From positions 124,001 through 188,000 of the forward strand of contig FNPA01000002.1 of NCBI GenBank assembly GCA_900107185.1: a DNA stretch of 64,000 bases, read 5' to 3'. Below are positions 1-64,000 of the stretch, piece by piece. The stretch's first letter is position 1. Each line of letters starts with the position of its first letter. A program made the translations under genes and the position numbers. The notes beneath the pieces are model-generated. The model was not told the origin of the DNA. It did not search any database and was given only the letters and a program-made list of their open reading frames with translations. Source of the DNA: Ruminococcaceae bacterium YAD3003 (GTDB lineage: Bacteria; Bacillota; Clostridia; Saccharofermentanales; Saccharofermentanaceae).

Positions 1-2
1 TT

Positions 3-2873
3 GCCAGTGTCGTAAGCCTTTATGGTGACAGCAGGAATATGCTCTGGATCGGTACCAATGACCACGGTGCCGCAGTAATTGACAGATATGGTAATATCAC
101 CATGTTCGGAAAAGATATCGGACTGCCTTCTGCATCAGTAAGAGGTTTTACTGAAGATTCTGAAGGAAATATTTATATGGCTACTACAATGGGTGTGGCT
201 GTTGTAGATTTAGAGATGAACCTGACAGTTGTTGATGATCCAATGATCAGAAACGAATACATCAGACATATTGAAACCGGTCCTGACGGAATAGTATATG
301 GACTTACGCAGGATGGTGACGTGTTCGCTTTATCTGGCGGCCGTGTCACCGGATTCTATACTTCACAGGCTCTTGGTCTTGAAGACGCAGTTATCCGTGC
401 CATGCACGTTGATGAAGATAATCCGGGTTATCTCTATCTCGGAACAGACCGTACGAAGATCTACTACGGCAGCTTCGATACAGGTTTCCCCGGCGATAAG
501 GCAATCGTTGTTCATCTTAACACCATCAATTCAATTACCAGTGTAGGTGAAGATCTCTGGATCTGCGCAAATAACGGAATCGCTGTTTACCGTGACGGTG
601 AAGTCCTGCCTCTCGAAAACGTTCCGATGACATCAAACGTTGAAGGATGTATGTGTGACTATCAGGGCAACCTCTGGTTTGTTTCTTCGAGACAGGGTGT
701 AATGAAGATCGTTCCTGACCAGTTCACGGATCTTTTCGAGAAGTACAATATCGAGAGAGAAGTCGTTAACTCCACATGTTTCTACGACGAAATGCTCTTT
801 ATGGGAACCGATTCAGGTCTCAGAGTCGGAAATACAGCAGGTGAAGCAGAACGCATTACTATAGACAATGCGGTTACTGCTTCCGGTAATCATCTTGGTT
901 ACAAAGAACTCCTTACGATGTTTAATGGAGTCAGAATCAGATCGATCATCAAGGACAGCCAGGACAGATTGTGGTTCTCTACATTTGATAAGCTCGGTCT
1001 CGTCAGATATGATCACGGCGAAGTGCTTACTTTCAGCACTGATGACGGAATGCCTTCCAACAGAATCAGAGCCGTAAATGAGATGAGTGACGGTTCTTTC
1101 GCTGTTGCATGTACGGGCGGTGTGGTTGTCATCAAGGGCGATTCCATCGAAAAAGTTTATGACGCGTCTTCAGGTGTCAGCAATACTGAAGTTCTGACTG
1201 TTTCAGAAGGTGAGAACGGAGATATCCTTGCAGGTACTGACGGCGGCGGTATTTTTATTATCGGCAGCTCCGGAGTTACAAACATTGACACTGATAACGG
1301 CCTTTATTCCGATATCGTTATGAGGATCAAGAAGGATAATAAGCGTAACGTTTATTGGATCGTAACATCTAACTCGTTAGCTTATATGACTTCTGATTAT
1401 GAGCCTCACACCATTGAGAATTTCCCTTATTCCAACAACTTCGACATATATGAGAATTCTTTAGGTGAGCTCTGGATCTTAAGCAGTAACGGAATATATG
1501 TAACTACGGCTGATGACTTGATAGCTAACGGTAATATTAATCCTGTTTTCTATGGTATCGACGACGGACTGCCGATCATTGCGACATCCAATTCATACAG
1601 TTATGTAACTGATGAGGGCATACTTTATATTGCCGGCACAACCGGTGTTGCAAAGGTTAATATCGAGACTACTTTCGAGACTGTTTCGAATATAAGAATG
1701 TCCGTACCTTATCTTGATGCAGACGGCGTTAAGATCTATCCGGATGAAAATGGTGTCTTTAATATTCCGACAGATGCAAAGAAGGTAACCATTTATCCTT
1801 ATATCTTTACGTACAGACTCATGAATCCTAAAGTTACTTACTATCTCGAAGGATTCGACAGAGAGCAGATGGTAATCAAGCGTTCTGATCTTACGTCAAT
1901 TGACTATACTAACCTCAGAGGCGGTAAGTACACGTTCAGAATGATCATTTCTGACTCTATGGGGCATGAGAATAATGAGTTCGCAATATCCATTGTTAAG
2001 AAGAGAGCAGTCTATGAGATGCTCTGGTTCTACCTGTTAATATTTGTTGTCGTTGTTTGCTGTACTACAATGGCTGTTCTTTATTACGTAAACAAGAAGA
2101 CTGAGAAATATCTGAAGAAACAGGAAGAGGACAGGATCCTCATCAGAGAGATCGTTGAGGCCTTCGCGAAGACGATCGATATGAAGGATAAGTATACGAG
2201 AGGTCACTCCATCAGAGTTGCCCATTATACGTCGATGCTCGCACAGGAACTCGGTTATAACGAGGAAACAGTTGAGAAGTACCGCAATATCGCTTTGCTT
2301 CACGATATCGGTAAGATCGGTGTAAGGGGAGAGGTCCTCAATAAGAACGGCAGACTCGAAGATGATGAGTTCGCTGAGATTAAGTCCCACACCACTCTGG
2401 GTTATAACGTTTTGAAAGATATCAGCATTATGCCTGAACTCTCCGTTGGTGCTGAATCCCACCATGAGAGACCTGACGGTAAGGGTTATCCGGACGGCCT
2501 TAAGGGTGAGGAGATTCCGAGAGTTGCGCAGATTATCGGCGTAGCCGATGCTTTCGATGCGATGTATTCTGACCGTCCATATCGAAAGAGAATGAATTTC
2601 GAGAAGGCCGTTTCCATCATAAGAGATGCATCAGGAACACAGTTCCATGAAGATGTTGTTGATGCATTCTTAAGGATCGTCGAAAGAGGCGGATTCAGGG
2701 CTGATAACGATAAAGGCGGCGGATCTACTGAAGATATCGATAATATCCATAAGAGATTCGAGAAGGAACACGATGCTGAAGAAGCTGCCAAAGAGCATAA
2801 GCATGATTCTGAAGCAGAGAAGCCTTCCGATAAGCCTGAACAGAATAATGAAGAAGGCAATAAGGATTCCTGA
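3..2873 (+). CDS. Propeller sensor with HD-GYP c-di-GMP phosphodiesterase domain (5' partial)
   Basis: The reading frame is open to the left edge, so the N-terminus lies outside the window. The first in-frame ATG, at 39, falls inside a repeat and is unlikely to be the start. The N-terminal two thirds is a series of short beta-propeller repeats of the two-component-regulator type (LWIGTNDHG, LWFSTFD, ILAGTDGGGI). A Y_Y_Y-like domain follows (YYLEGFD, LRGGKYTFRM), then one transmembrane helix near 2017-2090. The cytoplasmic part is an HD-GYP domain with HDIGK and the HHERPDGKGYP signature, predicted to hydrolyse cyclic di-GMP. The tail is highly charged. I infer an extracellular ligand sensor that controls c-di-GMP turnover. 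Confidence 0.9.
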   Translation, partial: ASVVSLYGDSRNMLWIGTNDHGAAVIDRYGNITMFGKDIGLPSASVRGFTEDSEGNIYMATTMGVAVVDLEMNLTVVDDPMIRNEYIRHIETGPDGIVYGLTQDGDVFALSGGRVTGFYTSQALGLEDAVIRAMHVDEDNPGYLYLGTDRTKIYYGSFDTGFPGDKAIVVHLNTINSITSVGEDLWICANNGIAVYRDGEVLPLENVPMTSNVEGCMCDYQGNLWFVSSRQGVMKIVPDQFTDLFEKYNIEREVVNSTCFYDEMLFMGTDSGLRVGNTAGEAERITIDNAVTASGNHLGYKELLTMFNGVRIRSIIKDSQDRLWFSTFDKLGLVRYDHGEVLTFSTDDGMPSNRIRAVNEMSDGSFAVACTGGVVVIKGDSIEKVYDASSGVSNTEVLTVSEGENGDILAGTDGGGIFIIGSSGVTNIDTDNGLYSDIVMRIKKDNKRNVYWIVTSNSLAYMTSDYEPHTIENFPYSNNFDIYENSLGELWILSSNGIYVTTADDLIANGNINPVFYGIDDGLPIIATSNSYSYVTDEGILYIAGTTGVAKVNIETTFETVSNIRMSVPYLDADGVKIYPDENGVFNIPTDAKKVTIYPYIFTYRLMNPKVTYYLEGFDREQMVIKRSDLTSIDYTNLRGGKYTFRMIISDSMGHENNEFAISIVKKRAVYEMLWFYLLIFVVVVCCTTMAVLYYVNKKTEKYLKKQEEDRILIREIVEAFAKTIDMKDKYTRGHSIRVAHYTSMLAQELGYNEETVEKYRNIALLHDIGKIGVRGEVLNKNGRLEDDEFAEIKSHTTLGYNVLKDISIMPELSVGAESHHERPDGKGYPDGLKGEEIPRVAQIIGVADAFDAMYSDRPYRKRMNFEKAVSIIRDASGTQFHEDVVDAFLRIVERGGFRADNDKGGGSTEDIDNIHKRFEKEHDAEEAAKEHKHDSEAEKPSDKPEQNNEEGNKDS

Positions 2874-2902
2874 TTTCCAGCAGAGCCTAAATACTGTCTT
2901 TA

Positions 2903-2911
2903 TGCTATAAT
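2903..2911 (+). promoter_or_regulatory. Extended -10 promoter before the ABC transporter genes
   Basis: TGCTATAAT matches the TGnTATAAT extended -10. It lies about 50 bp before the permease start and has no good -35. Inferred promoter. Confidence 0.5.
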
Positions 2912-2964
2912 TTAGTCCTATGTCTTTAGCTTGATATAGAATCTGTTTTTGCCCGGGTGTTTTG

Positions 2965-3636
2965 ATGGAATTGCTTCAATCGACATTATTGCAATTGGCC
3001 GATGGTTTCCGGTTTACATTAGGAATCTTTTTCTTTACCATTATTTTCTCGATTCCTTTGGGACTGTTGGTATCGAAGGGCAGAATGTCGAAGATCAAGA
3101 TCGTTTCACTGATCTTCAGATTCTACATTTCCATCTTAAGAGGTACGCCTCTTATGCTCCAGCTGTTCCTGGTTTATTTCGGACCTTACTATCTGTTTAA
3201 GGTTAATACAGGCAGCATTGCAATTGGACCGTTTAACTACAGATTCATTGCAACGATTATTGCATTCTCACTGAACTACGCTGCATATTTTGCCGAGATC
3301 TTCAGAGGCGGAATCCAGTCCATGTCAAAGGGCCAGTATGAAGCCGCTACCGTTCTGGGCTTTTCGAAGATTCAGACATATTTCAAGATTATCCTTCCGC
3401 AGGTAGTAAAGAGAGTTCTGCCCTCTGTTTCCAATGAGATCATTACTCTTGTAAAGGATACTTCGCTCGCGCAGGTAATCTCCGTAACGGAAATGTTCAC
3501 CAGGGCATCAGCTGCAGCTTCGGCGCAGGTATCTGTTGTTCCGTTCATTGCAGCCGGCGCATTTTACTACTTAACTAATCTTCTTATCGAAGCAATACTT
3601 AACCGCGTTGAGAAATCAATGTCGTACTATTCTTAA
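2965..3636 (+). CDS. Amino-acid ABC transporter permease (HisM/GlnP family)
   Basis: A hydrophobic protein of about 223 residues with several membrane helices. It has the family loop FRGGIQSMSKGQYEAATVLG that contacts the ATPase, so it should form the membrane channel of a polar amino-acid importer. ATG at 2965 is preceded directly by a TTG (2962) that could also serve; no strong ribosome site is visible for either. The ATPase gene follows 12 bp later. No substrate-binding protein gene lies next to the pair in this window. The PatB-type C-S lyase downstream makes a sulphur amino acid such as cystine a plausible substrate, but this is inference from context. Confidence 0.9.
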   Translation: MELLQSTLLQLADGFRFTLGIFFFTIIFSIPLGLLVSKGRMSKIKIVSLIFRFYISILRGTPLMLQLFLVYFGPYYLFKVNTGSIAIGPFNYRFIATIIAFSLNYAAYFAEIFRGGIQSMSKGQYEAATVLGFSKIQTYFKIILPQVVKRVLPSVSNEIITLVKDTSLAQVISVTEMFTRASAAASAQVSVVPFIAAGAFYYLTNLLIEAILNRVEKSMSYYS

Positions 3637-3648
3637 TGAGGTATTTCA

Positions 3649-4419
3649 ATGTCTGACAGCAAAAACGACATCGTACTTGAAATGACTGATATCCATAAGT
3701 CCTTCGAAAAGTTGGAGGTCCTTAATGGTATTAATTTGCAGGTCAGAAAAGGTGAAGTTGTTGCCATCATCGGACCTTCGGGCGGCGGCAAATCCACTCT
3801 CTTAAGATGTGCCACGACATTGGAGCGCGTTGATTACGGTAAGATCGTAATTGGCGGCGACGTCCTCTGCGACACTATTTCCGGGCGTTTGTCTTATTGT
3901 GATAAAAAGACAGAGAAGGAGATCAGATCCAAATTCGGTCTGGTGTTCCAGAACTTCAATCTTTTCCCGCATTTTTCAGTTAAGAGAAATATCACCGAAG
4001 CTCTTATCCACGTACACAAGAAGAGCAAGGCTGAGGCAGAAACGATCTGCAATAATCTCTTGATGAAGATGGGCCTGATTGAGAAAGCTGATGAATATCC
4101 GTGCAATCTTTCAGGCGGCCAGCAGCAGCGAGTTTCTATTGCCAGGGCTCTCGCTACAAATCCTGAGATCATATTCTTTGACGAGCCTACATCCGCTTTG
4201 GATCCTGAGCTCACCAAAGGCGTTTTAACTGTTATTAAGGACCTCGCGAAAGAAAAGATGACTATGGTTATCGTAACTCACGAGATGAGCTTTGCCAGAG
4301 ACGTTGCCGACAGGATCGTATTCATGGACGGCGGTGTAATCGTCGAAGAGGGTCCTGCTTATGATCTCGTAACAAATCCTCAGCAGCAGAGAACGAAGGA
4401 ATTCTTAGCAGGTTATTAA
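3649..4419 (+). CDS. Amino-acid ABC transporter ATP-binding protein
   Basis: ABC ATPase of 256 residues, the usual size for the GlnQ/HisP group. Visible motifs are Walker A GPSGGGKST, Q-loop LVFQNFNLFPH, signature LSGGQQQR, Walker B IIFFDEPTSALDP and the switch histidine in VTHEMSF. It should energise the permease encoded just upstream, with which it forms an operon. About 20 residues before the Q-loop (CDTISGRLSYCDKKTEKEI) are a little longer than in typical family members. Family assignment is firm; substrate is unknown. Confidence 0.93.
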   Translation: MSDSKNDIVLEMTDIHKSFEKLEVLNGINLQVRKGEVVAIIGPSGGGKSTLLRCATTLERVDYGKIVIGGDVLCDTISGRLSYCDKKTEKEIRSKFGLVFQNFNLFPHFSVKRNITEALIHVHKKSKAEAETICNNLLMKMGLIEKADEYPCNLSGGQQQRVSIARALATNPEIIFFDEPTSALDPELTKGVLTVIKDLAKEKMTMVIVTHEMSFARDVADRIVFMDGGVIVEEGPAYDLVTNPQQQRTKEFLAGY

Positions 4420-4424
4420 GCGCC

Positions 4425-4492
4425 ATTATATAATCCCCTCACTTCAGACAGCATTTACCAGCGCAAATAACTCGTTCGTGGGATTATATAAT
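4425..4492. repeat. Long perfect inverted repeat (13-bp arms)
   Basis: The arm ATTATATAATCCC (4425-4437) is repeated inverted as GGGATTATATAAT (4480-4492) with 42 bp between. It sits between the ATPase and the C-S lyase gene. There is no T-tract typical of a terminator; the role is unknown. Confidence 0.6.
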
Positions 4493-4525
4493 TGCTTTTC
4501 ACCATGGGAGATTTGAGTAGACGTT

Positions 4526-5677
4526 ATGATTAGTTTTGATGAAATAGTTAGCAGAAATACTCCGGAAGACATTAAATACGGTAAGATCGAGGGCATCGAT
4601 GATCTCATCCCCATGTGGGTTGCGGATATGGATTTTAAGAGTCCCAAGGAAGTTATAGACAGTCTTGTCAGTGTTGCCAATAACGGCGTGTTCGGTTATT
4701 CAGAGGCTGATTCTTCTTACGATAAAGCTGTAACTGATTGGTTTATGAAAAGATATGGCTGGAATGTCGATCCTGATACTATTCTTAAACTGCCGGGTGT
4801 GGTGCTTGGCGTTTCACTTGCTATAAGGGCGCTTACGGAAGTTAATGACAGCATTCTTATTTTCGAGCCGTTGTACGGACCTATCGGAAGGTCTGTCCGT
4901 GGAAACGGCAGAAATCTTGTTATATCCGACCTGGTGCGCAACGGTTCAAGATATGAAATCGATTTCGACGACATGGAGCGCAAGATAATTGAGAATAATG
5001 TTAAGATGTTTGTTCTCTGCAATCCGCATAATCCTGTCGGAAGAGTCTGGACGAGGGAAGAACTTCTGAAGATAGGTGATATCTGCCTTAAGAATAACGT
5101 TCTGATCGTGTCAGATGAGATCCATGCCGATTTTATTTACAGCGGCAAAAAGCATATCCCGATTGCCTCGCTGTCTGATGAATTGAATAAAATAACCGTA
5201 ACGTGCACTTCGGCGACCAAGACATTTAACATAGCAGGCATTCAGGCGTCCAATGTTGTAATCAGTGATGCCGGCATGAGAAGGGCCGTGGATAAGTGTT
5301 CCGTGGTAACAGGCGCATATGGATTGAATATCATGGGTATTGCGGCAACGAGAGCGGCATATAATTATGGCGAAGAGTGGCTTGATGAATTGAATAAATA
5401 CATCGAAAGTAACTACGAGCTGGTTAAGTCGCGCCTGGCAGGCACGAAGCTCAAGGTTACTGATGAAGAAGGCACATATCTTATTTGGATCGACGCTTCA
5501 GAAGTGGAATGCGAAGATCCTGCAAAGTTTTTCCTCGATAAAGCACATATCAGATTCTCAGAAGGCGTTTTCTTCAGCAAGAAAGCCAAAGGCTTTATCA
5601 GAATGAATATCGCTTGTCCCAGAAGCGTTGTAAATGAAGCATTGGACAGGATGCTGAAGCTCCCTGAGATCAGATAA
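4526..5677 (+). CDS. PatB/MalY-family PLP C-S lyase (aminotransferase fold)
   Basis: Protein of 383 residues of the aminotransferase class I/II fold. MWVADMDFKSP near the N-terminus is typical of the MalY/PatB subgroup. The PLP lysine is in SATKTFNIAG, CNPHNPVGRVW is the cofactor/substrate loop, and SDEIHADFIY holds the PLP-binding aspartate. Members cleave cystathionine or cysteine to give thiol, pyruvate and ammonia. Standing beside an amino-acid importer, it probably degrades or recycles an imported sulphur amino acid. Cystathionine beta-lyase versus cysteine desulfhydrase cannot be decided from sequence. Confidence 0.88.
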   Translation: MISFDEIVSRNTPEDIKYGKIEGIDDLIPMWVADMDFKSPKEVIDSLVSVANNGVFGYSEADSSYDKAVTDWFMKRYGWNVDPDTILKLPGVVLGVSLAIRALTEVNDSILIFEPLYGPIGRSVRGNGRNLVISDLVRNGSRYEIDFDDMERKIIENNVKMFVLCNPHNPVGRVWTREELLKIGDICLKNNVLIVSDEIHADFIYSGKKHIPIASLSDELNKITVTCTSATKTFNIAGIQASNVVISDAGMRRAVDKCSVVTGAYGLNIMGIAATRAAYNYGEEWLDELNKYIESNYELVKSRLAGTKLKVTDEEGTYLIWIDASEVECEDPAKFFLDKAHIRFSEGVFFSKKAKGFIRMNIACPRSVVNEALDRMLKLPEIR

Positions 5678-5770
5678 GATTTTCCTCAAACTTTCCAACC
5701 AAGAGTAGTCTCAAAACCCATTATCAAGAAGATTTTTTCGGACCCCTCCAACTAAAAGACAGGCTTCTAT

Positions 5771-5799
5771 TTGACATAAAATCGAACTGGTAGTACGAT
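5771..5799 (+). promoter_or_regulatory. Promoter of the TetR-ferredoxin operon
   Basis: Perfect -35 TTGACA (5771-5776), 17-bp spacer, and -10-like TACGAT (5794-5799). It overlaps the palindromic operator, which fits negative control by the TetR protein. Confidence 0.7.
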
Positions 5800-5808
5800 T
5801 ATCGTACT
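5792..5808. promoter_or_regulatory. 17-bp palindromic operator for the TetR regulator
   Basis: AGTACGATTATCGTACT is a perfect 8-1-8 palindrome covering the -10 region. A further half-site copy, TAGTACGA, follows at 5811-5818. Its place directly before the regulator gene suggests autoregulation. Confidence 0.7.
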
Positions 5809-5855
5809 GATAGTACGAAATTAGGGAATTAAGGAAGATAGATTTGGAGGAAAAA

Positions 5856-6464
5856 ATGCGTAAAGACAGATTAAGAGAGATCCATACAATCTCAGTTATG
5901 AGCGCAGCAGAAAAGCTTTTCGAAGCTAAAGGATACGAAGCTACGTCAATCGACGACATTGCTCTCAAAACAGGAATCAGCAAATCAACGCTCTACGTTT
6001 ATTTCAAGAGTAAACAGCTCATTTGGGATTCGATTGTCTGCAAATACATGGAGCAGCTCCTGGAGGTTGCGAAGAAGGCAGCCGAAGGTGAGGGGAGCTT
6101 TGAGGAAAGATACTATGAGCTCTGCTTTGATATTGCAACAAAATTCGAGCAGCACCCAATGTTTTATAAGGCAACGCTCGACAAGATATCCATGGATATG
6201 GAGCAGGAAGTTTATAAGAAAATTTATGAGACCGGCGAGCAGATAAATGAGGCTATCGCTGACTTTATCAGAAGCGGAATAGAAGAAGGCGTTGTAAGAA
6301 AAGACATTGACATCTATCCTGCGGTCATCATGATGTGGTCATCTATTTCCGGAATCATTTCGATGGCCGGTGATAAGGAAGAATATCTCAAGCTCAGATT
6401 TAACATGACTAAGGAAGAATACCTGAAAAAGGCGTTTAAGATGCTTTTGGAGGGCGCAGTATGA
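5856..6464 (+). CDS. TetR/AcrR-family transcriptional regulator
   Basis: ATG at 5856 is chosen because GGAGG (5846-5850) lies just ahead of it; an earlier TTG would overlap that site. The N-terminal 50 residues form the TetR helix-turn-helix (FEAKGYEATSIDDIALKTGISKSTLYVYFKSK). The rest is the helical ligand and dimer domain. The gene overlaps the next one by 4 bp (ATGA), so the two are translationally coupled. It probably represses itself and the flavodoxin-ferredoxin gene through the palindrome at 5792-5808. The inducer is unknown. Confidence 0.9.
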   Translation: MRKDRLREIHTISVMSAAEKLFEAKGYEATSIDDIALKTGISKSTLYVYFKSKQLIWDSIVCKYMEQLLEVAKKAAEGEGSFEERYYELCFDIATKFEQHPMFYKATLDKISMDMEQEVYKKIYETGEQINEAIADFIRSGIEEGVVRKDIDIYPAVIMMWSSISGIISMAGDKEEYLKLRFNMTKEEYLKKAFKMLLEGAV

Positions 6465-7219
6465 ATGCTGTCTATTTAAGCGGTACAGGCAATACAAGAC
6501 ATATTGTAAACAGACTTTTGGATGAGCTGGGAAATAAGGGAACGGTGCTGCCGATTGAATCAGAAGACGTGAAAACAGTATTTGCAAGTGATGAGATCAT
6601 TATCGCTTACCCGACACAGTTTTCGAACATTCCATATCTGGTAAGAGACTTCATTAATAATAATCAAAACGAGTGGAAAGATAAGAAGATCTTCCTGATT
6701 ACGACAATGGGAATGTTTGCCGGTGACGGAACAGGATGCGCTGCAAGGCTTCTTAAAAAATACGGCGCAGTTATCTCGGGCGGAATCCAGATAATAATGC
6801 CTGACTCGGTTTGCGATTGTAAGGCACTGAAAAAGACCGTGCAGCAAAACAAAGAGATCGTCACAAAAGCAGAAAACAAAATTAAGGGAATCGCTGCCCA
6901 GATGAAGGCAGGGAAATATCCCCAAGAAGGTCTCTCATTTTGGTCCCATTTGGCCGGATTCTTTGGCCAGAGACTGTGGTTTTATAACAAGACGACCGGT
7001 TACAGCAAAAAGATTAAGATCGATTCTGATAAGTGCATAGGATGTGGCATCTGCGGGAACGGGTGTCCTACGCATAACATTAAGATAGAAAACGGCAAAG
7101 CTGTAGCAGATGTAAAATGCACGATGTGCTACAGATGCATCAGCTATTGTCCTAAACAGGCGATTACGCTGTTAGGCAAAGAAGTCGTCCAGCAGGCAGG
7201 TATAGAGAAATACACTTAA
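6461..7219 (+). CDS. EFR1-type flavodoxin/ferredoxin fusion
   Basis: 252 residues. The N-terminal 160 residues are flavodoxin-like, with FMN phosphate loop YLSGTGNTRHIV. The C-terminal part carries two 4Fe-4S motifs, CIGCGICGNGCP and CTMCYRCISYCP, as in the EFRO/EFR1 family of anaerobes. It should transfer low-potential electrons in the cytoplasm between FMN and two clusters, but the partner is unknown. It is co-transcribed with, and probably controlled by, the TetR regulator whose stop codon it overlaps. A stem-loop terminator follows. Confidence 0.88.
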   Translation: MNAVYLSGTGNTRHIVNRLLDELGNKGTVLPIESEDVKTVFASDEIIIAYPTQFSNIPYLVRDFINNNQNEWKDKKIFLITTMGMFAGDGTGCAARLLKKYGAVISGGIQIIMPDSVCDCKALKKTVQQNKEIVTKAENKIKGIAAQMKAGKYPQEGLSFWSHLAGFFGQRLWFYNKTTGYSKKIKIDSDKCIGCGICGNGCPTHNIKIENGKAVADVKCTMCYRCISYCPKQAITLLGKEVVQQAGIEKYT

Positions 7220-7223
7220 AGAA

Positions 7224-7253
7224 AAACACCGTCCCAAGACTGGAACGGTGTTT
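7224..7253. terminator. Bidirectional terminator between convergent genes
   Basis: Stem AAACACCGT/ACGGTGTTT extended by CCA/TGG across one mismatch. It lies between the ferredoxin gene (plus) and glnS (minus), with A-rich and T-rich flanks. Confidence 0.75.
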
Positions 7254-7276
7254 GCATTTAAAACTAAAAACAAAAA

Positions 7277-8938
7277 TCACTCGGGTTTGTAGCTGTCCTT
7301 CAAAGATACTGCTCTGTTAAATACCAGATGCTCAGGTGAAGAATCTTTGCAGTCAGCACAGAAGTAACCTGTTCTAAGGAACTGGAATCTGTCTGCAGGC
7401 TGTGTATTCTCAAGGAACTTCTCGAGCTTTGCACCCTTGATTATTTCGAGTGAATTAGGGTTGATGAAGTCGAGATAGTTGCAATCTGCGAGGTCAGGCT
7501 GCTCAGTAGTGAAGAGTCTGTCGTAGAGTCTGATCTCACCGTCAACGCAGTTATTTGCATCAACCCAGTGAATTGTTGACTTGATCTTTCTGCCGTCAGC
7601 TGTGTTTCCGCCTCTTGATTCAGGATCGTATGTGCAGTGAACGGCTGTTACGTTTCCGTCTGCATCGTGATCGCAGGATACACACTTAACAACATAAGCT
7701 GACTTGAGACGTACTTCGTTGCCGGGGAAGAGTCTGAAATACTTAGGAGCAGGTTCTTCCATGAAATCTTCGGATTCGATCCAGAGCTCTTTTGAGAAAG
7801 ATACCTTACGTGTTCCGGCATTCTCGTCCTTAGGATTGTTCTCGACATCGAAGTCTTCTGAAGATCCCTCAGGGTAGTTGTCGATGATGAGCTTAATAGG
7901 CTTTAATACTGCCATTGCTCTCTGTGCGTGATCGTTAAGATCTTCTCTCAAACAATATTCGAGGAATGCGAAGTCAACTACGGAGTTAACTTTCGCAACG
8001 CCATTACGTGCGCTGAAGTTATGGATTGAGGCAGGAGTATAACCTCTGCGGCGGAGACCGCAAAGTGTAGGCATTCTCGGATCATCCCAACCTGTAACGA
8101 TGCCTGCTTCGATCATGGCACGGAGCTTACGCTTTGACAGAACGGTATGAGTAATTCCGAGTCTTGCGAACTCGATCTGACGGGGTTTGCACTCAACGGA
8201 AATATTGTTTACTACCCAGTCATAGAGAGGTCTGTGTGCCTCGAACTCAAGGGAGCAGAGTGAATGTGTGATTCCTTCCAATGCGTCTTCGATCGGATGA
8301 GCGAAGTCATACATAGGATAGATGCACCATTCTGTTCCTGTTCTGTGGTGGGGGAGATGATTGATTCTGTAGATAACAGGGTCTCTCATGTTGAAGTTGC
8401 CTGATGCGAGGTCGATCTTTGCACGGAGAGTCATCTTACCGTCTTCGAATTCGCCGGCTCTCATTCTCTTGAAGAGATCGAGGCTCTCTTCGATAGGTCT
8501 GTCACGGTAAGGAGAAACAGCAGGAGTTTTAGTGTCGCCTCTCATGTCTCTCATCTGATCGGGTGTGAGTTCGCAAACATATGCCAGGCCCTTGTTAATG
8601 AGCTCAACTGCGAATTCATACATCTTCTCGAAGTATTCGGATGCATAGAAGAATCTGTCATCCCAGTCGTGACCTAACCAATGGATATCTTCCTTGATGG
8701 CCTCAACATATTCCTCATCCTCTTTGGTGGGGTTTGTATCGTCCATTCTGAGGTTGCACAGACCGTTATAGGCTTCAGCTGTACCGAAGTCGATCTCTAA
8801 TGCCTTTGCGTGTCCGATATGGAGGTAGCCGTTCGGTTCAGGCGGAAATCTGGTGTGAATCTTCTTGCCGTATACGCGGCCGCCTTCCTTGAGCTCCTCA
8901 TCAATAATCTGCTCAATAAAATTCTTACTGTCAGCCAT
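7277..8938 (-). CDS. glnS: Glutaminyl-tRNA synthetase
   Basis: Class I synthetase of 553 residues. It has the HIGH motif in [16 protein letters not shown], the KMSKS-equivalent VLSKRKL, and the GlnRS-type C-terminal anticodon-binding beta-barrels ([10 protein letters not shown] near the end). It charges tRNA-Gln with glutamine directly. It lies 19 bp downstream of gltX on the same strand, so the two form an operon of the paired Gln and Glu enzymes. Length and motifs are normal. Confidence 0.95.
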
Positions 8939-8957
8939 TTCTTATATTCTCCCGAAA

Positions 8958-10409
8958 TTAAAGTCTTGAATAAGCGTAATTAATTCTGCGAAGTGACTCG
9001 TCTCTTCCCAGAAGGACCATAACCTCAGCACATCCGCCGGGGGTAACAGCAACGCCTGCTGCTGCAATTCTTACAGGCCACATAACAACTGAGTTCTTAA
9101 CTTCAAGGTTCTCAGCCAGAGTCTTCATGGCCTCTGTGATCGAATCTCTGTCCCATTGGACTTGGGCGAGAATAGGAAGTGCTTTCTCGAGCATCTCCTT
9201 GGATGATTCCAATGTTGACTTACTCTTCTTGTGCTCAAAAAGTGCGAGGTCGAAATCACCGTATTCCTTAATGAATGAGAGCTTTTCCGTGATCTCTGTG
9301 AACTTAACGATACGGGGTTTCAAAAGTTCAGCCAGGAGATCATAGCATGAAGGATCAACGCCGGCCTCATCGTAGTAAGGCTTTGCATGTGCCAAGAATT
9401 CCTCATCTGTCATTGCCTTGATGTGCTCCTGGTTAACCCATGAGAGCTTATCGTAGTCAAAAACAGCAGGTGATTTTGAAATGCCGTTGATATCAAAAGC
9501 TTTGATGAGTTCTTCGAGTGAGAAGATCTCCTGTGTATCCTTAGGAGCCCATCCGAGAAGTGCGATGTAGTTGATGATCGCTTCAGGGAGGTATCCTTCG
9601 TTAACGAGGTCCATAAATCCTGTGGAACCGTGACGCTTAGACAGCTTTGAGATTACTTCGTTGCCTTCTTCGTCAACGGACTTGCCCATGATGAGCGGCA
9701 GGTGGATGTATGTAGGAATCTCCCAACCGAAAGCATCATAGAGCAGGTTGTATTTAGGTGTAGATGAGAGATATTCACTTCCTCTTACTACGTGTGTGAT
9801 GCCCATTGTGTGGTCATCGATAACATTAGCAAAGTTATAAGTGGGGAAGCCGTCAGTCTTAAGAAGGATCTGATCGTCCAAATCTTCGTTAGGGAAAGTG
9901 ATATCGCCATAAACGAGGTCATGGTAAGAAGTGGAACCTGTAAGAGGCATCTTCTGACGGATAACGTAGGGGATACCTGCATCAAGGTTCTTCTGGATTT
10001 CTTCTTCGGACAGATCTCTGCAGTGACGGTCGTAACCTGTGCCTTCGGGAGCATTCTCCTTCAATGCCTCAAGGCGCTCCTTGGTGCAGAAACATCTGTA
10101 AGCCTTGCCCTCAGCAACGAGCTGCTCAGCATAAGGCTTGTACATGTTAAGTCTCTCGCTCTGGACATAAGGGCCGTATTCGCCGCCGATATCCGGACCT
10201 TCGTCATGCTCGAGGCCTGCGAGCTTCAATGTGTCATATATAACCTGAGTCGCGCCTTCTACATAACGTTCACGGTCTGTATCTTCAATTCTGAGCACAA
10301 AAGTGCCGCCTTCATGCTTTGCTGTAAGATATTCATAAAGTGCTGTTCGAAGATTACCGACATGCATAAAGCCCGTAGGACTGGGCGCGAATCTCGTTCT
10401 TATTTTCAT
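8958..10409 (-). CDS. gltX: Glutamyl-tRNA synthetase
   Basis: Class I synthetase of 483 residues, standard length. The N-terminal FAPSPTGFMHVGNLRTALY contains the HIGH-equivalent motif with HVGN, and the KMSKS loop reads ISKLSKRHGS. A helical anticodon-binding domain forms the C-terminal third. It loads Glu onto tRNA-Glu. The start is preceded by AGAGG. A candidate promoter on the minus strand surrounds the palindrome at 10447-10464. First gene of the gltX-glnS operon. Confidence 0.95.
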   Translation of the reverse strand: MKIRTRFAPSPTGFMHVGNLRTALYEYLTAKHEGGTFVLRIEDTDRERYVEGATQVIYDTLKLAGLEHDEGPDIGGEYGPYVQSERLNMYKPYAEQLVAEGKAYRCFCTKERLEALKENAPEGTGYDRHCRDLSEEEIQKNLDAGIPYVIRQKMPLTGSTSYHDLVYGDITFPNEDLDDQILLKTDGFPTYNFANVIDDHTMGITHVVRGSEYLSSTPKYNLLYDAFGWEIPTYIHLPLIMGKSVDEEGNEVISKLSKRHGSTGFMDLVNEGYLPEAIINYIALLGWAPKDTQEIFSLEELIKAFDINGISKSPAVFDYDKLSWVNQEHIKAMTDEEFLAHAKPYYDEAGVDPSCYDLLAELLKPRIVKFTEITEKLSFIKEYGDFDLALFEHKKSKSTLESSKEMLEKALPILAQVQWDRDSITEAMKTLAENLEVKNSVVMWPVRIAAAGVAVTPGGCAEVMVLLGRDESLRRINYAYSRL

Positions 10410-10446
10410 AGTTAACCTCTATATTTATTATTCCTGAGCGTTTATT

Positions 10447-10464
10447 TTAACACTTTTGTGTTAA
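10447..10464. promoter_or_regulatory. Palindrome between divergent gltX and AroB-like genes
   Basis: TTAACAC-TTTT-GTGTTAA is a perfect 7-4-7 inverted repeat. Read on the minus strand it lies between TTGTAT and TAAAAT, a plausible gltX promoter with 16-bp spacing. Candidate operator; the regulator is unknown. Confidence 0.45.
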
Positions 10465-10506
10465 TATACAAATTGACTTTTAATCGCGAAAGGAGTCCTT
10501 CGGCCT

Positions 10507-11607
10507 TTGGACAGACTTGATTGTAACAGGAGCTGTGATTGCTTTACCGGAAGCGGTATAGCTGAGGAATTTGTTGCGGGATATATTCTCGAACAATACG
10601 AGAATAAGGATCTCAGCAAAGAGGGGATTAAGGCAGCCATTATCTCTGACAGACAGGTCAGCGGATACTATTACAATGCCTTTGAGAAGCAGTTCGCCAT
10701 TAGAAACATTAAGACCTGTCTTATAACAGTTGATGAAGGTGAGCAGAATAAGAATCTTACCCAGGTCAACAAGGTCATTAAAGAGCTTACTGAGTTTGGT
10801 CTTAACAGAAATGACTGGATCATCGCGTTCGGAGGCGGAGCGGTCATTGATATAGCCGGTTTTGCGGCTTCTCTGTCTACATCCGGAGCACGTTATATCG
10901 CTGTTCCGACGACTCTGTCATCAATGGCTGAAACATCATGTGCTTATAAGGCTTTCCTTAATTCAGGCAGCCGCAAGAATACTACATCCGTTGCTGTTGA
11001 GCAGACAGCGATCTTTATCGATCCCGTATACCTTTCGACGGTTCCGAAGAAATATATTCCGAATGGATATGCTCAGATAATCAGATATGCATTGCTCGCT
11101 GATTTCGGGCTGCTGACGGAACTTATCAATATTTCAGGCTCGAGCCTGTCTGATATCAGAGTTTTCCTTAACCGTGTTTATAAGGCGCGTGCGGCCATCG
11201 ACAGAAAGAATCCTGTTCTTCTCAGTATGGGATGTGAGTTGTCTGATGCGATTGAGGGATACTTCAGATTTATGAATTATTCGGAGGGCGAGGCATTGGC
11301 ATTGAGCCTCTTTGCAACTGTCCCTGAAAAGGCCAGACCTGCTCTGGCAGCCATTTATATGAAACTTGAACTTCCTACAAGTCTTAAAGACGTAAGTTTC
11401 AATTCGATCATGAATTCGCTTAAAGACATGTATGCTAACGGTTCTGCAGCTAACAGGCAGATCGTATGCTACGAGGAAGTAGACGGCAAGGGTACATGGG
11501 CTATCAAGGAGCCCTCAAATAGTGAGGCTCTTGCAATTCTGGAGGATAGACTTAAGATTATCGCCGGCAACTCTTTGCCGATTGCCTCAAAAGAAGACGA
11601 AGCTTAG
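10507..11607 (+). CDS. 3-dehydroquinate synthase-like protein lacking metal ligands
   Basis: TTG start at 10507, 11 bp after AGGAG. The 366-residue protein follows the AroB fold: GEQNK, AFGGGAVIDIAGF and VPTTLSSMAE match GE..K, GGGV.GD..GF and VPTTLL.Q.DS. The residues that bind the catalytic metal in AroB are changed. The Glu of AEVIK is Gln190 in AQIIR, the two His of GHTFGHAIE are Cys243 and Asp247, and the His of HGEAV is Glu260. The GGK substrate loop is AYK. It is therefore unlikely to be an ordinary DHQ synthase and may be a pseudoenzyme or use another substrate. The M28-like lipoprotein gene starts 17 bp downstream. Confidence 0.75.
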   Translation: MDRLDCNRSCDCFTGSGIAEEFVAGYILEQYENKDLSKEGIKAAIISDRQVSGYYYNAFEKQFAIRNIKTCLITVDEGEQNKNLTQVNKVIKELTEFGLNRNDWIIAFGGGAVIDIAGFAASLSTSGARYIAVPTTLSSMAETSCAYKAFLNSGSRKNTTSVAVEQTAIFIDPVYLSTVPKKYIPNGYAQIIRYALLADFGLLTELINISGSSLSDIRVFLNRVYKARAAIDRKNPVLLSMGCELSDAIEGYFRFMNYSEGEALALSLFATVPEKARPALAAIYMKLELPTSLKDVSFNSIMNSLKDMYANGSAANRQIVCYEEVDGKGTWAIKEPSNSEALAILEDRLKIIAGNSLPIASKEDEA

Positions 11608-11609
11608 GT

Positions 11610-11615
11610 TATAAT
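11610..11615 (+). promoter_or_regulatory. TATAAT 9 bp before the M28-like start
   Basis: TATAAT ends 9 bp before the ATG at 11625 and no ribosome site is visible. If it is used, the transcript would be nearly leaderless. Weak evidence because no good -35 is present. Confidence 0.3.
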
Positions 11616-11624
11616 GTTCGGGTT

Positions 11625-12938
11625 ATGAAGAATTTATTAGGTAAAAAAATAACAGCAGCTCTTGTGTGCATGGCGGTTTTGGCAGAACCGTTTCTCCTTA
11701 CAGCCTGTAAGGAAAAAGGTTCAAATGTAAAGCCTGCTGATTACGGTACATACGGTTCAGATATAGCCAGGGAAATAGCTCAGAAGTTCCCTGACAGAAG
11801 TGCTTATTCAGCGGGCGAGTCACAGACGGGCCAATATATTGAGGGTAAGATCAAGGAACTTGGTTATGAAGCTGAGGTTCAGACCTTCACGGGTTCCGGC
11901 GGATCTTCAGCCAATTACATCGTTAAGATTCCTGGAACTGGATTTTTCTGTCCTAATGAAGACGGAATATATGAATTAGAGCACAGGATAGCCATTATTG
12001 GCACACATTACGATGCTGCGCTCCTGCCTGATTATGTTCCTCAAGAACCTGGAGAAGAGGAATACTATGAAGAAGGCGAGGAACCTGAAAATACGGAACC
12101 TGCTTATACATACGACGGTATTTCCGATAACGCTTCAGGTACAGCATGTATCTTAACAGCCCTTATGGCTTATAAGGATTACAAGGATGTCGGTTACGAT
12201 GTCTGGTTTGTTTTCTTTGGCGCCGGAACAGATAATTTCGCAGGTTCAGAGTATTTCTACCAGTCACTTACAGGCGAAGAGAAGGCCGCTCTTGACGTAA
12301 TGTACGATGTCGACAGCCTTTATGCAGGTGACAAGGTATATGCTTCTTCCGGTTTCAAATCACTTGTAGCCAACAAGAAGTACGAGATGCGTCGTAAGCT
12401 TTACCAGTCTTACGATGTATGTTTTTCAAATACACTCTGGACTAACTACGGTTTTGATCTCTATTACAATGAATCAGGAATCAAGGCAGATCTCAATGAG
12501 GACGGAATCGAAGATGTCTTCAAGGAAATGCCTAATTCCGTATCGGATTTCAAGGTCTTTGATGACCATATGGTCCCTATCGTTTATTTCGAGAGTTACG
12601 AATATAACTTTACCCGTATGGACCAGATGAAGGAGACTAAAAACCTCAATCTTCAGGACTATAACGGCAATGTCAGAAGAACACCTGCTGATTCAACTAA
12701 ACTCCTGGATTCTATTCTTATTGAAGAGGATAAGGACCGTGACGGCGATGGCGAAGTTGACTGCACAGGTGATATTCTGCAGATCAGAATCAATTGTGTT
12801 GCCTTTATCGTTGTTGAATCTCTGCTCAAGGGTTCAGATAAGGGTATGACACCCAAGGAATATGAGGCTTACAGAACAGAAGCCACCAGACAGACTTATA
12901 TGACCGAATCAACTTCTGCTTCTGTTTCGGGCATTTAA
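11625..12938 (+). CDS. M28-like peptidase-fold lipoprotein with replaced catalytic glutamates
   Basis: Signal peptide with lipobox LLTAC (Cys28), so the protein should be anchored outside the membrane. The mature part resembles M28 zinc aminopeptidases: IGTHYDA holds the first His and Asp (128, 130), and GISDNASG holds the bridging Asp168. Where the family has the EE pair (catalytic base and ligand), this protein reads FFGAGTDNFAGSEYF, with Gly201-Thr202. An acidic insert rich in Glu, Tyr and Pro (about 140-160) separates the first motifs. The enzyme is probably inactive or altered. No ribosome site is visible ahead of the ATG. Confidence 0.75.
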   Translation: MKNLLGKKITAALVCMAVLAEPFLLTACKEKGSNVKPADYGTYGSDIAREIAQKFPDRSAYSAGESQTGQYIEGKIKELGYEAEVQTFTGSGGSSANYIVKIPGTGFFCPNEDGIYELEHRIAIIGTHYDAALLPDYVPQEPGEEEYYEEGEEPENTEPAYTYDGISDNASGTACILTALMAYKDYKDVGYDVWFVFFGAGTDNFAGSEYFYQSLTGEEKAALDVMYDVDSLYAGDKVYASSGFKSLVANKKYEMRRKLYQSYDVCFSNTLWTNYGFDLYYNESGIKADLNEDGIEDVFKEMPNSVSDFKVFDDHMVPIVYFESYEYNFTRMDQMKETKNLNLQDYNGNVRRTPADSTKLLDSILIEEDKDRDGDGEVDCTGDILQIRINCVAFIVVESLLKGSDKGMTPKEYEAYRTEATRQTYMTESTSASVSGI

Positions 12939-12975
12939 GAGCCTGATTTTTGCCAACTTTTATTCTTCTTAATTA

Positions 12976-12984
12976 TGTTATAAT
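12976..12984 (+). promoter_or_regulatory. Extended -10 promoter of cdaA
   Basis: TGTTATAAT, an extended -10, ends 36 bp before the cdaA start. An AAGAAGGA ribosome site follows at about 13004-13011. Confidence 0.6.
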
Positions 12985-13020
12985 GTTTAAGATAAGCGTT
13001 AGGGAAGAAGGACCTGAACG

Positions 13021-14523
13021 ATGACTTCCAATGCATCTTTCATCAGCCAGATATTTGAGTTCTTAGGAGAGCTTTTTAACAGCCTTGATAAAGGTACGCT
13101 CTTCTTTGGCAGTATTTGGGATTTTATAAGATACGTTGTCGATATCGTTCTCGTTACTTTCCTGTTCTACACGGTACTCCTTTTCATCAGACAGACCAGA
13201 GCATGGCAGCTCATTAAGGGTATCGTTCTCATCTTTGTATTTGTTGCGATCTGCGGTCTGTTCGGACTCGACATGGTCGGTTATTTGTTTAACAGACTCC
13301 TTTATGTAATCGCGATACTGTTTGTTGTCTTATTCCAGCCTGAATTGAGAAGAGCGTTAGAGACGGTTGGTCTCCGTACTTCAAATGCTGCTAATCCGTT
13401 TAAGCACAGCGAAGCGGTCATGTCCAAGGATGAGCTCAATGCATTCATTAAGGAGATCAGCTCCGCATGTAAGGAGATGTCCAGAACATATACCGGTGCT
13501 CTCATCCTTATCGAGAGAAATACCAGATTGGACGAGCTCCTTTCTCAGGAGAATGTCGTTTCATTTGATTCCGAAGTTACCAGCTCTGTTTTGCAGAGCA
13601 TTTTCTATAAGGGTTCACCGATGCATGATGGCGGCCTTCTCATAAGAGAGGGAAGGATCATTGCTGCCAGATGCCATGTCCCGCTCTCAGTTACAATGCA
13701 TTCTCTTGAACGTGCAGGCACACGTCACAGAGCAGCCGTTGGTGCGAGCGAGATGGGTGATACTATTGCGGTTGTTGTATCCGAAGAGAGAGGTAAGACA
13801 TCGATTGCCGTTAACGGCAGATTGTTTGAGATGAGATCTACAAAAGAACTCGAAGCAAACCTTTCTTATCTCTTAGGCCTTAAGGAAAATGATGGTGAGA
13901 ACAAGAATGTTATCGGCCGTTTCATTGATAAGATCAGACCTAAGAATTCTTCTAACGATCATGAAGTCCTGAGTCAGGAAGAAGTCGAGAAGGCAGCTAA
14001 GAGCAAGACAGAAGGCGCTGCTGTTGCGGCAGCTGTAGTTCCTACTACACAGGTTGAAGTTGCAGGTGAGACAGCAGTCCCGATCGCTATCAAGACAAAG
14101 GTTGCTGACCAGACATCTAATTCTAAGCGTGTTAGCGTTTCGACCAGAATCGTATTCCTCATAGTATCGCTCTTCCTGTCACTGATGCTCTGGATGTATA
14201 TTCAGATCAATACTAACCCTGTTGTTACAAAGACTCTTACTGTTCCGATCAACAAGTACCAGACAGAAGATATCGCTGAGAATTACGATGTTTCTTATCC
14301 GATCAAGACTGTTGAGATCGAGATCGTCGGACGAGCAAAGACGATTAATAATCTTACTGCTGATGACATCGTCGCTACTATCGATTACTCCGGTATTGAG
14401 GCAGGAGAAGACGGTGTAGTAGAGCTCCCTGTAACGATCTCATCTGCAGACGGAAATACATATTTCCGTGTTGAGCGTCAGCTCCCGGAGACAGTATCGG
14501 TAACGATTTTCGCTGTTAACTAA
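13021..14523 (+). CDS. cdaA: Diadenylate cyclase CdaA fused to a TM-YbbR (CdaR-like) domain
   Basis: 500 residues against about 270 for CdaA. N-terminal membrane helices are followed by the DAC domain (about 105-270) with MHDGGLLIR, where most DACs have DGA, and the intact GTRHRAA motif. It should make c-di-AMP from two ATP at the membrane. After a linker, residues 376-394 form a new membrane helix, and 400-500 resemble a single YbbR repeat (TKTLTVPINKY, VEIEIVGRAKTINNL). In most Firmicutes CdaR, a TM plus several YbbR repeats, is a separate gene beside cdaA. Here regulator and cyclase appear to be one polypeptide, and glmM is not adjacent. Confidence 0.88.
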   Translation: MTSNASFISQIFEFLGELFNSLDKGTLFFGSIWDFIRYVVDIVLVTFLFYTVLLFIRQTRAWQLIKGIVLIFVFVAICGLFGLDMVGYLFNRLLYVIAILFVVLFQPELRRALETVGLRTSNAANPFKHSEAVMSKDELNAFIKEISSACKEMSRTYTGALILIERNTRLDELLSQENVVSFDSEVTSSVLQSIFYKGSPMHDGGLLIREGRIIAARCHVPLSVTMHSLERAGTRHRAAVGASEMGDTIAVVVSEERGKTSIAVNGRLFEMRSTKELEANLSYLLGLKENDGENKNVIGRFIDKIRPKNSSNDHEVLSQEEVEKAAKSKTEGAAVAAAVVPTTQVEVAGETAVPIAIKTKVADQTSNSKRVSVSTRIVFLIVSLFLSLMLWMYIQINTNPVVTKTLTVPINKYQTEDIAENYDVSYPIKTVEIEIVGRAKTINNLTADDIVATIDYSGIEAGEDGVVELPVTISSADGNTYFRVERQLPETVSVTIFAVN

Positions 14524-14565
14524 AGTATTCTATTGCCTGGGATTTCAGGCCGAAAGGAAATAAAA

Positions 14566-15228
14566 ATGCTTGAGACAAAAGAACTTATTGATTTAACACA
14601 TACGCTGGCTGCTCCGATTTTGGAAGACAAGAAATATCCTTGGGAAGCACTTCCTCTCATCAAGGAATTCATCCTCGCTCTGGGTCCCACACTTGATCCT
14701 GAAGTTTACGAGAATAAGGGTGAAGGAATCTGGATTGCTAAGAGTGCTAAGGTATTCGATTCAGCTTATATTGCAGGACCTTGTATCATCGGACCTGAGA
14801 CAGAAGTACGTCAGTGCGCATTTATCAGAGGCAGCGCTCTAATTGGCAGCAAGTGCGTTATCGGTAACTCAACAGAGCTCAAGAACGTAATCATCAGTGA
14901 TAACGTACAGGTTCCTCACTATAACTACGTTGGTGACTCTATCCTCGGATTTAAGTCTCACCTCGGCGCTGGTGCAATCACATCTAACGTTAAGTCTGAT
15001 AAGACTCTCGTTTGTGTTAAGAACGGCGACGAAGTAATCGAGACAGGCCTTAAGAAGTTTGCTGCAATCGTTGGTGACAATGTTGAAGTAGGCTGTCAGA
15101 GCGTTCTTAACCCCGGTACAGTTATCGGCAGAGGCTCTAGAGTATATCCTCTCTCAAGAGTAAGAGGCGTTATTCCTGAGAAGCACATTTTCAAGGATGC
15201 TGAGAACATCGTTCCAATCGAAGAGTAA
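14566..15228 (+). CDS. GlmU-like left-handed beta-helix acyltransferase
   Basis: ATG at 14566 is favoured because AAAGGAAA lies 5-12 bp ahead. 220 residues. A short helical N-terminus is followed by hexapeptide repeats (AKVFDSAYIAGPCIIGPETEV). The segment ELKNVIISDNVQVPHYNYVG then LGAGAITSNV closely resembles the acetyltransferase half of GlmU. There is no nucleotidyltransferase domain. It probably acetylates an amino sugar phosphate or a related substrate in cell-envelope synthesis. It follows cdaA by 42 bp, which fits a cell-wall operon. Confidence 0.8.
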   Translation: MLETKELIDLTHTLAAPILEDKKYPWEALPLIKEFILALGPTLDPEVYENKGEGIWIAKSAKVFDSAYIAGPCIIGPETEVRQCAFIRGSALIGSKCVIGNSTELKNVIISDNVQVPHYNYVGDSILGFKSHLGAGAITSNVKSDKTLVCVKNGDEVIETGLKKFAAIVGDNVEVGCQSVLNPGTVIGRGSRVYPLSRVRGVIPEKHIFKDAENIVPIEE

Positions 15229-15255
15229 TCGAAAACAATATAACGGAAATTAAAA

Positions 15256-15277
15256 AGGGCGCTCGATTGAGCGCCCT
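15256..15277. terminator. Bidirectional terminator
   Basis: Perfect 9-bp stem AGGGCGCTC/GAGCGCCCT with loop GATT, flanked by an A-run, between convergent genes. Confidence 0.85.
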
Positions 15278-15296
15278 AAATATTGATCATTTTTAA

Positions 15297-15638
15297 TCAG
15301 ACTACGCTGTCCTTGAGCTTATCGAAAGCAGACTTTGCAACCTGTCTTACGTTAGGATCTGAATCAGCGAAAGCGAGCTTCTTAACGTACTCTTCGCAAT
15401 GCTTTGCGTGAATCTCAGCTGCTGAAGTAGCTGCTGCTGCTCTTACCATAGGAGAAGAGTCACGAAGAAGGGGGATCAATGCCATTCCTGATTCATATGA
15501 GGGAATCAGACCCATTGCCATTGCTACTGCCATGCGAACATCATCTTCGGAGTTATCTGCATACTTCAAAAGAGCACTGAGTTTGCCCTTGGAACCTAAC
15601 TTCTGGATTTTATCTTTCAATGCGTCCGAACGTCCCAT
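15297..15638 (-). CDS. HEAT-repeat protein
   Basis: 113 residues made of about three HEAT/PBS-lyase-type helical repeats (NSEDDVRMAVAMAMG, DSSPMVRAAAATSAA, DSDPNVRQVAKSAF). These form protein-binding scaffolds. No catalytic residues or membrane segment. It is monocistronic and convergent with the beta-helix gene. Partner unknown. Confidence 0.8.
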   Translation of the reverse strand: MGRSDALKDKIQKLGSKGKLSALLKYADNSEDDVRMAVAMAMGLIPSYESGMALIPLLRDSSPMVRAAAATSAAEIHAKHCEEYVKKLAFADSDPNVRQVAKSAFDKLKDSVV

Positions 15639-15756
15639 ATTTAGCTCCTGATGTTTTGCTTAAGCATATTATAGAGGAAATCAAAGTAAAAAAACATTCC
15701 AAACTCTAAAATTATCTGTAAACATTAGTTTTTGGTATACTTTGCTCTATAATACA

Positions 15757-15774
15757 TTTGATTATACAATCAAA
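15757..15774. promoter_or_regulatory. Palindrome just after a TATAAT box before the GH5-like gene
   Basis: TTTGATT-ATAC-AATCAAA begins 3 bp after TATAAT (15748-15753), so it would lie at the transcription start. Candidate operator; no good -35 seen. Confidence 0.4.
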
Positions 15775-15830
15775 ATATCAAAAAATGAATTTTAATTTGA
15801 CATTTTTGATTGGGTTGTGAGGATAAAAAA

Positions 15831-17030
15831 ATGAATAGATTTATGTGCGTTTTGTCAGTAGGAATTATTGCGGGTTCACTCTTTCTGAGTGCCTGTACAA
15901 CCAATTTAGGACCGGAAACTCTCCCGTCCACAACACCTGCTACAGAAGCAACAGTTGAAACTGAACCGACAGAAGAAACCATCCCTGAAGTACCTGAACA
16001 TACTGAACCATACAGCCAGGCAATTATCACCGGTAGTATCGTTAACAGTTACGGTGCACTCTCCGTTAGCGGAAATGATATCAACAACAGCGAAGGACTG
16101 AAGGTCGTTCTCAAGGGAATGAGCTCATACGGCATCCAGGAGTGCGGTGATTTCTTCACTCCGGAAGTTGTAAAAACTCTTGCCGAAGACTGGGGTATCG
16201 ATGTCTTAAGAATTGCCATTACAGGTGATGCTAACAGCGATGGTTATATGAAGGAACCTGAGAGATATTTCGATAACATCTGCAAGATATGTGATATGTG
16301 TGTTGCACAGGGAATTTATGTAATAGTTGACTGGAATATTCTTTATAGCGATTCATACGATGAGAACGCTGATGCAGCAGTTGATTTCTTCTCAAGATTG
16401 TCCGTAATTTATTCTGATACAGAGAATGTTATTTATGAGATCAATAACGATCCTGTTAAGCGTAACAGCGAAGTCACTTCAGCTGATGAATGGGAATATC
16501 ACATTAAGCCTTTTATGACGAGAGTTATTGATTCGATCAGAGCAAATGATCCCGATAACATCATTATCGTAGGCGCTCCGAATAATGGTCTTGATATAAA
16601 CGTTGCATCGAAGTCCCAGCTCGAGTATGGAAACATTGCGTACGGCTGCCGTTTCTTCTCCGGTCCTCATACAGAAGATGAGAGAAATGTTGTTTCTGAG
16701 GCTTTGGGTGACGGTGTTTGTGTTTTCGTAACCCAGTGGGCACTTACAAATGAATTTGGCGTTGGCGGAATTCATTTGGAAGAGAGCAATAAATGGATCG
16801 AGTTTATTAATGAGAAGGGCCTGTCATGGTGCAACTATGCAATCGGCAGCACATCAACTGATGATACAAATGCTCTGAATCTTGATGATCCCAGATATAC
16901 TGACGAACAGAAGAATTCAGCGCACTGGCCGTTAGGTTTGATTTCTGAATCAGGTGCTTTTGCCAGAGAACAGTTCTTTATGGTTGAGTCTGCTGATGAA
17001 ACAGAAGAGACCCAGGCTGAAGAGGAGTAA
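15831..17030 (+). CDS. GH5-like (cellulase-fold) lipoprotein with both catalytic Glu replaced
   Basis: ATG at 15831 follows GTGAGGA. Lipobox LSAC gives acylated Cys21, then a Thr/Glu/Pro-rich linker (25-62). The domain follows family-5 glycosidases: LKGMSSYGIQ, WGIDVLRIAI, YVIVDWN, VIYEINNDP, FVTQWA, LSWCNYAIG. The acid/base motif NEP is N206-D207-P208 and the nucleophile motif TEWG is T301-Q302-W303-A, so neither catalytic Glu is present. The usual DWH is DWN. I infer a sugar-binding or structural surface protein rather than a working hydrolase. Confidence 0.8.
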   Translation: MNRFMCVLSVGIIAGSLFLSACTTNLGPETLPSTTPATEATVETEPTEETIPEVPEHTEPYSQAIITGSIVNSYGALSVSGNDINNSEGLKVVLKGMSSYGIQECGDFFTPEVVKTLAEDWGIDVLRIAITGDANSDGYMKEPERYFDNICKICDMCVAQGIYVIVDWNILYSDSYDENADAAVDFFSRLSVIYSDTENVIYEINNDPVKRNSEVTSADEWEYHIKPFMTRVIDSIRANDPDNIIIVGAPNNGLDINVASKSQLEYGNIAYGCRFFSGPHTEDERNVVSEALGDGVCVFVTQWALTNEFGVGGIHLEESNKWIEFINEKGLSWCNYAIGSTSTDDTNALNLDDPRYTDEQKNSAHWPLGLISESGAFAREQFFMVESADETEETQAEEE

Positions 17031-17093
17031 TCCTGAGAGTTGTTAATGTCCAGACCCGGTTACAGCATTTCGAAAGACAGGAAAAGGTATGAG

Positions 17094-17639
17094 ATGCTTG
17101 CTCTGGATACAGAGCATTTAAGACTTTCTGTCCTTCGCAAGAGTGAAGCTCCAAAAGCATGTGAATATTTCATCCGCAACAGGGATTTCCATAAGAAGTT
17201 TTCCCAGACCCATACGGACGATTATTTCACGGTTCCTGTTCAGAAAAAGTATCTCGCATACGATTGCGAATCGTTCCTGGAAGGCAGTCTTGTTCCTTTA
17301 TGGATTACGGTTAAGGGCAGTGACCGTCTGATTGGGCGTGTTTCCTTTTTTAATTTCGCTTATGGTGGAATGATGTCCTGTGCCGTCGGATACCATCTCG
17401 ATGAGGAATATACTGGTAAGGGCTATATGACCGAAGCGCTGGAATCTGCGATGGCTTTTGTTTTCGATGAGTATAAACTCCACCGTATCGAAGCATTTAT
17501 CCTGCCTGAGAATGAGAAGTCTCTAAATCTCGTGAAGAGACTCGGATTCCATTATGAAGGGCAGAGGATCTCATACATGCATATCAATGGCAAATACAGG
17601 GATCATGAGGCCTTTTATATCCTGGAAGATGACATGTGA
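17094..17639 (+). CDS. GNAT acetyltransferase (RimJ/RimL type)
   Basis: Two starts are possible. ATG at 17094 has AGGAAAAGG 7 bp ahead and begins right at the domain (MLALDTEHLRLSVL), giving 181 residues, typical of the family. ATG at 17046 would add 16 basic residues. Features are VGYHLDEEYTGKGYMTEAL, the acetyl-CoA loop, and ENEKSLNLVKRLGFHYEG. Members acetylate protein N-termini or amino groups of small molecules; the substrate is not readable. It follows the GH5-like gene closely. Confidence 0.85.
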   Translation: MLALDTEHLRLSVLRKSEAPKACEYFIRNRDFHKKFSQTHTDDYFTVPVQKKYLAYDCESFLEGSLVPLWITVKGSDRLIGRVSFFNFAYGGMMSCAVGYHLDEEYTGKGYMTEALESAMAFVFDEYKLHRIEAFILPENEKSLNLVKRLGFHYEGQRISYMHINGKYRDHEAFYILEDDM

Positions 17640-17741
17640 GAGGCTAAACCGTAAATTTGCCTTAACTTGTAACAAAAAATCAATAAATTTACAGAAAAAG
17701 TGTGTAATAATATTCTAAACAAGTGCGCGGAGGTGATATTT

Positions 17742-18170
17742 GTGAACAGAAAGAGATTTACATTAGCACTTATTGCTTCGATGATGATCGGAGTAACATG
17801 TTTTGGTTTAGCTGCTTGTAAGAAGGCAGAACCTACAGAGACATCTCTTGAATCTACTGAATTAACAACAACTACCACCACGACTGTTCCTACTACAACT
17901 CTTACTGAATACACCGGACCGCTTACAAATACAGAAGAGATCACCTGGACAGAGACTCAGCTCGAATCTCCCGCAACATATTACTGCAACGTTTCTAAAG
18001 GTGAGTTCCTCAACGTAAGATCAGGCCCCGGCACAAAATATGAGAAGGTAGGAACCCTCACAAGAGGTCAGTCCATTGTTGTCGTTGCAAAGGCCGGTGG
18101 CGGTTGGTACAAGACTCAGGACGGTTTCTATGTATCTGAGACCTATCTGTCAGGTACAATGCCTAACTAA
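17742..18170 (+). CDS. SH3-domain lipoprotein
   Basis: GTG start at 17742 directly after the long ribosome site GGAGGTGAT (17729-17737). Signal peptide with lipobox GLAAC, then a Thr-rich linker (about 32-65), then one bacterial SH3 domain (VSKGEFLNVRSGPGTKYEKVGTL to the end). Such domains bind peptidoglycan cross-bridges or other wall ligands. At 142 residues it carries no enzyme domain, so it is likely a small surface-anchored wall-binding protein. Confidence 0.85.
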   Translation: MNRKRFTLALIASMMIGVTCFGLAACKKAEPTETSLESTELTTTTTTTVPTTTLTEYTGPLTNTEEITWTETQLESPATYYCNVSKGEFLNVRSGPGTKYEKVGTLTRGQSIVVVAKAGGGWYKTQDGFYVSETYLSGTMPN

Positions 18171-18216
18171 GAAAAATCTTAGTTGATTATTTTCAAATCT
18201 TAGTGTAATATACGTA

Positions 18217-18235
18217 GGCACTTAGCTTAAGTGCC
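18217..18235. repeat. Hairpin just before tRNA-Gly
   Basis: GGCACTTA-GCT-TAAGTGCC is an 8-bp stem with 3-nt loop ending 5 bp before the tRNA. It has no T-tract, so a weak terminator or a tRNA-leader processing signal are both possible. Confidence 0.45.
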
Positions 18236-18240
18236 GATAC

Positions 18241-18314
18241 GCGAGTGTAGTTCAATGGTAGAACTTCAGCCTTCCAAGCTGACCACGTGGGTTCGATTCC
18301 CATCACTCGCTCCA
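18241..18314 (+). tRNA. tRNA-Gly (TCC)
   Basis: Acceptor stem GCGAGTG/CACTCGC is perfect. Anticodon arm TCAGC-CTTCCAA-GCTGA gives anticodon TCC. T-loop TTCGATT, and CCA is encoded at 18312-18314. 74 nt. The next tRNA begins with no spacer. Confidence 0.95.
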
Positions 18315-18391
18315 GGGTCATTAGCTCAGCTGGATAGAGCAACAGCCTTCTAAGCTGTGGGCCGGAGGTTCGAGTCCCCCATGGCTCACCA
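18315..18391 (+). tRNA. tRNA-Arg (TCT)
   Basis: Acceptor GGGTCAT/ATGGCTC with two G-U pairs. Anticodon arm ACAGC-CTTCTAA-GCTGT gives TCT. T-arm GGAGG-TTCGAGT-CCCCC has one A-C mismatch. CCA is encoded at the end. 77 nt, abutting tRNA-Gly. Confidence 0.93.
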
Positions 18392-18394
18392 TCA

Positions 18395-18433
18395 AAAAGC
18401 GCTTCGTGTTTCACGGAGCGCTTTTGGTTTTTA
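18395..18433 (+). terminator. Terminator of the tRNA operon
   Basis: 14-bp stem AAAAGCGCTTCGTG/CACGGAGCGCTTTT with one G-U pair and a 3-nt loop, followed by a T-run. Confidence 0.85.
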
Positions 18434-18446
18434 TTCCCTCTTTTTT

Positions 18447-18455
18447 TGCTATAAT
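18447..18455 (+). promoter_or_regulatory. Extended -10 promoter
   Basis: TGCTATAAT, 37 bp before the zinc-ribbon membrane protein start. Confidence 0.55.
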
Positions 18456-18492
18456 ATCAACAATGATTTACATTTAATGGAGGGATAGGTAA

Positions 18493-19212
18493 ATGTATTA
18501 TTGTAGAAAATGTGGTTTTGCACTTCAGGATGGTGAGGTTTTTTGTCCCCAGTGCGGTGAACAGAAAAGCGAAACAATCGTTAAGGATGAGCCTTTGTCT
18601 CAGTCTTCTGCTGAATCCGGAGCTGCTTCTCCTCAGACAGTAGAAGAGAGTATTGAACTCGCTGATAAGCTCTCATCCAAATACTTTGCACTGACACAGA
18701 TCAAAGACGAGATAGCAGATTGTGAGGCCAGGATCAAGAGGAGCAATTCGATTCCCCCGGCACGCAGGCATTCGGCATTCAAATTTTTCTGGCCGTTTCT
18801 TATTATCGCCTCTGCATCATGTACGGTTGTAACTCTAATCGGAGCTTTTATTGCTGTTGCAGCAAATTCTGAAGATATGGTAGCTTTAGCTGAGGTTTTG
18901 GGAGTTATTGCAGCTGCTATTGTTCTTATAGCTGGTGGTAACAGAGCCAGAAATAAGAGAGATGCCTTGAACAGTCAGGTGGCTGATGAAGAATACAGGC
19001 TGAGAAAGAGCCGTAATGAGCTCGAGAAGAATCTTGAAGATCTGAAAAGAAGACGTACAGGTCTTACCAAGGCCGTTCAGGATTACAACTATCTGGTGCC
19101 TTCTTCTGCGAGGACAAAGGCTAAGATGGATATGGTAAAAGATCTTCTGTCTTCGGGCAGGGCACAGAATTTCAGACAGGCTGTTGAATTGGTTTCAATG
19201 ACCGGCAAATAA
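18493..19212 (+). CDS. Zinc-ribbon membrane protein
   Basis: 239 residues with GGAGGGATAG ahead of the ATG. An N-terminal zinc ribbon (YCRKCGFALQ...FCPQCGEQ) is followed by a helical segment (about 52-80). Two membrane helices come next (about 97-124 and 131-150), then a charged coiled coil (about 155-200). The C-terminal part (SSARTKAKMDMVKDLLSSGRAQNFRQAVELV) resembles a short helical bundle. Function unknown. The neighbour 27 bp downstream is also a zinc-ribbon protein, so the two may act together. Confidence 0.75.
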   Translation: MYYCRKCGFALQDGEVFCPQCGEQKSETIVKDEPLSQSSAESGAASPQTVEESIELADKLSSKYFALTQIKDEIADCEARIKRSNSIPPARRHSAFKFFWPFLIIASASCTVVTLIGAFIAVAANSEDMVALAEVLGVIAAAIVLIAGGNRARNKRDALNSQVADEEYRLRKSRNELEKNLEDLKRRRTGLTKAVQDYNYLVPSSARTKAKMDMVKDLLSSGRAQNFRQAVELVSMTGK

Positions 19213-19239
19213 TTGGCTAAATGCAGAAAGGATACTTAA

Positions 19240-19893
19240 ATGAATTGTCTTAAATGTGGTTCTCCTGTAGGTAACTCTGACAGATTCTGTATGATCTGTG
19301 GTACTCCGGTAGGCCAGGCAGCTCCACAGGGTGGCCAGCCGGCCCCCGGTCCTGCCCAGTTCCAGGCTCCTCCGGTGCCTGTTAATCCCAATCCCGTTCC
19401 GCCTACGATTCCTTATGCACCTCCGACCATGCAGGGCAACTGCATAGTTATTCCGCGCATGAGAAAATACAGAATCGTTTGTCCGGATTGCCATTCGGTC
19501 AGCGAATTTATCAAGCAGGATGATACACCCGGGTTCCCCTGTAATAATTGCGGTAAGGCTTATGCATATGGTGGTCAGGCCCTGTTTTACAGAATGGGAA
19601 ACGGAATGCCCAGCTGTGCTGTTATGCCTGTTAATATCATTATCGACGGTGTCGCTTACGGTGAGATAAAAAACCGCGAATCCGTGAGGATCATGTTAAG
19701 CGCGGGAACACATGTCGTCGGTGTTCAGGGTGCGAGTTTTACTACTCGCAACAGCAAAAGCAATCAATTCCAGATAGTTGTAGGACCTCAGACCTATAAT
19801 TTTGCTTTTAAAGTCTCAGTGTATTTCAGATACATGAATTCGGACGGTTTGGATTTTGCTGTATGTAATCCCGAGGAGGTTCCTAACATTTAA
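19240..19893 (+). CDS. Protein with two zinc ribbons
   Basis: 217 residues. First ribbon CLKCGSPVGNSDRFCMICG at the N-terminus, then a Pro/Gln-rich linker (about 24-63). A second ribbon follows (CPDCHSVSEF...FPCNNCGKAY, about 80-107), then a C-terminal beta domain (VMPVNIIIDGVAYGEIKNRESVRIMLSAG) of the kind found in short PEGA-like domains. No membrane helix. Forms an operon with the upstream zinc-ribbon protein and ends at a strong terminator. Function unknown. Confidence 0.75.
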   Translation: MNCLKCGSPVGNSDRFCMICGTPVGQAAPQGGQPAPGPAQFQAPPVPVNPNPVPPTIPYAPPTMQGNCIVIPRMRKYRIVCPDCHSVSEFIKQDDTPGFPCNNCGKAYAYGGQALFYRMGNGMPSCAVMPVNIIIDGVAYGEIKNRESVRIMLSAGTHVVGVQGASFTTRNSKSNQFQIVVGPQTYNFAFKVSVYFRYMNSDGLDFAVCNPEEVPNI

Positions 19894-19917
19894 TCAAAAG
19901 AGTTTTAGGCTTTTGTG

Positions 19918-19952
19918 ACAAGGTTGTCCGTTTTTAGGACAACCTTGTTTTT
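19918..19952 (+). terminator. Strong Rho-independent terminator
   Basis: Perfect 12-bp stem ACAAGGTTGTCC/GGACAACCTTGT with 7-nt loop and a T-run. Confidence 0.92.
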
Positions 19953-19988
19953 GCACCTATTTGGGCTTGAAGGATATCGAAATCTTTG

Positions 19989-19997
19989 TGTTATAAT
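19989..19997 (+). promoter_or_regulatory. Extended -10 promoter of parE
   Basis: TGTTATAAT, 50 bp before parE. AAGGAG ribosome site at about 20030-20035. Confidence 0.55.
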
Positions 19998-20047
19998 CGA
20001 AAAGTCAAATACATATATATTATTTATTTTAAGGAGTTGGGTTATTT

Positions 20048-22042
20048 ATGCCGGGTAAGAAAGATTACGGCAATGAGAGTATTTCGATGCTCAAAGGCGA
20101 GGACAGAGTCAGACTTCGTCCTGCTGTTATTTTCGGTTCTGACAACCTTGAGGGATGTATTCATTCCTTTTTCGAGATCTTATCAAATTCCATCGATGAG
20201 GCCAGAGAAGGCCACGGCGATAAGATCATTATTACCAGATTTGCAGACGGCACCATTGAGGTCGAAGACTTCGGCCGTGGTATCCCTATGGATTACAACG
20301 CCAAAGAGGGCAGATACAACTGGGAACTGGTTTACTGCGAACTCTATGCAGGCGGTAAATACAACAATAACTCATCAGGAGATTATGAGTTCTCTTTGGG
20401 TCTTAACGGACTTGGTGCATGCGCTACACAGTATGCATCTGAATTCTTCGAAGTAACTGTATTCAGAGATCACACGAAGTATTCGATGGGATTTAAGAAG
20501 GGTGTTCCTGTAACTGAACTCATGCAGGAGCCTTACAGATTTAAGAGAACGGGTACTATCCAGCGTTGGAAGCCTGATACAGAAGTTTTCACTGAGATAA
20601 TCATTCCTCTCGAATCATTTAAGGAGATCATCAAGCGTCAGTCCGTTATCAACAGCGGTATTGAGTTCGTCCTTAAGGATGCAGAGTCCGGCGAAGAGTT
20701 CTCATTCATCTATCCGGAAGGTATCAAGGGATATGTTGATGAATTGAATGCAATGAAGGGCTTTACCGAGACTTACACTTTCTCAGGTGAAGGTAAGGGC
20801 AGAGATAAGGAAGATCGTGATGAGTATAAAGTAAGGGCAGAGGTTGCTTTCTGTTTTAATAACGAGATCAATGCTCTGGAATATTTCCATAACTCCAGTT
20901 TCCTTGAGCATGGCGGTTCACCTGATAAGGCCGTAAGGAATGCTTTCGTAGCTGAGATCGATAAACAGATCAAGCTCCGTGATAAGTACAAGGCTAATGA
21001 GTCCAGGATCACGTTCCAGGACGTTGCAGATTCATTGATCCTTGTAACCAATACATTCTCAACACAGACTTCTTATGAGAACCAGACGAAGAAGGCTATC
21101 AACAACAAGTTTATCCAGGATTTCATGACACAGCTCATCAGGGATAATCTCGAGATCTGGTTTATTGAGAATAAGGATTTTGCTGCTAAGACAATCGAGC
21201 AGATCCTCATTAATAAGCGTGCACGTGAGAATGCCGAGAAGACTAAGGTCAATATCAAGAAGACCCTCATGGGTAAGGTCGATATCAACAACAGAATCAA
21301 GAAGTTTGTTGATTGCAGAACCAAGGATGTTGCGAAGCGCGAGCTCTACATCGTTGAGGGTGATTCAGCTTTGGGTTCCGTTAAGCTCGGCCGTGACGCT
21401 GAATTCCAGGCCGTAATGCCTGTAAGAGGTAAGATCCTTAACTGTCTTAAGGCTGATTACGCAACCATTTTTAAGAGTGAGATCATCACCGATCTTCTTA
21501 AGGTATTGGGATGCGGCGTAGAGATCAAGAACAAGCATACAAAAGATATGAGTGCTTTTAATCTCGATGACCTCAGATGGAATAAGATCATAATCTGTAC
21601 CGATGCCGATGTAGACGGTTTCCAGATCAGAACGCTTATCCTTGCGATGCTCTACAGACTTACACCTACTCTTATCGAGAAGGGTTATGTTTATGTTGCA
21701 GAATCTCCTTTGTTTGAGATTACATACAGACCTAAGGGTAAGAATGCGCAGGAAGAAACATTCTTTGCATTTAATGAGAAGGAGAAGGCTGAGATCCTCT
21801 CGAGAGTTGATCCTAAGCTCTGTACTATCCAGAGATCCAAAGGTTTGGGTGAGAACGAGCCTGAGATGATGTGGAAGACAACCATGAATCCGAAGTCCAG
21901 AAGACTTATCAAGGCTTGTCCCGAAGACGCAATGAAGACCGCTGAGATCTTCGATCTTTTGCTCGGTGATAATCTTGCAGGAAGAAAACTCCATATTGAG
22001 ATGGACGGTAAGAAGTATCTCGATATGCTTGATTTAGGGTGA
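20048..22042 (+). CDS. parE: Type IIA topoisomerase ATPase subunit (ParE/GyrB family)
   Basis: 664 residues. GHKL ATPase domain with EILSNSIDEAREG (Mg-binding Asn), DFGRGIP and GLNGLGACA. TOPRIM domain with IVEGDSALGSVK and the acidic CTDADVDGFQIRTL. The C-terminus has QRSKGLGE. It supplies ATP-driven strand passage together with the next gene, 5 bp downstream. The divergent form (SMLKGEDRVRLRPAVIFGS) is the type common in Clostridia beside a separate gyrase. ParE rather than GyrB is inferred from the partner and from overall form. Confidence 0.9.
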   Translation: MPGKKDYGNESISMLKGEDRVRLRPAVIFGSDNLEGCIHSFFEILSNSIDEAREGHGDKIIITRFADGTIEVEDFGRGIPMDYNAKEGRYNWELVYCELYAGGKYNNNSSGDYEFSLGLNGLGACATQYASEFFEVTVFRDHTKYSMGFKKGVPVTELMQEPYRFKRTGTIQRWKPDTEVFTEIIIPLESFKEIIKRQSVINSGIEFVLKDAESGEEFSFIYPEGIKGYVDELNAMKGFTETYTFSGEGKGRDKEDRDEYKVRAEVAFCFNNEINALEYFHNSSFLEHGGSPDKAVRNAFVAEIDKQIKLRDKYKANESRITFQDVADSLILVTNTFSTQTSYENQTKKAINNKFIQDFMTQLIRDNLEIWFIENKDFAAKTIEQILINKRARENAEKTKVNIKKTLMGKVDINNRIKKFVDCRTKDVAKRELYIVEGDSALGSVKLGRDAEFQAVMPVRGKILNCLKADYATIFKSEIITDLLKVLGCGVEIKNKHTKDMSAFNLDDLRWNKIIICTDADVDGFQIRTLILAMLYRLTPTLIEKGYVYVAESPLFEITYRPKGKNAQEETFFAFNEKEKAEILSRVDPKLCTIQRSKGLGENEPEMMWKTTMNPKSRRLIKACPEDAMKTAEIFDLLLGDNLAGRKLHIEMDGKKYLDMLDLG

Positions 22043-22047
22043 TGTAA

Positions 22048-24309
22048 ATGGCACGTAAGAAAAAAGAAGATATCAATTCAGATTCACTTAAGGCAAGGCT
22101 TACAGACAGCACTGCCAAGGATATGCCGGCTATCGACCAGCCGATAACCGAGATGCTTGAGATCAACTACATGCCGTATGCAATGAGTGTCATTGTATCC
22201 CGTGCAATTCCTGAGATCGACGGCTTCAAACCTTCACACCGCAAACTCCTTTATACGATGTATAAGATGGGACTTTTGGGCGGTAACAGAACAAAGTCTG
22301 CAAACGTAGTCGGTCAGACCATGAAGCTTAACCCTCATGGTGACCAGGCTATCTACGATACAATGGTCCGTCTTACCAGAGGTAACGGTTCATTGCTTCA
22401 TCCTTTCGTAGATTCAAAGGGTAACTTCGGTAAGCAGTATTCCAGAGATATGCAGTGCGCTGCTCCCCGTTATACAGAGGTAAGACTTGAGAAGATCTGC
22501 GAAGAGATCTTTAAGGGTATCGACAAAGATGCTGTCGACATGGTTGACAACTACGACGGAACACTCAAGGAACCTACATTGCTTCCTACAACATTCCCTG
22601 CAGTATTGGTAAATGCCAACCAGGGTATTGCCGTAGGTATGGCTTCAAATATCTGCTCATTTAACTTAGCAGAAGTCTGCGCTGCTGCTGAAGCTTATTT
22701 GAGAGATCCTAATGCTGATCTGTTGGAGATCATGCCCGCACCTGATTTTTCCGGCGGCGGTAAGATCCTCTATAATAAAGAGCAGATGAAGGCTATCTAT
22801 GATACGGGTAAGGGAACATTCTCTGTACGTGCGAAGTATAGAGTTGATAAGGCTAAGAATCTTATTGAGATCACAGAGATTCCTTATTCCACGAGCGTAG
22901 AGGCAATCATCGATAATATTGCAGATCTCGTTAAGAGTAAGAAGGCAAGTGAGATTGCTGACATCCGAGACGAGACAGACCTTGACGGTCTCAAGATTAC
23001 TATCGATTGTAAGAGAGGAACTGATCATGAGCAGCTCATGACAAAGCTCTTCAGATTCACAAAGCTCGAAGATACTTTCTCATGCAATTTCAATATCCTC
23101 ATTGACGGTTCACCGAGAGTTATGGGTATCGCCCAGATTCTTGATGAATGGCTCAACTGGAGAAGAACCTGTGTATCCAGAGAACTCAGTTTCAACCTCG
23201 CTAAGATGAAGAAGAGACTGCACCTTTTGGATGGTCTTGCAGTTATCCTTCTTGATATCGATAAGGCAATTAAGATCATTAGAGAGACTGAACTCGAAGC
23301 TGATGTTATCCCTAACCTCATGACAGGTTTCGGTATCGACGAAGAGCAGGCTGAGTTCGTTGCAGAGATCAAACTCCGTAACATCAACAAGCAGTACATC
23401 TTAAACAGAATTGCTGACAGAGATAAGCTCAAGGCAGATATTGCTGATACAGAAGATCTCTTGGGAAGTCCCAGAAGAATTAACAACCTCATTGCCAAGA
23501 CTTTGAAGGAAGTTGCAGAGAAATACGGCCAGCCCAGAAAGACTGAATTGGTCGGTATTGAAGAAACAGAGACATTTGAAGAGACAGCTGTTATTCCTGA
23601 TTACAGACTCCACCTTATGCTTACACGTCACGGCTATCTTAAGAAGCATACAATGAAGTCACTTCAGAGTGCAGGCGAACTTAAGACCAAAGACGATGAC
23701 GAGATATTCATGGGCTTTGAGTGCGAGAACAAATCAGATCTCCTGATCTTCACAGATAAGTGCAATCTCTATAAGACTCACGTTTATGAATTCTCTGATA
23801 CAAAGCCGGGTGATTTAGGACATTACCTGAACAGCGAACTCGGTATGGAAGACGGCGAGAGACCGATGTTTATGATCTCTACAACCGATTATAAGGGCAT
23901 TCTCTTTATCGCATTTGAGAACGGTAAAGCAGCAAGATTCCCCATCTCGGCTTATGAGACAAAGCAGAACAGAAAGAAGCTCATCAACGCATATTTTGAC
24001 GGCAGCAAGGCAGTCGGTTTTATGCTCCTTGATGAGAATGAGGATCCGGATCTTATTGTTACCAACAGTCTTGATAAGGCTGCTGTATTTAAGGCATCCC
24101 TTATTCCTCTAAAGACAACCAGAACTACACAGGGAGTCCAGCTCCTTGTATCGAAGAAGGGTTCAGTATTGAAATCCGTTGCCCGTTTGGCAGAGGTCGA
24201 AGTACAGGATCCCGAGTATTACAGAATACGTAAGGTTCCGGCAATCGGATACTACATAAGAGAAACGACTTTGGAGGCAAAGCAGGTTAGCTTTGATGAT
24301 TTGAAGTGA
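22048..24309 (+). CDS. parC: Type IIA topoisomerase cleavage subunit (ParC/GyrA family)
   Basis: 753 residues. Winged-helix and tower domains carry the catalytic Tyr in CAAPRYTEVRL, and SHRKLLYTMYKMGL is the usual N-terminal motif. The C-terminal pinwheel is present (LMLTRHGYLKKH onward), without a clear GyrA box, which favours ParC. It cuts and rejoins DNA in the complex with ParE. The stop overlaps the GTG start of the next gene by 4 bp, so translation is coupled to a membrane protein of unknown role. Confidence 0.9.
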   Translation: MARKKKEDINSDSLKARLTDSTAKDMPAIDQPITEMLEINYMPYAMSVIVSRAIPEIDGFKPSHRKLLYTMYKMGLLGGNRTKSANVVGQTMKLNPHGDQAIYDTMVRLTRGNGSLLHPFVDSKGNFGKQYSRDMQCAAPRYTEVRLEKICEEIFKGIDKDAVDMVDNYDGTLKEPTLLPTTFPAVLVNANQGIAVGMASNICSFNLAEVCAAAEAYLRDPNADLLEIMPAPDFSGGGKILYNKEQMKAIYDTGKGTFSVRAKYRVDKAKNLIEITEIPYSTSVEAIIDNIADLVKSKKASEIADIRDETDLDGLKITIDCKRGTDHEQLMTKLFRFTKLEDTFSCNFNILIDGSPRVMGIAQILDEWLNWRRTCVSRELSFNLAKMKKRLHLLDGLAVILLDIDKAIKIIRETELEADVIPNLMTGFGIDEEQAEFVAEIKLRNINKQYILNRIADRDKLKADIADTEDLLGSPRRINNLIAKTLKEVAEKYGQPRKTELVGIEETETFEETAVIPDYRLHLMLTRHGYLKKHTMKSLQSAGELKTKDDDEIFMGFECENKSDLLIFTDKCNLYKTHVYEFSDTKPGDLGHYLNSELGMEDGERPMFMISTTDYKGILFIAFENGKAARFPISAYETKQNRKKLINAYFDGSKAVGFMLLDENEDPDLIVTNSLDKAAVFKASLIPLKTTRTTQGVQLLVSKKGSVLKSVARLAEVEVQDPEYYRIRKVPAIGYYIRETTLEAKQVSFDDLK

Positions 24310-26192
24310 CGGTATTTTCTTCCGCATATCACATCAGCGAAGACGGACGCAAGAATACTAAGGGTTATAACATTGCAGCAGTAATTTGCGCTGTTGCTCT
24401 TATAACTCTTGCGGCTGTTACTGTGATAATCGGAAGAAAGACTGCTTATGAGTTAGATACCGTTCCTGCTTTCGAGCAGGCATTGGATGAAGGAAGATAT
24501 GATGAGGCTCTCTCAATTTACCGTGGCATCCAGGATGAGGTTTTGAATGCATCGCCTGATAACCAGGAAGTTAATGCTGTCAGGATCCAGATGCTCGATG
24601 ATATGGAGAATATAGTCCGTGTCCGCGTTGATTCGATTTGCGACCGCATTATCGACAACAGATACGTGCTTACTGCCAGTGACATCAATTTCCTTGATTC
24701 GATGCAGGAACTCACGAGTTCGATAGTATCTGAGAGATTGTACGACATTTGTGAGAACTTCCTTTTGGGTAATGTTGAAAAGCCTGTTGTAATGTATTTC
24801 TTTGAGCAGCTCCAGCCGATTGGTAACTTCGCAGCGACTGCTAATCCTTTGCTCAGAGAATTGGATTCTATTGAAACTGCAACTGGTGATGTTAGAACCG
24901 CTGAGGCTTCTCTGGCCGAGGGTGATTACATTGCTGCTGTTAAGAAATACACTCAGGTTAATGACCAGTATGAGGGCTTTGTAGGCGATTATTGTGAGAA
25001 CAAGATCGCAGCGATAAAGGACACGATGTATGAGCCTATGATGGCTGAAGGTGAGCATATGCTCCAGACATACAAGTTCTATTCAGCAGAGCGTCTCTTC
25101 TCTGATCTGGCCGTTATTTTCCCTGAAGATGAAATGATCAAGAGTAACCTTCTTACCGCAACTTCTTATACGGAAGAGGTTAAGGAATACAGAGGTCCTA
25201 TCGAAGTTATCTGCGTCAGATCGCTTATCGTCGATACAGAAACAGCTTTTGCTGACCGTTACCATTCCGGCGATACGAGTCTTTATTTAACAACATATGA
25301 GTTCGAGAAGATCCTTGAGAATCTTTACGATAAGGACTACGTTCTTGTTGATCCTGAGAATCTTATTGAGGCCAGCGATCCTACATTCCTTCTCGAGCGT
25401 AATCTCAAGGTGCCTGTAGGGAAGAAGCCGCTCGTAGTTGTTGTTGAGAATCTTCAGTATGGCGTATCCGGATATGTTTGCGGTACGTGCAGAAGACTGG
25501 TTCTTAATGACGAGAACCAGGTTTGCGGTGAGTATGTCAATTCTGCAGGAGAGACCATTGTCAGCAGAACTGCAGAATCAATCGGCATCCTTGATACGTT
25601 TATTGAGAAGCACCCTGATTTTACTTATGACGGCGCGAAAGGAATCATCTCCGTAAGCGGTTATGAATCCTGCTTCGGTTATGTAGTTGCTGCAGATGAG
25701 ATCGATGACCGTAATGCTGCTCTGTCTGCTGCAAATCTTCCTACGATCAATCCCAATAACGACGATATCGACTTTGCCAGAGACAGAGTTACAGAGATCG
25801 TTAATGTTCTTAAGGATAACGGCTGGAAGTTTGCATCCTGCACTTATTCTTATATTGCAGATTGCAGGAATACAGAGAAAGCGGATCTTGTTTTAGATAC
25901 TACCAAGTGGCTCGATCAGATTGGCAGTCTGTTTGGTGAAGTGCATATGCTGGTCTATCCGAACGGCAACTATATTAACGGTACTGATGACAGGGCTGTA
26001 TATTTTAAGAACCAGGGTTTCAGAATCTTTTTCGGAGGTGGAGCGACGCCATACTACACGTACGGTGATAACTATCTGTACCTCGACAGGGCGATGATGA
26101 GTTATAAGACGCTGACCCGGAAAGCATACGAAGAACTATTCGTCGCAGATGAGATAATTGATCCTGCCAGAAACAGAGATGATGAAACGTAA
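24306..26192 (+). CDS. Membrane-anchored polysaccharide-deacetylase-like protein, metal site lost
   Basis: GTG start overlapping parC (GTGA). One membrane helix at 22-43, then a helical extracytoplasmic region, then a C-terminal domain (about 300-610) resembling NodB-type deacetylases: YLTTYEFEKILENLYDKDY, PLVVVVENLQYG, GWKFASCTYSYIAD, MLVYPNG. Family metal ligands are the Asp pair after the first strand (here Glu-Asn) and the H-xxx-H of the second motif (here Cys-xxx-Tyr). Related clostridial proteins keep DD at this point. Likely a non-catalytic envelope protein. Odd partner for topoisomerase genes. Confidence 0.7.
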   Translation: MTVFSSAYHISEDGRKNTKGYNIAAVICAVALITLAAVTVIIGRKTAYELDTVPAFEQALDEGRYDEALSIYRGIQDEVLNASPDNQEVNAVRIQMLDDMENIVRVRVDSICDRIIDNRYVLTASDINFLDSMQELTSSIVSERLYDICENFLLGNVEKPVVMYFFEQLQPIGNFAATANPLLRELDSIETATGDVRTAEASLAEGDYIAAVKKYTQVNDQYEGFVGDYCENKIAAIKDTMYEPMMAEGEHMLQTYKFYSAERLFSDLAVIFPEDEMIKSNLLTATSYTEEVKEYRGPIEVICVRSLIVDTETAFADRYHSGDTSLYLTTYEFEKILENLYDKDYVLVDPENLIEASDPTFLLERNLKVPVGKKPLVVVVENLQYGVSGYVCGTCRRLVLNDENQVCGEYVNSAGETIVSRTAESIGILDTFIEKHPDFTYDGAKGIISVSGYESCFGYVVAADEIDDRNAALSAANLPTINPNNDDIDFARDRVTEIVNVLKDNGWKFASCTYSYIADCRNTEKADLVLDTTKWLDQIGSLFGEVHMLVYPNGNYINGTDDRAVYFKNQGFRIFFGGGATPYYTYGDNYLYLDRAMMSYKTLTRKAYEELFVADEIIDPARNRDDET

Positions 26193-26215
26193 TATGTTAA
26201 TTACGTTTCATTTTC
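26182..26215 (+). terminator. Terminator overlapping the stop codon
   Basis: Perfect 12-bp stem ATGAAACGTAAT/ATTACGTTTCAT with a 6-nt loop, then TTTTC. The stem contains the preceding gene's last codons and stop. Confidence 0.8.
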
Positions 26216-26222
26216 AATTAAA

Positions 26223-26252
26223 TTGATAAATATTAATGATTTTTATTATAAT
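26223..26252 (+). promoter_or_regulatory. Promoter of the PH-domain gene
   Basis: TTGATA (26223-26228), 18-bp spacer, TATAAT (26247-26252). Confidence 0.65.
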
Positions 26253-26285
26253 GATAGATGTAACGCTGTAATTAGGGAGAAAAAT

Positions 26286-26735
26286 ATGGCCAGAATAGAC
26301 AGACTTACAAATCTCACTGAGAACGAAGAGGTTCTCTGGCAAGACAGAAGAAGATATTTGGGCTTGCCCATGTCTTTTACCATTTACAGTTTCAGCAATA
26401 ACAAGTTCTACCTTAAGAAAGGTGTGTTTACAACGCATTGCGAGGAAATTCTCTTATACAGAATCCTCGATGTCCAGTTTAAGCAGACGTTGTGGCAGAA
26501 GATTTTCGGCGTTGGAACAATTACATTAACTACTGCTGATAAGTCTACTCCCGTTCTCGAAGTTAAGAGCATTAAGACTCCTGACAGGATCATGAAGGCG
26601 TTAAGTAATCTCGTTGAGAAGAGACGTGATGAGAAGCGTGTTACCGGCAAGGAAATGTTCGGTGCAGCCGGAATGTTCCATGGCGTTGAAGGTGAAGATT
26701 CTGATCTTGACGGTATAATCGATCATCACAATTGA
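26286..26735 (+). CDS. Bacterial PH-domain protein
   Basis: ATG at 26286 follows AGGGAG. 149 residues. The core (YSFSNNKFYLKKGVFTTHCEEILLYRILDVQFKQTLWQKIFGVGTITLTTAD) is the bacterial PH domain found in YdbS/YdbT-type proteins. Unlike those, no membrane helices precede it. The C-terminus is charged. Probably binds a protein or lipid at the membrane surface. The sirtuin gene follows 11 bp later and is likely co-transcribed. Confidence 0.8.
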   Translation: MARIDRLTNLTENEEVLWQDRRRYLGLPMSFTIYSFSNNKFYLKKGVFTTHCEEILLYRILDVQFKQTLWQKIFGVGTITLTTADKSTPVLEVKSIKTPDRIMKALSNLVEKRRDEKRVTGKEMFGAAGMFHGVEGEDSDLDGIIDHHN

Positions 26736-26746
26736 GGTAGTATTTA

Positions 26747-27700
26747 GTGGAGACAAGAATTGACAGATTCGGCAGTGTCCGTGAAGACAAGATCAACCAG
26801 CTCAAGGAGCTGATTGCAGAATCGAACAATATTGTGTTCCTTGGCGGAGCAGGTGTATCTACCGAGAGCGGAATTCCTGATTTCAGAAGCGGCGCCGGTA
26901 TTTACAATACTGAGAGCGGTACTAAGTACAGACCGATAGATATCATTGCTCACGACTTTTTCATGGAGCATCCTGAAGAATTCTTCGATTTCTATAAGCG
27001 TAAGCTCATTTATCCTGATGCAAGACCGAATAAGGCTCACAAGGCTCTCGTAAGACTAGAGAGACAGGGTAAGCTCAAGGCTATCATTACCCAGAACATT
27101 GATAACCTCCATCAGGAAGCAGGCAGTAAGTGCGTGATCGAACTTCACGGTTCAGTATTCAGAAACTACTGCATGGATTGCGGTAAGAAATTTAATATCG
27201 AATACATTGCTGCACAGGAAGGTGTTCCTCACTGTGACAGATGCGGCGGTATCGTAAGACCTGATATCGTTCTTTATGAAGAGAACTTAGAGCATGAGAA
27301 CGTTGATAATGCTATTAAGGCTGTTAAGAAGTGTGATCTTATGATCATTGCAGGAACATCACTTACTGTTTATCCTGCAGCTACTTTCGCGCAGTTCCTG
27401 AAGCATAACCGCATTGTTATCATCAACAAGAGTTCTACATATATGGATCTTAAGGCAATGCTCACCATCCACGATAACGTAGGTGATGTTTTGGATAAGT
27501 GCGTTCCGAAGCGTGTATCCAGAAAGAATTCTGCATCTGCCAAGAAGACATCATCAAAGACTTCTGCCAAGAAGACGACAACCAAGTCAAAGAATGCTGC
27601 AGCAGATAAGAAAGTAACTGCAAAGAAAGCACCTGCTAAGAAGCCTTCTACAGGCAAGTCTGCATCTTCAAAGGCGAAGAAGGATGAAAGCAAATCTTAA
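26747..27700 (+). CDS. Sir2-family NAD-dependent deacylase with H1-like tail
   Basis: GTG start 8 bp after GAGGT. Sirtuin core (about 15-245): GAGVSTESGIPDFRS binds NAD, TQNIDNLHQEAG follows, ELHGS has the catalytic His, and CMDCG...CDRCG binds zinc. It should remove acyl groups from protein lysines with NAD use. Residues about 250-317 are almost only Lys, Ala, Ser and Thr, with AKK and KAPAKKP repeats like histone H1 or bacterial HU-tail proteins. This tail is absent from ordinary CobB proteins and suggests DNA or RNA binding. It overlaps the next gene by 17 bp. Confidence 0.92.
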   Translation: METRIDRFGSVREDKINQLKELIAESNNIVFLGGAGVSTESGIPDFRSGAGIYNTESGTKYRPIDIIAHDFFMEHPEEFFDFYKRKLIYPDARPNKAHKALVRLERQGKLKAIITQNIDNLHQEAGSKCVIELHGSVFRNYCMDCGKKFNIEYIAAQEGVPHCDRCGGIVRPDIVLYEENLEHENVDNAIKAVKKCDLMIIAGTSLTVYPAATFAQFLKHNRIVIINKSSTYMDLKAMLTIHDNVGDVLDKCVPKRVSRKNSASAKKTSSKTSAKKTTTKSKNAAADKKVTAKKAPAKKPSTGKSASSKAKKDESKS

Positions 27701-29546
27701 TTTTTATACAGATAAACAGAAGGTAATACTTGCCGACCTGACCAGGTTGAATGGCCAGAGCGGCATTTTATCTTTTTTGAGACTGTTATCATTTGTTGGA
27801 GCGGTTGCTCTTATAATCTGGGGATTTGTAAGTAATCTCCCGGTCGTTTACAGCATTGGATTTGCATTATTCGCTTTGTTTATTGTTCTTTGCATCATTC
27901 ACGGAAAGATACTGTCAAAGATCCAGTATCTTACAGAGTTAAATAACGTTGATAAAGCTTACATTGCCAGGATCAAAGGTGATTTCAATGAATTAAGAAA
28001 TATCGCTGTCAGCGGACTTAAAAGGGCAGAGGATATCGGTCTTGCGAAGAGCAGATTATATGGTAAGGATTTTGAGCTTCCGGAGCATGATTATTGTTCA
28101 GATTTAGACCTCTTCGGCAAAAAGTCTTTGTTCTCACTTCTTAATGTTTCAGAGACATCTTTCGGCAGGAGAAGATTTGCCGATAAACTCTTGAATCTGA
28201 ATTCTTCTGAACTCACATTGGATGACATTAAGAATAAACAGTCAGCTGTCAGTGAGCTCTGTTCTAAGCCTGATTTCCTTATGGATTACCAGGCTACTGC
28301 TAAGTGCGGCAAGATGACTAAGGACCCAAAGACTCTTTTGGATTTTGCTGTAAACGCATCGAAAACAAAGACCTCTACAAATGTTCTCGGTATCATCGGT
28401 TGTGCTGTCTGGCTCTTAGTGCCGGTAGCATTTTTCGCTTTGCCTGATTTTGCGAATGCATCAATACCTGCATGCCTTATTATCAATCTCATTATCTGGG
28501 TTGTTGGACATGCGTTTAATGACAGTTACATAAAGGCATGTGAAGGAATGTCTGCACAGGTTTCAACCATCCGTAAACTCTATGAGATACTTGAGAATAC
28601 AGGTTTTGAAGATGCTTATATTAAGAGCCTGGTAAGTGGAAAAGGTGATACCAAGTGTGCTTCTGAATCATTGAAAGATCTGACGGCTGTATTAAGACTT
28701 GCCACATTAAGGAGCCAGCCTCTTTTCGCGCTGCTGTTAAATGTGATTCTTCCTCTCGATTATCTCATCGCTTTCCTTTTGGGTAACTGGGCAGTTAAGT
28801 ACGGAAAAAATCTTCCTTCTCAGATAGATGATCTCGCTGAATTGGAATCTCTTATGTGTGCTGCACAGACAGGCCTTGTATTCAAAGAGAGTGCTGTCCC
28901 TGTATTTGTAGAATCTGATAAGCCTGAAGATAATGCATATTTCGAAGGCGTAAATGTATTCCATCCGCTTATCGACCAGGAAACATGTGTAAGCAATTCG
29001 ATTACTGTTAAGTCTGATATCGCGATCATTACCGGATCTAATATGTCAGGTAAGACTACCATGATCAGAACAGTTGGCGTATGTACTATCCTGGCGCTTA
29101 CAGGCGGGCTCGTACCCGCAACAAGTATTAACCTCGGAAGAATGAGAGTAATGAGCTCGATGAGGATCGTTGACAGCCTCGAAGAGAATATGAGTACGTT
29201 TAAGGCTGAACTCATCAGAATCTCAGGAGTAATTAAGGGCGCACAGGATAACAGGGCTTTGTTGTTCCTTATCGATGAGATCTTCAGAGGAACAAATTCC
29301 GATGACAGAACAGAGGGTGCACTAACAGTTTTAACGAAACTGTCAAAGCCTTATATATGCGGTCTTATGACAACTCACGATTATGCAATGATTGATAAAA
29401 CAAAAGTTGATTTTAATAACATTAGGTACTATCATTTCTCGGAATCTTATACAGATACCGGTATTGAATTCAACTATATACTGGCCTCAGGAATCAGCAG
29501 AAAATCGAATGCGAAATACCTTATGAAACTCGTTGGTATCGAATAA
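27684..29546 (+). CDS. Membrane-associated MutS-family ATPase
   Basis: 620 residues. Two N-terminal membrane helices (about 28-75) and further hydrophobic segments near 235-280 and 345-375 surround the MutS-type core. The C-terminal ATPase has Walker A TGSNMSGKTTMIR, Walker B LFLIDEIFRGTNSDDR and MTTHD. No mismatch-recognition domain is present. This is a known MutS-related membrane family of unsettled role. The start overlaps the sirtuin gene, so the two are coupled; AAGAAGG precedes the ATG. Confidence 0.85.
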   Translation: MKANLNFYTDKQKVILADLTRLNGQSGILSFLRLLSFVGAVALIIWGFVSNLPVVYSIGFALFALFIVLCIIHGKILSKIQYLTELNNVDKAYIARIKGDFNELRNIAVSGLKRAEDIGLAKSRLYGKDFELPEHDYCSDLDLFGKKSLFSLLNVSETSFGRRRFADKLLNLNSSELTLDDIKNKQSAVSELCSKPDFLMDYQATAKCGKMTKDPKTLLDFAVNASKTKTSTNVLGIIGCAVWLLVPVAFFALPDFANASIPACLIINLIIWVVGHAFNDSYIKACEGMSAQVSTIRKLYEILENTGFEDAYIKSLVSGKGDTKCASESLKDLTAVLRLATLRSQPLFALLLNVILPLDYLIAFLLGNWAVKYGKNLPSQIDDLAELESLMCAAQTGLVFKESAVPVFVESDKPEDNAYFEGVNVFHPLIDQETCVSNSITVKSDIAIITGSNMSGKTTMIRTVGVCTILALTGGLVPATSINLGRMRVMSSMRIVDSLEENMSTFKAELIRISGVIKGAQDNRALLFLIDEIFRGTNSDDRTEGALTVLTKLSKPYICGLMTTHDYAMIDKTKVDFNNIRYYHFSESYTDTGIEFNYILASGISRKSNAKYLMKLVGIE

Positions 29547-29668
29547 GAATCCTCTTTTGACAAATTAAGTCTGTATTTTGATTAAATGTCGTTTTTTAAT
29601 TATAAATATTGTTGATTTATATCATATTTATGTATAAAATCAAATTGGAGAGGTTTTGAAGTGCTTAT

Positions 29669-31405
29669 ATGTTCGAAGGATTAAGTGGATATCTGTCGAT
29701 TGTTTTGGACTACTCCGTTATATTAGAGTTTTCCTCTTCACCGGCAATAAACGAATTAATTGAAATCATTGATGAGAAGGGCTTAGATGTCTATGTCAGT
29801 GATACCTTTAAGCTTCTCCATTATTGTGTTGTAGAACAGCAGGTTCCCAAGGACAGAAATGCTCAGGCTGTTATGCGTTCATTGATGCAGAGTCTTCTTA
29901 AGACGGAGAGACTTCATCTTGTTCATGCATGCAATACCGAAGATTTTATTGAAAAGCTAAATGAGTTAAACGATACCTGTATTGTAACTACGAGACGTTC
30001 AATGTTTGCTAAGCGTCTTTATGAGAAGGCTCCCAGATTTAACGGTCATGTAGCTATTGTTTCTTTCAGAGACGGATACAGGGAATTTAATTCAATTGAA
30101 CAGATGATCGCTGATTATCCGCTCCCGGAGATCAGTAAACTCGCGCAGAATAACACATTCCTTGATTCAGGTGCTAGTGCAAATATCGGTGATGTGGTTA
30201 CTTCTGCTAATAATGACAGGTTTACTCTTGAGAAGAGATTAAGCGGCGGAGCCGAGGGTATGGTATTTACTACAGATAACCCGAAGCTGGTTGCTAAGAT
30301 CTATCACAAGGGTGTTATTACTCCGTTAAGATGGGCAAAGCTCAAGAAGCTTACAGAGCTCGGAATCACCTCTCCTGAATATTGTATTCCGCAGCATTTG
30401 CTTTTCTTCCACGGCACACCAGTAGGCTATACGATGGCAATCGGTAAGGGAACAACATTGTGTAATGTTTTCGATGGTCCGGATGCCATGATCGACAGGT
30501 ATCCTTACTGGACACGTAAAGATGTAGTAGATACGCTCTATAACCTTATCGGTAAGTATCTGTATCTTCACATGCATAATGTCATCGCAGGTGATATCCA
30601 GCTCAAGAATGCCTTGATCTATTCATCTTCCTGTCAGTATCTTATCGATATGGACAGTGTTCAGGTTGCTATCTATCCTTGCCCGGTTGGTACTGAAGAT
30701 TTTACTGATCCGCGACTCTGGGGCAGAGACTTCTCCAGCTTTATCAGAACTCTCAGAGACGAGGATTATTCTATTGCGATGCTCGTATTCTCAATCCTGT
30801 TCTGCGGTCTTCATCCTTATGCGACCAGAAACGGTGCAGAGACATTAAGAGAAGAGATCCTGAGCCGCAATTTCCCTTATTCATTGGATAATTCTGATAC
30901 AGAGCACATTCCTTTGGGCGGTTATCAGTATATCTGGGAATATCTTCCTGAGAGACTTCGTATAATGCTTTACAACACTTTCCATGAAGGTAAGTCATAT
31001 GAAGCAGTTGAGTGGAGACTTGCTGTTCAGGAATACAGAAATGACCTCGAGAGATTTGCTTATGACGATGTCGAAGCATATAAATTATTTCCTCGCGAAA
31101 ACTATATCCAGGCCACAGTTAACATTCAGGATGGCCGTTTGAAGTATGAGCAGAGGAAGGCTGTGGATCAGAAGAGAACTGAACCCAGACCGGTAGTTGA
31201 GAAGAAGGTGTTTAATAATGCTCCTTCTGGAAGATATGTTTCTTCAAGTATCGGCAATGGTGCATTCAGACCTATGAGGTTTGATGATGATGATCAGACT
31301 GCGAAAAAGCCTGATCCTTCTTCGCCTTTTGTTCCTGCTCCGTCAGTTAATGAAGACGCCGATGATCCTGCAAAGAAAAATAAAAAGTTCTTCGGCTTGT
31401 TCTGA
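29669..31405 (+). CDS. Protein kinase of TerY-P type with N-terminal PIN-like domain
   Basis: 578 residues. The N-terminal 160 residues look PIN-like (VLDYSVILEF, DVYVSDTFKLL, CIVTTRRSMFAKRL); this is a weak match by eye. The kinase domain (about 185-430) has the glycine loop LSGGAEGMVF, Lys in LVAKIYHKG, catalytic loop AGDIQLKNAL and metal-binding LIDMDSVQV. The last is the variant seen in kinases encoded beside TerY-type vWA genes. The C-terminal 120 residues are low-complexity. A vWA gene and a PP2C gene follow on the same strand, giving a kinase-vWA-phosphatase set. Confidence 0.82.
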   Translation: MFEGLSGYLSIVLDYSVILEFSSSPAINELIEIIDEKGLDVYVSDTFKLLHYCVVEQQVPKDRNAQAVMRSLMQSLLKTERLHLVHACNTEDFIEKLNELNDTCIVTTRRSMFAKRLYEKAPRFNGHVAIVSFRDGYREFNSIEQMIADYPLPEISKLAQNNTFLDSGASANIGDVVTSANNDRFTLEKRLSGGAEGMVFTTDNPKLVAKIYHKGVITPLRWAKLKKLTELGITSPEYCIPQHLLFFHGTPVGYTMAIGKGTTLCNVFDGPDAMIDRYPYWTRKDVVDTLYNLIGKYLYLHMHNVIAGDIQLKNALIYSSSCQYLIDMDSVQVAIYPCPVGTEDFTDPRLWGRDFSSFIRTLRDEDYSIAMLVFSILFCGLHPYATRNGAETLREEILSRNFPYSLDNSDTEHIPLGGYQYIWEYLPERLRIMLYNTFHEGKSYEAVEWRLAVQEYRNDLERFAYDDVEAYKLFPRENYIQATVNIQDGRLKYEQRKAVDQKRTEPRPVVEKKVFNNAPSGRYVSSSIGNGAFRPMRFDDDDQTAKKPDPSSPFVPAPSVNEDADDPAKKNKKFFGLF

Positions 31406-31471
31406 TCGTTTCTTCTTCGTCAAAAAACGTTTAAATCTCGCGTTTCCTTGACAGAATCTTACGTAATTGTT

Positions 31472-31480
31472 TGTTATAAT
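31472..31480 (+). promoter_or_regulatory. Extended -10 promoter of the vWA gene
   Basis: TGTTATAAT, 43 bp before the ATG. A TTGACA at 31448 is 21 bp upstream of the hexamer, too far for a usual -35. Confidence 0.55.
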
Positions 31481-31523
31481 TCATAAGTATATTGCTTCAC
31501 TTTCGTGAATACGGAGGACTATT

Positions 31524-32255
31524 ATGTTGGAAAACTTTTCGAGTTCCGATTTCGGTTCGAGCACAAGAAGAAGACTCCCGATTTGTTTCGCATTGGATAC
31601 ATCCGGTTCCATGATGGGTATTCCGATCAGGCAGCTGAATATGGGACTTCAGAATTTCGTAGCATCGATCAAAGCTAACGATGATACCAGGAATTCAACA
31701 GATATCGCCATTATCACATTTGGTTCGAAGGTCGATATCGTTATGCCTTTCGGTAAGATTTCTAAAGAAAAGGGTCTTCCTGAGATCAAGGCTTCAACAA
31801 CACTTACTCCTATCGGAGAAGGTGTCCTCACTGCATTAGAGCTCCTCAATGCACGTAAGGAAGGATATAAGGAGATGGGAATCAAGTATTTCCAACCATG
31901 GCTCGTTGTCATCACCGACGGTGCGCCTCAAGGCCCCAACGCAATGCAGAACATGGAGCTGGCTATCAAGGCATGTAATGATCTTGAGAGAGATGACAAA
32001 CTCGTTGTATTCAATATCGGTGTAGGTAACGGCGTTGATTTCGATTTGCTTAAGAGACTTTCAATTAAGCGTGAAGAGCCTATTTCAATTAACTCTACAG
32101 ACTTTGCAAAGCTCTTCGAATTCCTCGGATCTTCATCTTCATCAATCGTATCTTCCGGTATGAGCGATGATGCTCTCTACACAATGGATACATCACCTAA
32201 AGGTACTGCAGTTGATGTAGATGATTTCATGAAGTTCATTGATGAGGACGAATAA
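31524..32255 (+). CDS. vWA-domain protein (TerY-like)
   Basis: 243 residues, essentially one von Willebrand A domain. MIDAS motif DTSGSMMG, then TLTPIGEGV and ITDGAPQGPN supply the remaining metal-site residues. TerY proteins of this length accompany a kinase and a PP2C phosphatase in stress-linked phosphorylation modules. Preceded by CGGAGGA and coupled to the next gene by a 1-bp TAATG overlap. Probably the scaffold or substrate of the kinase; the stress sensed is unknown. Confidence 0.88.
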   Translation: MLENFSSSDFGSSTRRRLPICFALDTSGSMMGIPIRQLNMGLQNFVASIKANDDTRNSTDIAIITFGSKVDIVMPFGKISKEKGLPEIKASTTLTPIGEGVLTALELLNARKEGYKEMGIKYFQPWLVVITDGAPQGPNAMQNMELAIKACNDLERDDKLVVFNIGVGNGVDFDLLKRLSIKREEPISINSTDFAKLFEFLGSSSSSIVSSGMSDDALYTMDTSPKGTAVDVDDFMKFIDEDE

Positions 32256-33352
32256 TGTATAAGGGAATTACAGTCGGAGCAATAACGACTATCGGTAATA
32301 AGCATGTTAACCGCGGTACTCCTTGCGAGGACGCGTCTTATGCTGTAACCGAGAATGGCGTTTCTGTCGTTTGTATTGCTGACGGTGCCGGCGGCAAACA
32401 GTATACGGATGCAAGATTCGGTTCTGATTGCGCTGTACACGTTATAACTGAAACTCTTTGTGAGCATTTCGATGCCTTATACAATGAGAACAGGGAAGCG
32501 GCCGTAAGAGGTTATCTCATGGCGAAGCTCCGCATTGCTTTCGCAGGGATAATGGAAGAGCGAACAATAGATGTGATCGACAGATTGTCTTGCACATTGC
32601 TCTTCGTTGCGGTTAAGGACAGAAGAATGATGATCGGTCACATTGGTGACGGTCTCATCGTAAGAATATCTCCTTCAGGTGTGAGCCCTGTATCAATGCC
32701 CCAGAACGATAAAGACGGCAAGACATATTTCGTTACTGCCGCTCATGCTGATAACTATTTGCGTCTCCTTAAGACAACGGTAGATGACGTTCATGCTATT
32801 GCACTCATGACTGATGGCGTACAGGACAGCGTTTATAACGAAGAAGCAGGTCTCGTTAAGCCTGTTGTCGCAAAGATGGCTGAAGCATTCTCTGCAGGCA
32901 GGGAAGAAGCTGAAAAGTCAATTCTTGAGACCGTTCAGAAGTTTATCGTGGGTTCGAGTAACGCCAGTGACGATGCAAGTTTCGGCGTTATGTATTTCGA
33001 AGGTACGAAGGCACCGGACCCTGATGAATTAGAAGGTTCAGCAGAGAAGTTCGCATCATCAGGCGAGACTTTTAAGGAATTGTCACAAGCTATCAAGCCT
33101 GAATTGTTAGCTGCACACGAAATAATCAAGAAGTGCGCAGGAACAGAAGAGGCTGAAGGCGAAGGTGAAAAAGAGCAGGTACAGGCAGCTGAGACTGAAC
33201 CTGAAACAACTGTTGCAGCAGAAGTTAATACTGAAAATAAAGAAACAAAGCAACCCAAAACTATCAGCAAGATATCCGTTATTCTTCTTATTATCGGTGC
33301 CTTGCTTACGCTGATTGGAACAATAGAGTTGGTTATTTCGCTCAAAGGATGA
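32255..33352 (+). CDS. PP2C-family phosphatase with C-terminal membrane helix
   Basis: 365 residues. Phosphatase domain (about 1-250) with NRGTPCEDASY, ADGAGGKQYTD, GHIGDG, ALMTDGVQDS and SDDASFG, which keep the metal-binding aspartates. A Glu/Ala-rich linker (about 290-330) leads to one C-terminal membrane helix (VILLIIGALLTLIGTIELVISL), so the enzyme is tail-anchored. It should reverse phosphorylation by the upstream kinase. Start shared with the vWA stop codon. The coiled-coil gene starts 7 bp downstream. Confidence 0.9.
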   Translation: MYKGITVGAITTIGNKHVNRGTPCEDASYAVTENGVSVVCIADGAGGKQYTDARFGSDCAVHVITETLCEHFDALYNENREAAVRGYLMAKLRIAFAGIMEERTIDVIDRLSCTLLFVAVKDRRMMIGHIGDGLIVRISPSGVSPVSMPQNDKDGKTYFVTAAHADNYLRLLKTTVDDVHAIALMTDGVQDSVYNEEAGLVKPVVAKMAEAFSAGREEAEKSILETVQKFIVGSSNASDDASFGVMYFEGTKAPDPDELEGSAEKFASSGETFKELSQAIKPELLAAHEIIKKCAGTEEAEGEGEKEQVQAAETEPETTVAAEVNTENKETKQPKTISKISVILLIIGALLTLIGTIELVISLKG

Positions 33353-33359
33353 TTGATTT

Positions 33360-34208
33360 ATGAGAGAAGAGAAAAAGTACGAGATCCTTCCCGGTGTTGA
33401 GTTACCGGATCTGAAGACTATAAGAGAAGCCGCATCTGACTTCAGTGTTTCCGAAGTCGGTGATGTCGATATCAGAGAAGTTAATTTAGTTGAGCCGACT
33501 TCTGTTGAAGCTGCTACTACTGCAGCGGTTTCTCCTGAAGAACTCGCCAAGCTTAAGGATTTGGGCGATAAGGTTGCAGAGGATGAAGCTAAGGCACAGG
33601 CTGAGAGTAAGGCCAAAATGGATGAGATTAAAAAGAAAGCTGTTCATGCTTCTGAGTCTCTCAGTGATCTTAAGGCTTCCAACATGCAGCGCGTAATTGA
33701 CGATGATAAGCGTAAGGCAATCGAAGATAGCCTTAAGGCTGAACAGGAACAGCAGGCTGAGATCGATGCTAAGATCAAGGCACGTGAAGAGAGAAGACTC
33801 CTCCAGCAGAGACTTTTCGAGGAAGCAAAAGAGCGTGCTGCAAAAGAGAGAGCCGCTGCTGAAGATGCTGCTAAGAAAGAGAATGCTGATTCTGAAAAGA
33901 CAGAGGAGAAGTCTGCTGAAGAGAAGGCTGAAGTTAAGTCTGAAGAAAAGGTTGAAGCTAAGGTTGAAGCTAAGGTTGCAGAGAAGGCTGTTGAAGCTGC
34001 ACCTGCTGCAAAAGAAGAACCTGAAGAAGTTAAGGAAGAATCCAAGGAAGAGTCTAAGGCTGAAACTAAAGAAGAACCTGCTAAGAAGATTACTACAGCT
34101 GCTGAGGTTAAGCCTGAGAACTTCGTTGACGATAAGCGTGAGGCTACAATCGCTTCAGCTGATGAGACTTTCGATGATTTCAAGGAATTCCTTGGAGACA
34201 ACGAGTAA
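33360..34208 (+). CDS. Lys/Glu/Ala-rich coiled-coil protein
   Basis: 282 residues with no recognised domain. After a short folded-looking start (YEILPGVELPDLKTIREAA), residues about 60-165 are a long charged helix rich in KAKMDEIKKK and EERRLLQQRLFEEAK. About 165-245 is low-complexity EEK/EAKVEAK repeats, and the end (FDDFKEFLGDNE) is acidic. It is the last gene of the kinase-vWA-PP2C operon and ends at a strong terminator. Possibly a phosphorylated scaffold; no homology was recognised. Confidence 0.7.
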   Translation: MREEKKYEILPGVELPDLKTIREAASDFSVSEVGDVDIREVNLVEPTSVEAATTAAVSPEELAKLKDLGDKVAEDEAKAQAESKAKMDEIKKKAVHASESLSDLKASNMQRVIDDDKRKAIEDSLKAEQEQQAEIDAKIKAREERRLLQQRLFEEAKERAAKERAAAEDAAKKENADSEKTEEKSAEEKAEVKSEEKVEAKVEAKVAEKAVEAAPAAKEEPEEVKEESKEESKAETKEEPAKKITTAAEVKPENFVDDKREATIASADETFDDFKEFLGDNE

Positions 34209-34232
34209 TTATAATTAGTATTCTGATTATTG

Positions 34233-34266
34233 ACGCCGTATCTGAGTAATAGATACGGCGTTTTTT
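34233..34266 (+). terminator. Terminator of the TerY-P operon
   Basis: Perfect 11-bp stem ACGCCGTATCT/AGATACGGCGT with 7-nt loop and T6. Confidence 0.93.
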
Positions 34267-34284
34267 ATTGATACCGTGGCGAAT

Positions 34285-34684
34285 GTATTCGCAAATGACG
34301 GATATCGAAAAAGCGAATACATAACTTGGGAAAAAAGTATTCTCTTTTTCCAAAAATTGAAAATGTGAATACAAAACCTAAATAAAACGTATTCGCTTTA
34401 GGAGAAATTTGAGAATGCGAATACAAATCTCATATAAAACGTATTCGCAAATGACTGATATCGAAAAAGCGAATACAAAACTTGAGAAAAAAGTATTCTC
34501 TTTTTCCAAAAATTGAAAATGTGAATACAAAACTTAAATAAAACGTATTCGCTTTAGGAGAATTTTGAGATTACGAATACAAAACTTAAATAAAACGTAT
34601 TCGCTTTAGGAGAATTTTGAGAATGCGAATACAAATCTCATATAAAACGTATTCGCAAATGACGGATCTTATTATTTGGAATAC
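34285..34684. repeat. Array 1: eight palindromic units at exact 52-bp period, no adjacent gene
   Basis: Each unit is GTATTCGC-N20-GCGAATAC followed by a 16-bp AT-rich spacer. Units begin at 34285, 34337, 34389, 34441, 34493, 34545, 34597 and 34649. Units 2 and 5 have the variant arms GTATTCTC/GTGAATAC, and unit 8 ends in the degenerate TGGAATAC. Centres fall into three types in the order A B C A B C C A, so units 1-3 and 4-6 form a 156-bp tandem copy. The 552-bp stretch 34209-34760 holds only this array and the two flanking terminators; no gene is seen in it. Confidence 0.95.
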
Positions 34685-34725
34685 AAAACCATACAATAAA
34701 GAGGGCAGCTCTAGAATCAAATAAA

Positions 34726-34756
34726 AAAGAAGGTACCTGAATCAGATACCTTCTTT
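34726..34756 (-). terminator. Terminator of tRNA-Lys
   Basis: Stem AAAGAAGGTA/TACCTTCTTT. On the minus strand it ends in a T-run from the A-run at 34723-34728. Confidence 0.8.
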
Positions 34757-34760
34757 AGCT

Positions 34761-34836
34761 TGGTGCACCTCCAGGGACTCGAACCCTGGGCCCACTGATT
34801 AAGAGTCAGTTGCTCTACCATCTGAGCTAGAGGTGC
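34761..34836 (-). tRNA. tRNA-Lys (CTT)
   Basis: On the minus strand, acceptor GCACCTC/GAGGTGC, anticodon arm ACTGA-CTCTTAA-TCAGT giving CTT, T-arm CAGGG-TTCGAGT-CCCTG, and CCA encoded. 76 nt. Confidence 0.96.
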
Positions 34837-34928
34837 GTTAAGCAACGTCAGTAATTATAGCTATTAGCCTTTTACAAGTCAATAAGTTTTTTTATCTTTA
34901 TTAAGAATTAAATTTATTCGACAATTTG

Positions 34929-36068
34929 TTAGTTAAAATAGCCTGTCATGTCGGTTGAATTGAAGTTTTCCGACAAAGGAAGCTTAACCGGACGTCCTTC
35001 TTTGGCAGATTTATAGATGCCGAGAAGGGTATCAACTGAAGAGAATCCTGAATATGCGTCAGCGATGGGTTCCTTGTTCTCGACAATTGAATCGAAAAGA
35101 TTCTTGTAGATGCCGAGGTGAGGATTGAGCGCGCACTTAAATGAGAACAGACCACCGGTCTTTAACTGTCTTCTGATGTAGTAGCCGTTGAGCTTCTTAG
35201 TCTTACCATTAGGTTTTGTTGTATAGACAGCGATATGAGGTTTACCTGAGTCAAGTCCCATAGACAACTGGCCATTCTCACAGAAAACAGAGAACTCAGC
35301 AGTATGCTTTGAAGGAAGTGTCGCAGTAGTTCCTTCGATCTGAGCCAGAGCACCATTCTCAAGTCTTAAGATAGCCATGCCGAGGTCTTCAGCTTCGATG
35401 TTTCTTAAACGCTGTGAGATCATGGCAGAAGCTTCTTCAGGTTCAGAACCCATGAGCCATACGAGAAGGTCGATGGCATGAATTGTCTGGTTCATGAGAG
35501 CACCGCCGTCACTCTTCCATGTTCCGCGCCAAGCAGCGCTGGAATAGTAATCGTCACCATGGCCCCAACGTACATAGATAGTACCATGTGTGACCTTACC
35601 GTATTTACCTTCGGCGATGTCCTGTCTTACGAGACCGACAACAGGAAGATAGCGGTAGATGTGGCCCATAGCTAACTTGAGGCCTGTCTTTTGAGACAGC
35701 TCGAAAATCTCTTTCGCTTCTGCTACTGACATAGTCATGGGCTTCTCGAGAAGGAGATTGCATCCGTGCTCCATGGCATATTTAGCAATCTGGTAGTGAA
35801 GACCTGACGGAACTGTAACTGAAACAATGGAAGGCTTTACTTCGTCAATTGCTACCTTGTAGTCGTTATATACTTTCGTGCCTGCAAATCCTTTGACTGA
35901 ACCTAAGAGTCTTTTTGCTGATTCGGGATTTGTATCTACTACTGCCTTGAGCTCCAGGCCCTTAAGCTTTGAGATAGCCTTTAAATGCTTCTCGGCAACT
36001 CTGCCGCAACCGATGATGATTACGGATAAAGGTGTTGAAACAGAAGCACTCTGTACATTCTCGGCCAT
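34929..36068 (-). CDS. Gfo/Idh/MocA-family NAD(P)-dependent oxidoreductase
   Basis: 379 residues. N-terminal Rossmann fold with VIIGCGRVAEKHLKAI, then the family signature LLEKPMTMSVAEAKEI, whose EKP lysine is part of the active site. The C-terminal alpha/beta domain includes HAIDLLVWLMGSEPEEASA. Members oxidise or reduce sugars and cyclitols; the substrate is not readable. Ribosome site GGAGG lies ahead of the start on the minus strand. It is divergent from the pyrimidine phosphorylase and appears monocistronic. Confidence 0.9.
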   Translation of the reverse strand: MAENVQSASVSTPLSVIIIGCGRVAEKHLKAISKLKGLELKAVVDTNPESAKRLLGSVKGFAGTKVYNDYKVAIDEVKPSIVSVTVPSGLHYQIAKYAMEHGCNLLLEKPMTMSVAEAKEIFELSQKTGLKLAMGHIYRYLPVVGLVRQDIAEGKYGKVTHGTIYVRWGHGDDYYSSAAWRGTWKSDGGALMNQTIHAIDLLVWLMGSEPEEASAMISQRLRNIEAEDLGMAILRLENGALAQIEGTTATLPSKHTAEFSVFCENGQLSMGLDSGKPHIAVYTTKPNGKTKKLNGYYIRRQLKTGGLFSFKCALNPHLGIYKNLFDSIVENKEPIADAYSGFSSVDTLLGIYKSAKEGRPVKLPLSENFNSTDMTGYFN

Positions 36069-36104
36069 TTGTAAGCCTCCATAAGGTTAATGATTTGAAA
36101 TAGT

Positions 36105-36133
36105 TTAGCACAAACACTCATAAAGATTATAAT
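36105..36133 (+). promoter_or_regulatory. Promoter of the pyrimidine phosphorylase gene
   Basis: TTAGCA (36105-36110), 17-bp spacer, TATAAT (36128-36133). Confidence 0.65.
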
Positions 36134-36170
36134 ATTCTTAATTAAGGTGCTATATCGGAGGTATTCTTCC

Positions 36171-37496
36171 ATGAACATGCGTGACATCATAATCGCCAAA
36201 AGGGACAAACAGAGCCTTACTGACGAGCAGATCAGGTTTTTCGTAAAGGGTGTTACAGACGGAAGTATTCCCGATTATCAGATATCTGCACTACTTATGG
36301 CTATTGTTTTAAATGGCATGGATGAGCGCGAGATGACGACACTGACGCTTGAGATGGCCGCATCAGGCAAACAGCTGACTCTTCCTTATATCGATGGAGT
36401 ATCCGTAGATAAGCACAGTACAGGCGGTGTTGGTGATAAGGTCACGCCTATCCTTTTGCCTTTGATCGCATCTTTCGGTGTCGAAGTCGTTAAGCTCAGT
36501 GGCAGAGGTTTGGGTTTTACCGGCGGTACGGTCGATAAGTTCGAATCCATTGAAGGCTTTAATGTCGAAGTAGATACAAAAGATTTCCATATGTATGTTA
36601 TCAAGACGGGTATGGTTATCTCAGGCCAGACTCCCGATCTCGCGCCTGCAGATAAGATTCTCTATTCGCTTAGAGATGTTACAGGAACTGTTGATTCCAT
36701 ACCTCTTATCGCATCCAGCATTATGAGTAAGAAGATCGCAGCTGGTGCCCAGGGAATCGTCTTGGATGTTACCTGCGGTTCAGGTGCGTTCATGAAGGAC
36801 TTGGACATGGCCAAAGAACTGGCTGAAGCCATGATCAAGATCGGTAAGCTCGCAGGCCGTCAGGTTGTTGCGGTTATCACCAATATGGATGAGCCTTTGG
36901 GAAGATTCTGCGGAAATGTTCTTGAGATGCAGGAAGTCTTCAATACCGTAACAGGCAAGGGTGAATCCGATGTTATCGAAGTAGTTACAGAGCTTGCCTA
37001 CCATTTGATCAAGATCGCTCAAAAGGACGGCGGCATGAGTGAAGAAGTCCTCAAAAATGAGATCCGTGCAAGGCTTAACGATGGCACATGCTATGAGAAA
37101 TATAAGCAGCTCATCGAATCACAGGGCGGTAAGCTCAATGTAGCAGGCTCTCCTGTATATGTTTCGAAGCCTTTCGACTGTATGCATGTTAATTCACCTG
37201 AAGCAGGCTATGTACAGAGCATGAGAGCGGACTTAATAGGACAGGCTTCGGTTCTTTTGGGTGCCGGACGCCTCGCGAAAACTGATGCCATCGACTACGG
37301 TGCGGGAATAGGATTTTTCGCTAAGGTTGGCGACAGAGTCGCAAGAGGTGATTCGCTCTGCGCTCTTTATACAGGCGAGGACAGACAGATTCCTGAAGAG
37401 AAGCTGTTCGAAGCCATGGAACTGATCCTTGATGCCTATGAGATAGGCCCTAATCCGCCTGAGAAGAAGCCGGTTATATTAGATGTTATAACTTGA
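36171..37496 (+). CDS. pdp: Pyrimidine-nucleoside phosphorylase
   Basis: ATG at 36171 lies 9 bp after CGGAGG; an upstream TTG in frame is disfavoured. 442 residues, standard length. Motifs are DKHSTGGVGDKVT (phosphate and substrate loop), LSGRGLGFTGGTVDKFESI, and the C-terminal GIGFFAKVGDRVARGD domain. It splits uridine, deoxyuridine or thymidine with phosphate in nucleoside salvage. Pdp versus strict thymidine phosphorylase is assumed from Gram-positive relatives. Confidence 0.93.
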   Translation: MNMRDIIIAKRDKQSLTDEQIRFFVKGVTDGSIPDYQISALLMAIVLNGMDEREMTTLTLEMAASGKQLTLPYIDGVSVDKHSTGGVGDKVTPILLPLIASFGVEVVKLSGRGLGFTGGTVDKFESIEGFNVEVDTKDFHMYVIKTGMVISGQTPDLAPADKILYSLRDVTGTVDSIPLIASSIMSKKIAAGAQGIVLDVTCGSGAFMKDLDMAKELAEAMIKIGKLAGRQVVAVITNMDEPLGRFCGNVLEMQEVFNTVTGKGESDVIEVVTELAYHLIKIAQKDGGMSEEVLKNEIRARLNDGTCYEKYKQLIESQGGKLNVAGSPVYVSKPFDCMHVNSPEAGYVQSMRADLIGQASVLLGAGRLAKTDAIDYGAGIGFFAKVGDRVARGDSLCALYTGEDRQIPEEKLFEAMELILDAYEIGPNPPEKKPVILDVIT

Positions 37497-37520
37497 TTTG
37501 TTCTTTTCTTAATGTATAAT
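37493..37520 (+). promoter_or_regulatory. Promoter of ruvC
   Basis: TTGATT (37493-37498), 16-bp spacer, TATAAT (37515-37520). Confidence 0.6.
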
Positions 37521-37552
37521 ACGAACAAATGTTTATATAAGGCAGGACATCT

Positions 37553-38119
37553 ATGGCTACAGAACCCGTTGTTAAGAGAATAATCGGAATTGACCCTGGT
37601 TATGCCATCACGGGTTACGGCATCATCGATAAGGTCGGCAACAAACTGTCAGTTGTAGATTTTGGTGTTATAGAGACTAAGGCAAAGACAGATTTCCCTT
37701 TACGTCTGCTCGCCATCAATGACAAGATTCGTTTTCTGTTAGAGCAGTATAAGCCTGATTATATGTCCATAGAAGAGCTCTTCATGGGCCATAACCATAC
37801 GACTGTTATCGGTACAGCACAGGCCAGAGGTGCTGTGCTCGTTGAGGCCGGAAGAGCAGGAGTAGAGGTTTTTGAGTTCACGCCCGGCCAGGTAAAACTT
37901 GCGATCACAGGCTATGGTAAGGCTGAGAAGAAGCAGGTCCAGTTAATGACTAAAACTCTTTTGGGACTTAAAGAAGTACCGAAGCCTGATGATGCTGCTG
38001 ACGCTCTGGGTCTTGCGATTACATTGGCTAATACCGGACTCGCCTATGCAGGTAAGGCTGTATCAGGTTACCAGTATGGACGTTACGGGTATCAGAAGCG
38101 TAACGAGGGATTTGTCTGA
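37553..38119 (+). CDS. ruvC: Holliday junction resolvase RuvC
   Basis: 188 residues. RNase H-like fold with the catalytic acids in GIDPGY, SIEELF and KPDDAADALGLA. It cuts four-way junctions held by RuvAB. First gene of ruvC-ruvA-ruvB-queH, all on the plus strand with short gaps. Confidence 0.96.
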   Translation: MATEPVVKRIIGIDPGYAITGYGIIDKVGNKLSVVDFGVIETKAKTDFPLRLLAINDKIRFLLEQYKPDYMSIEELFMGHNHTTVIGTAQARGAVLVEAGRAGVEVFEFTPGQVKLAITGYGKAEKKQVQLMTKTLLGLKEVPKPDDAADALGLAITLANTGLAYAGKAVSGYQYGRYGYQKRNEGFV

Positions 38120-38161
38120 TTTATTGATAAAATAAATTATCAGTTTTACAGGAGATTATTA

Positions 38162-38788
38162 ATGTACGCATATATCAAGGGAAAGATTACTGACCGCAAC
38201 GACCAGCAGATCGTAATCGAGAATAACGGAATCGGATATCTTATTAATTGTCCTCTCGGAATCTCGGCAGAGATTGGAGGACTCAATGAAGAGGTAACGG
38301 TTTATCTTTATCAGAGCGTTAAAGAAGACGACATATCACTTTACGGATTTAATTCCAGAGACCAGAAGGAAATGTTCCTGAAGCTTATTACGGTAAGCGG
38401 AATTGGTCCTAAGGTTGCTCATACTATCTGTGCATCTTTGTCAGCAGAGCAGATTGCTGCTGCTGTCATGAGCAATAATGTAGCGCTTCTTACAGGTGTT
38501 AAGGGCCTTGGTAAGAAGACCGCTGAGAGAATAATCCTGGAACTTAAGGATAAGCTTAAGGCACAGCTCGGAGCATCTGCGAGTGTGGCTGCCACACCTG
38601 TTGCTGCTTCAGTTGCAGGCAACGGTAACGCCGGACTCATGCAGGATGCTGTCGGAGCACTCGTTGTGTTAGGATATAAAGACCAGGAAGCAGCAGATGC
38701 TGTTGCGGCTGCATACGAAGAAGGCATTGGCCTCGAAGACCTTATCCGTAAGGCTCTTAAGGTTGCAGCAGGTAAGAAGTTCTCATAA
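38162..38788 (+). CDS. ruvA: Holliday junction DNA helicase subunit RuvA
   Basis: 208 residues. N-terminal OB fold (MYAYIKGKITDRN), helix-hairpin-helix pairs (ISGIGPKVAH-like VSGIGPKVAH and GVKGLGKKTAERI), an Ala-rich flexible linker, and a C-terminal RuvB-binding domain (MQDAVGALVVLGYKDQEA). Forms the tetramer that grips the junction and loads RuvB. Confidence 0.96.
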   Translation: MYAYIKGKITDRNDQQIVIENNGIGYLINCPLGISAEIGGLNEEVTVYLYQSVKEDDISLYGFNSRDQKEMFLKLITVSGIGPKVAHTICASLSAEQIAAAVMSNNVALLTGVKGLGKKTAERIILELKDKLKAQLGASASVAATPVAASVAGNGNAGLMQDAVGALVVLGYKDQEAADAVAAAYEEGIGLEDLIRKALKVAAGKKFS

Positions 38789-38805
38789 GGGACCGGTCAC
38801 TATAG

Positions 38806-39930
38806 ATGATGAATTTTAACGAACAAGAGAATGAGGAAGAGCGCGTCCTAGGCAGGCTCAGACAACCGGGTGATACTGAGGAGAAGGCGTTAAGGCCTGT
38901 TACTTTCGATGAGTATTCCGGCCAGACAAAGGTAAAGAATAATCTTAAGATTTTTATCGATGCTGCCAAGAAGCGTGGAGAAGCATTAGACCACGTTCTT
39001 CTATACGGTCCTCCGGGATTAGGTAAGACGACTCTTGCAGGCATCATTGCATCTGAGATGGGTGTTGCGATGCATATCACCACAGGCCCTTCTATTGAGA
39101 AGGCCGGTGATCTTGCAGCTCTCCTTACAAACCTTAATGAGAATGAGGTTCTCTTTATCGATGAGATTCACAGACTCAATAAGAGCGTTGAAGAAGTTTT
39201 ATATCCTGCTATGGAAGATTACTGCCTCGATCTCATGATCGGTAAGGGTCCTGCGGCCAGATCCGTAAGACTCGATCTTCCTCACTTTACATTGGTTGGC
39301 GCAACTACCAGAGCCGGCATGATTTCTGCTCCGTTAAGAGACCGTTTCGGAATGATCCACCGCTTAGAACTCTATGAGACAGAAGACCTCATGGAGATAC
39401 TTAAGCGTGATGCCGGATTGTTGGGTATTGCCATTAACGAAGAAGGTTTAAGAAATATTGCTTCAAGATCCAGAGGCACTCCGAGAATTGCAATTAGACT
39501 CCTGAAGCGTATGAGAGACTTCGCTTCTTATCTCGATAAAGATGAGATAGATAAGGAAGTTTCCGATTACGGTTTGAAGGCGCTGGATATCGATGAACTG
39601 GGCCTTGATGCTGTAGACAGAAGAGTTCTTACCGCAATTGCTGACATATTTAAGGGTGGTCCGGTTGGTCTTGAGACTCTTGCTGCCTGCACGGGTGAAG
39701 ATCCGGTAACCATTGAAGATGTATATGAACCTTTCCTTTTGCAGAACGGGTTCCTCGCTAAAACACCGAGAGGAAGAGTTCTCACATTAAGAGCTTTCGA
39801 GCATATCGGAATTACACCTCCGCCGTCTTTTATTGCCGGCATGAAGGGTGCTGATGTTGTTACTCCGAGATATGAGAATATCTCTATTGAGGACTGGCAG
39901 AATTCCGAGAATAACGGAGATAACAACTGA
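38806..39930 (+). CDS. ruvB: Holliday junction branch migration ATPase RuvB
   Basis: 374 residues. AAA+ domain with Walker [10 protein letters not shown], Walker B FIDEIHRL, sensor VGATTRAGM and arginine finger region, plus a winged-helix C-terminus ([18 protein letters not shown]). The N-terminal extension (about 30 residues, Glu-rich) is slightly long. ATG at 38806 is followed by a second ATG that could also be the start. The stop shares its A with the queH start. Confidence 0.95.
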
Positions 39931-40493
39931 TGGGAAGGATGCTTCTCCATTGTTGCTGTGGTCCCTGCGCAATGTATCCTTTGGATCTGTTAACGTCTGA
40001 AGGAAGAGATCTCGATTGTTTTTGGTATAACCCCAATATCCAGCCGCAGTTTGAGTTTGACCGCCGTCATGAGAATCTTCAGAAGGCATGCGATCACTAT
40101 AAGATCATGCTCTTATCCGAAGGTACTGAATGCATGCAGGAATACTGGCTGGCCAAATCCTACCTGGATGAATATGCTTCCAGATGTGAGATGTGTTACG
40201 ACATCCGTATGGAGGAAGTTGCCAAATTCTGTTCAGAGAACGGTTATGAATCTTTCTCGACGACTCTTTTGGTGAGCCCGTATCAGCAGCACGATAAGAT
40301 CGCTGAGATAAGTGATAAGAAGGCTGTAAAATACGGTGTTAAGTTCGATTATATTGATTTCCGTCCGGGATTTAGGCAGGGTCAGGATATGGCAAGAGAG
40401 ATCGGCCTTTACAGACAGAAATACTGCGGCTGCATTTTCTCTTTGGAAGAGTCCAAATTCAGGGATAAGATTTATAAATCTTTCGAAGAGTGA
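39930..40493 (+). CDS. queH: Epoxyqueuosine reductase QueH
   Basis: 187 residues. LLHCCCGPCAMYP and CGCIFS give the Cys residues that bind the metal centre of the QueH (former DUF208) family, with FWYNPNIQP and TTLLVSPYQQH also typical. It reduces epoxyqueuosine to queuosine, the last step of tRNA wobble-base modification. Coupled to ruvB by a 1-bp overlap (TGATG). Its 3' end overlaps the convergent rqcH gene by 22 bp. Confidence 0.92.
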   Translation: MGRMLLHCCCGPCAMYPLDLLTSEGRDLDCFWYNPNIQPQFEFDRRHENLQKACDHYKIMLLSEGTECMQEYWLAKSYLDEYASRCEMCYDIRMEEVAKFCSENGYESFSTTLLVSPYQQHDKIAEISDKKAVKYGVKFDYIDFRPGFRQGQDMAREIGLYRQKYCGCIFSLEESKFRDKIYKSFEE

Positions 40494-42415
40494 TCTGACG
40501 GCTCTTTTGCTTCAACAAAAACAGAATAGTAACCTTCGTAAATTACCATTCCGGGCTTTGCTCCCGGAATCTTTTTTACGTGGGAAATAGGGCAGTAGTC
40601 GACTTCTGCCTTGAGCTGTCCGGGCCTCGAATCTTCTGATGTCATGTGTTCTTCGAGGATGATCGTCTTTGAAAAGTATGCAGCGAGACTTGCGGCTTCC
40701 AAAACAGCGTTATCGGAAGGCATTTCCTCGTTAGGTTTAGTCTTGAGGATAACGTGTGTTCCGGGCAGGCCCTTAACGTGGAACCACCAGTCGCGTCTGG
40801 AAGCGGTGTGGAAAGTGAGCTGCTCGTTCTGGATGTTGTTTCTTCCCGCGAGGATCTCGTATCCGTCAGAAGTGATGTAGCGTCTGCAGGGAAGGGGTCT
40901 TTCCTTGGTTTTGTCCTTGTTGCCTTTGCCCTGGTTAGCTCTCTTTGCGGCTTCTCTCAAAGCTCTGGATGAAGCCTTGCCTGATTTAGCAATACCGACC
41001 GTCTTATTAGGGTCGCCGGTGTTGTTGCTGTTATTCTTTTTGGATGCCTGGCCCTTGCGAAAACCTGAATCCCCGCTGATCTCTGCTCTTATCTCTTCGT
41101 TTATGGCCTGAATGTCTTCGAGGCTGGAAGCAGCATTAACAGCAGCAAAAAGGGATCTCAGATACTGTGCAGCCATTTCGTCTTCTTTAAGGTATTTTTC
41201 AGCGAGCTCCATCTTACGCTTCGCCTTATGGAAACGCTTGTAGTATTCCTGTGCATTTCCTGATGCATCAAGAGTAGGATTAAGTTCGATCGTGATGTCC
41301 TTCTGGCCGTCTTCAGTGTAGTCGGTGAGGGTAACATTAGTTGAACCTTGAGTGATCATGTACTTATAGGTAAGTATCATGTCAGCCGAATGCTTATAAA
41401 TATCCGCCTTTTGGCCTTCTTCGAAGTCCTGCTCGTGGAGTTCTCTTTTCTTGATGACTCTTGCCAGAGCATTTGAAATAATCTGGTTTAATCTGTCACG
41501 GCCCATATCAAGAACAAGTCTTGAATCCCTGGCCAGATAGCTTAAGTAGATTGCTTCAGATATAGAAGAAACCTTTTTGGACTTCGAATATCCTTTGAGT
41601 TCTACGATAGACGCATCAACAGCTTCGCCGTTATCGTCGTAGAAGAGCATGGCAGAATAAGTGCCTTCCGTAATTGACTTGAGGAAGACTTTTAATTCGT
41701 TGTTGAGCCTTGTTTTCTGGGCATTGTCGAGCATCGATAAAGTCTTGCGGTCGTCGATATCTGCCTTAAATCCGATATATGAAGCAAGAACAGGGGACAG
41801 GCCCTTGATGGAACCTACCAGGGCCTTCTCGATAGGACGTGAGAGTTCAGTTTCCATAATGGGGAGATTGCCGTCATTTGCCATCTTAAGAGCTTCGTCA
41901 GGTGTGAGTTTGTCCTGTGCCGGCGGATAGACATAAACTCTGGCAGGCATGACCTCTCTTACACGTGAAACAGAATAATCAACGTGGACGGCTGAATCTA
42001 AGATTTTGCCGTTCTCATTTATGAGGACAAGATTAGAAAAACGTCCCATAAGTTCACATGTGAGGGTATAGAGCTTTTTATCTCTTAATTCGTCGGTGTT
42101 GCTGACTGTGATCTCAATTATTCTCTCGTAACCGGGATTTGTGACCTTCTCGATTCTCGAGCCTGCGAGATACTTTCGAAGGAGCATACAAAAAGACGGC
42201 GGAATCGAAGGATTCTCTGCCGTAGACTCAGCAAAGCAGATCCTGGGAGACCCCGGATCGATAGAAATCAGGAGTTTTCTGTATCCGCCTGTAAATCTGA
42301 TATGGAGAATGACAGTGTGTCTGTCGGGCATATAGATCTTATCTATACGCTTACCTTCGAGCTCCTGGTTGAGCTCGTTAGAGAGGAGCTGACAGGTAAT
42401 GCCGTCGAGTGTCAC
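40472..42415 (-). CDS. rqcH: Ribosome quality control protein RqcH (NFACT family)
   Basis: 647 residues. NFACT-N domain at the N-terminus (MTLDGITCQLLSNELNQEL; LTCELMGRFSNLVLIN), a helical middle coiled coil (about 280-430), and a C-terminal NFACT-R domain (FHTASRRDWWFHVKGLPGTHVIL). In Bacillus, RqcH adds Ala tails to peptides stuck on split 50S subunits. A Ser/Lys/Asn-rich insert (about 455-505) before NFACT-R is low-complexity. The membrane-protein gene lies 3 bp upstream on the same strand. Confidence 0.93.
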   Translation of the reverse strand: MTLDGITCQLLSNELNQELEGKRIDKIYMPDRHTVILHIRFTGGYRKLLISIDPGSPRICFAESTAENPSIPPSFCMLLRKYLAGSRIEKVTNPGYERIIEITVSNTDELRDKKLYTLTCELMGRFSNLVLINENGKILDSAVHVDYSVSRVREVMPARVYVYPPAQDKLTPDEALKMANDGNLPIMETELSRPIEKALVGSIKGLSPVLASYIGFKADIDDRKTLSMLDNAQKTRLNNELKVFLKSITEGTYSAMLFYDDNGEAVDASIVELKGYSKSKKVSSISEAIYLSYLARDSRLVLDMGRDRLNQIISNALARVIKKRELHEQDFEEGQKADIYKHSADMILTYKYMITQGSTNVTLTDYTEDGQKDITIELNPTLDASGNAQEYYKRFHKAKRKMELAEKYLKEDEMAAQYLRSLFAAVNAASSLEDIQAINEEIRAEISGDSGFRKGQASKKNNSNNTGDPNKTVGIAKSGKASSRALREAAKRANQGKGNKDKTKERPLPCRRYITSDGYEILAGRNNIQNEQLTFHTASRRDWWFHVKGLPGTHVILKTKPNEEMPSDNAVLEAASLAAYFSKTIILEEHMTSEDSRPGQLKAEVDYCPISHVKKIPGAKPGMVIYEGYYSVFVEAKEPSDHSSKDL

Positions 42416-42418
42416 GGC

Positions 42419-42799
42419 TTATACCTCGTCTTCTAAAGGCTCGTTAGAATCCTTTGTGCTCTGTCTGGAGAAGACCAGCGTCATTACGATCCAGACAACA
42501 ACAGCAATGAGGATTTCGACGCCCAAGATCTTAAAAAACAATTCGAACTTATTCCAGCTGACAAGAAGATCAATGCCCGTGATGAGAAGAACTGCAGCAA
42601 TAAAGATAACGGGTGTTGCTGCCTTGGATGAAGCGAACTTCTTAAAACCACTCTCGAGAGAAGAATCGTTCTGGACGGGAGCGCTTTTGGTTGTTTTTCT
42701 GGATGTATTTGAACGGGAAGAAGACTTCGAGGGGCTCTTTTTAGAACCCCTTGAAGAACTGCTTGAACGTGATCTGCCTGATTTGGAAGTATTAGCCAT
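42419..42799 (-). CDS. Small membrane protein with Ser/Lys-rich N-terminus
   Basis: 126 residues, no family recognised. The first 45 residues are nearly all Ser, Arg and Lys, a basic disordered tail. Two membrane helices follow (about 60-80 and 87-108) and the C-terminus is acidic. It is squeezed between the PRPP-synthetase-like gene (2 bp upstream) and rqcH (3 bp downstream), so it is clearly part of that minus-strand operon. The basic tail could bind RNA or ribosomes at the membrane, which is only a guess. Confidence 0.75.
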   Translation of the reverse strand: MANTSKSGRSRSSSSSRGSKKSPSKSSSRSNTSRKTTKSAPVQNDSSLESGFKKFASSKAATPVIFIAAVLLITGIDLLVSWNKFELFFKILGVEILIAVVVWIVMTLVFSRQSTKDSNEPLEDEV

Positions 42800-42801
42800 T
42801 A

Positions 42802-44007
42802 TCAGCCGATACCTTCTTTTTCCTTGAGGAGACGCTTGATCTTCTCAGTAGGATTGATAAGGCTCGAAAGTGATGCATCGTGGTTGATGGCATCGATGAG
42901 GAGGGCAACGAACTTGCAGAGGTTAACATCTGCAAACCAGGGAGCCTGAAGGAGCTCAGGTCTTCTGTAGATGAGGTTTGTAGCAAATACCTTATTGATG
43001 ATGCCTTCTTCGTAAGCCTTGTTGAAGTTGTCGATACCTTCTGTGAAGAGACCGAAAGTAACAGCGCAGAATACCTTTCTGGCACCGCGGTCCTTCATCT
43101 CACGTGCGATGTCGATCATGGAATCGCCTGATGAGATCATGTCGTCAACGATAAGGATATCCATGCCCTCAACGGAATCACCGAGGAACTCGTGTGCAAC
43201 GATGGGGTTTCTGCCGTTAACAACTGTTGTATAATCTCTTCTCTTATAGAATGTTCCGAGCGGGACACCGAGGATTGAAGCGTAGTACATAGCTCTGCCG
43301 ATACCGCCTTCATCAGGTGAGATGATCATGAACTTACCTGATGAGAATGAGAGGTCAGGTACCTGACGGTACATTTCCTTGATGATCTGATATGTGGTAG
43401 GGAGGCTCTCGAATCCTGCAAGAGGAATAGCATTTGCAACTCTCTCGTCGTGAGCATCGAAAGTGATGATGTTGGCAACGCCGAGATCATAGAGCTCTTC
43501 GAGTGCGAAAGCGCAGTCCAATGACTCTCTGGCATTTCTCTTGTGCTGACGGCTCTCATAAAGGAAAGGCATTATGACATTGATTCTTCGTGATTTACCG
43601 GAGCATGCGAGGATAACACGCTTAAGATCCTGATAGTGATCGTCAGGGCTCATGCGGTTGTCTGTGCCGAACATCTTGTATGTGCAGGAGCAGTTCATGA
43701 TGTCGCTGATGAGATAGAGATCGTGACCTCTAACGGTATTCTTAACTACGGCCTTACCTTCGCCTGATGAGAATCTTGCGTTCTCAACGGGAATCGTGTA
43801 ATCCTCTCTGAAGAATCCCGGATAAGTATTGACGATCTGTTCCTTCTGGTATTCGGAACGCCTCTTGTTGAGGTAGAAGTTAACCTTTTCGGTAAACTCT
43901 TCGCTTCCTCTTAACGCAATAAGACCGATAGGTCCTACCGGCGCCATGGGGTTGTCGCCGTATTGGTCGTAGCGGGAATAAGCTTTCTCGTCAGATGCTG
44001 ATGTCAT
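42802..44007 (-). CDS. PRPP synthetase-like protein, copy 1
   Basis: 401 residues, longer than the usual 310-320. The PRPP loop is intact as ILIVDDMISSGDSM and the ATP-side loop is FYKRRDY. The Mg/ATP region (MSPDDHYQDLKRVI, MPFLYESRQHKR) differs from the standard NDNLME and Y.RQDR forms. It should make PRPP from ribose 5-phosphate and ATP, or do a related pyrophosphoryl transfer. The neighbour upstream is a clear paralogue with the same layout, 24 bp away. Confidence 0.85.
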   Translation of the reverse strand: MTSASDEKAYSRYDQYGDNPMAPVGPIGLIALRGSEEFTEKVNFYLNKRRSEYQKEQIVNTYPGFFREDYTIPVENARFSSGEGKAVVKNTVRGHDLYLISDIMNCSCTYKMFGTDNRMSPDDHYQDLKRVILACSGKSRRINVIMPFLYESRQHKRNARESLDCAFALEELYDLGVANIITFDAHDERVANAIPLAGFESLPTTYQIIKEMYRQVPDLSFSSGKFMIISPDEGGIGRAMYYASILGVPLGTFYKRRDYTTVVNGRNPIVAHEFLGDSVEGMDILIVDDMISSGDSMIDIAREMKDRGARKVFCAVTFGLFTEGIDNFNKAYEEGIINKVFATNLIYRRPELLQAPWFADVNLCKFVALLIDAINHDASLSSLINPTEKIKRLLKEKEGIG

Positions 44008-44031
44008 AATTGCAGCCTGCCTTTCATGCCA

Positions 44032-45261
44032 TTATTGGTTTTCTGGTATATCAAATTCATCGAAAACTTCCTCGATTCTTATCTGGCTCGCGAGGTCTCT
44101 CAATCTCGCTGTCGAGTTGATAAGGTCGTAGACGGATTCGTCTGAATTAAGTGCGTCGATAATTCTTGCAACATAAGGGACCATGTTGGCTTCTAAATAC
44201 CACTTACGGGATTTGAGTTCTTCGGGTGCATAGATAAGGTTAGTAGTGCAGACGCACTTAATAATTCCTTCTTCAAATGCCTTATCGAAAACCTCGAGTC
44301 CGTCAGTAAACAGTCCGAAAGGTGCGAGGCAGTAAATGTCCTTTGCGCCTCTTTTCTTAAGTTCCTTGGCTGTTCTGAGCATGGTGTTGCCTGAATTGAT
44401 CATGTCGTCGATGAGGAGGATATCCTTACCCTCAACGTCTTCTCCCAGGAACTTAAACTCTCTGATAGGATGCTCGCCGTTTACCTTGACAGTATAGTCG
44501 CGGTGACGGTAGAAAACTCCGAGAGGGAGGTTAAGGTGGGAAGAGTAAAAAATAGCCCGTGATATTCCGGTTTCATCCGGGCTAACTACGAGCGTATGGT
44601 CTTTGTCCATCTTGATTGATCCGAAACGGTTCAAAAGAGATGAAGTTATCTTAAATTGACAACGAGGGAACTCGATTGACATAAGAGGTACAGCATTCTC
44701 GATTCTTGCATCGTGAGGATCGAAAATGATGAGGTTAGATACACCGAGCTTATAGAGCTTCTTGAGCATATCTGCACAATCGTAGGATTCTCTGTGTGAA
44801 TCCAGTTTCTCACGTCTGCCTTCGTAAACGAAAGGCATAATTACATTAATTCTCTTAGCCTTACCCTTAAGAACGGAAATGATTCTTAAGAGGTCCATAT
44901 ACTGGTCATCAGGGGAGATGACATGTGTTCCTTCGAGGAGATCGTATTCAAAACTTCTGGCCAGGACATCTGTGATAACGAAAATATCGTGACCTCTGAC
45001 GCTCTCAGCAATACCGAATTTACCTTCACCGGTCTGGAATCTGGTGAGCTGGGTATCGATTATATAGTCTTCTCTGGCATAGCCGGGATTATTAGCGTAA
45101 ATGTTACCGGGTCTTTGAGCATGTAGCTTTCTTTTTGCAGAGAGCACGTCAGAAACCTGTCTTACAAATTCTTTGTTGGAAGTATGTGCAATGATTCCAA
45201 TGGGACCAAAAGGTGCCAACTGTGTTTCCTTATAGCCTGTATTGACGTATAAGTCACTCAT
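44032..45261 (-). CDS. PRPP synthetase-like protein, copy 2
   Basis: 409 residues. Same architecture as the copy just downstream: LAPFGPIGIIAHT at the start, ISPDDQYMDLLRIISVLKGKAKRINVIMPF, PRPP loop ILLIDDMINSGNTM and C-terminal LINSTARLRDL. Here the arginine motif is YEGRREKL and the flexible loop reads FYRHRDY, so ATP contacts differ from copy 1. Together they suggest duplication with specialisation or a hetero-oligomer. First gene of the minus-strand set ending in rqcH. Confidence 0.85.
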   Translation of the reverse strand: MSDLYVNTGYKETQLAPFGPIGIIAHTSNKEFVRQVSDVLSAKRKLHAQRPGNIYANNPGYAREDYIIDTQLTRFQTGEGKFGIAESVRGHDIFVITDVLARSFEYDLLEGTHVISPDDQYMDLLRIISVLKGKAKRINVIMPFVYEGRREKLDSHRESYDCADMLKKLYKLGVSNLIIFDPHDARIENAVPLMSIEFPRCQFKITSSLLNRFGSIKMDKDHTLVVSPDETGISRAIFYSSHLNLPLGVFYRHRDYTVKVNGEHPIREFKFLGEDVEGKDILLIDDMINSGNTMLRTAKELKKRGAKDIYCLAPFGLFTDGLEVFDKAFEEGIIKCVCTTNLIYAPEELKSRKWYLEANMVPYVARIIDALNSDESVYDLINSTARLRDLASQIRIEEVFDEFDIPENQ

Positions 45262-45361
45262 GGCAGATGTTATCCCCCTCTAACTTTTCTATTAAAATAA
45301 TATCCAAGTCGGTGGACAATTCAAAGTGCGTAACAATAAAAAAATGCACGAAAAGTTAATG

Positions 45362-45379
45362 AAAGATTGTTCAATCTTT
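45362..45379 (-). terminator. Hairpin at the end of ysxC
   Basis: AAAGATTG-TT-CAATCTTT, perfect 8-bp arms covering the last codons and stop of ysxC. It has only a weak T-run on the minus strand. Confidence 0.5.
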
Positions 45380-45979
45380 GCATACCTCATCAGAGAGAGC
45401 CTGCTTTAAATCATCTATTCCTGATTTTTGAGGGTTGGTCTCACTGCTCGAAACAGCGAAAACCCTTGCATCTTCGGCAAAATCAAGAATCGTTGACATC
45501 ATCTGGAGCTGTTTTCTGACCTGCTGTGCAGATAACTTGTCACACTTCGTGAAAACCAAAAAATAAGGAATATTGCTGCTGTTTAAGAAATTCAGCATTC
45601 CGATATCGTCGTTTGACGGTTCGTGTCTGATATCAATGAGCAAAAGAACGAGGTCAATGCCTTTTCTGACCCTGAAATAGTTGTCGCAGAGTTCTGAAAA
45701 GCCTTTGGATTTGTCTTTCGATGCCTTAGAAAAGCCATATCCCGGAAGATCTGCCAAAATAGCCTGGCCATCCAGGTCAAAGTAGATGATCTGCTGCGTT
45801 TTGCCCGGAGTCTGAGAAACTCTGGCGAGTTTTTTATTGTTGCCCAGCGCATTTACCAGAGAAGATTTGCCGACATTTGATCTGCCTGCCAGAACTATCT
45901 CGGGCAGTTTGTCGTCAGGACAATCCTTAATTGATGCGCATGTCTTCAGATATCTGATCTTTCCGTAATTAATGGCCAT
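45371..45979 (-). CDS. ysxC: Ribosome-biogenesis GTPase YsxC/EngB
   Basis: 202 residues. G1 GRSNVGKSSLVNAL, G2 region SQTPGKTQ, G3 DLPGYGFSK, G4 TKCDKLS and G5-like VSSSE. Essential for 50S subunit assembly. Divergent from comEC, with 100 bp between them that hold the comEC box. Confidence 0.95.
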   Translation of the reverse strand: MAINYGKIRYLKTCASIKDCPDDKLPEIVLAGRSNVGKSSLVNALGNNKKLARVSQTPGKTQQIIYFDLDGQAILADLPGYGFSKASKDKSKGFSELCDNYFRVRKGIDLVLLLIDIRHEPSNDDIGMLNFLNSSNIPYFLVFTKCDKLSAQQVRKQLQMMSTILDFAEDARVFAVSSSETNPQKSGIDDLKQALSDEVCKD

Positions 45980-46015
45980 TGTTTATAACTCTGTTCAAAT
46001 TGTTAATCCTGTCGG

Positions 46016-46073
46016 TTTTGTCGGCTTTTGTCGAAAAGTTGAGACTAATTCCGACAAACAGGTCATTTAGAAT
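46016..46073 (+). promoter_or_regulatory. comEC box and TAGAAT -10, shared with the pilin operon
   Basis: TTTTGTCGGCTTTTGTCG (46016-46033), 17 bp, CCGACAA (46051-46057), 10 bp, TAGAAT (46068-46073). The same elements precede the pilin operon at 58879-58946, matching 16 of 18 bases, with identical CCGACAA-N10-TAGWAT spacing. TTTGTCGG/CCGACAAA forms an inverted repeat. The -10 ends 6 bp before the comEC ATG and no ribosome site is seen, so a leaderless transcript is likely. Confidence 0.65.
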
Positions 46074-46079
46074 TTTAAC

Positions 46080-48425
46080 ATGAAGAGTATTTATGACAAA
46101 ACGGGATTGTTTGATAGGTTAATGGCACCGGTCAGGAATGTTTTCGATTATCATGGCCTGCTCGAAAGTTTTTCTAAAAGGCCATGTTTACTGCCTGCAA
46201 TATTAGCGGTTATATGCAGCTTTGCATGTTATTACAGCAGTTCCTTTTGGCCGGCATTGATTATGGCTGTTTTAGTTTTTGGCATTTGTATCTTCCGGTT
46301 TGGTAAAAGATCTGTGACCGTAGGAATAATCTTGAGTCTGGTGCTGATATATGTAGGTTTCTTTATATCCGCGCGCCTGGATGAACATGAAGACTGTGTT
46401 GAGGGCGAATTTTTATGTATAGTAACTGATATTTCTTACGATTTATCAGGTGATGCCAATATTACCGTTAAACTTGAGAGTGGAGCACTGGCATCTGCTA
46501 AGTTTTACGATTTTAAACCATCTGTCGAAATCGGGGATGTTCTGGTTGCCTATGGCAAACTAAGAGAGCCCCCCAAAGCAGGTAATCCGGGCGAGATGGA
46601 TTACCGTGAATACTTAAGATCCAAAGGTATTTTGTATGTTCTGGTTGTTGAGCGTTGTGATACCTGTAAGAGTGCCGGATTTCCGCTGAATATAACGGGT
46701 TTTCTTAAGCGTTTTTGGTTTGAATCCAGAAGGTATTTGCTGGATTTGATTTCAGATGGTTTTGATGAACCAACAAAAACTCTCGCTGCGGCTGTTTGTA
46801 CAGGTGATAAATCGCTTATAGATGACAGTATCAGACGCGATTTTAAACTGTCCTGCTGTTCTCATCTGTTGGCAGTTTCAGGTACGCATTTTTCGGGCTT
46901 TCTGGTCTGTTTTCCGTTTTTAATTAACCGCTTTAAACTCAGTAGGAAAAAAGGTTTTGTTCTGCATCTGATTTCAGTTGTTATTATCGGATGTCTTACA
47001 GGTTGGAGTGATTCGGTTACCAGAGCCGCCGTTATGAGCATTTGTCTCTTTGCTGACAGGGATTGGTTGTCGGCATTAAGTGTTGCATCTCTGGTCATGT
47101 TGACCGCGAATCCGTTTAGTCCTCTTTCTATGGGTTTTAAGATGAGTTTTTGTGCTGTAATAGCGATCAAGATCTATAGCGCGAAAATAACTGAGTTTCT
47201 TACCAAACTCCATATTCCCGAAGTGTTTGCAGGTGTCATTAGTGTCAGCGTTTCCGCAACGCTCGGAATGATTCCTTTTTGGACTGATATTTCGATGAGA
47301 CCTGACATAGAACATTTGCTGATTCAGATAGCTGCTTCGTTTGTTGCACAGGCAGCCTGTATCTATTTCATTCCATGCGTTTTCCTGTGTCTGTTTTTGC
47401 CATTTTGGTCCGGATTTCTGTCAGCTCCTCTAAAGGTTTGCCTTGAGCTGTTAATGAAGATAGTTTCTATTGGATCAAACTTAAGTGAGAAGGGTGGATA
47501 TGTGGTCCATTTTTCTAAAATCTTCCTTGTTGTTTTGGCCCTGTTTCTATTCCTGTTTTTCATCCCTCCATGTGTTTTAAAACGTGTGTTTTTGAAGATT
47601 TCTGCCGTTATTCTGGCGGTGTTTATCGGCTTTGAATTTTATGGATTTCTGAACCGCTCTGAATGCACTGTTGTTTTCGCTGATGTCGGGCAGGGTGATT
47701 GCTGTCTGATATTGACGCCGGAAAATTCTTGTCTCATCGATGCGGGAACATACTCTGAAGGTGCGTCAACTGTAAGTGATCTGCTTGATTATTACGGCAT
47801 TTATCAGCCTGATCTATGCGTGATGAGTCATTGGGATGTTGATCACGCCGGTGGAATAGCTGCTTTGTATGATTCAGGTAGGGTTGACCGTATTGTAACT
47901 TCGTATGTTCCGGGTAAAGAATCAACAGATGAAGATGTCCGTGATTACTTTGAGACTGTAGATTTTGGTGAGGATGATCGTTCTGGCTTTATTTCCTGTC
48001 TGGAGCCCGTATCTGCAGGAGAAAGAATCGTTTTGTCTGATTTTGTCTATTTGGAGGCTTTGTATCCCGATCAAGCTTCAGGTGGCGGAAATGATGACAG
48101 TCTGGTGCTGATGCTTCATATTGAGGGCGAAGAAGAGACAAAGATTCTCTTTACAGGTGATATCGGTTTCCCGGGCGAGGAGTTGATGGTTGAATCAGGA
48201 GTAGATCTGGATTGCGACATCCTGAAAGTGGCCCATCACGGATCGAAATACTCATCTTCCCAGGAATTCATTGATGCCTGTTCTCCGTCAGTTGCTGTTA
48301 TTTCGGTAGGAAGGAGCAATTTCTACGGGCATCCGTCACCTGAAACTGTCGAAAGGCTGGAAAACTACGGCTGTGAAGTGTTCAGAACGGATGATGAAGG
48401 GGCTGTGGTGATGGAATACTACTAG
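46080..48425 (+). CDS. comEC: DNA internalisation protein ComEC/Rec2
   Basis: 781 residues. An N-terminal membrane region is followed by an OB-like domain (EGEFLCIVTDISYDLSG, YGKLREPPKAGNPGEMDYREYLRSKGI). The competence core comes next (LAAAVCTGDKSLI, HLLAVSGTHFSG), with many helices to about residue 520. A C-terminal metallo-beta-lactamase-like domain follows (VGQGDCCLI, MSHWDVDHAGG, DILKVAHHGSKYS, GRSNFYGHPSPE). It forms the channel taking single-stranded DNA into the cell. All expected blocks are intact, which implies a working competence system. Confidence 0.95.
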   Translation: MKSIYDKTGLFDRLMAPVRNVFDYHGLLESFSKRPCLLPAILAVICSFACYYSSSFWPALIMAVLVFGICIFRFGKRSVTVGIILSLVLIYVGFFISARLDEHEDCVEGEFLCIVTDISYDLSGDANITVKLESGALASAKFYDFKPSVEIGDVLVAYGKLREPPKAGNPGEMDYREYLRSKGILYVLVVERCDTCKSAGFPLNITGFLKRFWFESRRYLLDLISDGFDEPTKTLAAAVCTGDKSLIDDSIRRDFKLSCCSHLLAVSGTHFSGFLVCFPFLINRFKLSRKKGFVLHLISVVIIGCLTGWSDSVTRAAVMSICLFADRDWLSALSVASLVMLTANPFSPLSMGFKMSFCAVIAIKIYSAKITEFLTKLHIPEVFAGVISVSVSATLGMIPFWTDISMRPDIEHLLIQIAASFVAQAACIYFIPCVFLCLFLPFWSGFLSAPLKVCLELLMKIVSIGSNLSEKGGYVVHFSKIFLVVLALFLFLFFIPPCVLKRVFLKISAVILAVFIGFEFYGFLNRSECTVVFADVGQGDCCLILTPENSCLIDAGTYSEGASTVSDLLDYYGIYQPDLCVMSHWDVDHAGGIAALYDSGRVDRIVTSYVPGKESTDEDVRDYFETVDFGEDDRSGFISCLEPVSAGERIVLSDFVYLEALYPDQASGGGNDDSLVLMLHIEGEEETKILFTGDIGFPGEELMVESGVDLDCDILKVAHHGSKYSSSQEFIDACSPSVAVISVGRSNFYGHPSPETVERLENYGCEVFRTDDEGAVVMEYY

Positions 48426-48441
48426 CTGCGTTTGTTCTTTT

Positions 48442-48677
48442 CCCACTAAATAGCAGTTTTGGGTTATTTAGTGGGTTGTTAAGCAAAACAGGGAGTTGAT
48501 TTTTACCCACCAAATCTAAAGAAAATGGATTTTAGTGGGTATTAAAACTAATAGATTATCGTTTTCGAGATGGCAATTACCCACTAAATGCTGATTTTTG
48601 GAGATTTAGTGGGTAATACGCAACTGACATAAACAGAATAATGCCTACCAAATTGGCGAAAAGTGCAAATTGGTGGG
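48442..48677. repeat. Array 2: four palindromic units before nuclease-like gene A
   Basis: Unit form CCCACTAAAT-N14-ATTTAGTGGG. Units are at 48442-48475, 48506-48539, 48580-48613 and 48644-48677, with start-to-start distances 64, 74 and 64 bp. Spacers are 30, 40 and 30 bp. Centres hold TTTT, AAAA, TTTT, AAAA in turn, so orientation alternates. Unit 3 arms extend to 13 bp (TTACCCACTAAAT). Unit 4, nearest the gene, is degenerate (CCTACCAAAT/AATTGGTGGG). The last unit ends 22 bp before the ATG of the gene. Confidence 0.93.
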
Positions 48678-48699
48678 TATTAAGGGTAGGAGCAATACT

Positions 48700-49509
48700 A
48701 TGGAAAACATAAAAGCGCTGTTAAACAACAGAAGAAATGAATTGATTAAACTCAGGCAGGAAATCGAAAAGCGTTTTAGCAAACTGAAATACAAGGGTAA
48801 TCCGCAATACAGGGTGCGTATTTCTGCTCGAAAGAACCAGTTCTATGTAAAAATGCCGGGTACAGATTCAAAGGAAAAATATATTTCAAAAAATAACATC
48901 GAAAAAGCCCGTCAAATTGCAACGTATGACTATTTAAATGAGATGATGAGAATAATCGATACCGAGCTGCAACAAATCGATAGAATTCTCAATTCTAAGC
49001 AAAAGTATTCTCCTGAAGAATACTACGAATCACTTTGTCCGGCACGGCAAAATCTGATTACACCGGTTATTCAAACCGATAATCAATTTGTTAAGAGCTG
49101 GCTGGCGCAGCCTTATGAACAAAAAGGCTTTGATTTCAATGATCAGACTGACTTCAGAACGATAAAAAATGAGCGTGTCAGATCCAAATCTGAGATTATT
49201 ATCGCAAACACGCTCGAAAGAAAACATGTTCCATACAAATACGAATGTCCAATCTATTTGAAGGAACTGGGCATTATTCATCCTGATTTCACGGCTCTTA
49301 ATGTAAAACGCAGGAAAATTGTTTATTGGGAACATCTTGGCAAGATGGATGACGAAGGCTATGCCAGGAAAAACACGTTTAGGATCAATGTGTATCAGAA
49401 AAACGGGATCTTTATTGGCGACAATCTGATAGTAACTGTAGAAACCAGTGCTATGCCTCTTGATATCAGACTGTTAGAAAGCCTTATCGATCACCATTTA
49501 CTTCAGTAG
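48700..49509 (+). CDS. PD-(D/E)XK nuclease-like protein A, paired with array 2
   Basis: 269 residues; ATG 7 bp after TAGGAG. The N-terminal half has a coiled coil (1-30), a beta-hairpin region (YRVRISARKNQFYVKMPG) and KYISKNNIEKARQIA. The C-terminal half contains RSKSEIIIAN (E165), IIHPDF (D196) and VYWEHLG (E211-H212), a PD-(D/E)XK-type pattern with His at the Lys position. GIFIGDNLIVTVET follows. It is paralogous to the protein at 61923-62720. Lysine codons are mostly AAA, unlike the AAG-rich neighbours, which hints at transfer. Predicted DNA or RNA nuclease or binding protein; function unproven. Confidence 0.8.
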   Translation: MENIKALLNNRRNELIKLRQEIEKRFSKLKYKGNPQYRVRISARKNQFYVKMPGTDSKEKYISKNNIEKARQIATYDYLNEMMRIIDTELQQIDRILNSKQKYSPEEYYESLCPARQNLITPVIQTDNQFVKSWLAQPYEQKGFDFNDQTDFRTIKNERVRSKSEIIIANTLERKHVPYKYECPIYLKELGIIHPDFTALNVKRRKIVYWEHLGKMDDEGYARKNTFRINVYQKNGIFIGDNLIVTVETSAMPLDIRLLESLIDHHLLQ

Positions 49510-49576
49510 AAACAGAATACGTCAAAAGCTTTGCCATAATTTGTCCCATAAACTGCGGTAGAAAAAAGGCATTGTT

Positions 49577-49585
49577 TGTTATAAT
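49577..49585 (+). promoter_or_regulatory. Extended -10 promoter of the GH25 gene
   Basis: TGTTATAAT, about 60 bp before the candidate starts at 49646 and 49678. Confidence 0.55.
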
Positions 49586-49677
49586 CGAGATTACAGTATG
49601 GGAAAACAGGAAGGAATTAAGCAGAGCGCTTATAGAAAAGGAATTATGCATAATAAATTGAAAAAAGCCTTAAAACA

Positions 49678-50826
49678 ATGCTTGTGGCTACTATGGTAAC
49701 TGCCATTACGGTAGCTTCATTTACGGGTTGTAAGACCAGATCAACGGAAACTGAAGGAATGAGAGACGGGGACGACATCAATACTTCAGAGACAACCGAG
49801 GAAACTGAGCCTTCAGCAACACCTACACCTACAAATACTCCTACGCCTACACCTTCTCCGACACCGGCAATTCCTCATATGGATCTGCCTGAGGTAGATG
49901 ATACGGCTCCGATGTTTTTAAACCTCCCGGAGACTGTCTATATCGAGGAGGGCGGAGAGTTCAACATTGATAAGCATATCGGTTACATCGATGATTGCGA
50001 CAGTAACGTTGAGTGCATCATTGACGGTGATGTGGATACATCAACATCAGGCAGTTATCCGCTGACACTTACTCTGGTTGACGACGCGGGCAACACCAAA
50101 TCCGGCAGCATGACAGTTAAGGTCTATGTGCCCAGCAGCTCCGGCGGCGGTGGAGGCGGCTCCGACGAACATAAGACCCTCGCTTACAGTGATTTTATGG
50201 ACAGATATCCGGACAGCGACATCGCTTACGGCATTGATGTTTCCAGATATCAGGGAGATATCGATTTCGAGAAGGTTAAGGCAGCAGGCTGTGAATTCGT
50301 TATGCTCAGATCCATGATCTACAACAACGGTGAGCTCGGTGTAGACCGTAAGTTTGAAGAATATTACGTTGATGCAAAGGCTGCAGGTCTCCTGATCGGT
50401 GTTTATTACTATTCAACAGACAGCAATTTAGAAGAACTCCATGCACACTGTGATGAGCTTTTGGCTGTCCTCGAGGGTAAGGAATTAGATCTTCCTGTTG
50501 CTTTCGACTGGGAGAGCTGGTCTCATTTTCAGAAGTATGGAATGAGCATTATCGATATTAATAACCTGTTCTATGAGTTCGCAGGTATCATGGATGCTAA
50601 CGGATACAGCACTATTCTTTATGCGAGCAAGTATTACCTTGAGATAATCTGGGAGCCTGCCGGTTATGACGTATGGCTCGCTCATTACGTAAAAGAGACC
50701 ACATATGAAGGTGATTACACAATGTGGCAGACAGGTTCTATCGGCAGAATCGACGGAATTTCCGAAGATGTTGACACCGATATCCTCTTTAAGAGCAGAT
50801 ATCCGGAGTTGTTCGGAGGAACGTAA
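49678..50826 (+). CDS. GH25 lysozyme lipoprotein with Ig-like domain (possible frameshift in signal peptide)
   Basis: Lipobox FTGC, a Thr/Pro-rich linker (TPTPTNTPTPTPSPTP), an Ig-like domain (about 85-160), a glycine linker, then a GH25 domain (about 180-380): YGIDVSRYQGDIDFEKVKAAG, FVMLRS, LPVAFDWES and YDVWLAHY, with catalytic acids in the D-x-S and DxE motifs. It should cut peptidoglycan glycans at the surface. ATG at 49678 lacks a basic n-region. ATG 49646, with AAAAGGA ahead, opens a frame giving NKLKKALK that would join with one added base in the A-run 49661-49666. Confidence 0.85.
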   Translation: MLVATMVTAITVASFTGCKTRSTETEGMRDGDDINTSETTEETEPSATPTPTNTPTPTPSPTPAIPHMDLPEVDDTAPMFLNLPETVYIEEGGEFNIDKHIGYIDDCDSNVECIIDGDVDTSTSGSYPLTLTLVDDAGNTKSGSMTVKVYVPSSSGGGGGGSDEHKTLAYSDFMDRYPDSDIAYGIDVSRYQGDIDFEKVKAAGCEFVMLRSMIYNNGELGVDRKFEEYYVDAKAAGLLIGVYYYSTDSNLEELHAHCDELLAVLEGKELDLPVAFDWESWSHFQKYGMSIIDINNLFYEFAGIMDANGYSTILYASKYYLEIIWEPAGYDVWLAHYVKETTYEGDYTMWQTGSIGRIDGISEDVDTDILFKSRYPELFGGT

Positions 50827-50831
50827 CTAAG

Positions 50832-51890
50832 GTGGCTAAGGCAAAGGCGCTTCCCAAAGGAGTTTTGAACTCCAGACAGATGCTATCTAAGATCAGCAAA
50901 GAGTCTGATTCGTTGGGGCTTGTGCTTTTGTATGGCTCTGAGAGCTACATGATCGACGGCGCAGTATCAATGCTTAAGAAGGTTTGTCTGGGTGAAGGCG
51001 CCGAAGATATGGATTTTGCCTCGATCGATACCAGAACAGGTGATAAGTTCGATATGGCAAAACTCGAAGAGCTTATTTCCATGCCGCCGTGGATGTCTCC
51101 CAAGAGACTGATAGTTGTTAAACAGTCGGGCCTTCCCAATAAGGAATTGTCCGATAAAGACCTGGAAATATTGAAAAATATTCCTTCATCAACTGTTGTT
51201 GTCTTCTTCGAAGAGACGGCTGACTGCCGTAAGAAGTCATTTAAGGCATTCCTCCAGTATGGAACTGTCGCTTCGATGAGCGGATTTGAAGAAGACGAGC
51301 TGACAGGGTGGATATCCAACCGTTTCGGTAAGCAAAACCTTAGAATCAGCTTCGAAGCCGCTAATTCAATGGCGTCCAGGTGCAATAACAACATGATGGA
51401 ACTCGTAAACGAGATCAATAAGGTTTCTCTCTATTGCCAGAACAAAGGCTATACCGAGATAACACCTGATATTGTTGAATTGTGCTGTCCCGCAGACTTG
51501 AGCGGAAAGATTTTCGACATTATGGATGCCTGCGGCAGCGGAAATGCCCAGATAGCATTGGGAACGCTTGATAAGCTTATTCAGAACAAGGAGCCTCTGG
51601 TCAGGATCAGGGCATCTATCGTTAACCACATAAAGGCCTTGATAATGGCAAAAGAAGCAGGAAATCCGTCTGTTTTGGTCGACAGGACCGCTATGAACGA
51701 ATTCAGGGCCAAGAAATTGTGCCAGCAGGCCAGAAATTTCGATATGAAGGACCTGATTAAGCTCTATTTGGCTGCTTCTGACTCAGACAGCGAGTTTAAA
51801 CACGGTCTTATCGACGAGAGATATTCATTGGAAATCATTCTTGTAAAGGCATCTGCAAAAACTGCCGCTCCTAATGGTAAGTTTTCATGA
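50832..51890 (+). CDS. holA: DNA polymerase III delta subunit
   Basis: GTG start, with the preceding stop 5 bp away. 352 residues. N-terminal AAA-like domain (LVLLYGSESYMIDGAV), KRLIVVKQSGLPNKE, and helical domains with IFDIMDACGSGNAQIALGTLDKLI typical of HolA. It opens the beta clamp within the clamp loader. Confidence 0.92.
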   Translation: MAKAKALPKGVLNSRQMLSKISKESDSLGLVLLYGSESYMIDGAVSMLKKVCLGEGAEDMDFASIDTRTGDKFDMAKLEELISMPPWMSPKRLIVVKQSGLPNKELSDKDLEILKNIPSSTVVVFFEETADCRKKSFKAFLQYGTVASMSGFEEDELTGWISNRFGKQNLRISFEAANSMASRCNNNMMELVNEINKVSLYCQNKGYTEITPDIVELCCPADLSGKIFDIMDACGSGNAQIALGTLDKLIQNKEPLVRIRASIVNHIKALIMAKEAGNPSVLVDRTAMNEFRAKKLCQQARNFDMKDLIKLYLAASDSDSEFKHGLIDERYSLEIILVKASAKTAAPNGKFS

Positions 51891-51970
51891 GATTTTTCCC
51901 TGTTTTCGTATTTGACGTTAGGGTGCTTATGACTTAAAATCTTCTAGTATTTATTTAAAGAGGAGATTCT

Positions 51971-53167
51971 ATGGCTAAGATTCAGATGAAAACCCCGCTT
52001 GTAGAGATGGACGGGGACGAAATGACAAGAATTATCTGGAAGCAGATAAAAGACATCGTAATTGAACCCTTCGTTGACCTTAAGACAGAATATTTCGATT
52101 TAGGTCTTAAGCACAGAGACGAGACAAATGACCAGGTAACAATCGACGCAGCTAACAGAACCAACGAACTCGGTGTTGCTGTTAAGTGCGCTACGATTAC
52201 ACCTAATGCTCAGAGAATGACCGAATATGACCTCCACAGCATGTGGAAGAGCCCTAACGGTACGATCAGAGCAATTCTTGACGGTACTGTTTTCAGAGCT
52301 CCTATTCTGGTTAACGGCATTAAGCCTTTCGTATCCTGCTGGGAGAAGCCGATCACTATTGCAAGACACGCATACGGTGATGTTTACAGAGATACAGAGT
52401 TCGTAGTTGACGGACCTGCCAGAGCTGACCTCGTTCTCACATATCCCGACGGAAGAACAGAGAGCCAGACAATTTTCGAGTATAAGGGTGCCGGTGTAGT
52501 TCAGGGACTTTACAACACAGATAAGTCTATCGAAGCTTTCGCTAGTTCATGCTTCCAGTACGCTCTGGATACAAAGCAGGATCTCTGGTTTGCTACAAAG
52601 GATACTATTTCCAAGAAATATGACGGAAGATTCAAGGAAATCTTCCAGAAGATGTACGATGAACAGTACAAGGATAAGTTCGAAGCTGCAGGAATCACAT
52701 ATTTCTACACACTTATCGATGACGCTGTTGCAAGAGTTATGCGTTCTTCAGGCGGTTTCGTTTGGGCGCTCAAGAATTATGATGGCGACGTTATGAGCGA
52801 CATGCTCGCTTCCGCTTGCGGTTCACTCGCAATGATGACTTCAGTTCTCGTTTCACCTAAGGGCGTTTACGAGTATGAGGCAGCTCACGGTACTGTTACA
52901 CGTCACTACTACAGATACCTCAAGGGTGAGCAGACATCTACTAACCCTATGGCTACATTGTTCGCATGGTCCGGCGCTCTTCGAAAGAGAGCACAGTTAG
53001 ACAACCTTCCTGAACTTGAAGCATTCGCTGACAAGCTCGAGAAGGCTTCTATCGAGACTATTGAGGAAGGCACTATCACAGGCGATCTTAACAACCTCCT
53101 TGATAAGGAAAACAAGAACGTTGTTAATACCGAGGATTTCCTCAAGGCAATTGCTGCAAAACTTTAA
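51971..53167 (+). CDS. icd: NADP-dependent isocitrate dehydrogenase
   Basis: 398 residues of the eukaryote-like subfamily. [13 protein letters not shown] at the start, [17 protein letters not shown] binds isocitrate, then [21 protein letters not shown] and [13 protein letters not shown]. Converts isocitrate to 2-oxoglutarate with NADPH formation. Preceded by AAAGAGGAG. The SEC-C gene follows 23 bp later. Confidence 0.95.
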
Positions 53168-53190
53168 TATCGTTTCCGGAGGATACAAAA

Positions 53191-53715
53191 ATGAGTTATT
53201 ACAAGACTTGGATGGACAAATCAGAAGATGCTTCCAACAGACAGGAATACATCGAATATATCAATCGTTACTATGCACTTGAGAAGGTTGCTTACGAGAA
53301 GATCCTCGGCAGCTACCCTGACAATGCTGAGTTCCTTAGCGGTACAGCTGCTCAGATGGCTGCAAAGCTCAATTTCCCTAAGGATTCTATGGATGTATTC
53401 GTAGGATTCATCGACGGTATCAAGTCCAGCCTTACAAACGGCGATTCTATCGATTTGGATGCTATCGATGACAATTACGAGATCAAGCTTGAGATTGATT
53501 ATGAGAAGCTCTACTACAACATGAGAGATGCAAAGGCTGACTGGCTCTATGACATCCCTGCATGGAAGAACATCCTCTCAGAAGAGAAGAGACACGAGAT
53601 CACAAAAGAATACCGTGAAGCTAATATTGCTCATTCAGACAAGATTGGCCGTAACGATCCTTGTCCGTGCGGTTCAGGTAAGAAGTACAAGAACTGCTGC
53701 GGTAAGAAGGGCTGA
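53191..53715 (+). CDS. SEC-C motif protein
   Basis: 174 residues. The helical N-terminal 145 residues are not recognised. The C-terminus is the zinc-binding SEC-C motif [18 protein letters not shown], as at the end of SecA. CGGAGG precedes the ATG. Possibly a chaperone-linked or ribosome-linked protein. It follows icd. Confidence 0.8.
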
Positions 53716-53740
53716 TCCCTGACGTTTTAGGAGACTATTC

Positions 53741-54619
53741 TTGAAAAAGCTGTTGAAGTCAAAATGGTTTATAGCACTTATTGTTCTGCTAGTTCTGGCA
53801 GCCGGTGCTATATTGAGCCTGCTCCCGGGCAGCCCTATAAAGAATCTTCTTAAGCCTGTCCAGCTCGTCAGTTCTCCTGCACAGTCACTTGTTAAGAAAG
53901 CAGGCGATACTTTATCTGATTTCTGGTCAGCTATTACTGACGGTATCGCGATCAGAGAAGAGAACAGGGCGCTCAAAGAGCAGATTGCCGACTTAAGATA
54001 CAGACTTACCCAGAATGAGGAAGCTGCTTTGAGATATGAAGAGCTTAAGGATGCTCTTCACATCAAGGATATGTTCAGTAACTACGAGATTTACGGTGCT
54101 TCGATCCTGTCCAGAGAATCAGACGAATGGTTCTCGACGATAAGACTAAATGCCGGAGTAACTGATGGAATTGCTTTGGAAGAAGGTAATTCATATCCGG
54201 TTCTTGACGTTGAGATGAACCTGGTAGGACGAGTTATTGAGACTTCAGATAAGGAATCCAGAGTTTTGCCGCTCCTTCACGAAGGTTTTGCCGTTGCCGG
54301 AAAAGTTAACGAGGTTAACGGTACAACATTTATGATCTACGGAGATGCTGAGCTCAAGAGACAGGGTTTGTGCCTTGTTAAGGATATCGATCCTAATGTC
54401 CTTATTGAACCCGGTATGGAGATCGTTACTTCAGGAGACGGCGGTTTGTTCCCTGAGGGTATCCCGATCGGTGTTATCGAGTCAGTAGATTATTCCAATC
54501 CGCTTAATGTTACGGCTACTTTGAGGCCTTATTCCCAGATTGGAAAGCTCGAAGACGTATTTATCATGATTCCTTACGTTGAAGAAACAGCCGAAGAGAC
54601 TGCTGCAACTGTCGTTTAA
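53741..54619 (+). CDS. mreC: Rod shape-determining protein MreC
   Basis: TTG start at 53741, 6 bp after AGGAGA. 292 residues. An N-terminal membrane helix (about 8-27), a coiled coil (about 70-105), and the extracellular double beta-barrel (EIYGASILSRESDEWFSTIRLNAG, DGLFPEGIPIGVIESV-like text near 225-240). Organises the elongasome. First of mreC-mreD-mrdA; mreB is not adjacent. Confidence 0.93.
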   Translation: MKKLLKSKWFIALIVLLVLAAGAILSLLPGSPIKNLLKPVQLVSSPAQSLVKKAGDTLSDFWSAITDGIAIREENRALKEQIADLRYRLTQNEEAALRYEELKDALHIKDMFSNYEIYGASILSRESDEWFSTIRLNAGVTDGIALEEGNSYPVLDVEMNLVGRVIETSDKESRVLPLLHEGFAVAGKVNEVNGTTFMIYGDAELKRQGLCLVKDIDPNVLIEPGMEIVTSGDGGLFPEGIPIGVIESVDYSNPLNVTATLRPYSQIGKLEDVFIMIPYVEETAEETAATVV

Positions 54620-54637
54620 GACGTACGGAGCGCGGAA

Positions 54638-55270
54638 ATGAAGCTAATTAATGTCACCACGAAAAACAGGATAAGAAAGATCGTTGTTTACGCGATCTAC
54701 ATTATTCTGCTTTCTTCATTACAGGTTTCATTCCCTGAACGAATTAGTTTTTTAGGACAGACTGCTGACCTTGTATTCGTTTTCGTAGTTTTGTCCGGAT
54801 ATTTCAACGGCTTCTGGGACGGAGCAGTGGTAGGATTTATATCAGGAATGATCAGAGACGTATTCTCTCCGCCGGCTGTCGTAGGATTGGACGGCGAAGT
54901 CAGAGTTACTGCATTTGTTGGCGTTTTTACGCTCTTTGCTGCGGGAATAATCGGCGCGTCATTCTTCACGAGAAGAATGCACAGGAATATACCGTTCTCT
55001 ATCGTTTCCGTAATTTTTGTAACCGTTTGCTATAAGGTGGCAGGTTACATACTGATCTATGGCTGGAGTAATCTCGCAGGCATAGAATCGAGTTTATATG
55101 AGCCTCTGACGGCATTCGTTTATTCGTTCCTGCCCCAGTTGCTCCTTAATACTTTGGCGGCTATTCCGCTGATCGTTCTTTTGAGGTTCTTAGGACCTGT
55201 ATCTTTCAGAGATACGAAGAAGGACGATGAGATTATTGAACAGGGTGAGAGTACATGGCTGGGAATCTGA
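54638..55270 (+). CDS. mreD: Rod shape-determining protein MreD
   Basis: 210 residues with about five membrane helices, including ADLVFVFVVLSGYFNGFWDG followed by GFISGMIRDVFSP, the MreD pattern. Acts with MreC and PBP2 in cell elongation. Overlaps mrdA by 16 bp. Confidence 0.85.
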   Translation: MKLINVTTKNRIRKIVVYAIYIILLSSLQVSFPERISFLGQTADLVFVFVVLSGYFNGFWDGAVVGFISGMIRDVFSPPAVVGLDGEVRVTAFVGVFTLFAAGIIGASFFTRRMHRNIPFSIVSVIFVTVCYKVAGYILIYGWSNLAGIESSLYEPLTAFVYSFLPQLLLNTLAAIPLIVLLRFLGPVSFRDTKKDDEIIEQGESTWLGI

Positions 55271-57573
55271 CAGACGATTTCGGTGCATTTGATAATAATG
55301 CGGAGAGAAATGAAAAAGCCGGCGCGGGTTTATTCTTCAGCCGTCTGTTTTCATTCCTTACCAACAGATTCCTCGTACTTGGCGTGGGATTTGTTACTTT
55401 CGGAGTGATCATTCTCATAATGACAACGAGGCTGCAGTTCTCCGATTACCAGAACACGTTGTCAGAGAGCTCGTCGGGTGTTGTCAGACAATATGTTTCC
55501 GAGGCTCCGAGAGGCGATATTTATGATGCCAGAGGAGTATTGCTGGCATCCAGTACTGAATTTAACAGCGTCATGATCGCCAATGCTTATCTGGATGACC
55601 AGTCGCTCAATGCCTTATGTCTGGAACTGAGTTATCTTTTCGAAGAGTATCACTGCATTGAGGTCGCTGATCTCGACCAGTATTTTGTGTTAGATCCTGC
55701 TGCGAGATTCGTTAAGAGTGAAGAGAAGATCAAACTCTGGCAGACAGATTCCAACTTGTTTGACCTTAAGGACTATTCACAGGGCGTTATCGTTACGTTC
55801 TCTGACGATTACGTAAAGATCGATCCGAACGTTTTCTTCCTGTATCTGCGCCGCAAATTCAATATCGACAACGAATATACGATCGAAGAAGCGTACAGGA
55901 TCATGAGGATCAGATATCAGATATTCTCTGATAACTGGGCATTCGTTAAGGGTACGCCTGTTAAGATAGCCTGCAATGTTCCTGATGAGCTCATCCGTAA
56001 GTTTGAAGAGCAGAATTACCACTATATGGGCATTGTTGCATGCAAAGAATATGCCCGTAACTATACGACTGAAGCGCTCTATGCTTGCCACGTTTTGGGT
56101 TACGTAGGTAAGATCTCGAGCGTTACATACAACGATCTGGCGCCATTTGGCTACACGAGTGACGAGATGGTAGGTAAGTCAGGTGTCGAATCGCAGATGG
56201 AGAGATATCTGCACGGCAGCAACGGAATAACGCCTTATAGTATTTGGACCCAAGACGGTGAGGAGGGATTCTTCGTTCCTCAGAACTACGGTACTGAACC
56301 GCAGGCGGGTGCGACCGTTTATCTCACTATTGATTCACGAATCCAGGAAGTCGGAATGGAGTCACTGAAGGAATATATTCTCCAGGCGAAAGCAAACGAC
56401 CTGTCAGGATATAAATCCGCGTCCGCCGGTGCTTTCGTAATGATGAACGTAAATACGGGCGCTGTTATTGCGATGGGTTCTTATCCGATCTACGACCCTA
56501 ACGATTTTATCCTCGCAAACTATGGTGATAAACAGGCTCAGGAGCAGGTTAAATACTATTTGGGTGTTGATGAATATGAGGAGATCACGGCAGGTGACCT
56601 CCCTCTGTGGAACCGTGCGATCATGTCAATGTACGCTCCGGGTTCTACATTTAAGCCCTGTACGGCTTTGGCAGCACTCGAGAATGGTGATATTACACCT
56701 GAGGACAATACGATCATGTGTGTCAGCCCTTATGACGTAGACGGTTGGATCTTTAAGTGTCTGGAGTTCCCGAATTACGGTCACGGACCTCTTACTCTGA
56801 GCGATGCGATGGCCCAGTCCTGCAATATCTATTTCATGATCCTTGGTATCCGTACAGGTATCGATAACATTTCCGCTATGGCATACAGATTCGGACTTGG
56901 CGTTAAGTCAGGAATCGATCTTCCGGGTGAGATCTCAGGCGTCATGTCGAGCCGTGAGAACAAGAGACTTACAAGACAATCCGTATACGATAAGACATGG
57001 TTTCCGTCAAATACAGCACAGGCATCTATCGGTCAGTTCGACGACTGTTTTACCATCCTCCAGCTTTGCAGATATACATGCGGAATCGCTACAAATAAGC
57101 TCTGCACACCTTATGTAATCGACAGGGTAGTGGCTAGTGACGGTACGATCCTGTATCAGGGCCAGACTGAATCGGTTGATCTTGGTATAGCAGAAGAGAA
57201 TATTGAAGCTGTCAGAACGGCGATGAGATGCGTTACTACCGGTACATATCACTGGAATTCAACGGCAGACGGTCATTTCGAATACTATCCTGTTGAATTG
57301 GTATGTAAAACAGGTACGGCCGAGACGGGATTCGAGGATTCACGTAAGGAGTATTCAAACGGTTTGTTCATCTGTTATGCGCCTAAGGAGAACCCTGAAG
57401 TTGCCGTTGCGCTCGTAGTTGAGAGCGGTAAGTGGGGTGCATCCTGTATCGGTATCGCTAAGAGCCTTATGGCCGCTTATTTCAATGAGCAGGTCAATAC
57501 TTCATACAGACTTTATACTGCAAATCCCATTTTAGGCGACTATTTGCCGTCTGTTAACGCTACTTCACGTTAA
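55255..57573 (+). CDS. mrdA: Penicillin-binding protein 2 (elongation transpeptidase)
   Basis: 772 residues. One membrane helix (about 40-60), a pedestal domain (APRGDIYDARGVLLA), and a transpeptidase domain with SxxK in APGSTFKPC, SxN in QSCNIYF and KTG in VCKTGTAET. Cross-links peptidoglycan during elongation. Longer than many PBP2s because of a large insert between pedestal and catalytic domain (about 100-280). Two hairpins follow the stop. Confidence 0.94.
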   Translation: MAGNLTDDFGAFDNNAERNEKAGAGLFFSRLFSFLTNRFLVLGVGFVTFGVIILIMTTRLQFSDYQNTLSESSSGVVRQYVSEAPRGDIYDARGVLLASSTEFNSVMIANAYLDDQSLNALCLELSYLFEEYHCIEVADLDQYFVLDPAARFVKSEEKIKLWQTDSNLFDLKDYSQGVIVTFSDDYVKIDPNVFFLYLRRKFNIDNEYTIEEAYRIMRIRYQIFSDNWAFVKGTPVKIACNVPDELIRKFEEQNYHYMGIVACKEYARNYTTEALYACHVLGYVGKISSVTYNDLAPFGYTSDEMVGKSGVESQMERYLHGSNGITPYSIWTQDGEEGFFVPQNYGTEPQAGATVYLTIDSRIQEVGMESLKEYILQAKANDLSGYKSASAGAFVMMNVNTGAVIAMGSYPIYDPNDFILANYGDKQAQEQVKYYLGVDEYEEITAGDLPLWNRAIMSMYAPGSTFKPCTALAALENGDITPEDNTIMCVSPYDVDGWIFKCLEFPNYGHGPLTLSDAMAQSCNIYFMILGIRTGIDNISAMAYRFGLGVKSGIDLPGEISGVMSSRENKRLTRQSVYDKTWFPSNTAQASIGQFDDCFTILQLCRYTCGIATNKLCTPYVIDRVVASDGTILYQGQTESVDLGIAEENIEAVRTAMRCVTTGTYHWNSTADGHFEYYPVELVCKTGTAETGFEDSRKEYSNGLFICYAPKENPEVAVALVVESGKWGASCIGIAKSLMAAYFNEQVNTSYRLYTANPILGDYLPSVNATSR

Positions 57574-57583
57574 TTTCTGATTG

Positions 57584-57647
57584 TTTTTGATAACTTCAAA
57601 GCAGTTGTCAAAAAAGCAATTTTTACAAAAGAGTTTTGTATTCTTTT
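57584..57647 (+). terminator. Two consecutive hairpins after mrdA
   Basis: TTTTTGATAACT/AGTTGTCAAAAA (57584-57614, one G-U), then TACAAAA-GAG-TTTTGTA (57624-57640) followed by TTCTTTTATA. AT-rich; the second is the better terminator. Confidence 0.5.
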
Positions 57648-57710
57648 ATAAGTTGCCCGATTAATGATTTTACTGTAAAATTCTTATATCGCTTTAATGG
57701 GAGATTTCGG

Positions 57711-58103
57711 ATGAAAATAGTTTTGATGGCCGACAACAGAAAGACTGAATTACTGGTCAACTTCTGCATTGCCTACAAGCCTTTGCTTGAGAAACATCAG
57801 CTCATCTCTGTTTATAACACCGCAAAACTTCTTAAGTCTGCTGCTGATCTTGACGTTTCAGGTCTGTCAGTTGATTATTCGAGCGGTTTTGAACAGCTTG
57901 CTTCCAGAGCGGAATATAACGGCATTGACTGCGTTATATATTTGAGAGACGGACATCAGCAGGGAGAATCCAATCCTTTCGAGTTGTTGGATGTTTGTGA
58001 TCAGAATACGATTCCTTATGCAACCAATATTGCTTCTGCTGAGATCCTTGTTACAGCTATTGACAGCGGTGCGCTTGATTATCGCGAATGGAACGCGGGT
58101 TAA
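57711..58103 (+). CDS. Methylglyoxal synthase-like domain protein
   Basis: ATG at 57711 follows GGGAGA. 130 residues, similar in layout to MgsA: KIVLMADNRKTELL, PLLEKHQLISVYNT and IPYATNIASAEILVTA. The MgsA active-site residues differ. The AHD His is Ala, the GGDQQ segment reads SGFEQ, and the PHDPD His is Ser, while the Asp of WDP is kept (RDG). It is probably not a methylglyoxal synthase but an MGS-fold binding domain. Overlaps the MBL gene by 16 bp, so a joint role is likely. Confidence 0.7.
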   Translation: MKIVLMADNRKTELLVNFCIAYKPLLEKHQLISVYNTAKLLKSAADLDVSGLSVDYSSGFEQLASRAEYNGIDCVIYLRDGHQQGESNPFELLDVCDQNTIPYATNIASAEILVTAIDSGALDYREWNAG

Positions 58104-58759
58104 TAGTTGTCCCTTTAGGACCACTCCAATCTAACATGTATTTAATAACCGGCCCGTCCGGTGTTTATATTATTGATCCTTCTGTTTCTCCTAAGAAAAC
58201 AGAGGATTTCTGTAGTACTATTCCTGATTTGAAGGGATTGTCAGAAGGTAAGGTCGATGTCAGAGCCCTGTTTATTACTCATGGACATCACGACCATATC
58301 AAGCATGTCAGTGACTGGCATCACGTTTATCCGAATGTAACTATCTATATGAGCAGCAAGGACCAGGAATTGCTCGACAGCGCCTATTGGAACTGCTCTT
58401 ATATGGAAGGCAGAGACGTTATTTACAGATTTTCTTACTCTGATATCGCAGGTAAGGATGACCAGGTTATTTACAAGGATCCTTCTTGTGAAGTTAAGGT
58501 TTATGAGACTCCCGGCCACTCAATGGGCAGCGTCTGCTATCTTGTTAAGATGGGCGTTAAGGAGAAGCTGTTCACCGGAGATACTGTTTTCAATGGTTCT
58601 ATCGGACGAACAGATATGCACGGCGGCACTTCGAAACTCATTTTGAAGTCTGTTTTGAGAATTAAGGGATTCGATCCGGAACTCGCTATCTATCCGGGCC
58701 ACGGTCCTGATTCCACGATCGCGGAAGAAATCAGAGTAAATCCGTATTTCGATTTGTAA
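58088..58759 (+). CDS. Metallo-beta-lactamase-fold hydrolase (glyoxalase II-like)
   Basis: 223 residues. ITHGHHDHIKHV is the zinc-binding HxHxDH motif, YETPGHSMGSVCYLV gives the next His, and FTGDTVF and YPGHGPDS complete the site. The group includes glyoxalase II and other thioester hydrolases. An MGS-like gene just upstream hints at a methylglyoxal-related pair, but that protein lacks catalytic residues. Confidence 0.88.
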   Translation: MERGLIVVPLGPLQSNMYLITGPSGVYIIDPSVSPKKTEDFCSTIPDLKGLSEGKVDVRALFITHGHHDHIKHVSDWHHVYPNVTIYMSSKDQELLDSAYWNCSYMEGRDVIYRFSYSDIAGKDDQVIYKDPSCEVKVYETPGHSMGSVCYLVKMGVKEKLFTGDTVFNGSIGRTDMHGGTSKLILKSVLRIKGFDPELAIYPGHGPDSTIAEEIRVNPYFDL

Positions 58760-58853
58760 ATCGGAACTCAAATTGCTTATTATAGAATTATAAGGAATCT
58801 TTCAACTCGAAAGCTCGCCCAAACCCAATAAATTAAATGTTTTCAGGCTTTTT

Positions 58854-58878
58854 AACGTCCGCTCTGGCGGGCGTTTTT
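58854..58878 (+). terminator. Terminator after the MBL gene
   Basis: Stem ACGTCCGC/GCGGGCGT (one G-U) with TCTG loop and T5. It ends just before the pilin-operon box. Confidence 0.8.
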
Positions 58879-58946
58879 CTTTGTCGGTTTTTGTCGTATT
58901 TTGTACGGTTTGTTTACAAAAAACCGACAAGACTCCGTTGTAGTAT
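58879..58946 (+). promoter_or_regulatory. Pilin-operon box and TAGTAT -10, shared with comEC
   Basis: CTTTGTCGGTTTTTGTCG (58879-58896), 27 bp, CCGACAA (58924-58930), 10 bp, TAGTAT (58941-58946). TTGTCGGTTTTT and AAAAACCGACAA form a perfect 12-bp inverted repeat. The gap between the two parts is 10 bp longer than at comEC, one helical turn. Confidence 0.65.
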
Positions 58947-58968
58947 TCGGGTAAAAAAGGAGGCTTTT

Positions 58969-59274
58969 ATGTCTACACTCGAATCAGCAATTGTTTTTTC
59001 ACTTATCCTTGTGATGCTCTCGTTCATGATCGCAGGTCCGGAAGCAATCATCCTTGACAGTTTTGAATGTGCCAAAGACGGCGGAAACGAGCTGTTTTAC
59101 ATGGAACAGGATAAGGAAGTCATGGAAAAGAACTATGTCCACGGAACTGTCTGTTATGACACATCGCCTGAGAAGCTTTGCACTTATCTGACGGGACTTT
59201 CTGACAATTTCAGGATCATATACGGTGCTTTTAATGATCTGGCAGAGGAGGTTTCAAATGAAGAGGAAGGTTAA
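58969..59274 (+). CDS. Small TadE/pilin-like membrane protein
   Basis: ATG at 58969 follows AAGGAGG. 101 residues. The N-terminal TLESAIVFSLILVMLSFMI resembles the E-containing hydrophobic start of TadE-type pseudopilins. The remainder is a small extracytoplasmic domain. First of three similar genes; it overlaps the second by 17 bp. No secretion ATPase or prepilin peptidase lies in the window. Confidence 0.6.
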   Translation: MSTLESAIVFSLILVMLSFMIAGPEAIILDSFECAKDGGNELFYMEQDKEVMEKNYVHGTVCYDTSPEKLCTYLTGLSDNFRIIYGAFNDLAEEVSNEEEG

Positions 59275-60619
59275 ATATAAGCGCGCTAAACATGGCGCTT
59301 CAACGATTTTTCTATCTATCATATTGTCTGCATTGATCCTGGTTGAATGTACGTTCCTGGCTTTCGTGTGGAACCTCGATTATGCGTTGAGCGTAAATAC
59401 TGCACTTAAGACGCAAATGGATACGATCTTAAGTGATTACAACAGACAGCTTTTTGCTGTTTACGGGGTATATGCGTTTTCGATGGACAGCGTTGATAAC
59501 TACTGTTTTGATAAGGCGTTGGAGATAAACGGATTAGATTCGAAGTCAACTTTATATTGTTGCGGTGAGACTAAGATCACGACAGAAGATTTGAGGACTG
59601 CCATTGCGTCTTACTACTGGTACAGAGGCACGGGAATTTCTTTCAAAACGCTTGTTGACGGATACTCGAATCTTCTGATCGAACTGGATAAGAATGACGT
59701 GATCGGCAAGGTCGGTAAGTTCATGAAGAGCCCTGCTGCAGGCTATGTTTCCGAGATGATCAAGGGCAGCGAGACAGTAGAAGAATGGTTCAATAAGGCC
59801 GGTGGCGTAATAAACATTGAAGACTATCTTGATGAATCAGATGACCTTAATGCCATTAAGTCTGATTTCAATGATGTGATACATGAATCTGATTTAGGTA
59901 TTGACGTTGATATCGCTGATTGGGAAGGGATCCTTAACACCGTTTCATTTATCGAGAGTGTTGTCGATACGGCCTCCGATGAGTCAATGGGAACAATGTC
60001 GAAGTTCACTACTGCCCATTATTGCGCATATAACTTTGATTGCTGGATCCCGCCTGAAGGTGATGCTTCGATAAACGGCACGTTATTTAAATCAATTCAC
60101 GGTTCCAGATGTGCCGACAGTGAGTACATTATCACCGGCATGGAGAAGAATTCAGCCGTATTCAGTATCGAGTTCATGATCCTCCATGTTTTGATCCTCG
60201 GAAACTATCTGAAAGATTATGCCGATGAGAAGATTCGCAATACGATTTACGCCATTTCTGAGGTTATTTCCATGATCATATATGCCGTGAGCGAAGGTGC
60301 TGCAGATATTGATCCTCGTATTATCGCTGCCGGACTGACCCTATATGTCGCAATGGTCCAGGCTCTTAAAGGTTTTTTTGATATTCTGCAGGGCCAGCGT
60401 GCAACGTTTTTTGAGTATGACGGAAAAAAGATGATCACCCTAAACTACAGGGATTTCCTGTATTTGCTGGCACTTACAAAGTCTGAAGATGATATGCTCG
60501 GACGCACTCTTGAGGTATTAACCCGTGATTACGGTGATCTTTATAAGGGTCTGACATTGGAAGCAGATTTCCGCGGATCAACTTATTCAATCGGGAAATG
60601 CTATCAACTGTACGAATAG
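59258..60619 (+). CDS. TadG-like membrane protein
   Basis: ATG at 59258 after GAGGAGGT. 453 residues. A basic start (MKRKVKYKRAKHGAS) leads to one membrane helix (TIFLSIILSALILVECTFLAFVW), then a long extracytoplasmic region typical of clostridial proteins linked with Flp/Tad pili. A hydrophobic stretch near 325-385 may be another membrane or packing segment. Middle gene of the pilin-like operon. Specific role unknown. Confidence 0.6.
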   Translation: MKRKVKYKRAKHGASTIFLSIILSALILVECTFLAFVWNLDYALSVNTALKTQMDTILSDYNRQLFAVYGVYAFSMDSVDNYCFDKALEINGLDSKSTLYCCGETKITTEDLRTAIASYYWYRGTGISFKTLVDGYSNLLIELDKNDVIGKVGKFMKSPAAGYVSEMIKGSETVEEWFNKAGGVINIEDYLDESDDLNAIKSDFNDVIHESDLGIDVDIADWEGILNTVSFIESVVDTASDESMGTMSKFTTAHYCAYNFDCWIPPEGDASINGTLFKSIHGSRCADSEYIITGMEKNSAVFSIEFMILHVLILGNYLKDYADEKIRNTIYAISEVISMIIYAVSEGAADIDPRIIAAGLTLYVAMVQALKGFFDILQGQRATFFEYDGKKMITLNYRDFLYLLALTKSEDDMLGRTLEVLTRDYGDLYKGLTLEADFRGSTYSIGKCYQLYE

Positions 60620-60630
60620 GGGGTGATTTT

Positions 60631-61650
60631 ATGAGGAAGTTCGTGAACAAGAAAGGCCAGATATCATTAGAGGCGGCAATAGCATTTACAATAACCATTG
60701 TATTGCTCGCATCAGTTGTTAGCGCCATCCAGTTTTACCGTACGGATATTCTGATGAGGAGGTCAGTTGAGCAGACTTGCGAGAAGATGTCTTTGCTGTA
60801 TCCGGTTTCAGTTCCTGCAAGTGACGCGTTATCCCTAACGCTTAACGCGTTTCCTGATATCGGAATCGGAGATATGAAAGGAGCAGAAGTCATATCCAAA
60901 GTCGTGTCTGCAGCTACAGGTTTTGATAACGCAACAGGACATACTCTGCAGGAACTCGTTCTCAACGGACTTTTCGCCCAGACGATGGAGAATCAGATAA
61001 GGGAAGGCTATATCGAGCGTAATGGTGGTTCTTTGTTTTTCGCGCCGGATGATATTGAGGTTTTCTTTGCAATCAGCGACGATCACCACATCATTGAGGT
61101 GACAACAGAATATACCATCGTGACCATTGCGGGTGTTAAAACCAGAAGTATCTATTCGGTGATCCCGTTATATGGCGAGCCAATCCTGTCTTTGCAGGGC
61201 GATTCCGCATCGAAGAAGAATGAAGATGAGCAGAAGAGCGATATCTGGTCACTGTCTAATTTTGACAGGGGAGATGCATTTCGCGACATGTATGGAGCTA
61301 ACCTCCCGAAAACTTTCCCGGTTATCGATTCTTATGAAGGTGGCGAGATCACCGCGATCCGCAGTATTGACCTCACTTCTCCGTATTACCAGGATATCTC
61401 GCACATTGAGAAGAAGATCAAGGATGACATCAACAGCCTGAGCCTGTTTGAACCACAATCTGCCGTTATAAACGGCTCAACATACAGTGTCGATTACATA
61501 AACTCGCGTTATCTGAATGTCGTTATTCCGGAAAATTCAGGTGAGATCGGCCGTGCAGCAGTTGAGGATCTCAAAGGCTATGCGTTGGTCCATGGTGTTG
61601 TTCTGGTCGTTAATGAGAACGGGGTGTCAGAGAGGTATGGAGAAGTCTGA
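60631..61650 (+). CDS. TadE-like pilin/assembly protein
   Basis: ATG at 60631 after GGGGGTGAT. 339 residues. The N-terminal KKGQISLEAAIAFTITIVLLASVVSAIQFYRT is a good TadE-type signal: G before a hydrophobic stretch with Glu at +5 or so. A large extracytoplasmic domain follows. Last gene of the operon; array 3 begins 9 bp after its stop. Confidence 0.65.
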   Translation: MRKFVNKKGQISLEAAIAFTITIVLLASVVSAIQFYRTDILMRRSVEQTCEKMSLLYPVSVPASDALSLTLNAFPDIGIGDMKGAEVISKVVSAATGFDNATGHTLQELVLNGLFAQTMENQIREGYIERNGGSLFFAPDDIEVFFAISDDHHIIEVTTEYTIVTIAGVKTRSIYSVIPLYGEPILSLQGDSASKKNEDEQKSDIWSLSNFDRGDAFRDMYGANLPKTFPVIDSYEGGEITAIRSIDLTSPYYQDISHIEKKIKDDINSLSLFEPQSAVINGSTYSVDYINSRYLNVVIPENSGEIGRAAVEDLKGYALVHGVVLVVNENGVSERYGEV

Positions 61651-61658
61651 ATGATGCG

Positions 61659-61908
61659 TTTTACCCCAACATGCGAAAAACAGTGCTGTTGGGGTAAAAA
61701 ACTTTCGAGATTTTTACCCCAAACTCTCGAAAACACGTCCTCTGGGGTAAAATTCGCAATCTTTTTACCCCAAAGCATATAAAAACAGCCGTATGGGGTA
61801 AAAAACATCGCTGAATTTTACCCCAAACACTCAAAAACACACCCCTTGGGGTAAACCCCGCAAACTTTATACCCCAAACCCAACAAAAACCGGGCATTTG
61901 GGGTAAAG
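61659..61908. repeat. Array 3: five palindromic units before nuclease-like gene B
   Basis: Unit form TTTTACCCCA-N21-TGGGGTAAAA. Units are at 61659-61699, 61712-61752, 61763-61803, 61816-61856 and 61867-61908. Starts are 53, 51, 53 and 51 bp apart with spacers 12, 10, 12 and 10. Every centre holds AAAAC near its middle, with variable bases around it. Unit 1 arms extend to 13 bp. Unit 5 is degenerate (TTATACCCCA, TGGGGTAAAG), and its right arm runs into the AAAGGAGG ribosome site (61905-61912) of the gene. Confidence 0.95.
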
Positions 61909-61922
61909 GAGGAATAAATAAC

Positions 61923-62720
61923 ATGGATATCAAGAACCAGCTGAAGGCCAGATACGAGTTGCTGGATAAGTTATCGAGAAAAACTGCAGAGAAACTAAGA
62001 GAATATCCTGAGGGCAGCATAAAGATTAAGAAATGCAAAAGCGGAGTGTATTACTATCGCTCAGATATGCCGGAACGTGACAGGATTATTCCCAAGAATG
62101 ATATAAATCTGGTGAAACAGCTTGCTCAGAAGAATTATCTGGAGGCGGTATTGAAGACTTCATCGTCAGAAGCAGCATTTCTAAATCAGGTTATCGAGAA
62201 TTATCCGGATTTAACTTCCGAAGAGGTCTATTCCCATCTTTCCGACGATCGAAAGCAACTCGTCCGGCCAATACTGCTCCCTGACGACCAATACATCGCG
62301 GAATGGCAGTCAAAGCCTTATAAAACCAAACCTTTCAGAAATGACGACCCGGTATACATAACGATGAGAGGGGAGCGGGTCAGATCAAAATCTGAAATGA
62401 TCATCGCGGACAGGCTCTACGCAAACAACATTCCTTACAGGTACGAGTGTCCGTTAATAATAAACGGAATCCTGATTCACCCCGACTTTACGATCCTGAG
62501 AATCCCTGACAGGAAGGAGCTCTATCTGGAACATTGTGGTAGAATCGGCGATGAAGATTATTCGGATGACTTTGTTGAAAGAATAAATCTTTACTCTGAT
62601 AACGGCATCGTAGTTGGTGACAGGCTGTTTCTTACCTTTGAGACAGTAAATAAGCCGTTAGACGTCAGGACTATAGACAGGCTGATAAGTGGTGTTTTCA
62701 CCCAAGAACCACTGCTTTAG
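61923..62720 (+). CDS. PD-(D/E)XK nuclease-like protein B, paired with array 3
   Basis: 265 residues. Layout as for the protein at 48700-49509: N-terminal coiled coil, a short beta region (IKIKKCKSGVYYYRSDMP), IIPKNDINLVKQLAQKNYL, and the conserved block ERVRSKSEMIIADRL (E158), IPYRYECPL, ILIHPDF (D188) and LYLEHCGRIGDEDY (E203-H204), then GIVVGDRLFLTFET and KPLDVRTIDRLI. The C-terminal half is clearly homologous, while the N-terminal half is much more diverged. Its translation start lies just after an array unit that can pair over part of the ribosome site. Function unknown. Confidence 0.82.
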   Translation: MDIKNQLKARYELLDKLSRKTAEKLREYPEGSIKIKKCKSGVYYYRSDMPERDRIIPKNDINLVKQLAQKNYLEAVLKTSSSEAAFLNQVIENYPDLTSEEVYSHLSDDRKQLVRPILLPDDQYIAEWQSKPYKTKPFRNDDPVYITMRGERVRSKSEMIIADRLYANNIPYRYECPLIINGILIHPDFTILRIPDRKELYLEHCGRIGDEDYSDDFVERINLYSDNGIVVGDRLFLTFETVNKPLDVRTIDRLISGVFTQEPLL

Positions 62721-62805
62721 TCTGTTAAAGCAATCGAATTCCCTTTTTATTGTATTAAAATAACAAATGCGTTATTATGTATGAGTATGTTTGGAGGTAA
62801 TAAGC

Positions 62806-63039
62806 TTGAGACACGATAATAGCGTAAGACGTCCCAGTCTTGCAAATTCAAAGATTAATACTGATAAATCGGCGTCACTTTCTATTGGTGATTCACTCAG
62901 AAAGGCTAAGACTAATCTTATCTTCTCCAGATTGCTTGTCGGCATTCTTCTTATAATGGCCGTTACAGTGATATTCATTGCAATCTATATGGGGTATGCG
63001 GCACCGATTTGGGACTATCTGACCAGAGTTGTTTCATAA
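62806..63039 (+). CDS. Small single-pass membrane protein
   Basis: TTG start at 62806, 7 bp after GGAGGT (62793-62798). 77 residues: a polar, basic N-terminus (RHDNSVRRPSLANSK) then one membrane helix (LLVGILLIMAVTVIFIAIYM). No family recognised. Precedes yerC on the same strand by 51 bp. Confidence 0.6.
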   Translation: MRHDNSVRRPSLANSKINTDKSASLSIGDSLRKAKTNLIFSRLLVGILLIMAVTVIFIAIYMGYAAPIWDYLTRVVS

Positions 63040-63090
63040 GAACAGGTGAGATAGGAACCTTAAGTGGAATAGCAGTAATCAGGTGACAAA

Positions 63091-63525
63091 ATGGACGACA
63101 TTAAGGACAATCATTTTACTGATAGCGAACTGGAGGAATTAACAGATCTTTACAATGCAATGCTGACCATGAAGGACAGCGCTGAGATGCATAAGTTTTT
63201 TGTGGATCTCTGCTCGGTTAACGAATTGCATTCTCTGCTCCACCGTTGGCAGATAGTAAGAAGGATCGAACAGGGCAAGAGTTACGAGGAGATCATTAAA
63301 GAAATTTCTCCCAAAGAAGTAACTGACGAAGACAAATCTAAGTCTGAGAAGAAATCAACAGGCAGAGCCCGCGGTAAGGCGAGATCATCTACGAAGGTCA
63401 GTTCGACGACCATTTCGAGAGTTAAGAAGTGTCTCGTAAATCCCGAAGGCGGATACAGAACGGCTCTGAACAGGTTGGATGAGACTTCCAAAGACGACAA
63501 CAAAGATAATAAAACGCAAGAATAA
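63091..63525 (+). CDS. yerC: YerC/YecD-type TrpR-related regulator with insert in the HTH
   Basis: 144 residues against about 100 in the family. LYNAMLTMKDSAEMHKFFVDLCSVNEL and RWQIVRRIEQGKSYEEIIKEI match, and SSTTISRVKKCLVNPEGGY is the recognition helix and tail. Between the two HTH helices lie about 32 extra residues rich in Lys, Ser, Arg and Glu (SPKEVTDEDKSKSEKK then TGRARGKARSSTKV). DNA binding may be altered. secA follows 18 bp later. Confidence 0.85.
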   Translation: MDDIKDNHFTDSELEELTDLYNAMLTMKDSAEMHKFFVDLCSVNELHSLLHRWQIVRRIEQGKSYEEIIKEISPKEVTDEDKSKSEKKSTGRARGKARSSTKVSSTTISRVKKCLVNPEGGYRTALNRLDETSKDDNKDNKTQE

Positions 63526-63543
63526 ACAAAGGTAAGGAACAAA

Positions 63544-64000
63544 ATGGGTTTAATTGAAAGCATTTTCGGCACACACAGCGATCACGAACTTAAGAGGATC
63601 AATCCTCTCGTAGACAAGGTTTTCTCCTACGAAGAGGCATATTCCAAGTTATCTGACAGTGAGTTGGCAGGTAAGACTGATGAGTTCAAGAAGAGATTGG
63701 AAGACGGCGAATCACTCGATTCATTGCTTCCTGAAGCATTTGCAACAGTAAGAGAAGCTGCCTGGAGAGTTTTGGGCATGAAGCCTTACAGAGTTCAGGT
63801 AATCGGCGGAATCATTCTCCATCAGGGAAGAATCGCAGAGATGAAGACAGGTGAAGGTAAGACTCTCGTTGCTACAATGCCGGTTTACTTAAATGCACTC
63901 ACAGGCAAGGGCGTTCACGTCGTAACAGTAAACGACTACCTCGCAAAGCGTGACTCCGAGTGGATGGGTAAGGTTTATAAGTTCCTGAAGCTGAGCGTAG
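63544..64000 (+). CDS. secA: Preprotein translocase ATPase SecA (3' partial)
   Basis: The first 152 codons are present and the gene runs off the right edge. AAGGA precedes the ATG at 63544. SGVDPFAT-type family start reads [17 protein letters not shown]; then [33 protein letters not shown] holds Walker A (TGEGKT), followed by [14 protein letters not shown]. Drives protein export through SecYEG. Confidence 0.95.

Follow-up and report, generated by a model that had tools for sequence, protein, structure and literature searches.

A phased orphan array of inverted half-sites between two terminators in Ruminococcaceae bacterium YAD3003, and a probable partner protein of PD-(D/E)XK-like fold encoded elsewhere in the genome

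The window analysed here is the whole 64,000-nt stretch of DNA. Between a gene of unassigned function and a tRNA-Lys gene it carries an array of short palindromes, which we call the 34285 array after its first position; it is an orphan in that no nuclease-like gene adjoins it. Two genes for PD-(D/E)XK-like proteins lie further along the window, each preceded by inverted half-sites of another motif. Table 1 gives the coordinates.

Table 1. Features of the window that bear on the orphan array.
Feature	Position	Strand	Remarks
Flanking gene, left of the slot	33360..34208	+	function unassigned; no Pfam match at E<=1, no NCBIfam match
Terminator-like hairpin 3' of the preceding gene	34232-34262	+	left border of the slot
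Orphan array	34285..34684	.	8 units GTATTC-N24-GAATAC, 16-bp spacers, 52-bp register
Block 1 (A B C) of the 156-bp higher-order repeat	34285..34440	.	second block = 34441-34596
Terminator-like hairpin behind tRNA-Lys	34726-34756	-	right border of the slot
tRNA-Lys(CTT)	34761-34836	-	
Gene-linked half-sites, third motif	48442..48680	.	ACCCACTAAAT/ATTTAGTGGGT; irregular, wider steps
PD-(D/E)XK-like protein	48700..49509	+	269 aa; paralogue of the C29 partner
Gene-linked array	61652..61905	.	TTTTACCCCAA/TTGGGGTAAAA motif; 53- and 51-bp steps
PD-(D/E)XK-like protein	61923..62720	+	paralogue of the C29 partner

The preliminary description of this DNA reported eight units at a constant 52-bp period, and this layout is exact: the units start every 52 bp from 34285 to 34649 with zero indels. 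GTATTC-N24-GAATAC occurs eight times in the 64-kb window and in none of 20 shuffles, and a stricter pattern, GTATTCGC-N15..25-GCGAATAC, four times against 0 in 100 shuffles. The array is real, and a chance origin is excluded. Three types of centre were said to follow one another as A B C A B C C A within a 156-bp higher-order repeat, and both statements are borne out. TRF returns a period of 156 with 2.1 copies at 93%, the first two blocks being identical at 146 of 156 bases, and identity over the 24-nt centres is 23/24 between the two full A units, 24/24 between the B units and 21-23/24 among the three C units. The last unit is a partial A, sharing 15/24 and 14/24 positions with the full A units; its left half is A-type and its right half is foreign, ending TGGAATAC. 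The 8-bp arms originally proposed fared less well, being exact on both sides in only four of the eight units. Units 2 and 5, of type B, have the arms GTATTCTC/GTGAATAC, and the right arm of unit 6 is ACGAATAC. What is constant in 8/8 units is the 6-bp core GTATTC/GAATAC.

A position between two terminators had also been noted, and hairpins were indeed found on both sides, against 0.3 expected in shuffles. Judging by these two predicted terminators, the array is outside both flanking transcripts. No promoter-like site was found inside it, and an Rfam scan of the window at the gathering threshold returned three tRNAs and nothing else. Do relatives carry the array in the same slot? We inspected 24 of the 29 fetched relatives' loci, and in 14 of them the tRNA-Lys bounds the site. 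Copies conserved at orthologous sites, with no link to nuclease genes, had been named as a result that would speak against the initial interpretation, and none was seen: the GTATTC array is present in 0/14 bounded relatives. In 11 of these 14, stop codon and tRNA are separated by 55-157 bp with no array between them. The G004 slot contains a pair of CTGAAA-motif units spaced by 52 bp, the G067 slot (L193) a 537-bp gap with CGACTTT half-sites 52 bp apart plus another palindrome family, and the G071 slot a 311-bp gap with no clear array. Across species, then, one and the same slot has received different contents. Before the tRNA-Lys of L193, two other palindrome families, CCGACTTT and CCAACATTT, are stacked together.

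Where, then, is the partner of the orphan array? It had been suspected elsewhere in the genome, to be recognised by the same palindromes and by a third nuclease paralogue, and both were found. In a search of all 2.67 Mb (30 contigs) with the 8-bp-arm pattern at up to 2 mismatches, matches beyond the 34285 array fell on contigs C10, C15 and C29, where they read out as arrays in 52-bp register, plus one isolated match in C12. Nine GTATTC-type units lie directly upstream of C29:30942-31733 (C29 being contig 29), which encodes a PD-(D/E)XK-like protein paralogous to the products of both in-window genes. Paralogues of this protein in the genome comprise seven full-length copies, two of them in the window, and one broken fragment, a piece of a further paralogue with two TGA stops (G000:C11:209846-210142, L012). 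Six orphan GTATTC arrays are present, the 34285 array included, with the same motif and register as the array linked to the C29 gene. One of the C10 arrays, close to the contig start, was counted once, part of its sequence recurring at the start of C24. An 18-base array pattern with at most 1 mismatch has 43 forward matches in this genome; among 58 other genomes it gives one or two weak matches in 3 and none in 55. By these counts the GTATTC arrays appear near species-specific. Arrays also stand at or near the ends of contigs C6, C10, C13, C17, C24 and C29, some recurring at two ends, and these repeats therefore probably break the assembly.

A preference of orphan arrays for terminators was considered and dropped as a general rule, since clear flanking hairpins occur at only three of the six GTATTC orphan arrays. 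Terminator-like hairpins of 11 or more pairs flank the 34285 array and C10b on both sides and C15 on one; outside C10a and C29b there are only 5-pair candidates, and C10c has none.

Alignment in register of 52 units from seven GTATTC arrays (one C10a unit was left out) separates the half-sites sharply from the rest. Columns 2-6 and 31-32 are 100% conserved, columns 33-35 98%, and columns 1 and 36 90% and 88%. The half-sites stand 30 bp apart, start to start, in all 52 units, and the steps between units are 52 bp save three of 51 or 53. Among 83 related unit pairs, differences fall at 29/996 half-site positions versus 1121/3320 other positions; over all 1326 unit pairs the figures are 4.2% and 57.0%. 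The initial suggestion had been a remnant or a non-autonomous copy whose partner lies elsewhere. The partner has been found and the copy reading gains support, and a kept copy is likelier than a remnant because the half-sites of related units differ far less than their other positions.

Are these palindromes read as RNA hairpins or as double-stranded DNA? RNA stems would predict covariation next to the core, from columns 7/30 onwards, and none is clearly above shuffles: across the dyad from 7/30 to 18/19, pairing in the 52 units does not exceed shuffles, the best pair, 15/22, being reached by 40 of 500. The invariant 6-bp core is itself neutral on pairing. The tetranucleotide GTAG is absent from the unit consensus. 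The absent arm covariation, together with a position outside both terminators, led us to reject the RNA hairpin reading. The conservation pattern would fit half-sites for a protein on double-stranded DNA, with their spacing held by helical phase.

Is this arrangement confined to the GTATTC motif? The plan of the orphan array had been likened to both gene-linked arrays in the window. The likeness holds for the array before the 61923 gene, with its slightly uneven steps; it fails before the 48700 gene, where inverted ACCCACTAAAT half-sites follow at wider, irregular steps and the detector finds no 52-bp chain. The motif of the 61923 gene, TTTACCCC, has about seven orphan arrays of its own, at C6, C8, C10 (two), C17 (two) and C18. 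In five of the seven, the spacing of the first eight half-sites matches the gene-linked array column for column, and the loops are unrelated. C17a has one half-site altered, and the C6 array is longer and cut by a contig end; a further match, at the C17 end, is a reversed copy of the C6 sequence and presumably marks overlapping contigs. The gene-linked array itself continues to ten half-sites. The TTTACCCC motif pair has 24 forward matches in this genome and 0 in 58 other genomes of the genus. For the motif of the C11:84061 paralogue there is one orphan array, whose two parts apparently lie at the ends of C13 and C29. All 13 own-genome orphan arrays examined lie between called ORFs, one overlapping a 105-aa ORF.

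The array and gene at about 61651-62740 form a cassette that is absent from its site in 20/20 relatives examined. The preceding gene was found in 56 of 59 genomes, and 20 of the 29 fetched relatives' loci were inspected; none of the 20 has the nuclease motif, and at each the preceding gene leads directly to the conserved downstream sequence. The chain detector returned 3 at 19 of these sites and 4 at one (L245). The search for a target-site duplication was negative, as was that for a transposase or a recognisable transposon gene in the neighbourhood scanned; the C29 gene lies beside ABC transporter and binding-protein genes, and the window genes beside ComEC and unnamed genes. In the G059 genome, source of L043, the gene-linked motif TTATCCCA occurs at up to nine sites, two of them where a contig begins. 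Copying is shown there by a 37-mer that recurs unchanged at four places on three contigs. Copying between loci is seen directly in G059 only; the orphan arrays of our own genome have no shared loops.

A G023 locus looks orthologous to the C29 cassette, the end of the preceding gene being alike by eye, and carries mostly GTAATC/GATTAC; the single G023 orphan array found mixes GTAATC and GTATTC. A concerted change of motif between G023 and C29 is suggestive only. G004 has short, mostly single-unit arrays of another motif and, in a genome 81% complete, no family member at E<=1e-15. Its single CTATCTGAAA...TTTCAGA palindromes stand at dispersed sites (L221, L224, L227), with no detected family member. 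Array decay after gene loss in G004 is possible and at the level of the suggestive, a reversed control pattern giving 5 and 5 matches at 3 mismatches. Our own genome also holds a second, distant family of nuclease-like genes: L013, L014, L017 and L018 (C15:58512, C29:100833, C13:93965 and C18:87446). Upstream of L017 are GTGTAGTAA...TTACTACAC palindromes, in which the detector finds only 3 half-sites; from these, the array-gene principle may extend to the distant family.

The family was followed through the best 80 of 575 confirmed loci from public genomes, labelled mostly as metagenome-assembled Saccharofermentans, Clostridiales, Clostridia and Ruminococcaceae, with others from Lachnospiraceae and one from Spirochaetaceae. 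L075 and L103, whose matches lie near a contig start, were left out of the upstream-chain and GTCTCAA counts, leaving 78 loci; with L061 also left out, 77 remained for the analysis of 7-mer lags. Upstream of these 77 of the best 80 loci, 7-mer repeats peak at lags of 53, 52 and 51 plus multiples, with a further peak at 84; downstream of the same loci the peaks are 64, 128 and 45. Alternating inverted half-site chains of at least 4 with a period of 50-55 occur upstream in 40/78 and downstream in 4/78 of the loci drawn from the best 80. Period scans were run near multiples of 10.5 bp at first, a biased choice, and then over 34-111; in the latter, chains of at least 4 occur upstream in 44/78, in shuffled sequence in 0/78 and downstream in 5/78, the other 34 of these 78 loci having no upstream chain of at least 4 at any period tested. 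The half-site consensus varies from locus to locus, some being alike. Among the own paralogues, arrays stand before 4/7 (chains of 14, 10, 4 and 13, against at most 3 in shuffles), and L005, L010 and L011 have no 52-bp chain of at least 4; L016, at a contig end, was left out of this test.

Eighteen loci from the best 80 have chains of at least 5, with a period of 50-54 in 15 and of 64, 73 and 84 in one each. These periods are near 5, 6, 7 and 8 helical turns, and helical quantisation stays a lead because only three loci with chains of at least 5 fall outside 50-54 bp. L101 (labelled Fusibacillus, from the isolate Fusibacillus kribbianus YH-rum2234) and L093 (labelled Lachnospiraceae) have near-identical tandem units before the gene, of 53 bp and 84 bp, apparently recent expansions; the L101 half-sites are poorly defined. 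With whole units near-identical, their inverted pairs may be one chance dyad repeated, and the 84-bp value rests on L093. The downstream controls of L054 and L104 hold 6 half-sites each, at 52-bp and 73-bp steps, perhaps the arrays of neighbouring elements. In the 250 nt before the start, 31/78 loci (again from the best 80 of 575) have the heptamer GTCTCAA, against 1/78 downstream and 1/78 shuffled; several own paralogues have it as part of AGTCTCAACTTTT, and in L026-L105 its position is about -70 to -126. A conserved element of the cassette, promoter or regulatory, is the probable reading.

What kind of protein accompanies these arrays? The seven own proteins have 258-269 aa. They were aligned with 65 of the 80 public-genome loci (the best 80 of 575) to give 72 rows, L055, which has a stop codon, and 14 further fetched loci being left out. 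A model built from the 72 aligned sequences has a mean pLDDT of 93.1. It predicts an N-terminal part with helices 5-29 and 61-96 around a beta-hairpin region, 33-60, and a C-terminal alpha/beta domain in which S158-E161, P190-D191 and E206-H207 are invariant across the 72 sequences, E161, P190, D191, E206 and H207 among them. By VIA-align, residues 130-251 superpose on TnsA 1f1z with Z 8.7, a value that can reflect a common arrangement, and rmsd 3.2 over 114 residues, with Bax1 and VRR_NUC lower; the N-terminal part retrieves assorted coiled coils, and none of the matches listed is full-length. Foldseek gave nothing at E<=0.001 and no E below 0.2, its first rows being restriction enzymes. The seven paralogues have no Pfam match above cut-off; NCBIfam gave no match near a cut-off, two proteins scanned against PHROGs gave only E 0.16 and 0.21, and no solved structure was matched by sequence. 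The one library match came from PADLOC, where PDC-S68 matches the C-terminal nuclease-like domain at E 1.2e-26. Carriage by phages and plasmids was considered and rejected: on viral contigs nine loci match, all within residues 134-263, and of eight plasmid records none covers 80% of the query, the longest spanning residues 89-262.

Does the protein change with its half-site? From the 78 loci and four own ones chosen for having arrays, 44/82 gave a motif; L088 and L092 lack an aligned protein, which leaves 42 loci. Over these, motif similarity correlates with protein identity at r=0.26 for residues 1-140 (0/2000 permutations), r=0.085 for residues 141-263 (151/2000) and r=0.196 for the whole protein (0/2000); segment 201-262 is also correlated in this full set, at r=0.148 (7/2000). 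In the 20 loci with at least 6 half-sites, the N-terminal value is r=0.237 (48/5000), the C-terminal r=-0.10 and the whole 0.075 (1260/5000). Once relatives above 60% identity are removed, leaving 33 loci, residues 1-140 give r=0.127 (80/2000). In these 33, segment 33-60, one of eight segments or halves tested, gives r=0.186 (2/2000), segment 98-147 is weaker (26/2000), and the nuclease segments show no correlation with the motif. The motif thus tracks the N-terminal more than the nuclease half, with small effects, and this weakly suggests that the half-site is read by the N-terminal domain.

Taken together, the motif and register in common, the orphan copies, the nearly species-specific occurrence, the empty sites, the half-sites kept while loops vary and the lack of hairpin covariation point to a two-part element, of which the 34285 array is probably a non-autonomous, trans-acting member with C29:30942-31733 as its partner protein. 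Its first part would be a protein of about 263 aa whose N-terminal domain combines coiled coil and beta-hairpin and whose C-terminal domain is PD-(D/E)XK-like; its second, arrays of that protein's own short half-site, alternately inverted. Phasing would be the reason for 52 bp, or about 5 turns, units so spaced being able to share one face of the double helix. The N-terminal domain would bind the half-sites as double-stranded DNA, in rows of dimers. More speculatively, the nuclease might drive spread through breaks at or beside arrays, and repair of the breaks might place copies of an array, with or without its gene, at further intergenic positions. Later growth of an array could proceed by unequal exchange of whole 52-bp or 156-bp blocks.

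Could the protein instead be a regulator? It would then be an autoregulator with a nuclease-like fold that mobilises nothing, the gene-linked arrays its operators, and the orphan arrays would regulate their neighbours or organise the chromosome. The arrays analysed do sit upstream of the gene, GTCTCAA is concentrated on the same side, and the half-sites of orphan arrays are kept as if under selection. Of 11 orphan arrays flanked by called ORFs, 6 stand between ORFs of the same direction, hence also upstream of a gene, but 5 stand between convergent ORFs and 0 between divergent ones, and the 34285 array itself stands between two facing terminators. Relatives have neither that array nor the 61651 cassette at the corresponding site, and the five invariant residues of the nuclease-like domain also speak against a purely regulatory role, which we regard as unlikely. 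More doubtful still is a sponge or antidote, in which free nuclease is harmful and the arrays hold it bound and inactive, kept by addiction, perhaps for release against phage. The many arrays per gene, the strong half-site conservation and the resemblance of the nuclease-like domain to the C-terminus of PDC-S68 candidate defence proteins accord with it, but the PADLOC match falls only at the end of a 1221-residue profile.

Two further readings were weighed. Ordinary palindromes of REP/BIME type, or hairpins at the mRNA level, in either case unrelated to the nuclease-like gene, would likewise be extragenic, palindromic, repeated and nearly species-specific, and the 34285 array adjoins terminators; yet its arms lack covariation, it lies outside both transcripts, nothing in the window but the tRNAs matches Rfam, and its motif is that of the gene-linked array and is nearly or wholly absent from the other genomes searched. 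We hold this very improbable. Hardly credible at all is a dead remnant, decaying after the departure of a gene-plus-array cassette. The hybrid unit 8 with its foreign right half and the mostly single units of G004 would suit decay, but the cores are intact in every unit, the register is free of indels and an open partner gene is present.

How does the proposed two-part element compare with known systems? According to PMC8266576 and PMC3116915, REP/TnpA-REP systems consist of short extragenic palindromes in many genomic copies, with one cognate gene beside its own repeats and co-evolution of protein and repeat, and mobility of tnpA-REP is stated there to be without evidence. The plan common to REP/RAYT systems (REPtrons, BIMEs, REPINs), one gene and many cognate extragenic palindromes, is also found here. 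The protein differs, being PD-(D/E)XK-like and aligning with TnsA, Bax1 and VRR_NUC, not an HuH tyrosine enzyme. REP repeats fold in single-stranded DNA into a stem-loop that has a GTAG at its foot. Signs of such a structure are missing here: there is no covariation beyond the 6-bp core in the 52 units and no GTAG, and half-sites differ by locus. In further contrast, spacing here is rigid, near a whole number of helical turns, and one of the cassettes, gene plus array, has itself been inserted, as judged against 20 relatives. Iteron, parS-like and operator arrays are phased repeats read as double-stranded DNA by the dedicated protein of an adjacent gene. The present arrays depart from these in their nuclease-like domain, in their dispersal over the chromosome and in a half-site that varies within one protein family.

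The remaining comparisons concern nucleases. TnsA of Tn7 is the highest-ranked structural match of the C-terminal domain, a fold that alone shows no function. PDC-S68 of PADLOC has the C-terminal nuclease-like domain in common, but its profiles run to 1202-1273 residues and only about the last 130 positions match (from about 1083, in the two proteins scanned). A CRISPR array has near-identical whole repeats and unique spacers, whereas here only the 6-bp half-sites are constant and the centres repeat within the array; no cas gene was found among the neighbouring genes scanned. Type III toxin-antitoxin systems such as ToxIN place tandem repeats directly before a nuclease-like gene, a ToxN-type endoribonuclease toxin. 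They differ in that the repeats of our own genome are not kept as whole sequences and occur also at many orphan sites, and in that the predicted fold is PD-(D/E)XK-like; the proteins beside the arrays have no Pfam match above cut-off.

The element seems undescribed: the protein family and the array type are unmatched in the libraries used, save for the C-terminal domain in PADLOC, and no description was found in the published papers searched, among which subscription journals were covered in small part. Somewhat less likely than not, and put forward tentatively, is a new class of two-part element. Small cassettes coding for a TnsA-like protein, each with a half-site of its own, would travel between genomes and spread helically phased arrays of that half-site over the host chromosome. 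Diverging paralogues would come to use other half-sites through changes in the N-terminal domain, so that several non-cross-reacting systems coexist in one genome. If this is true, bacteria would harbour a class of nuclease-linked element so far undescribed, whose code can be read, and dozens of natural pairs of protein and half-site would have been found from sequence alone. DNA recognition by the N-terminal domain would be directly testable, and many small proteins with distinct DNA specificities could follow. The element would also explain the near species-specific intergenic arrays, and some of the contig breaks, in the genomes of gut and rumen Clostridia.
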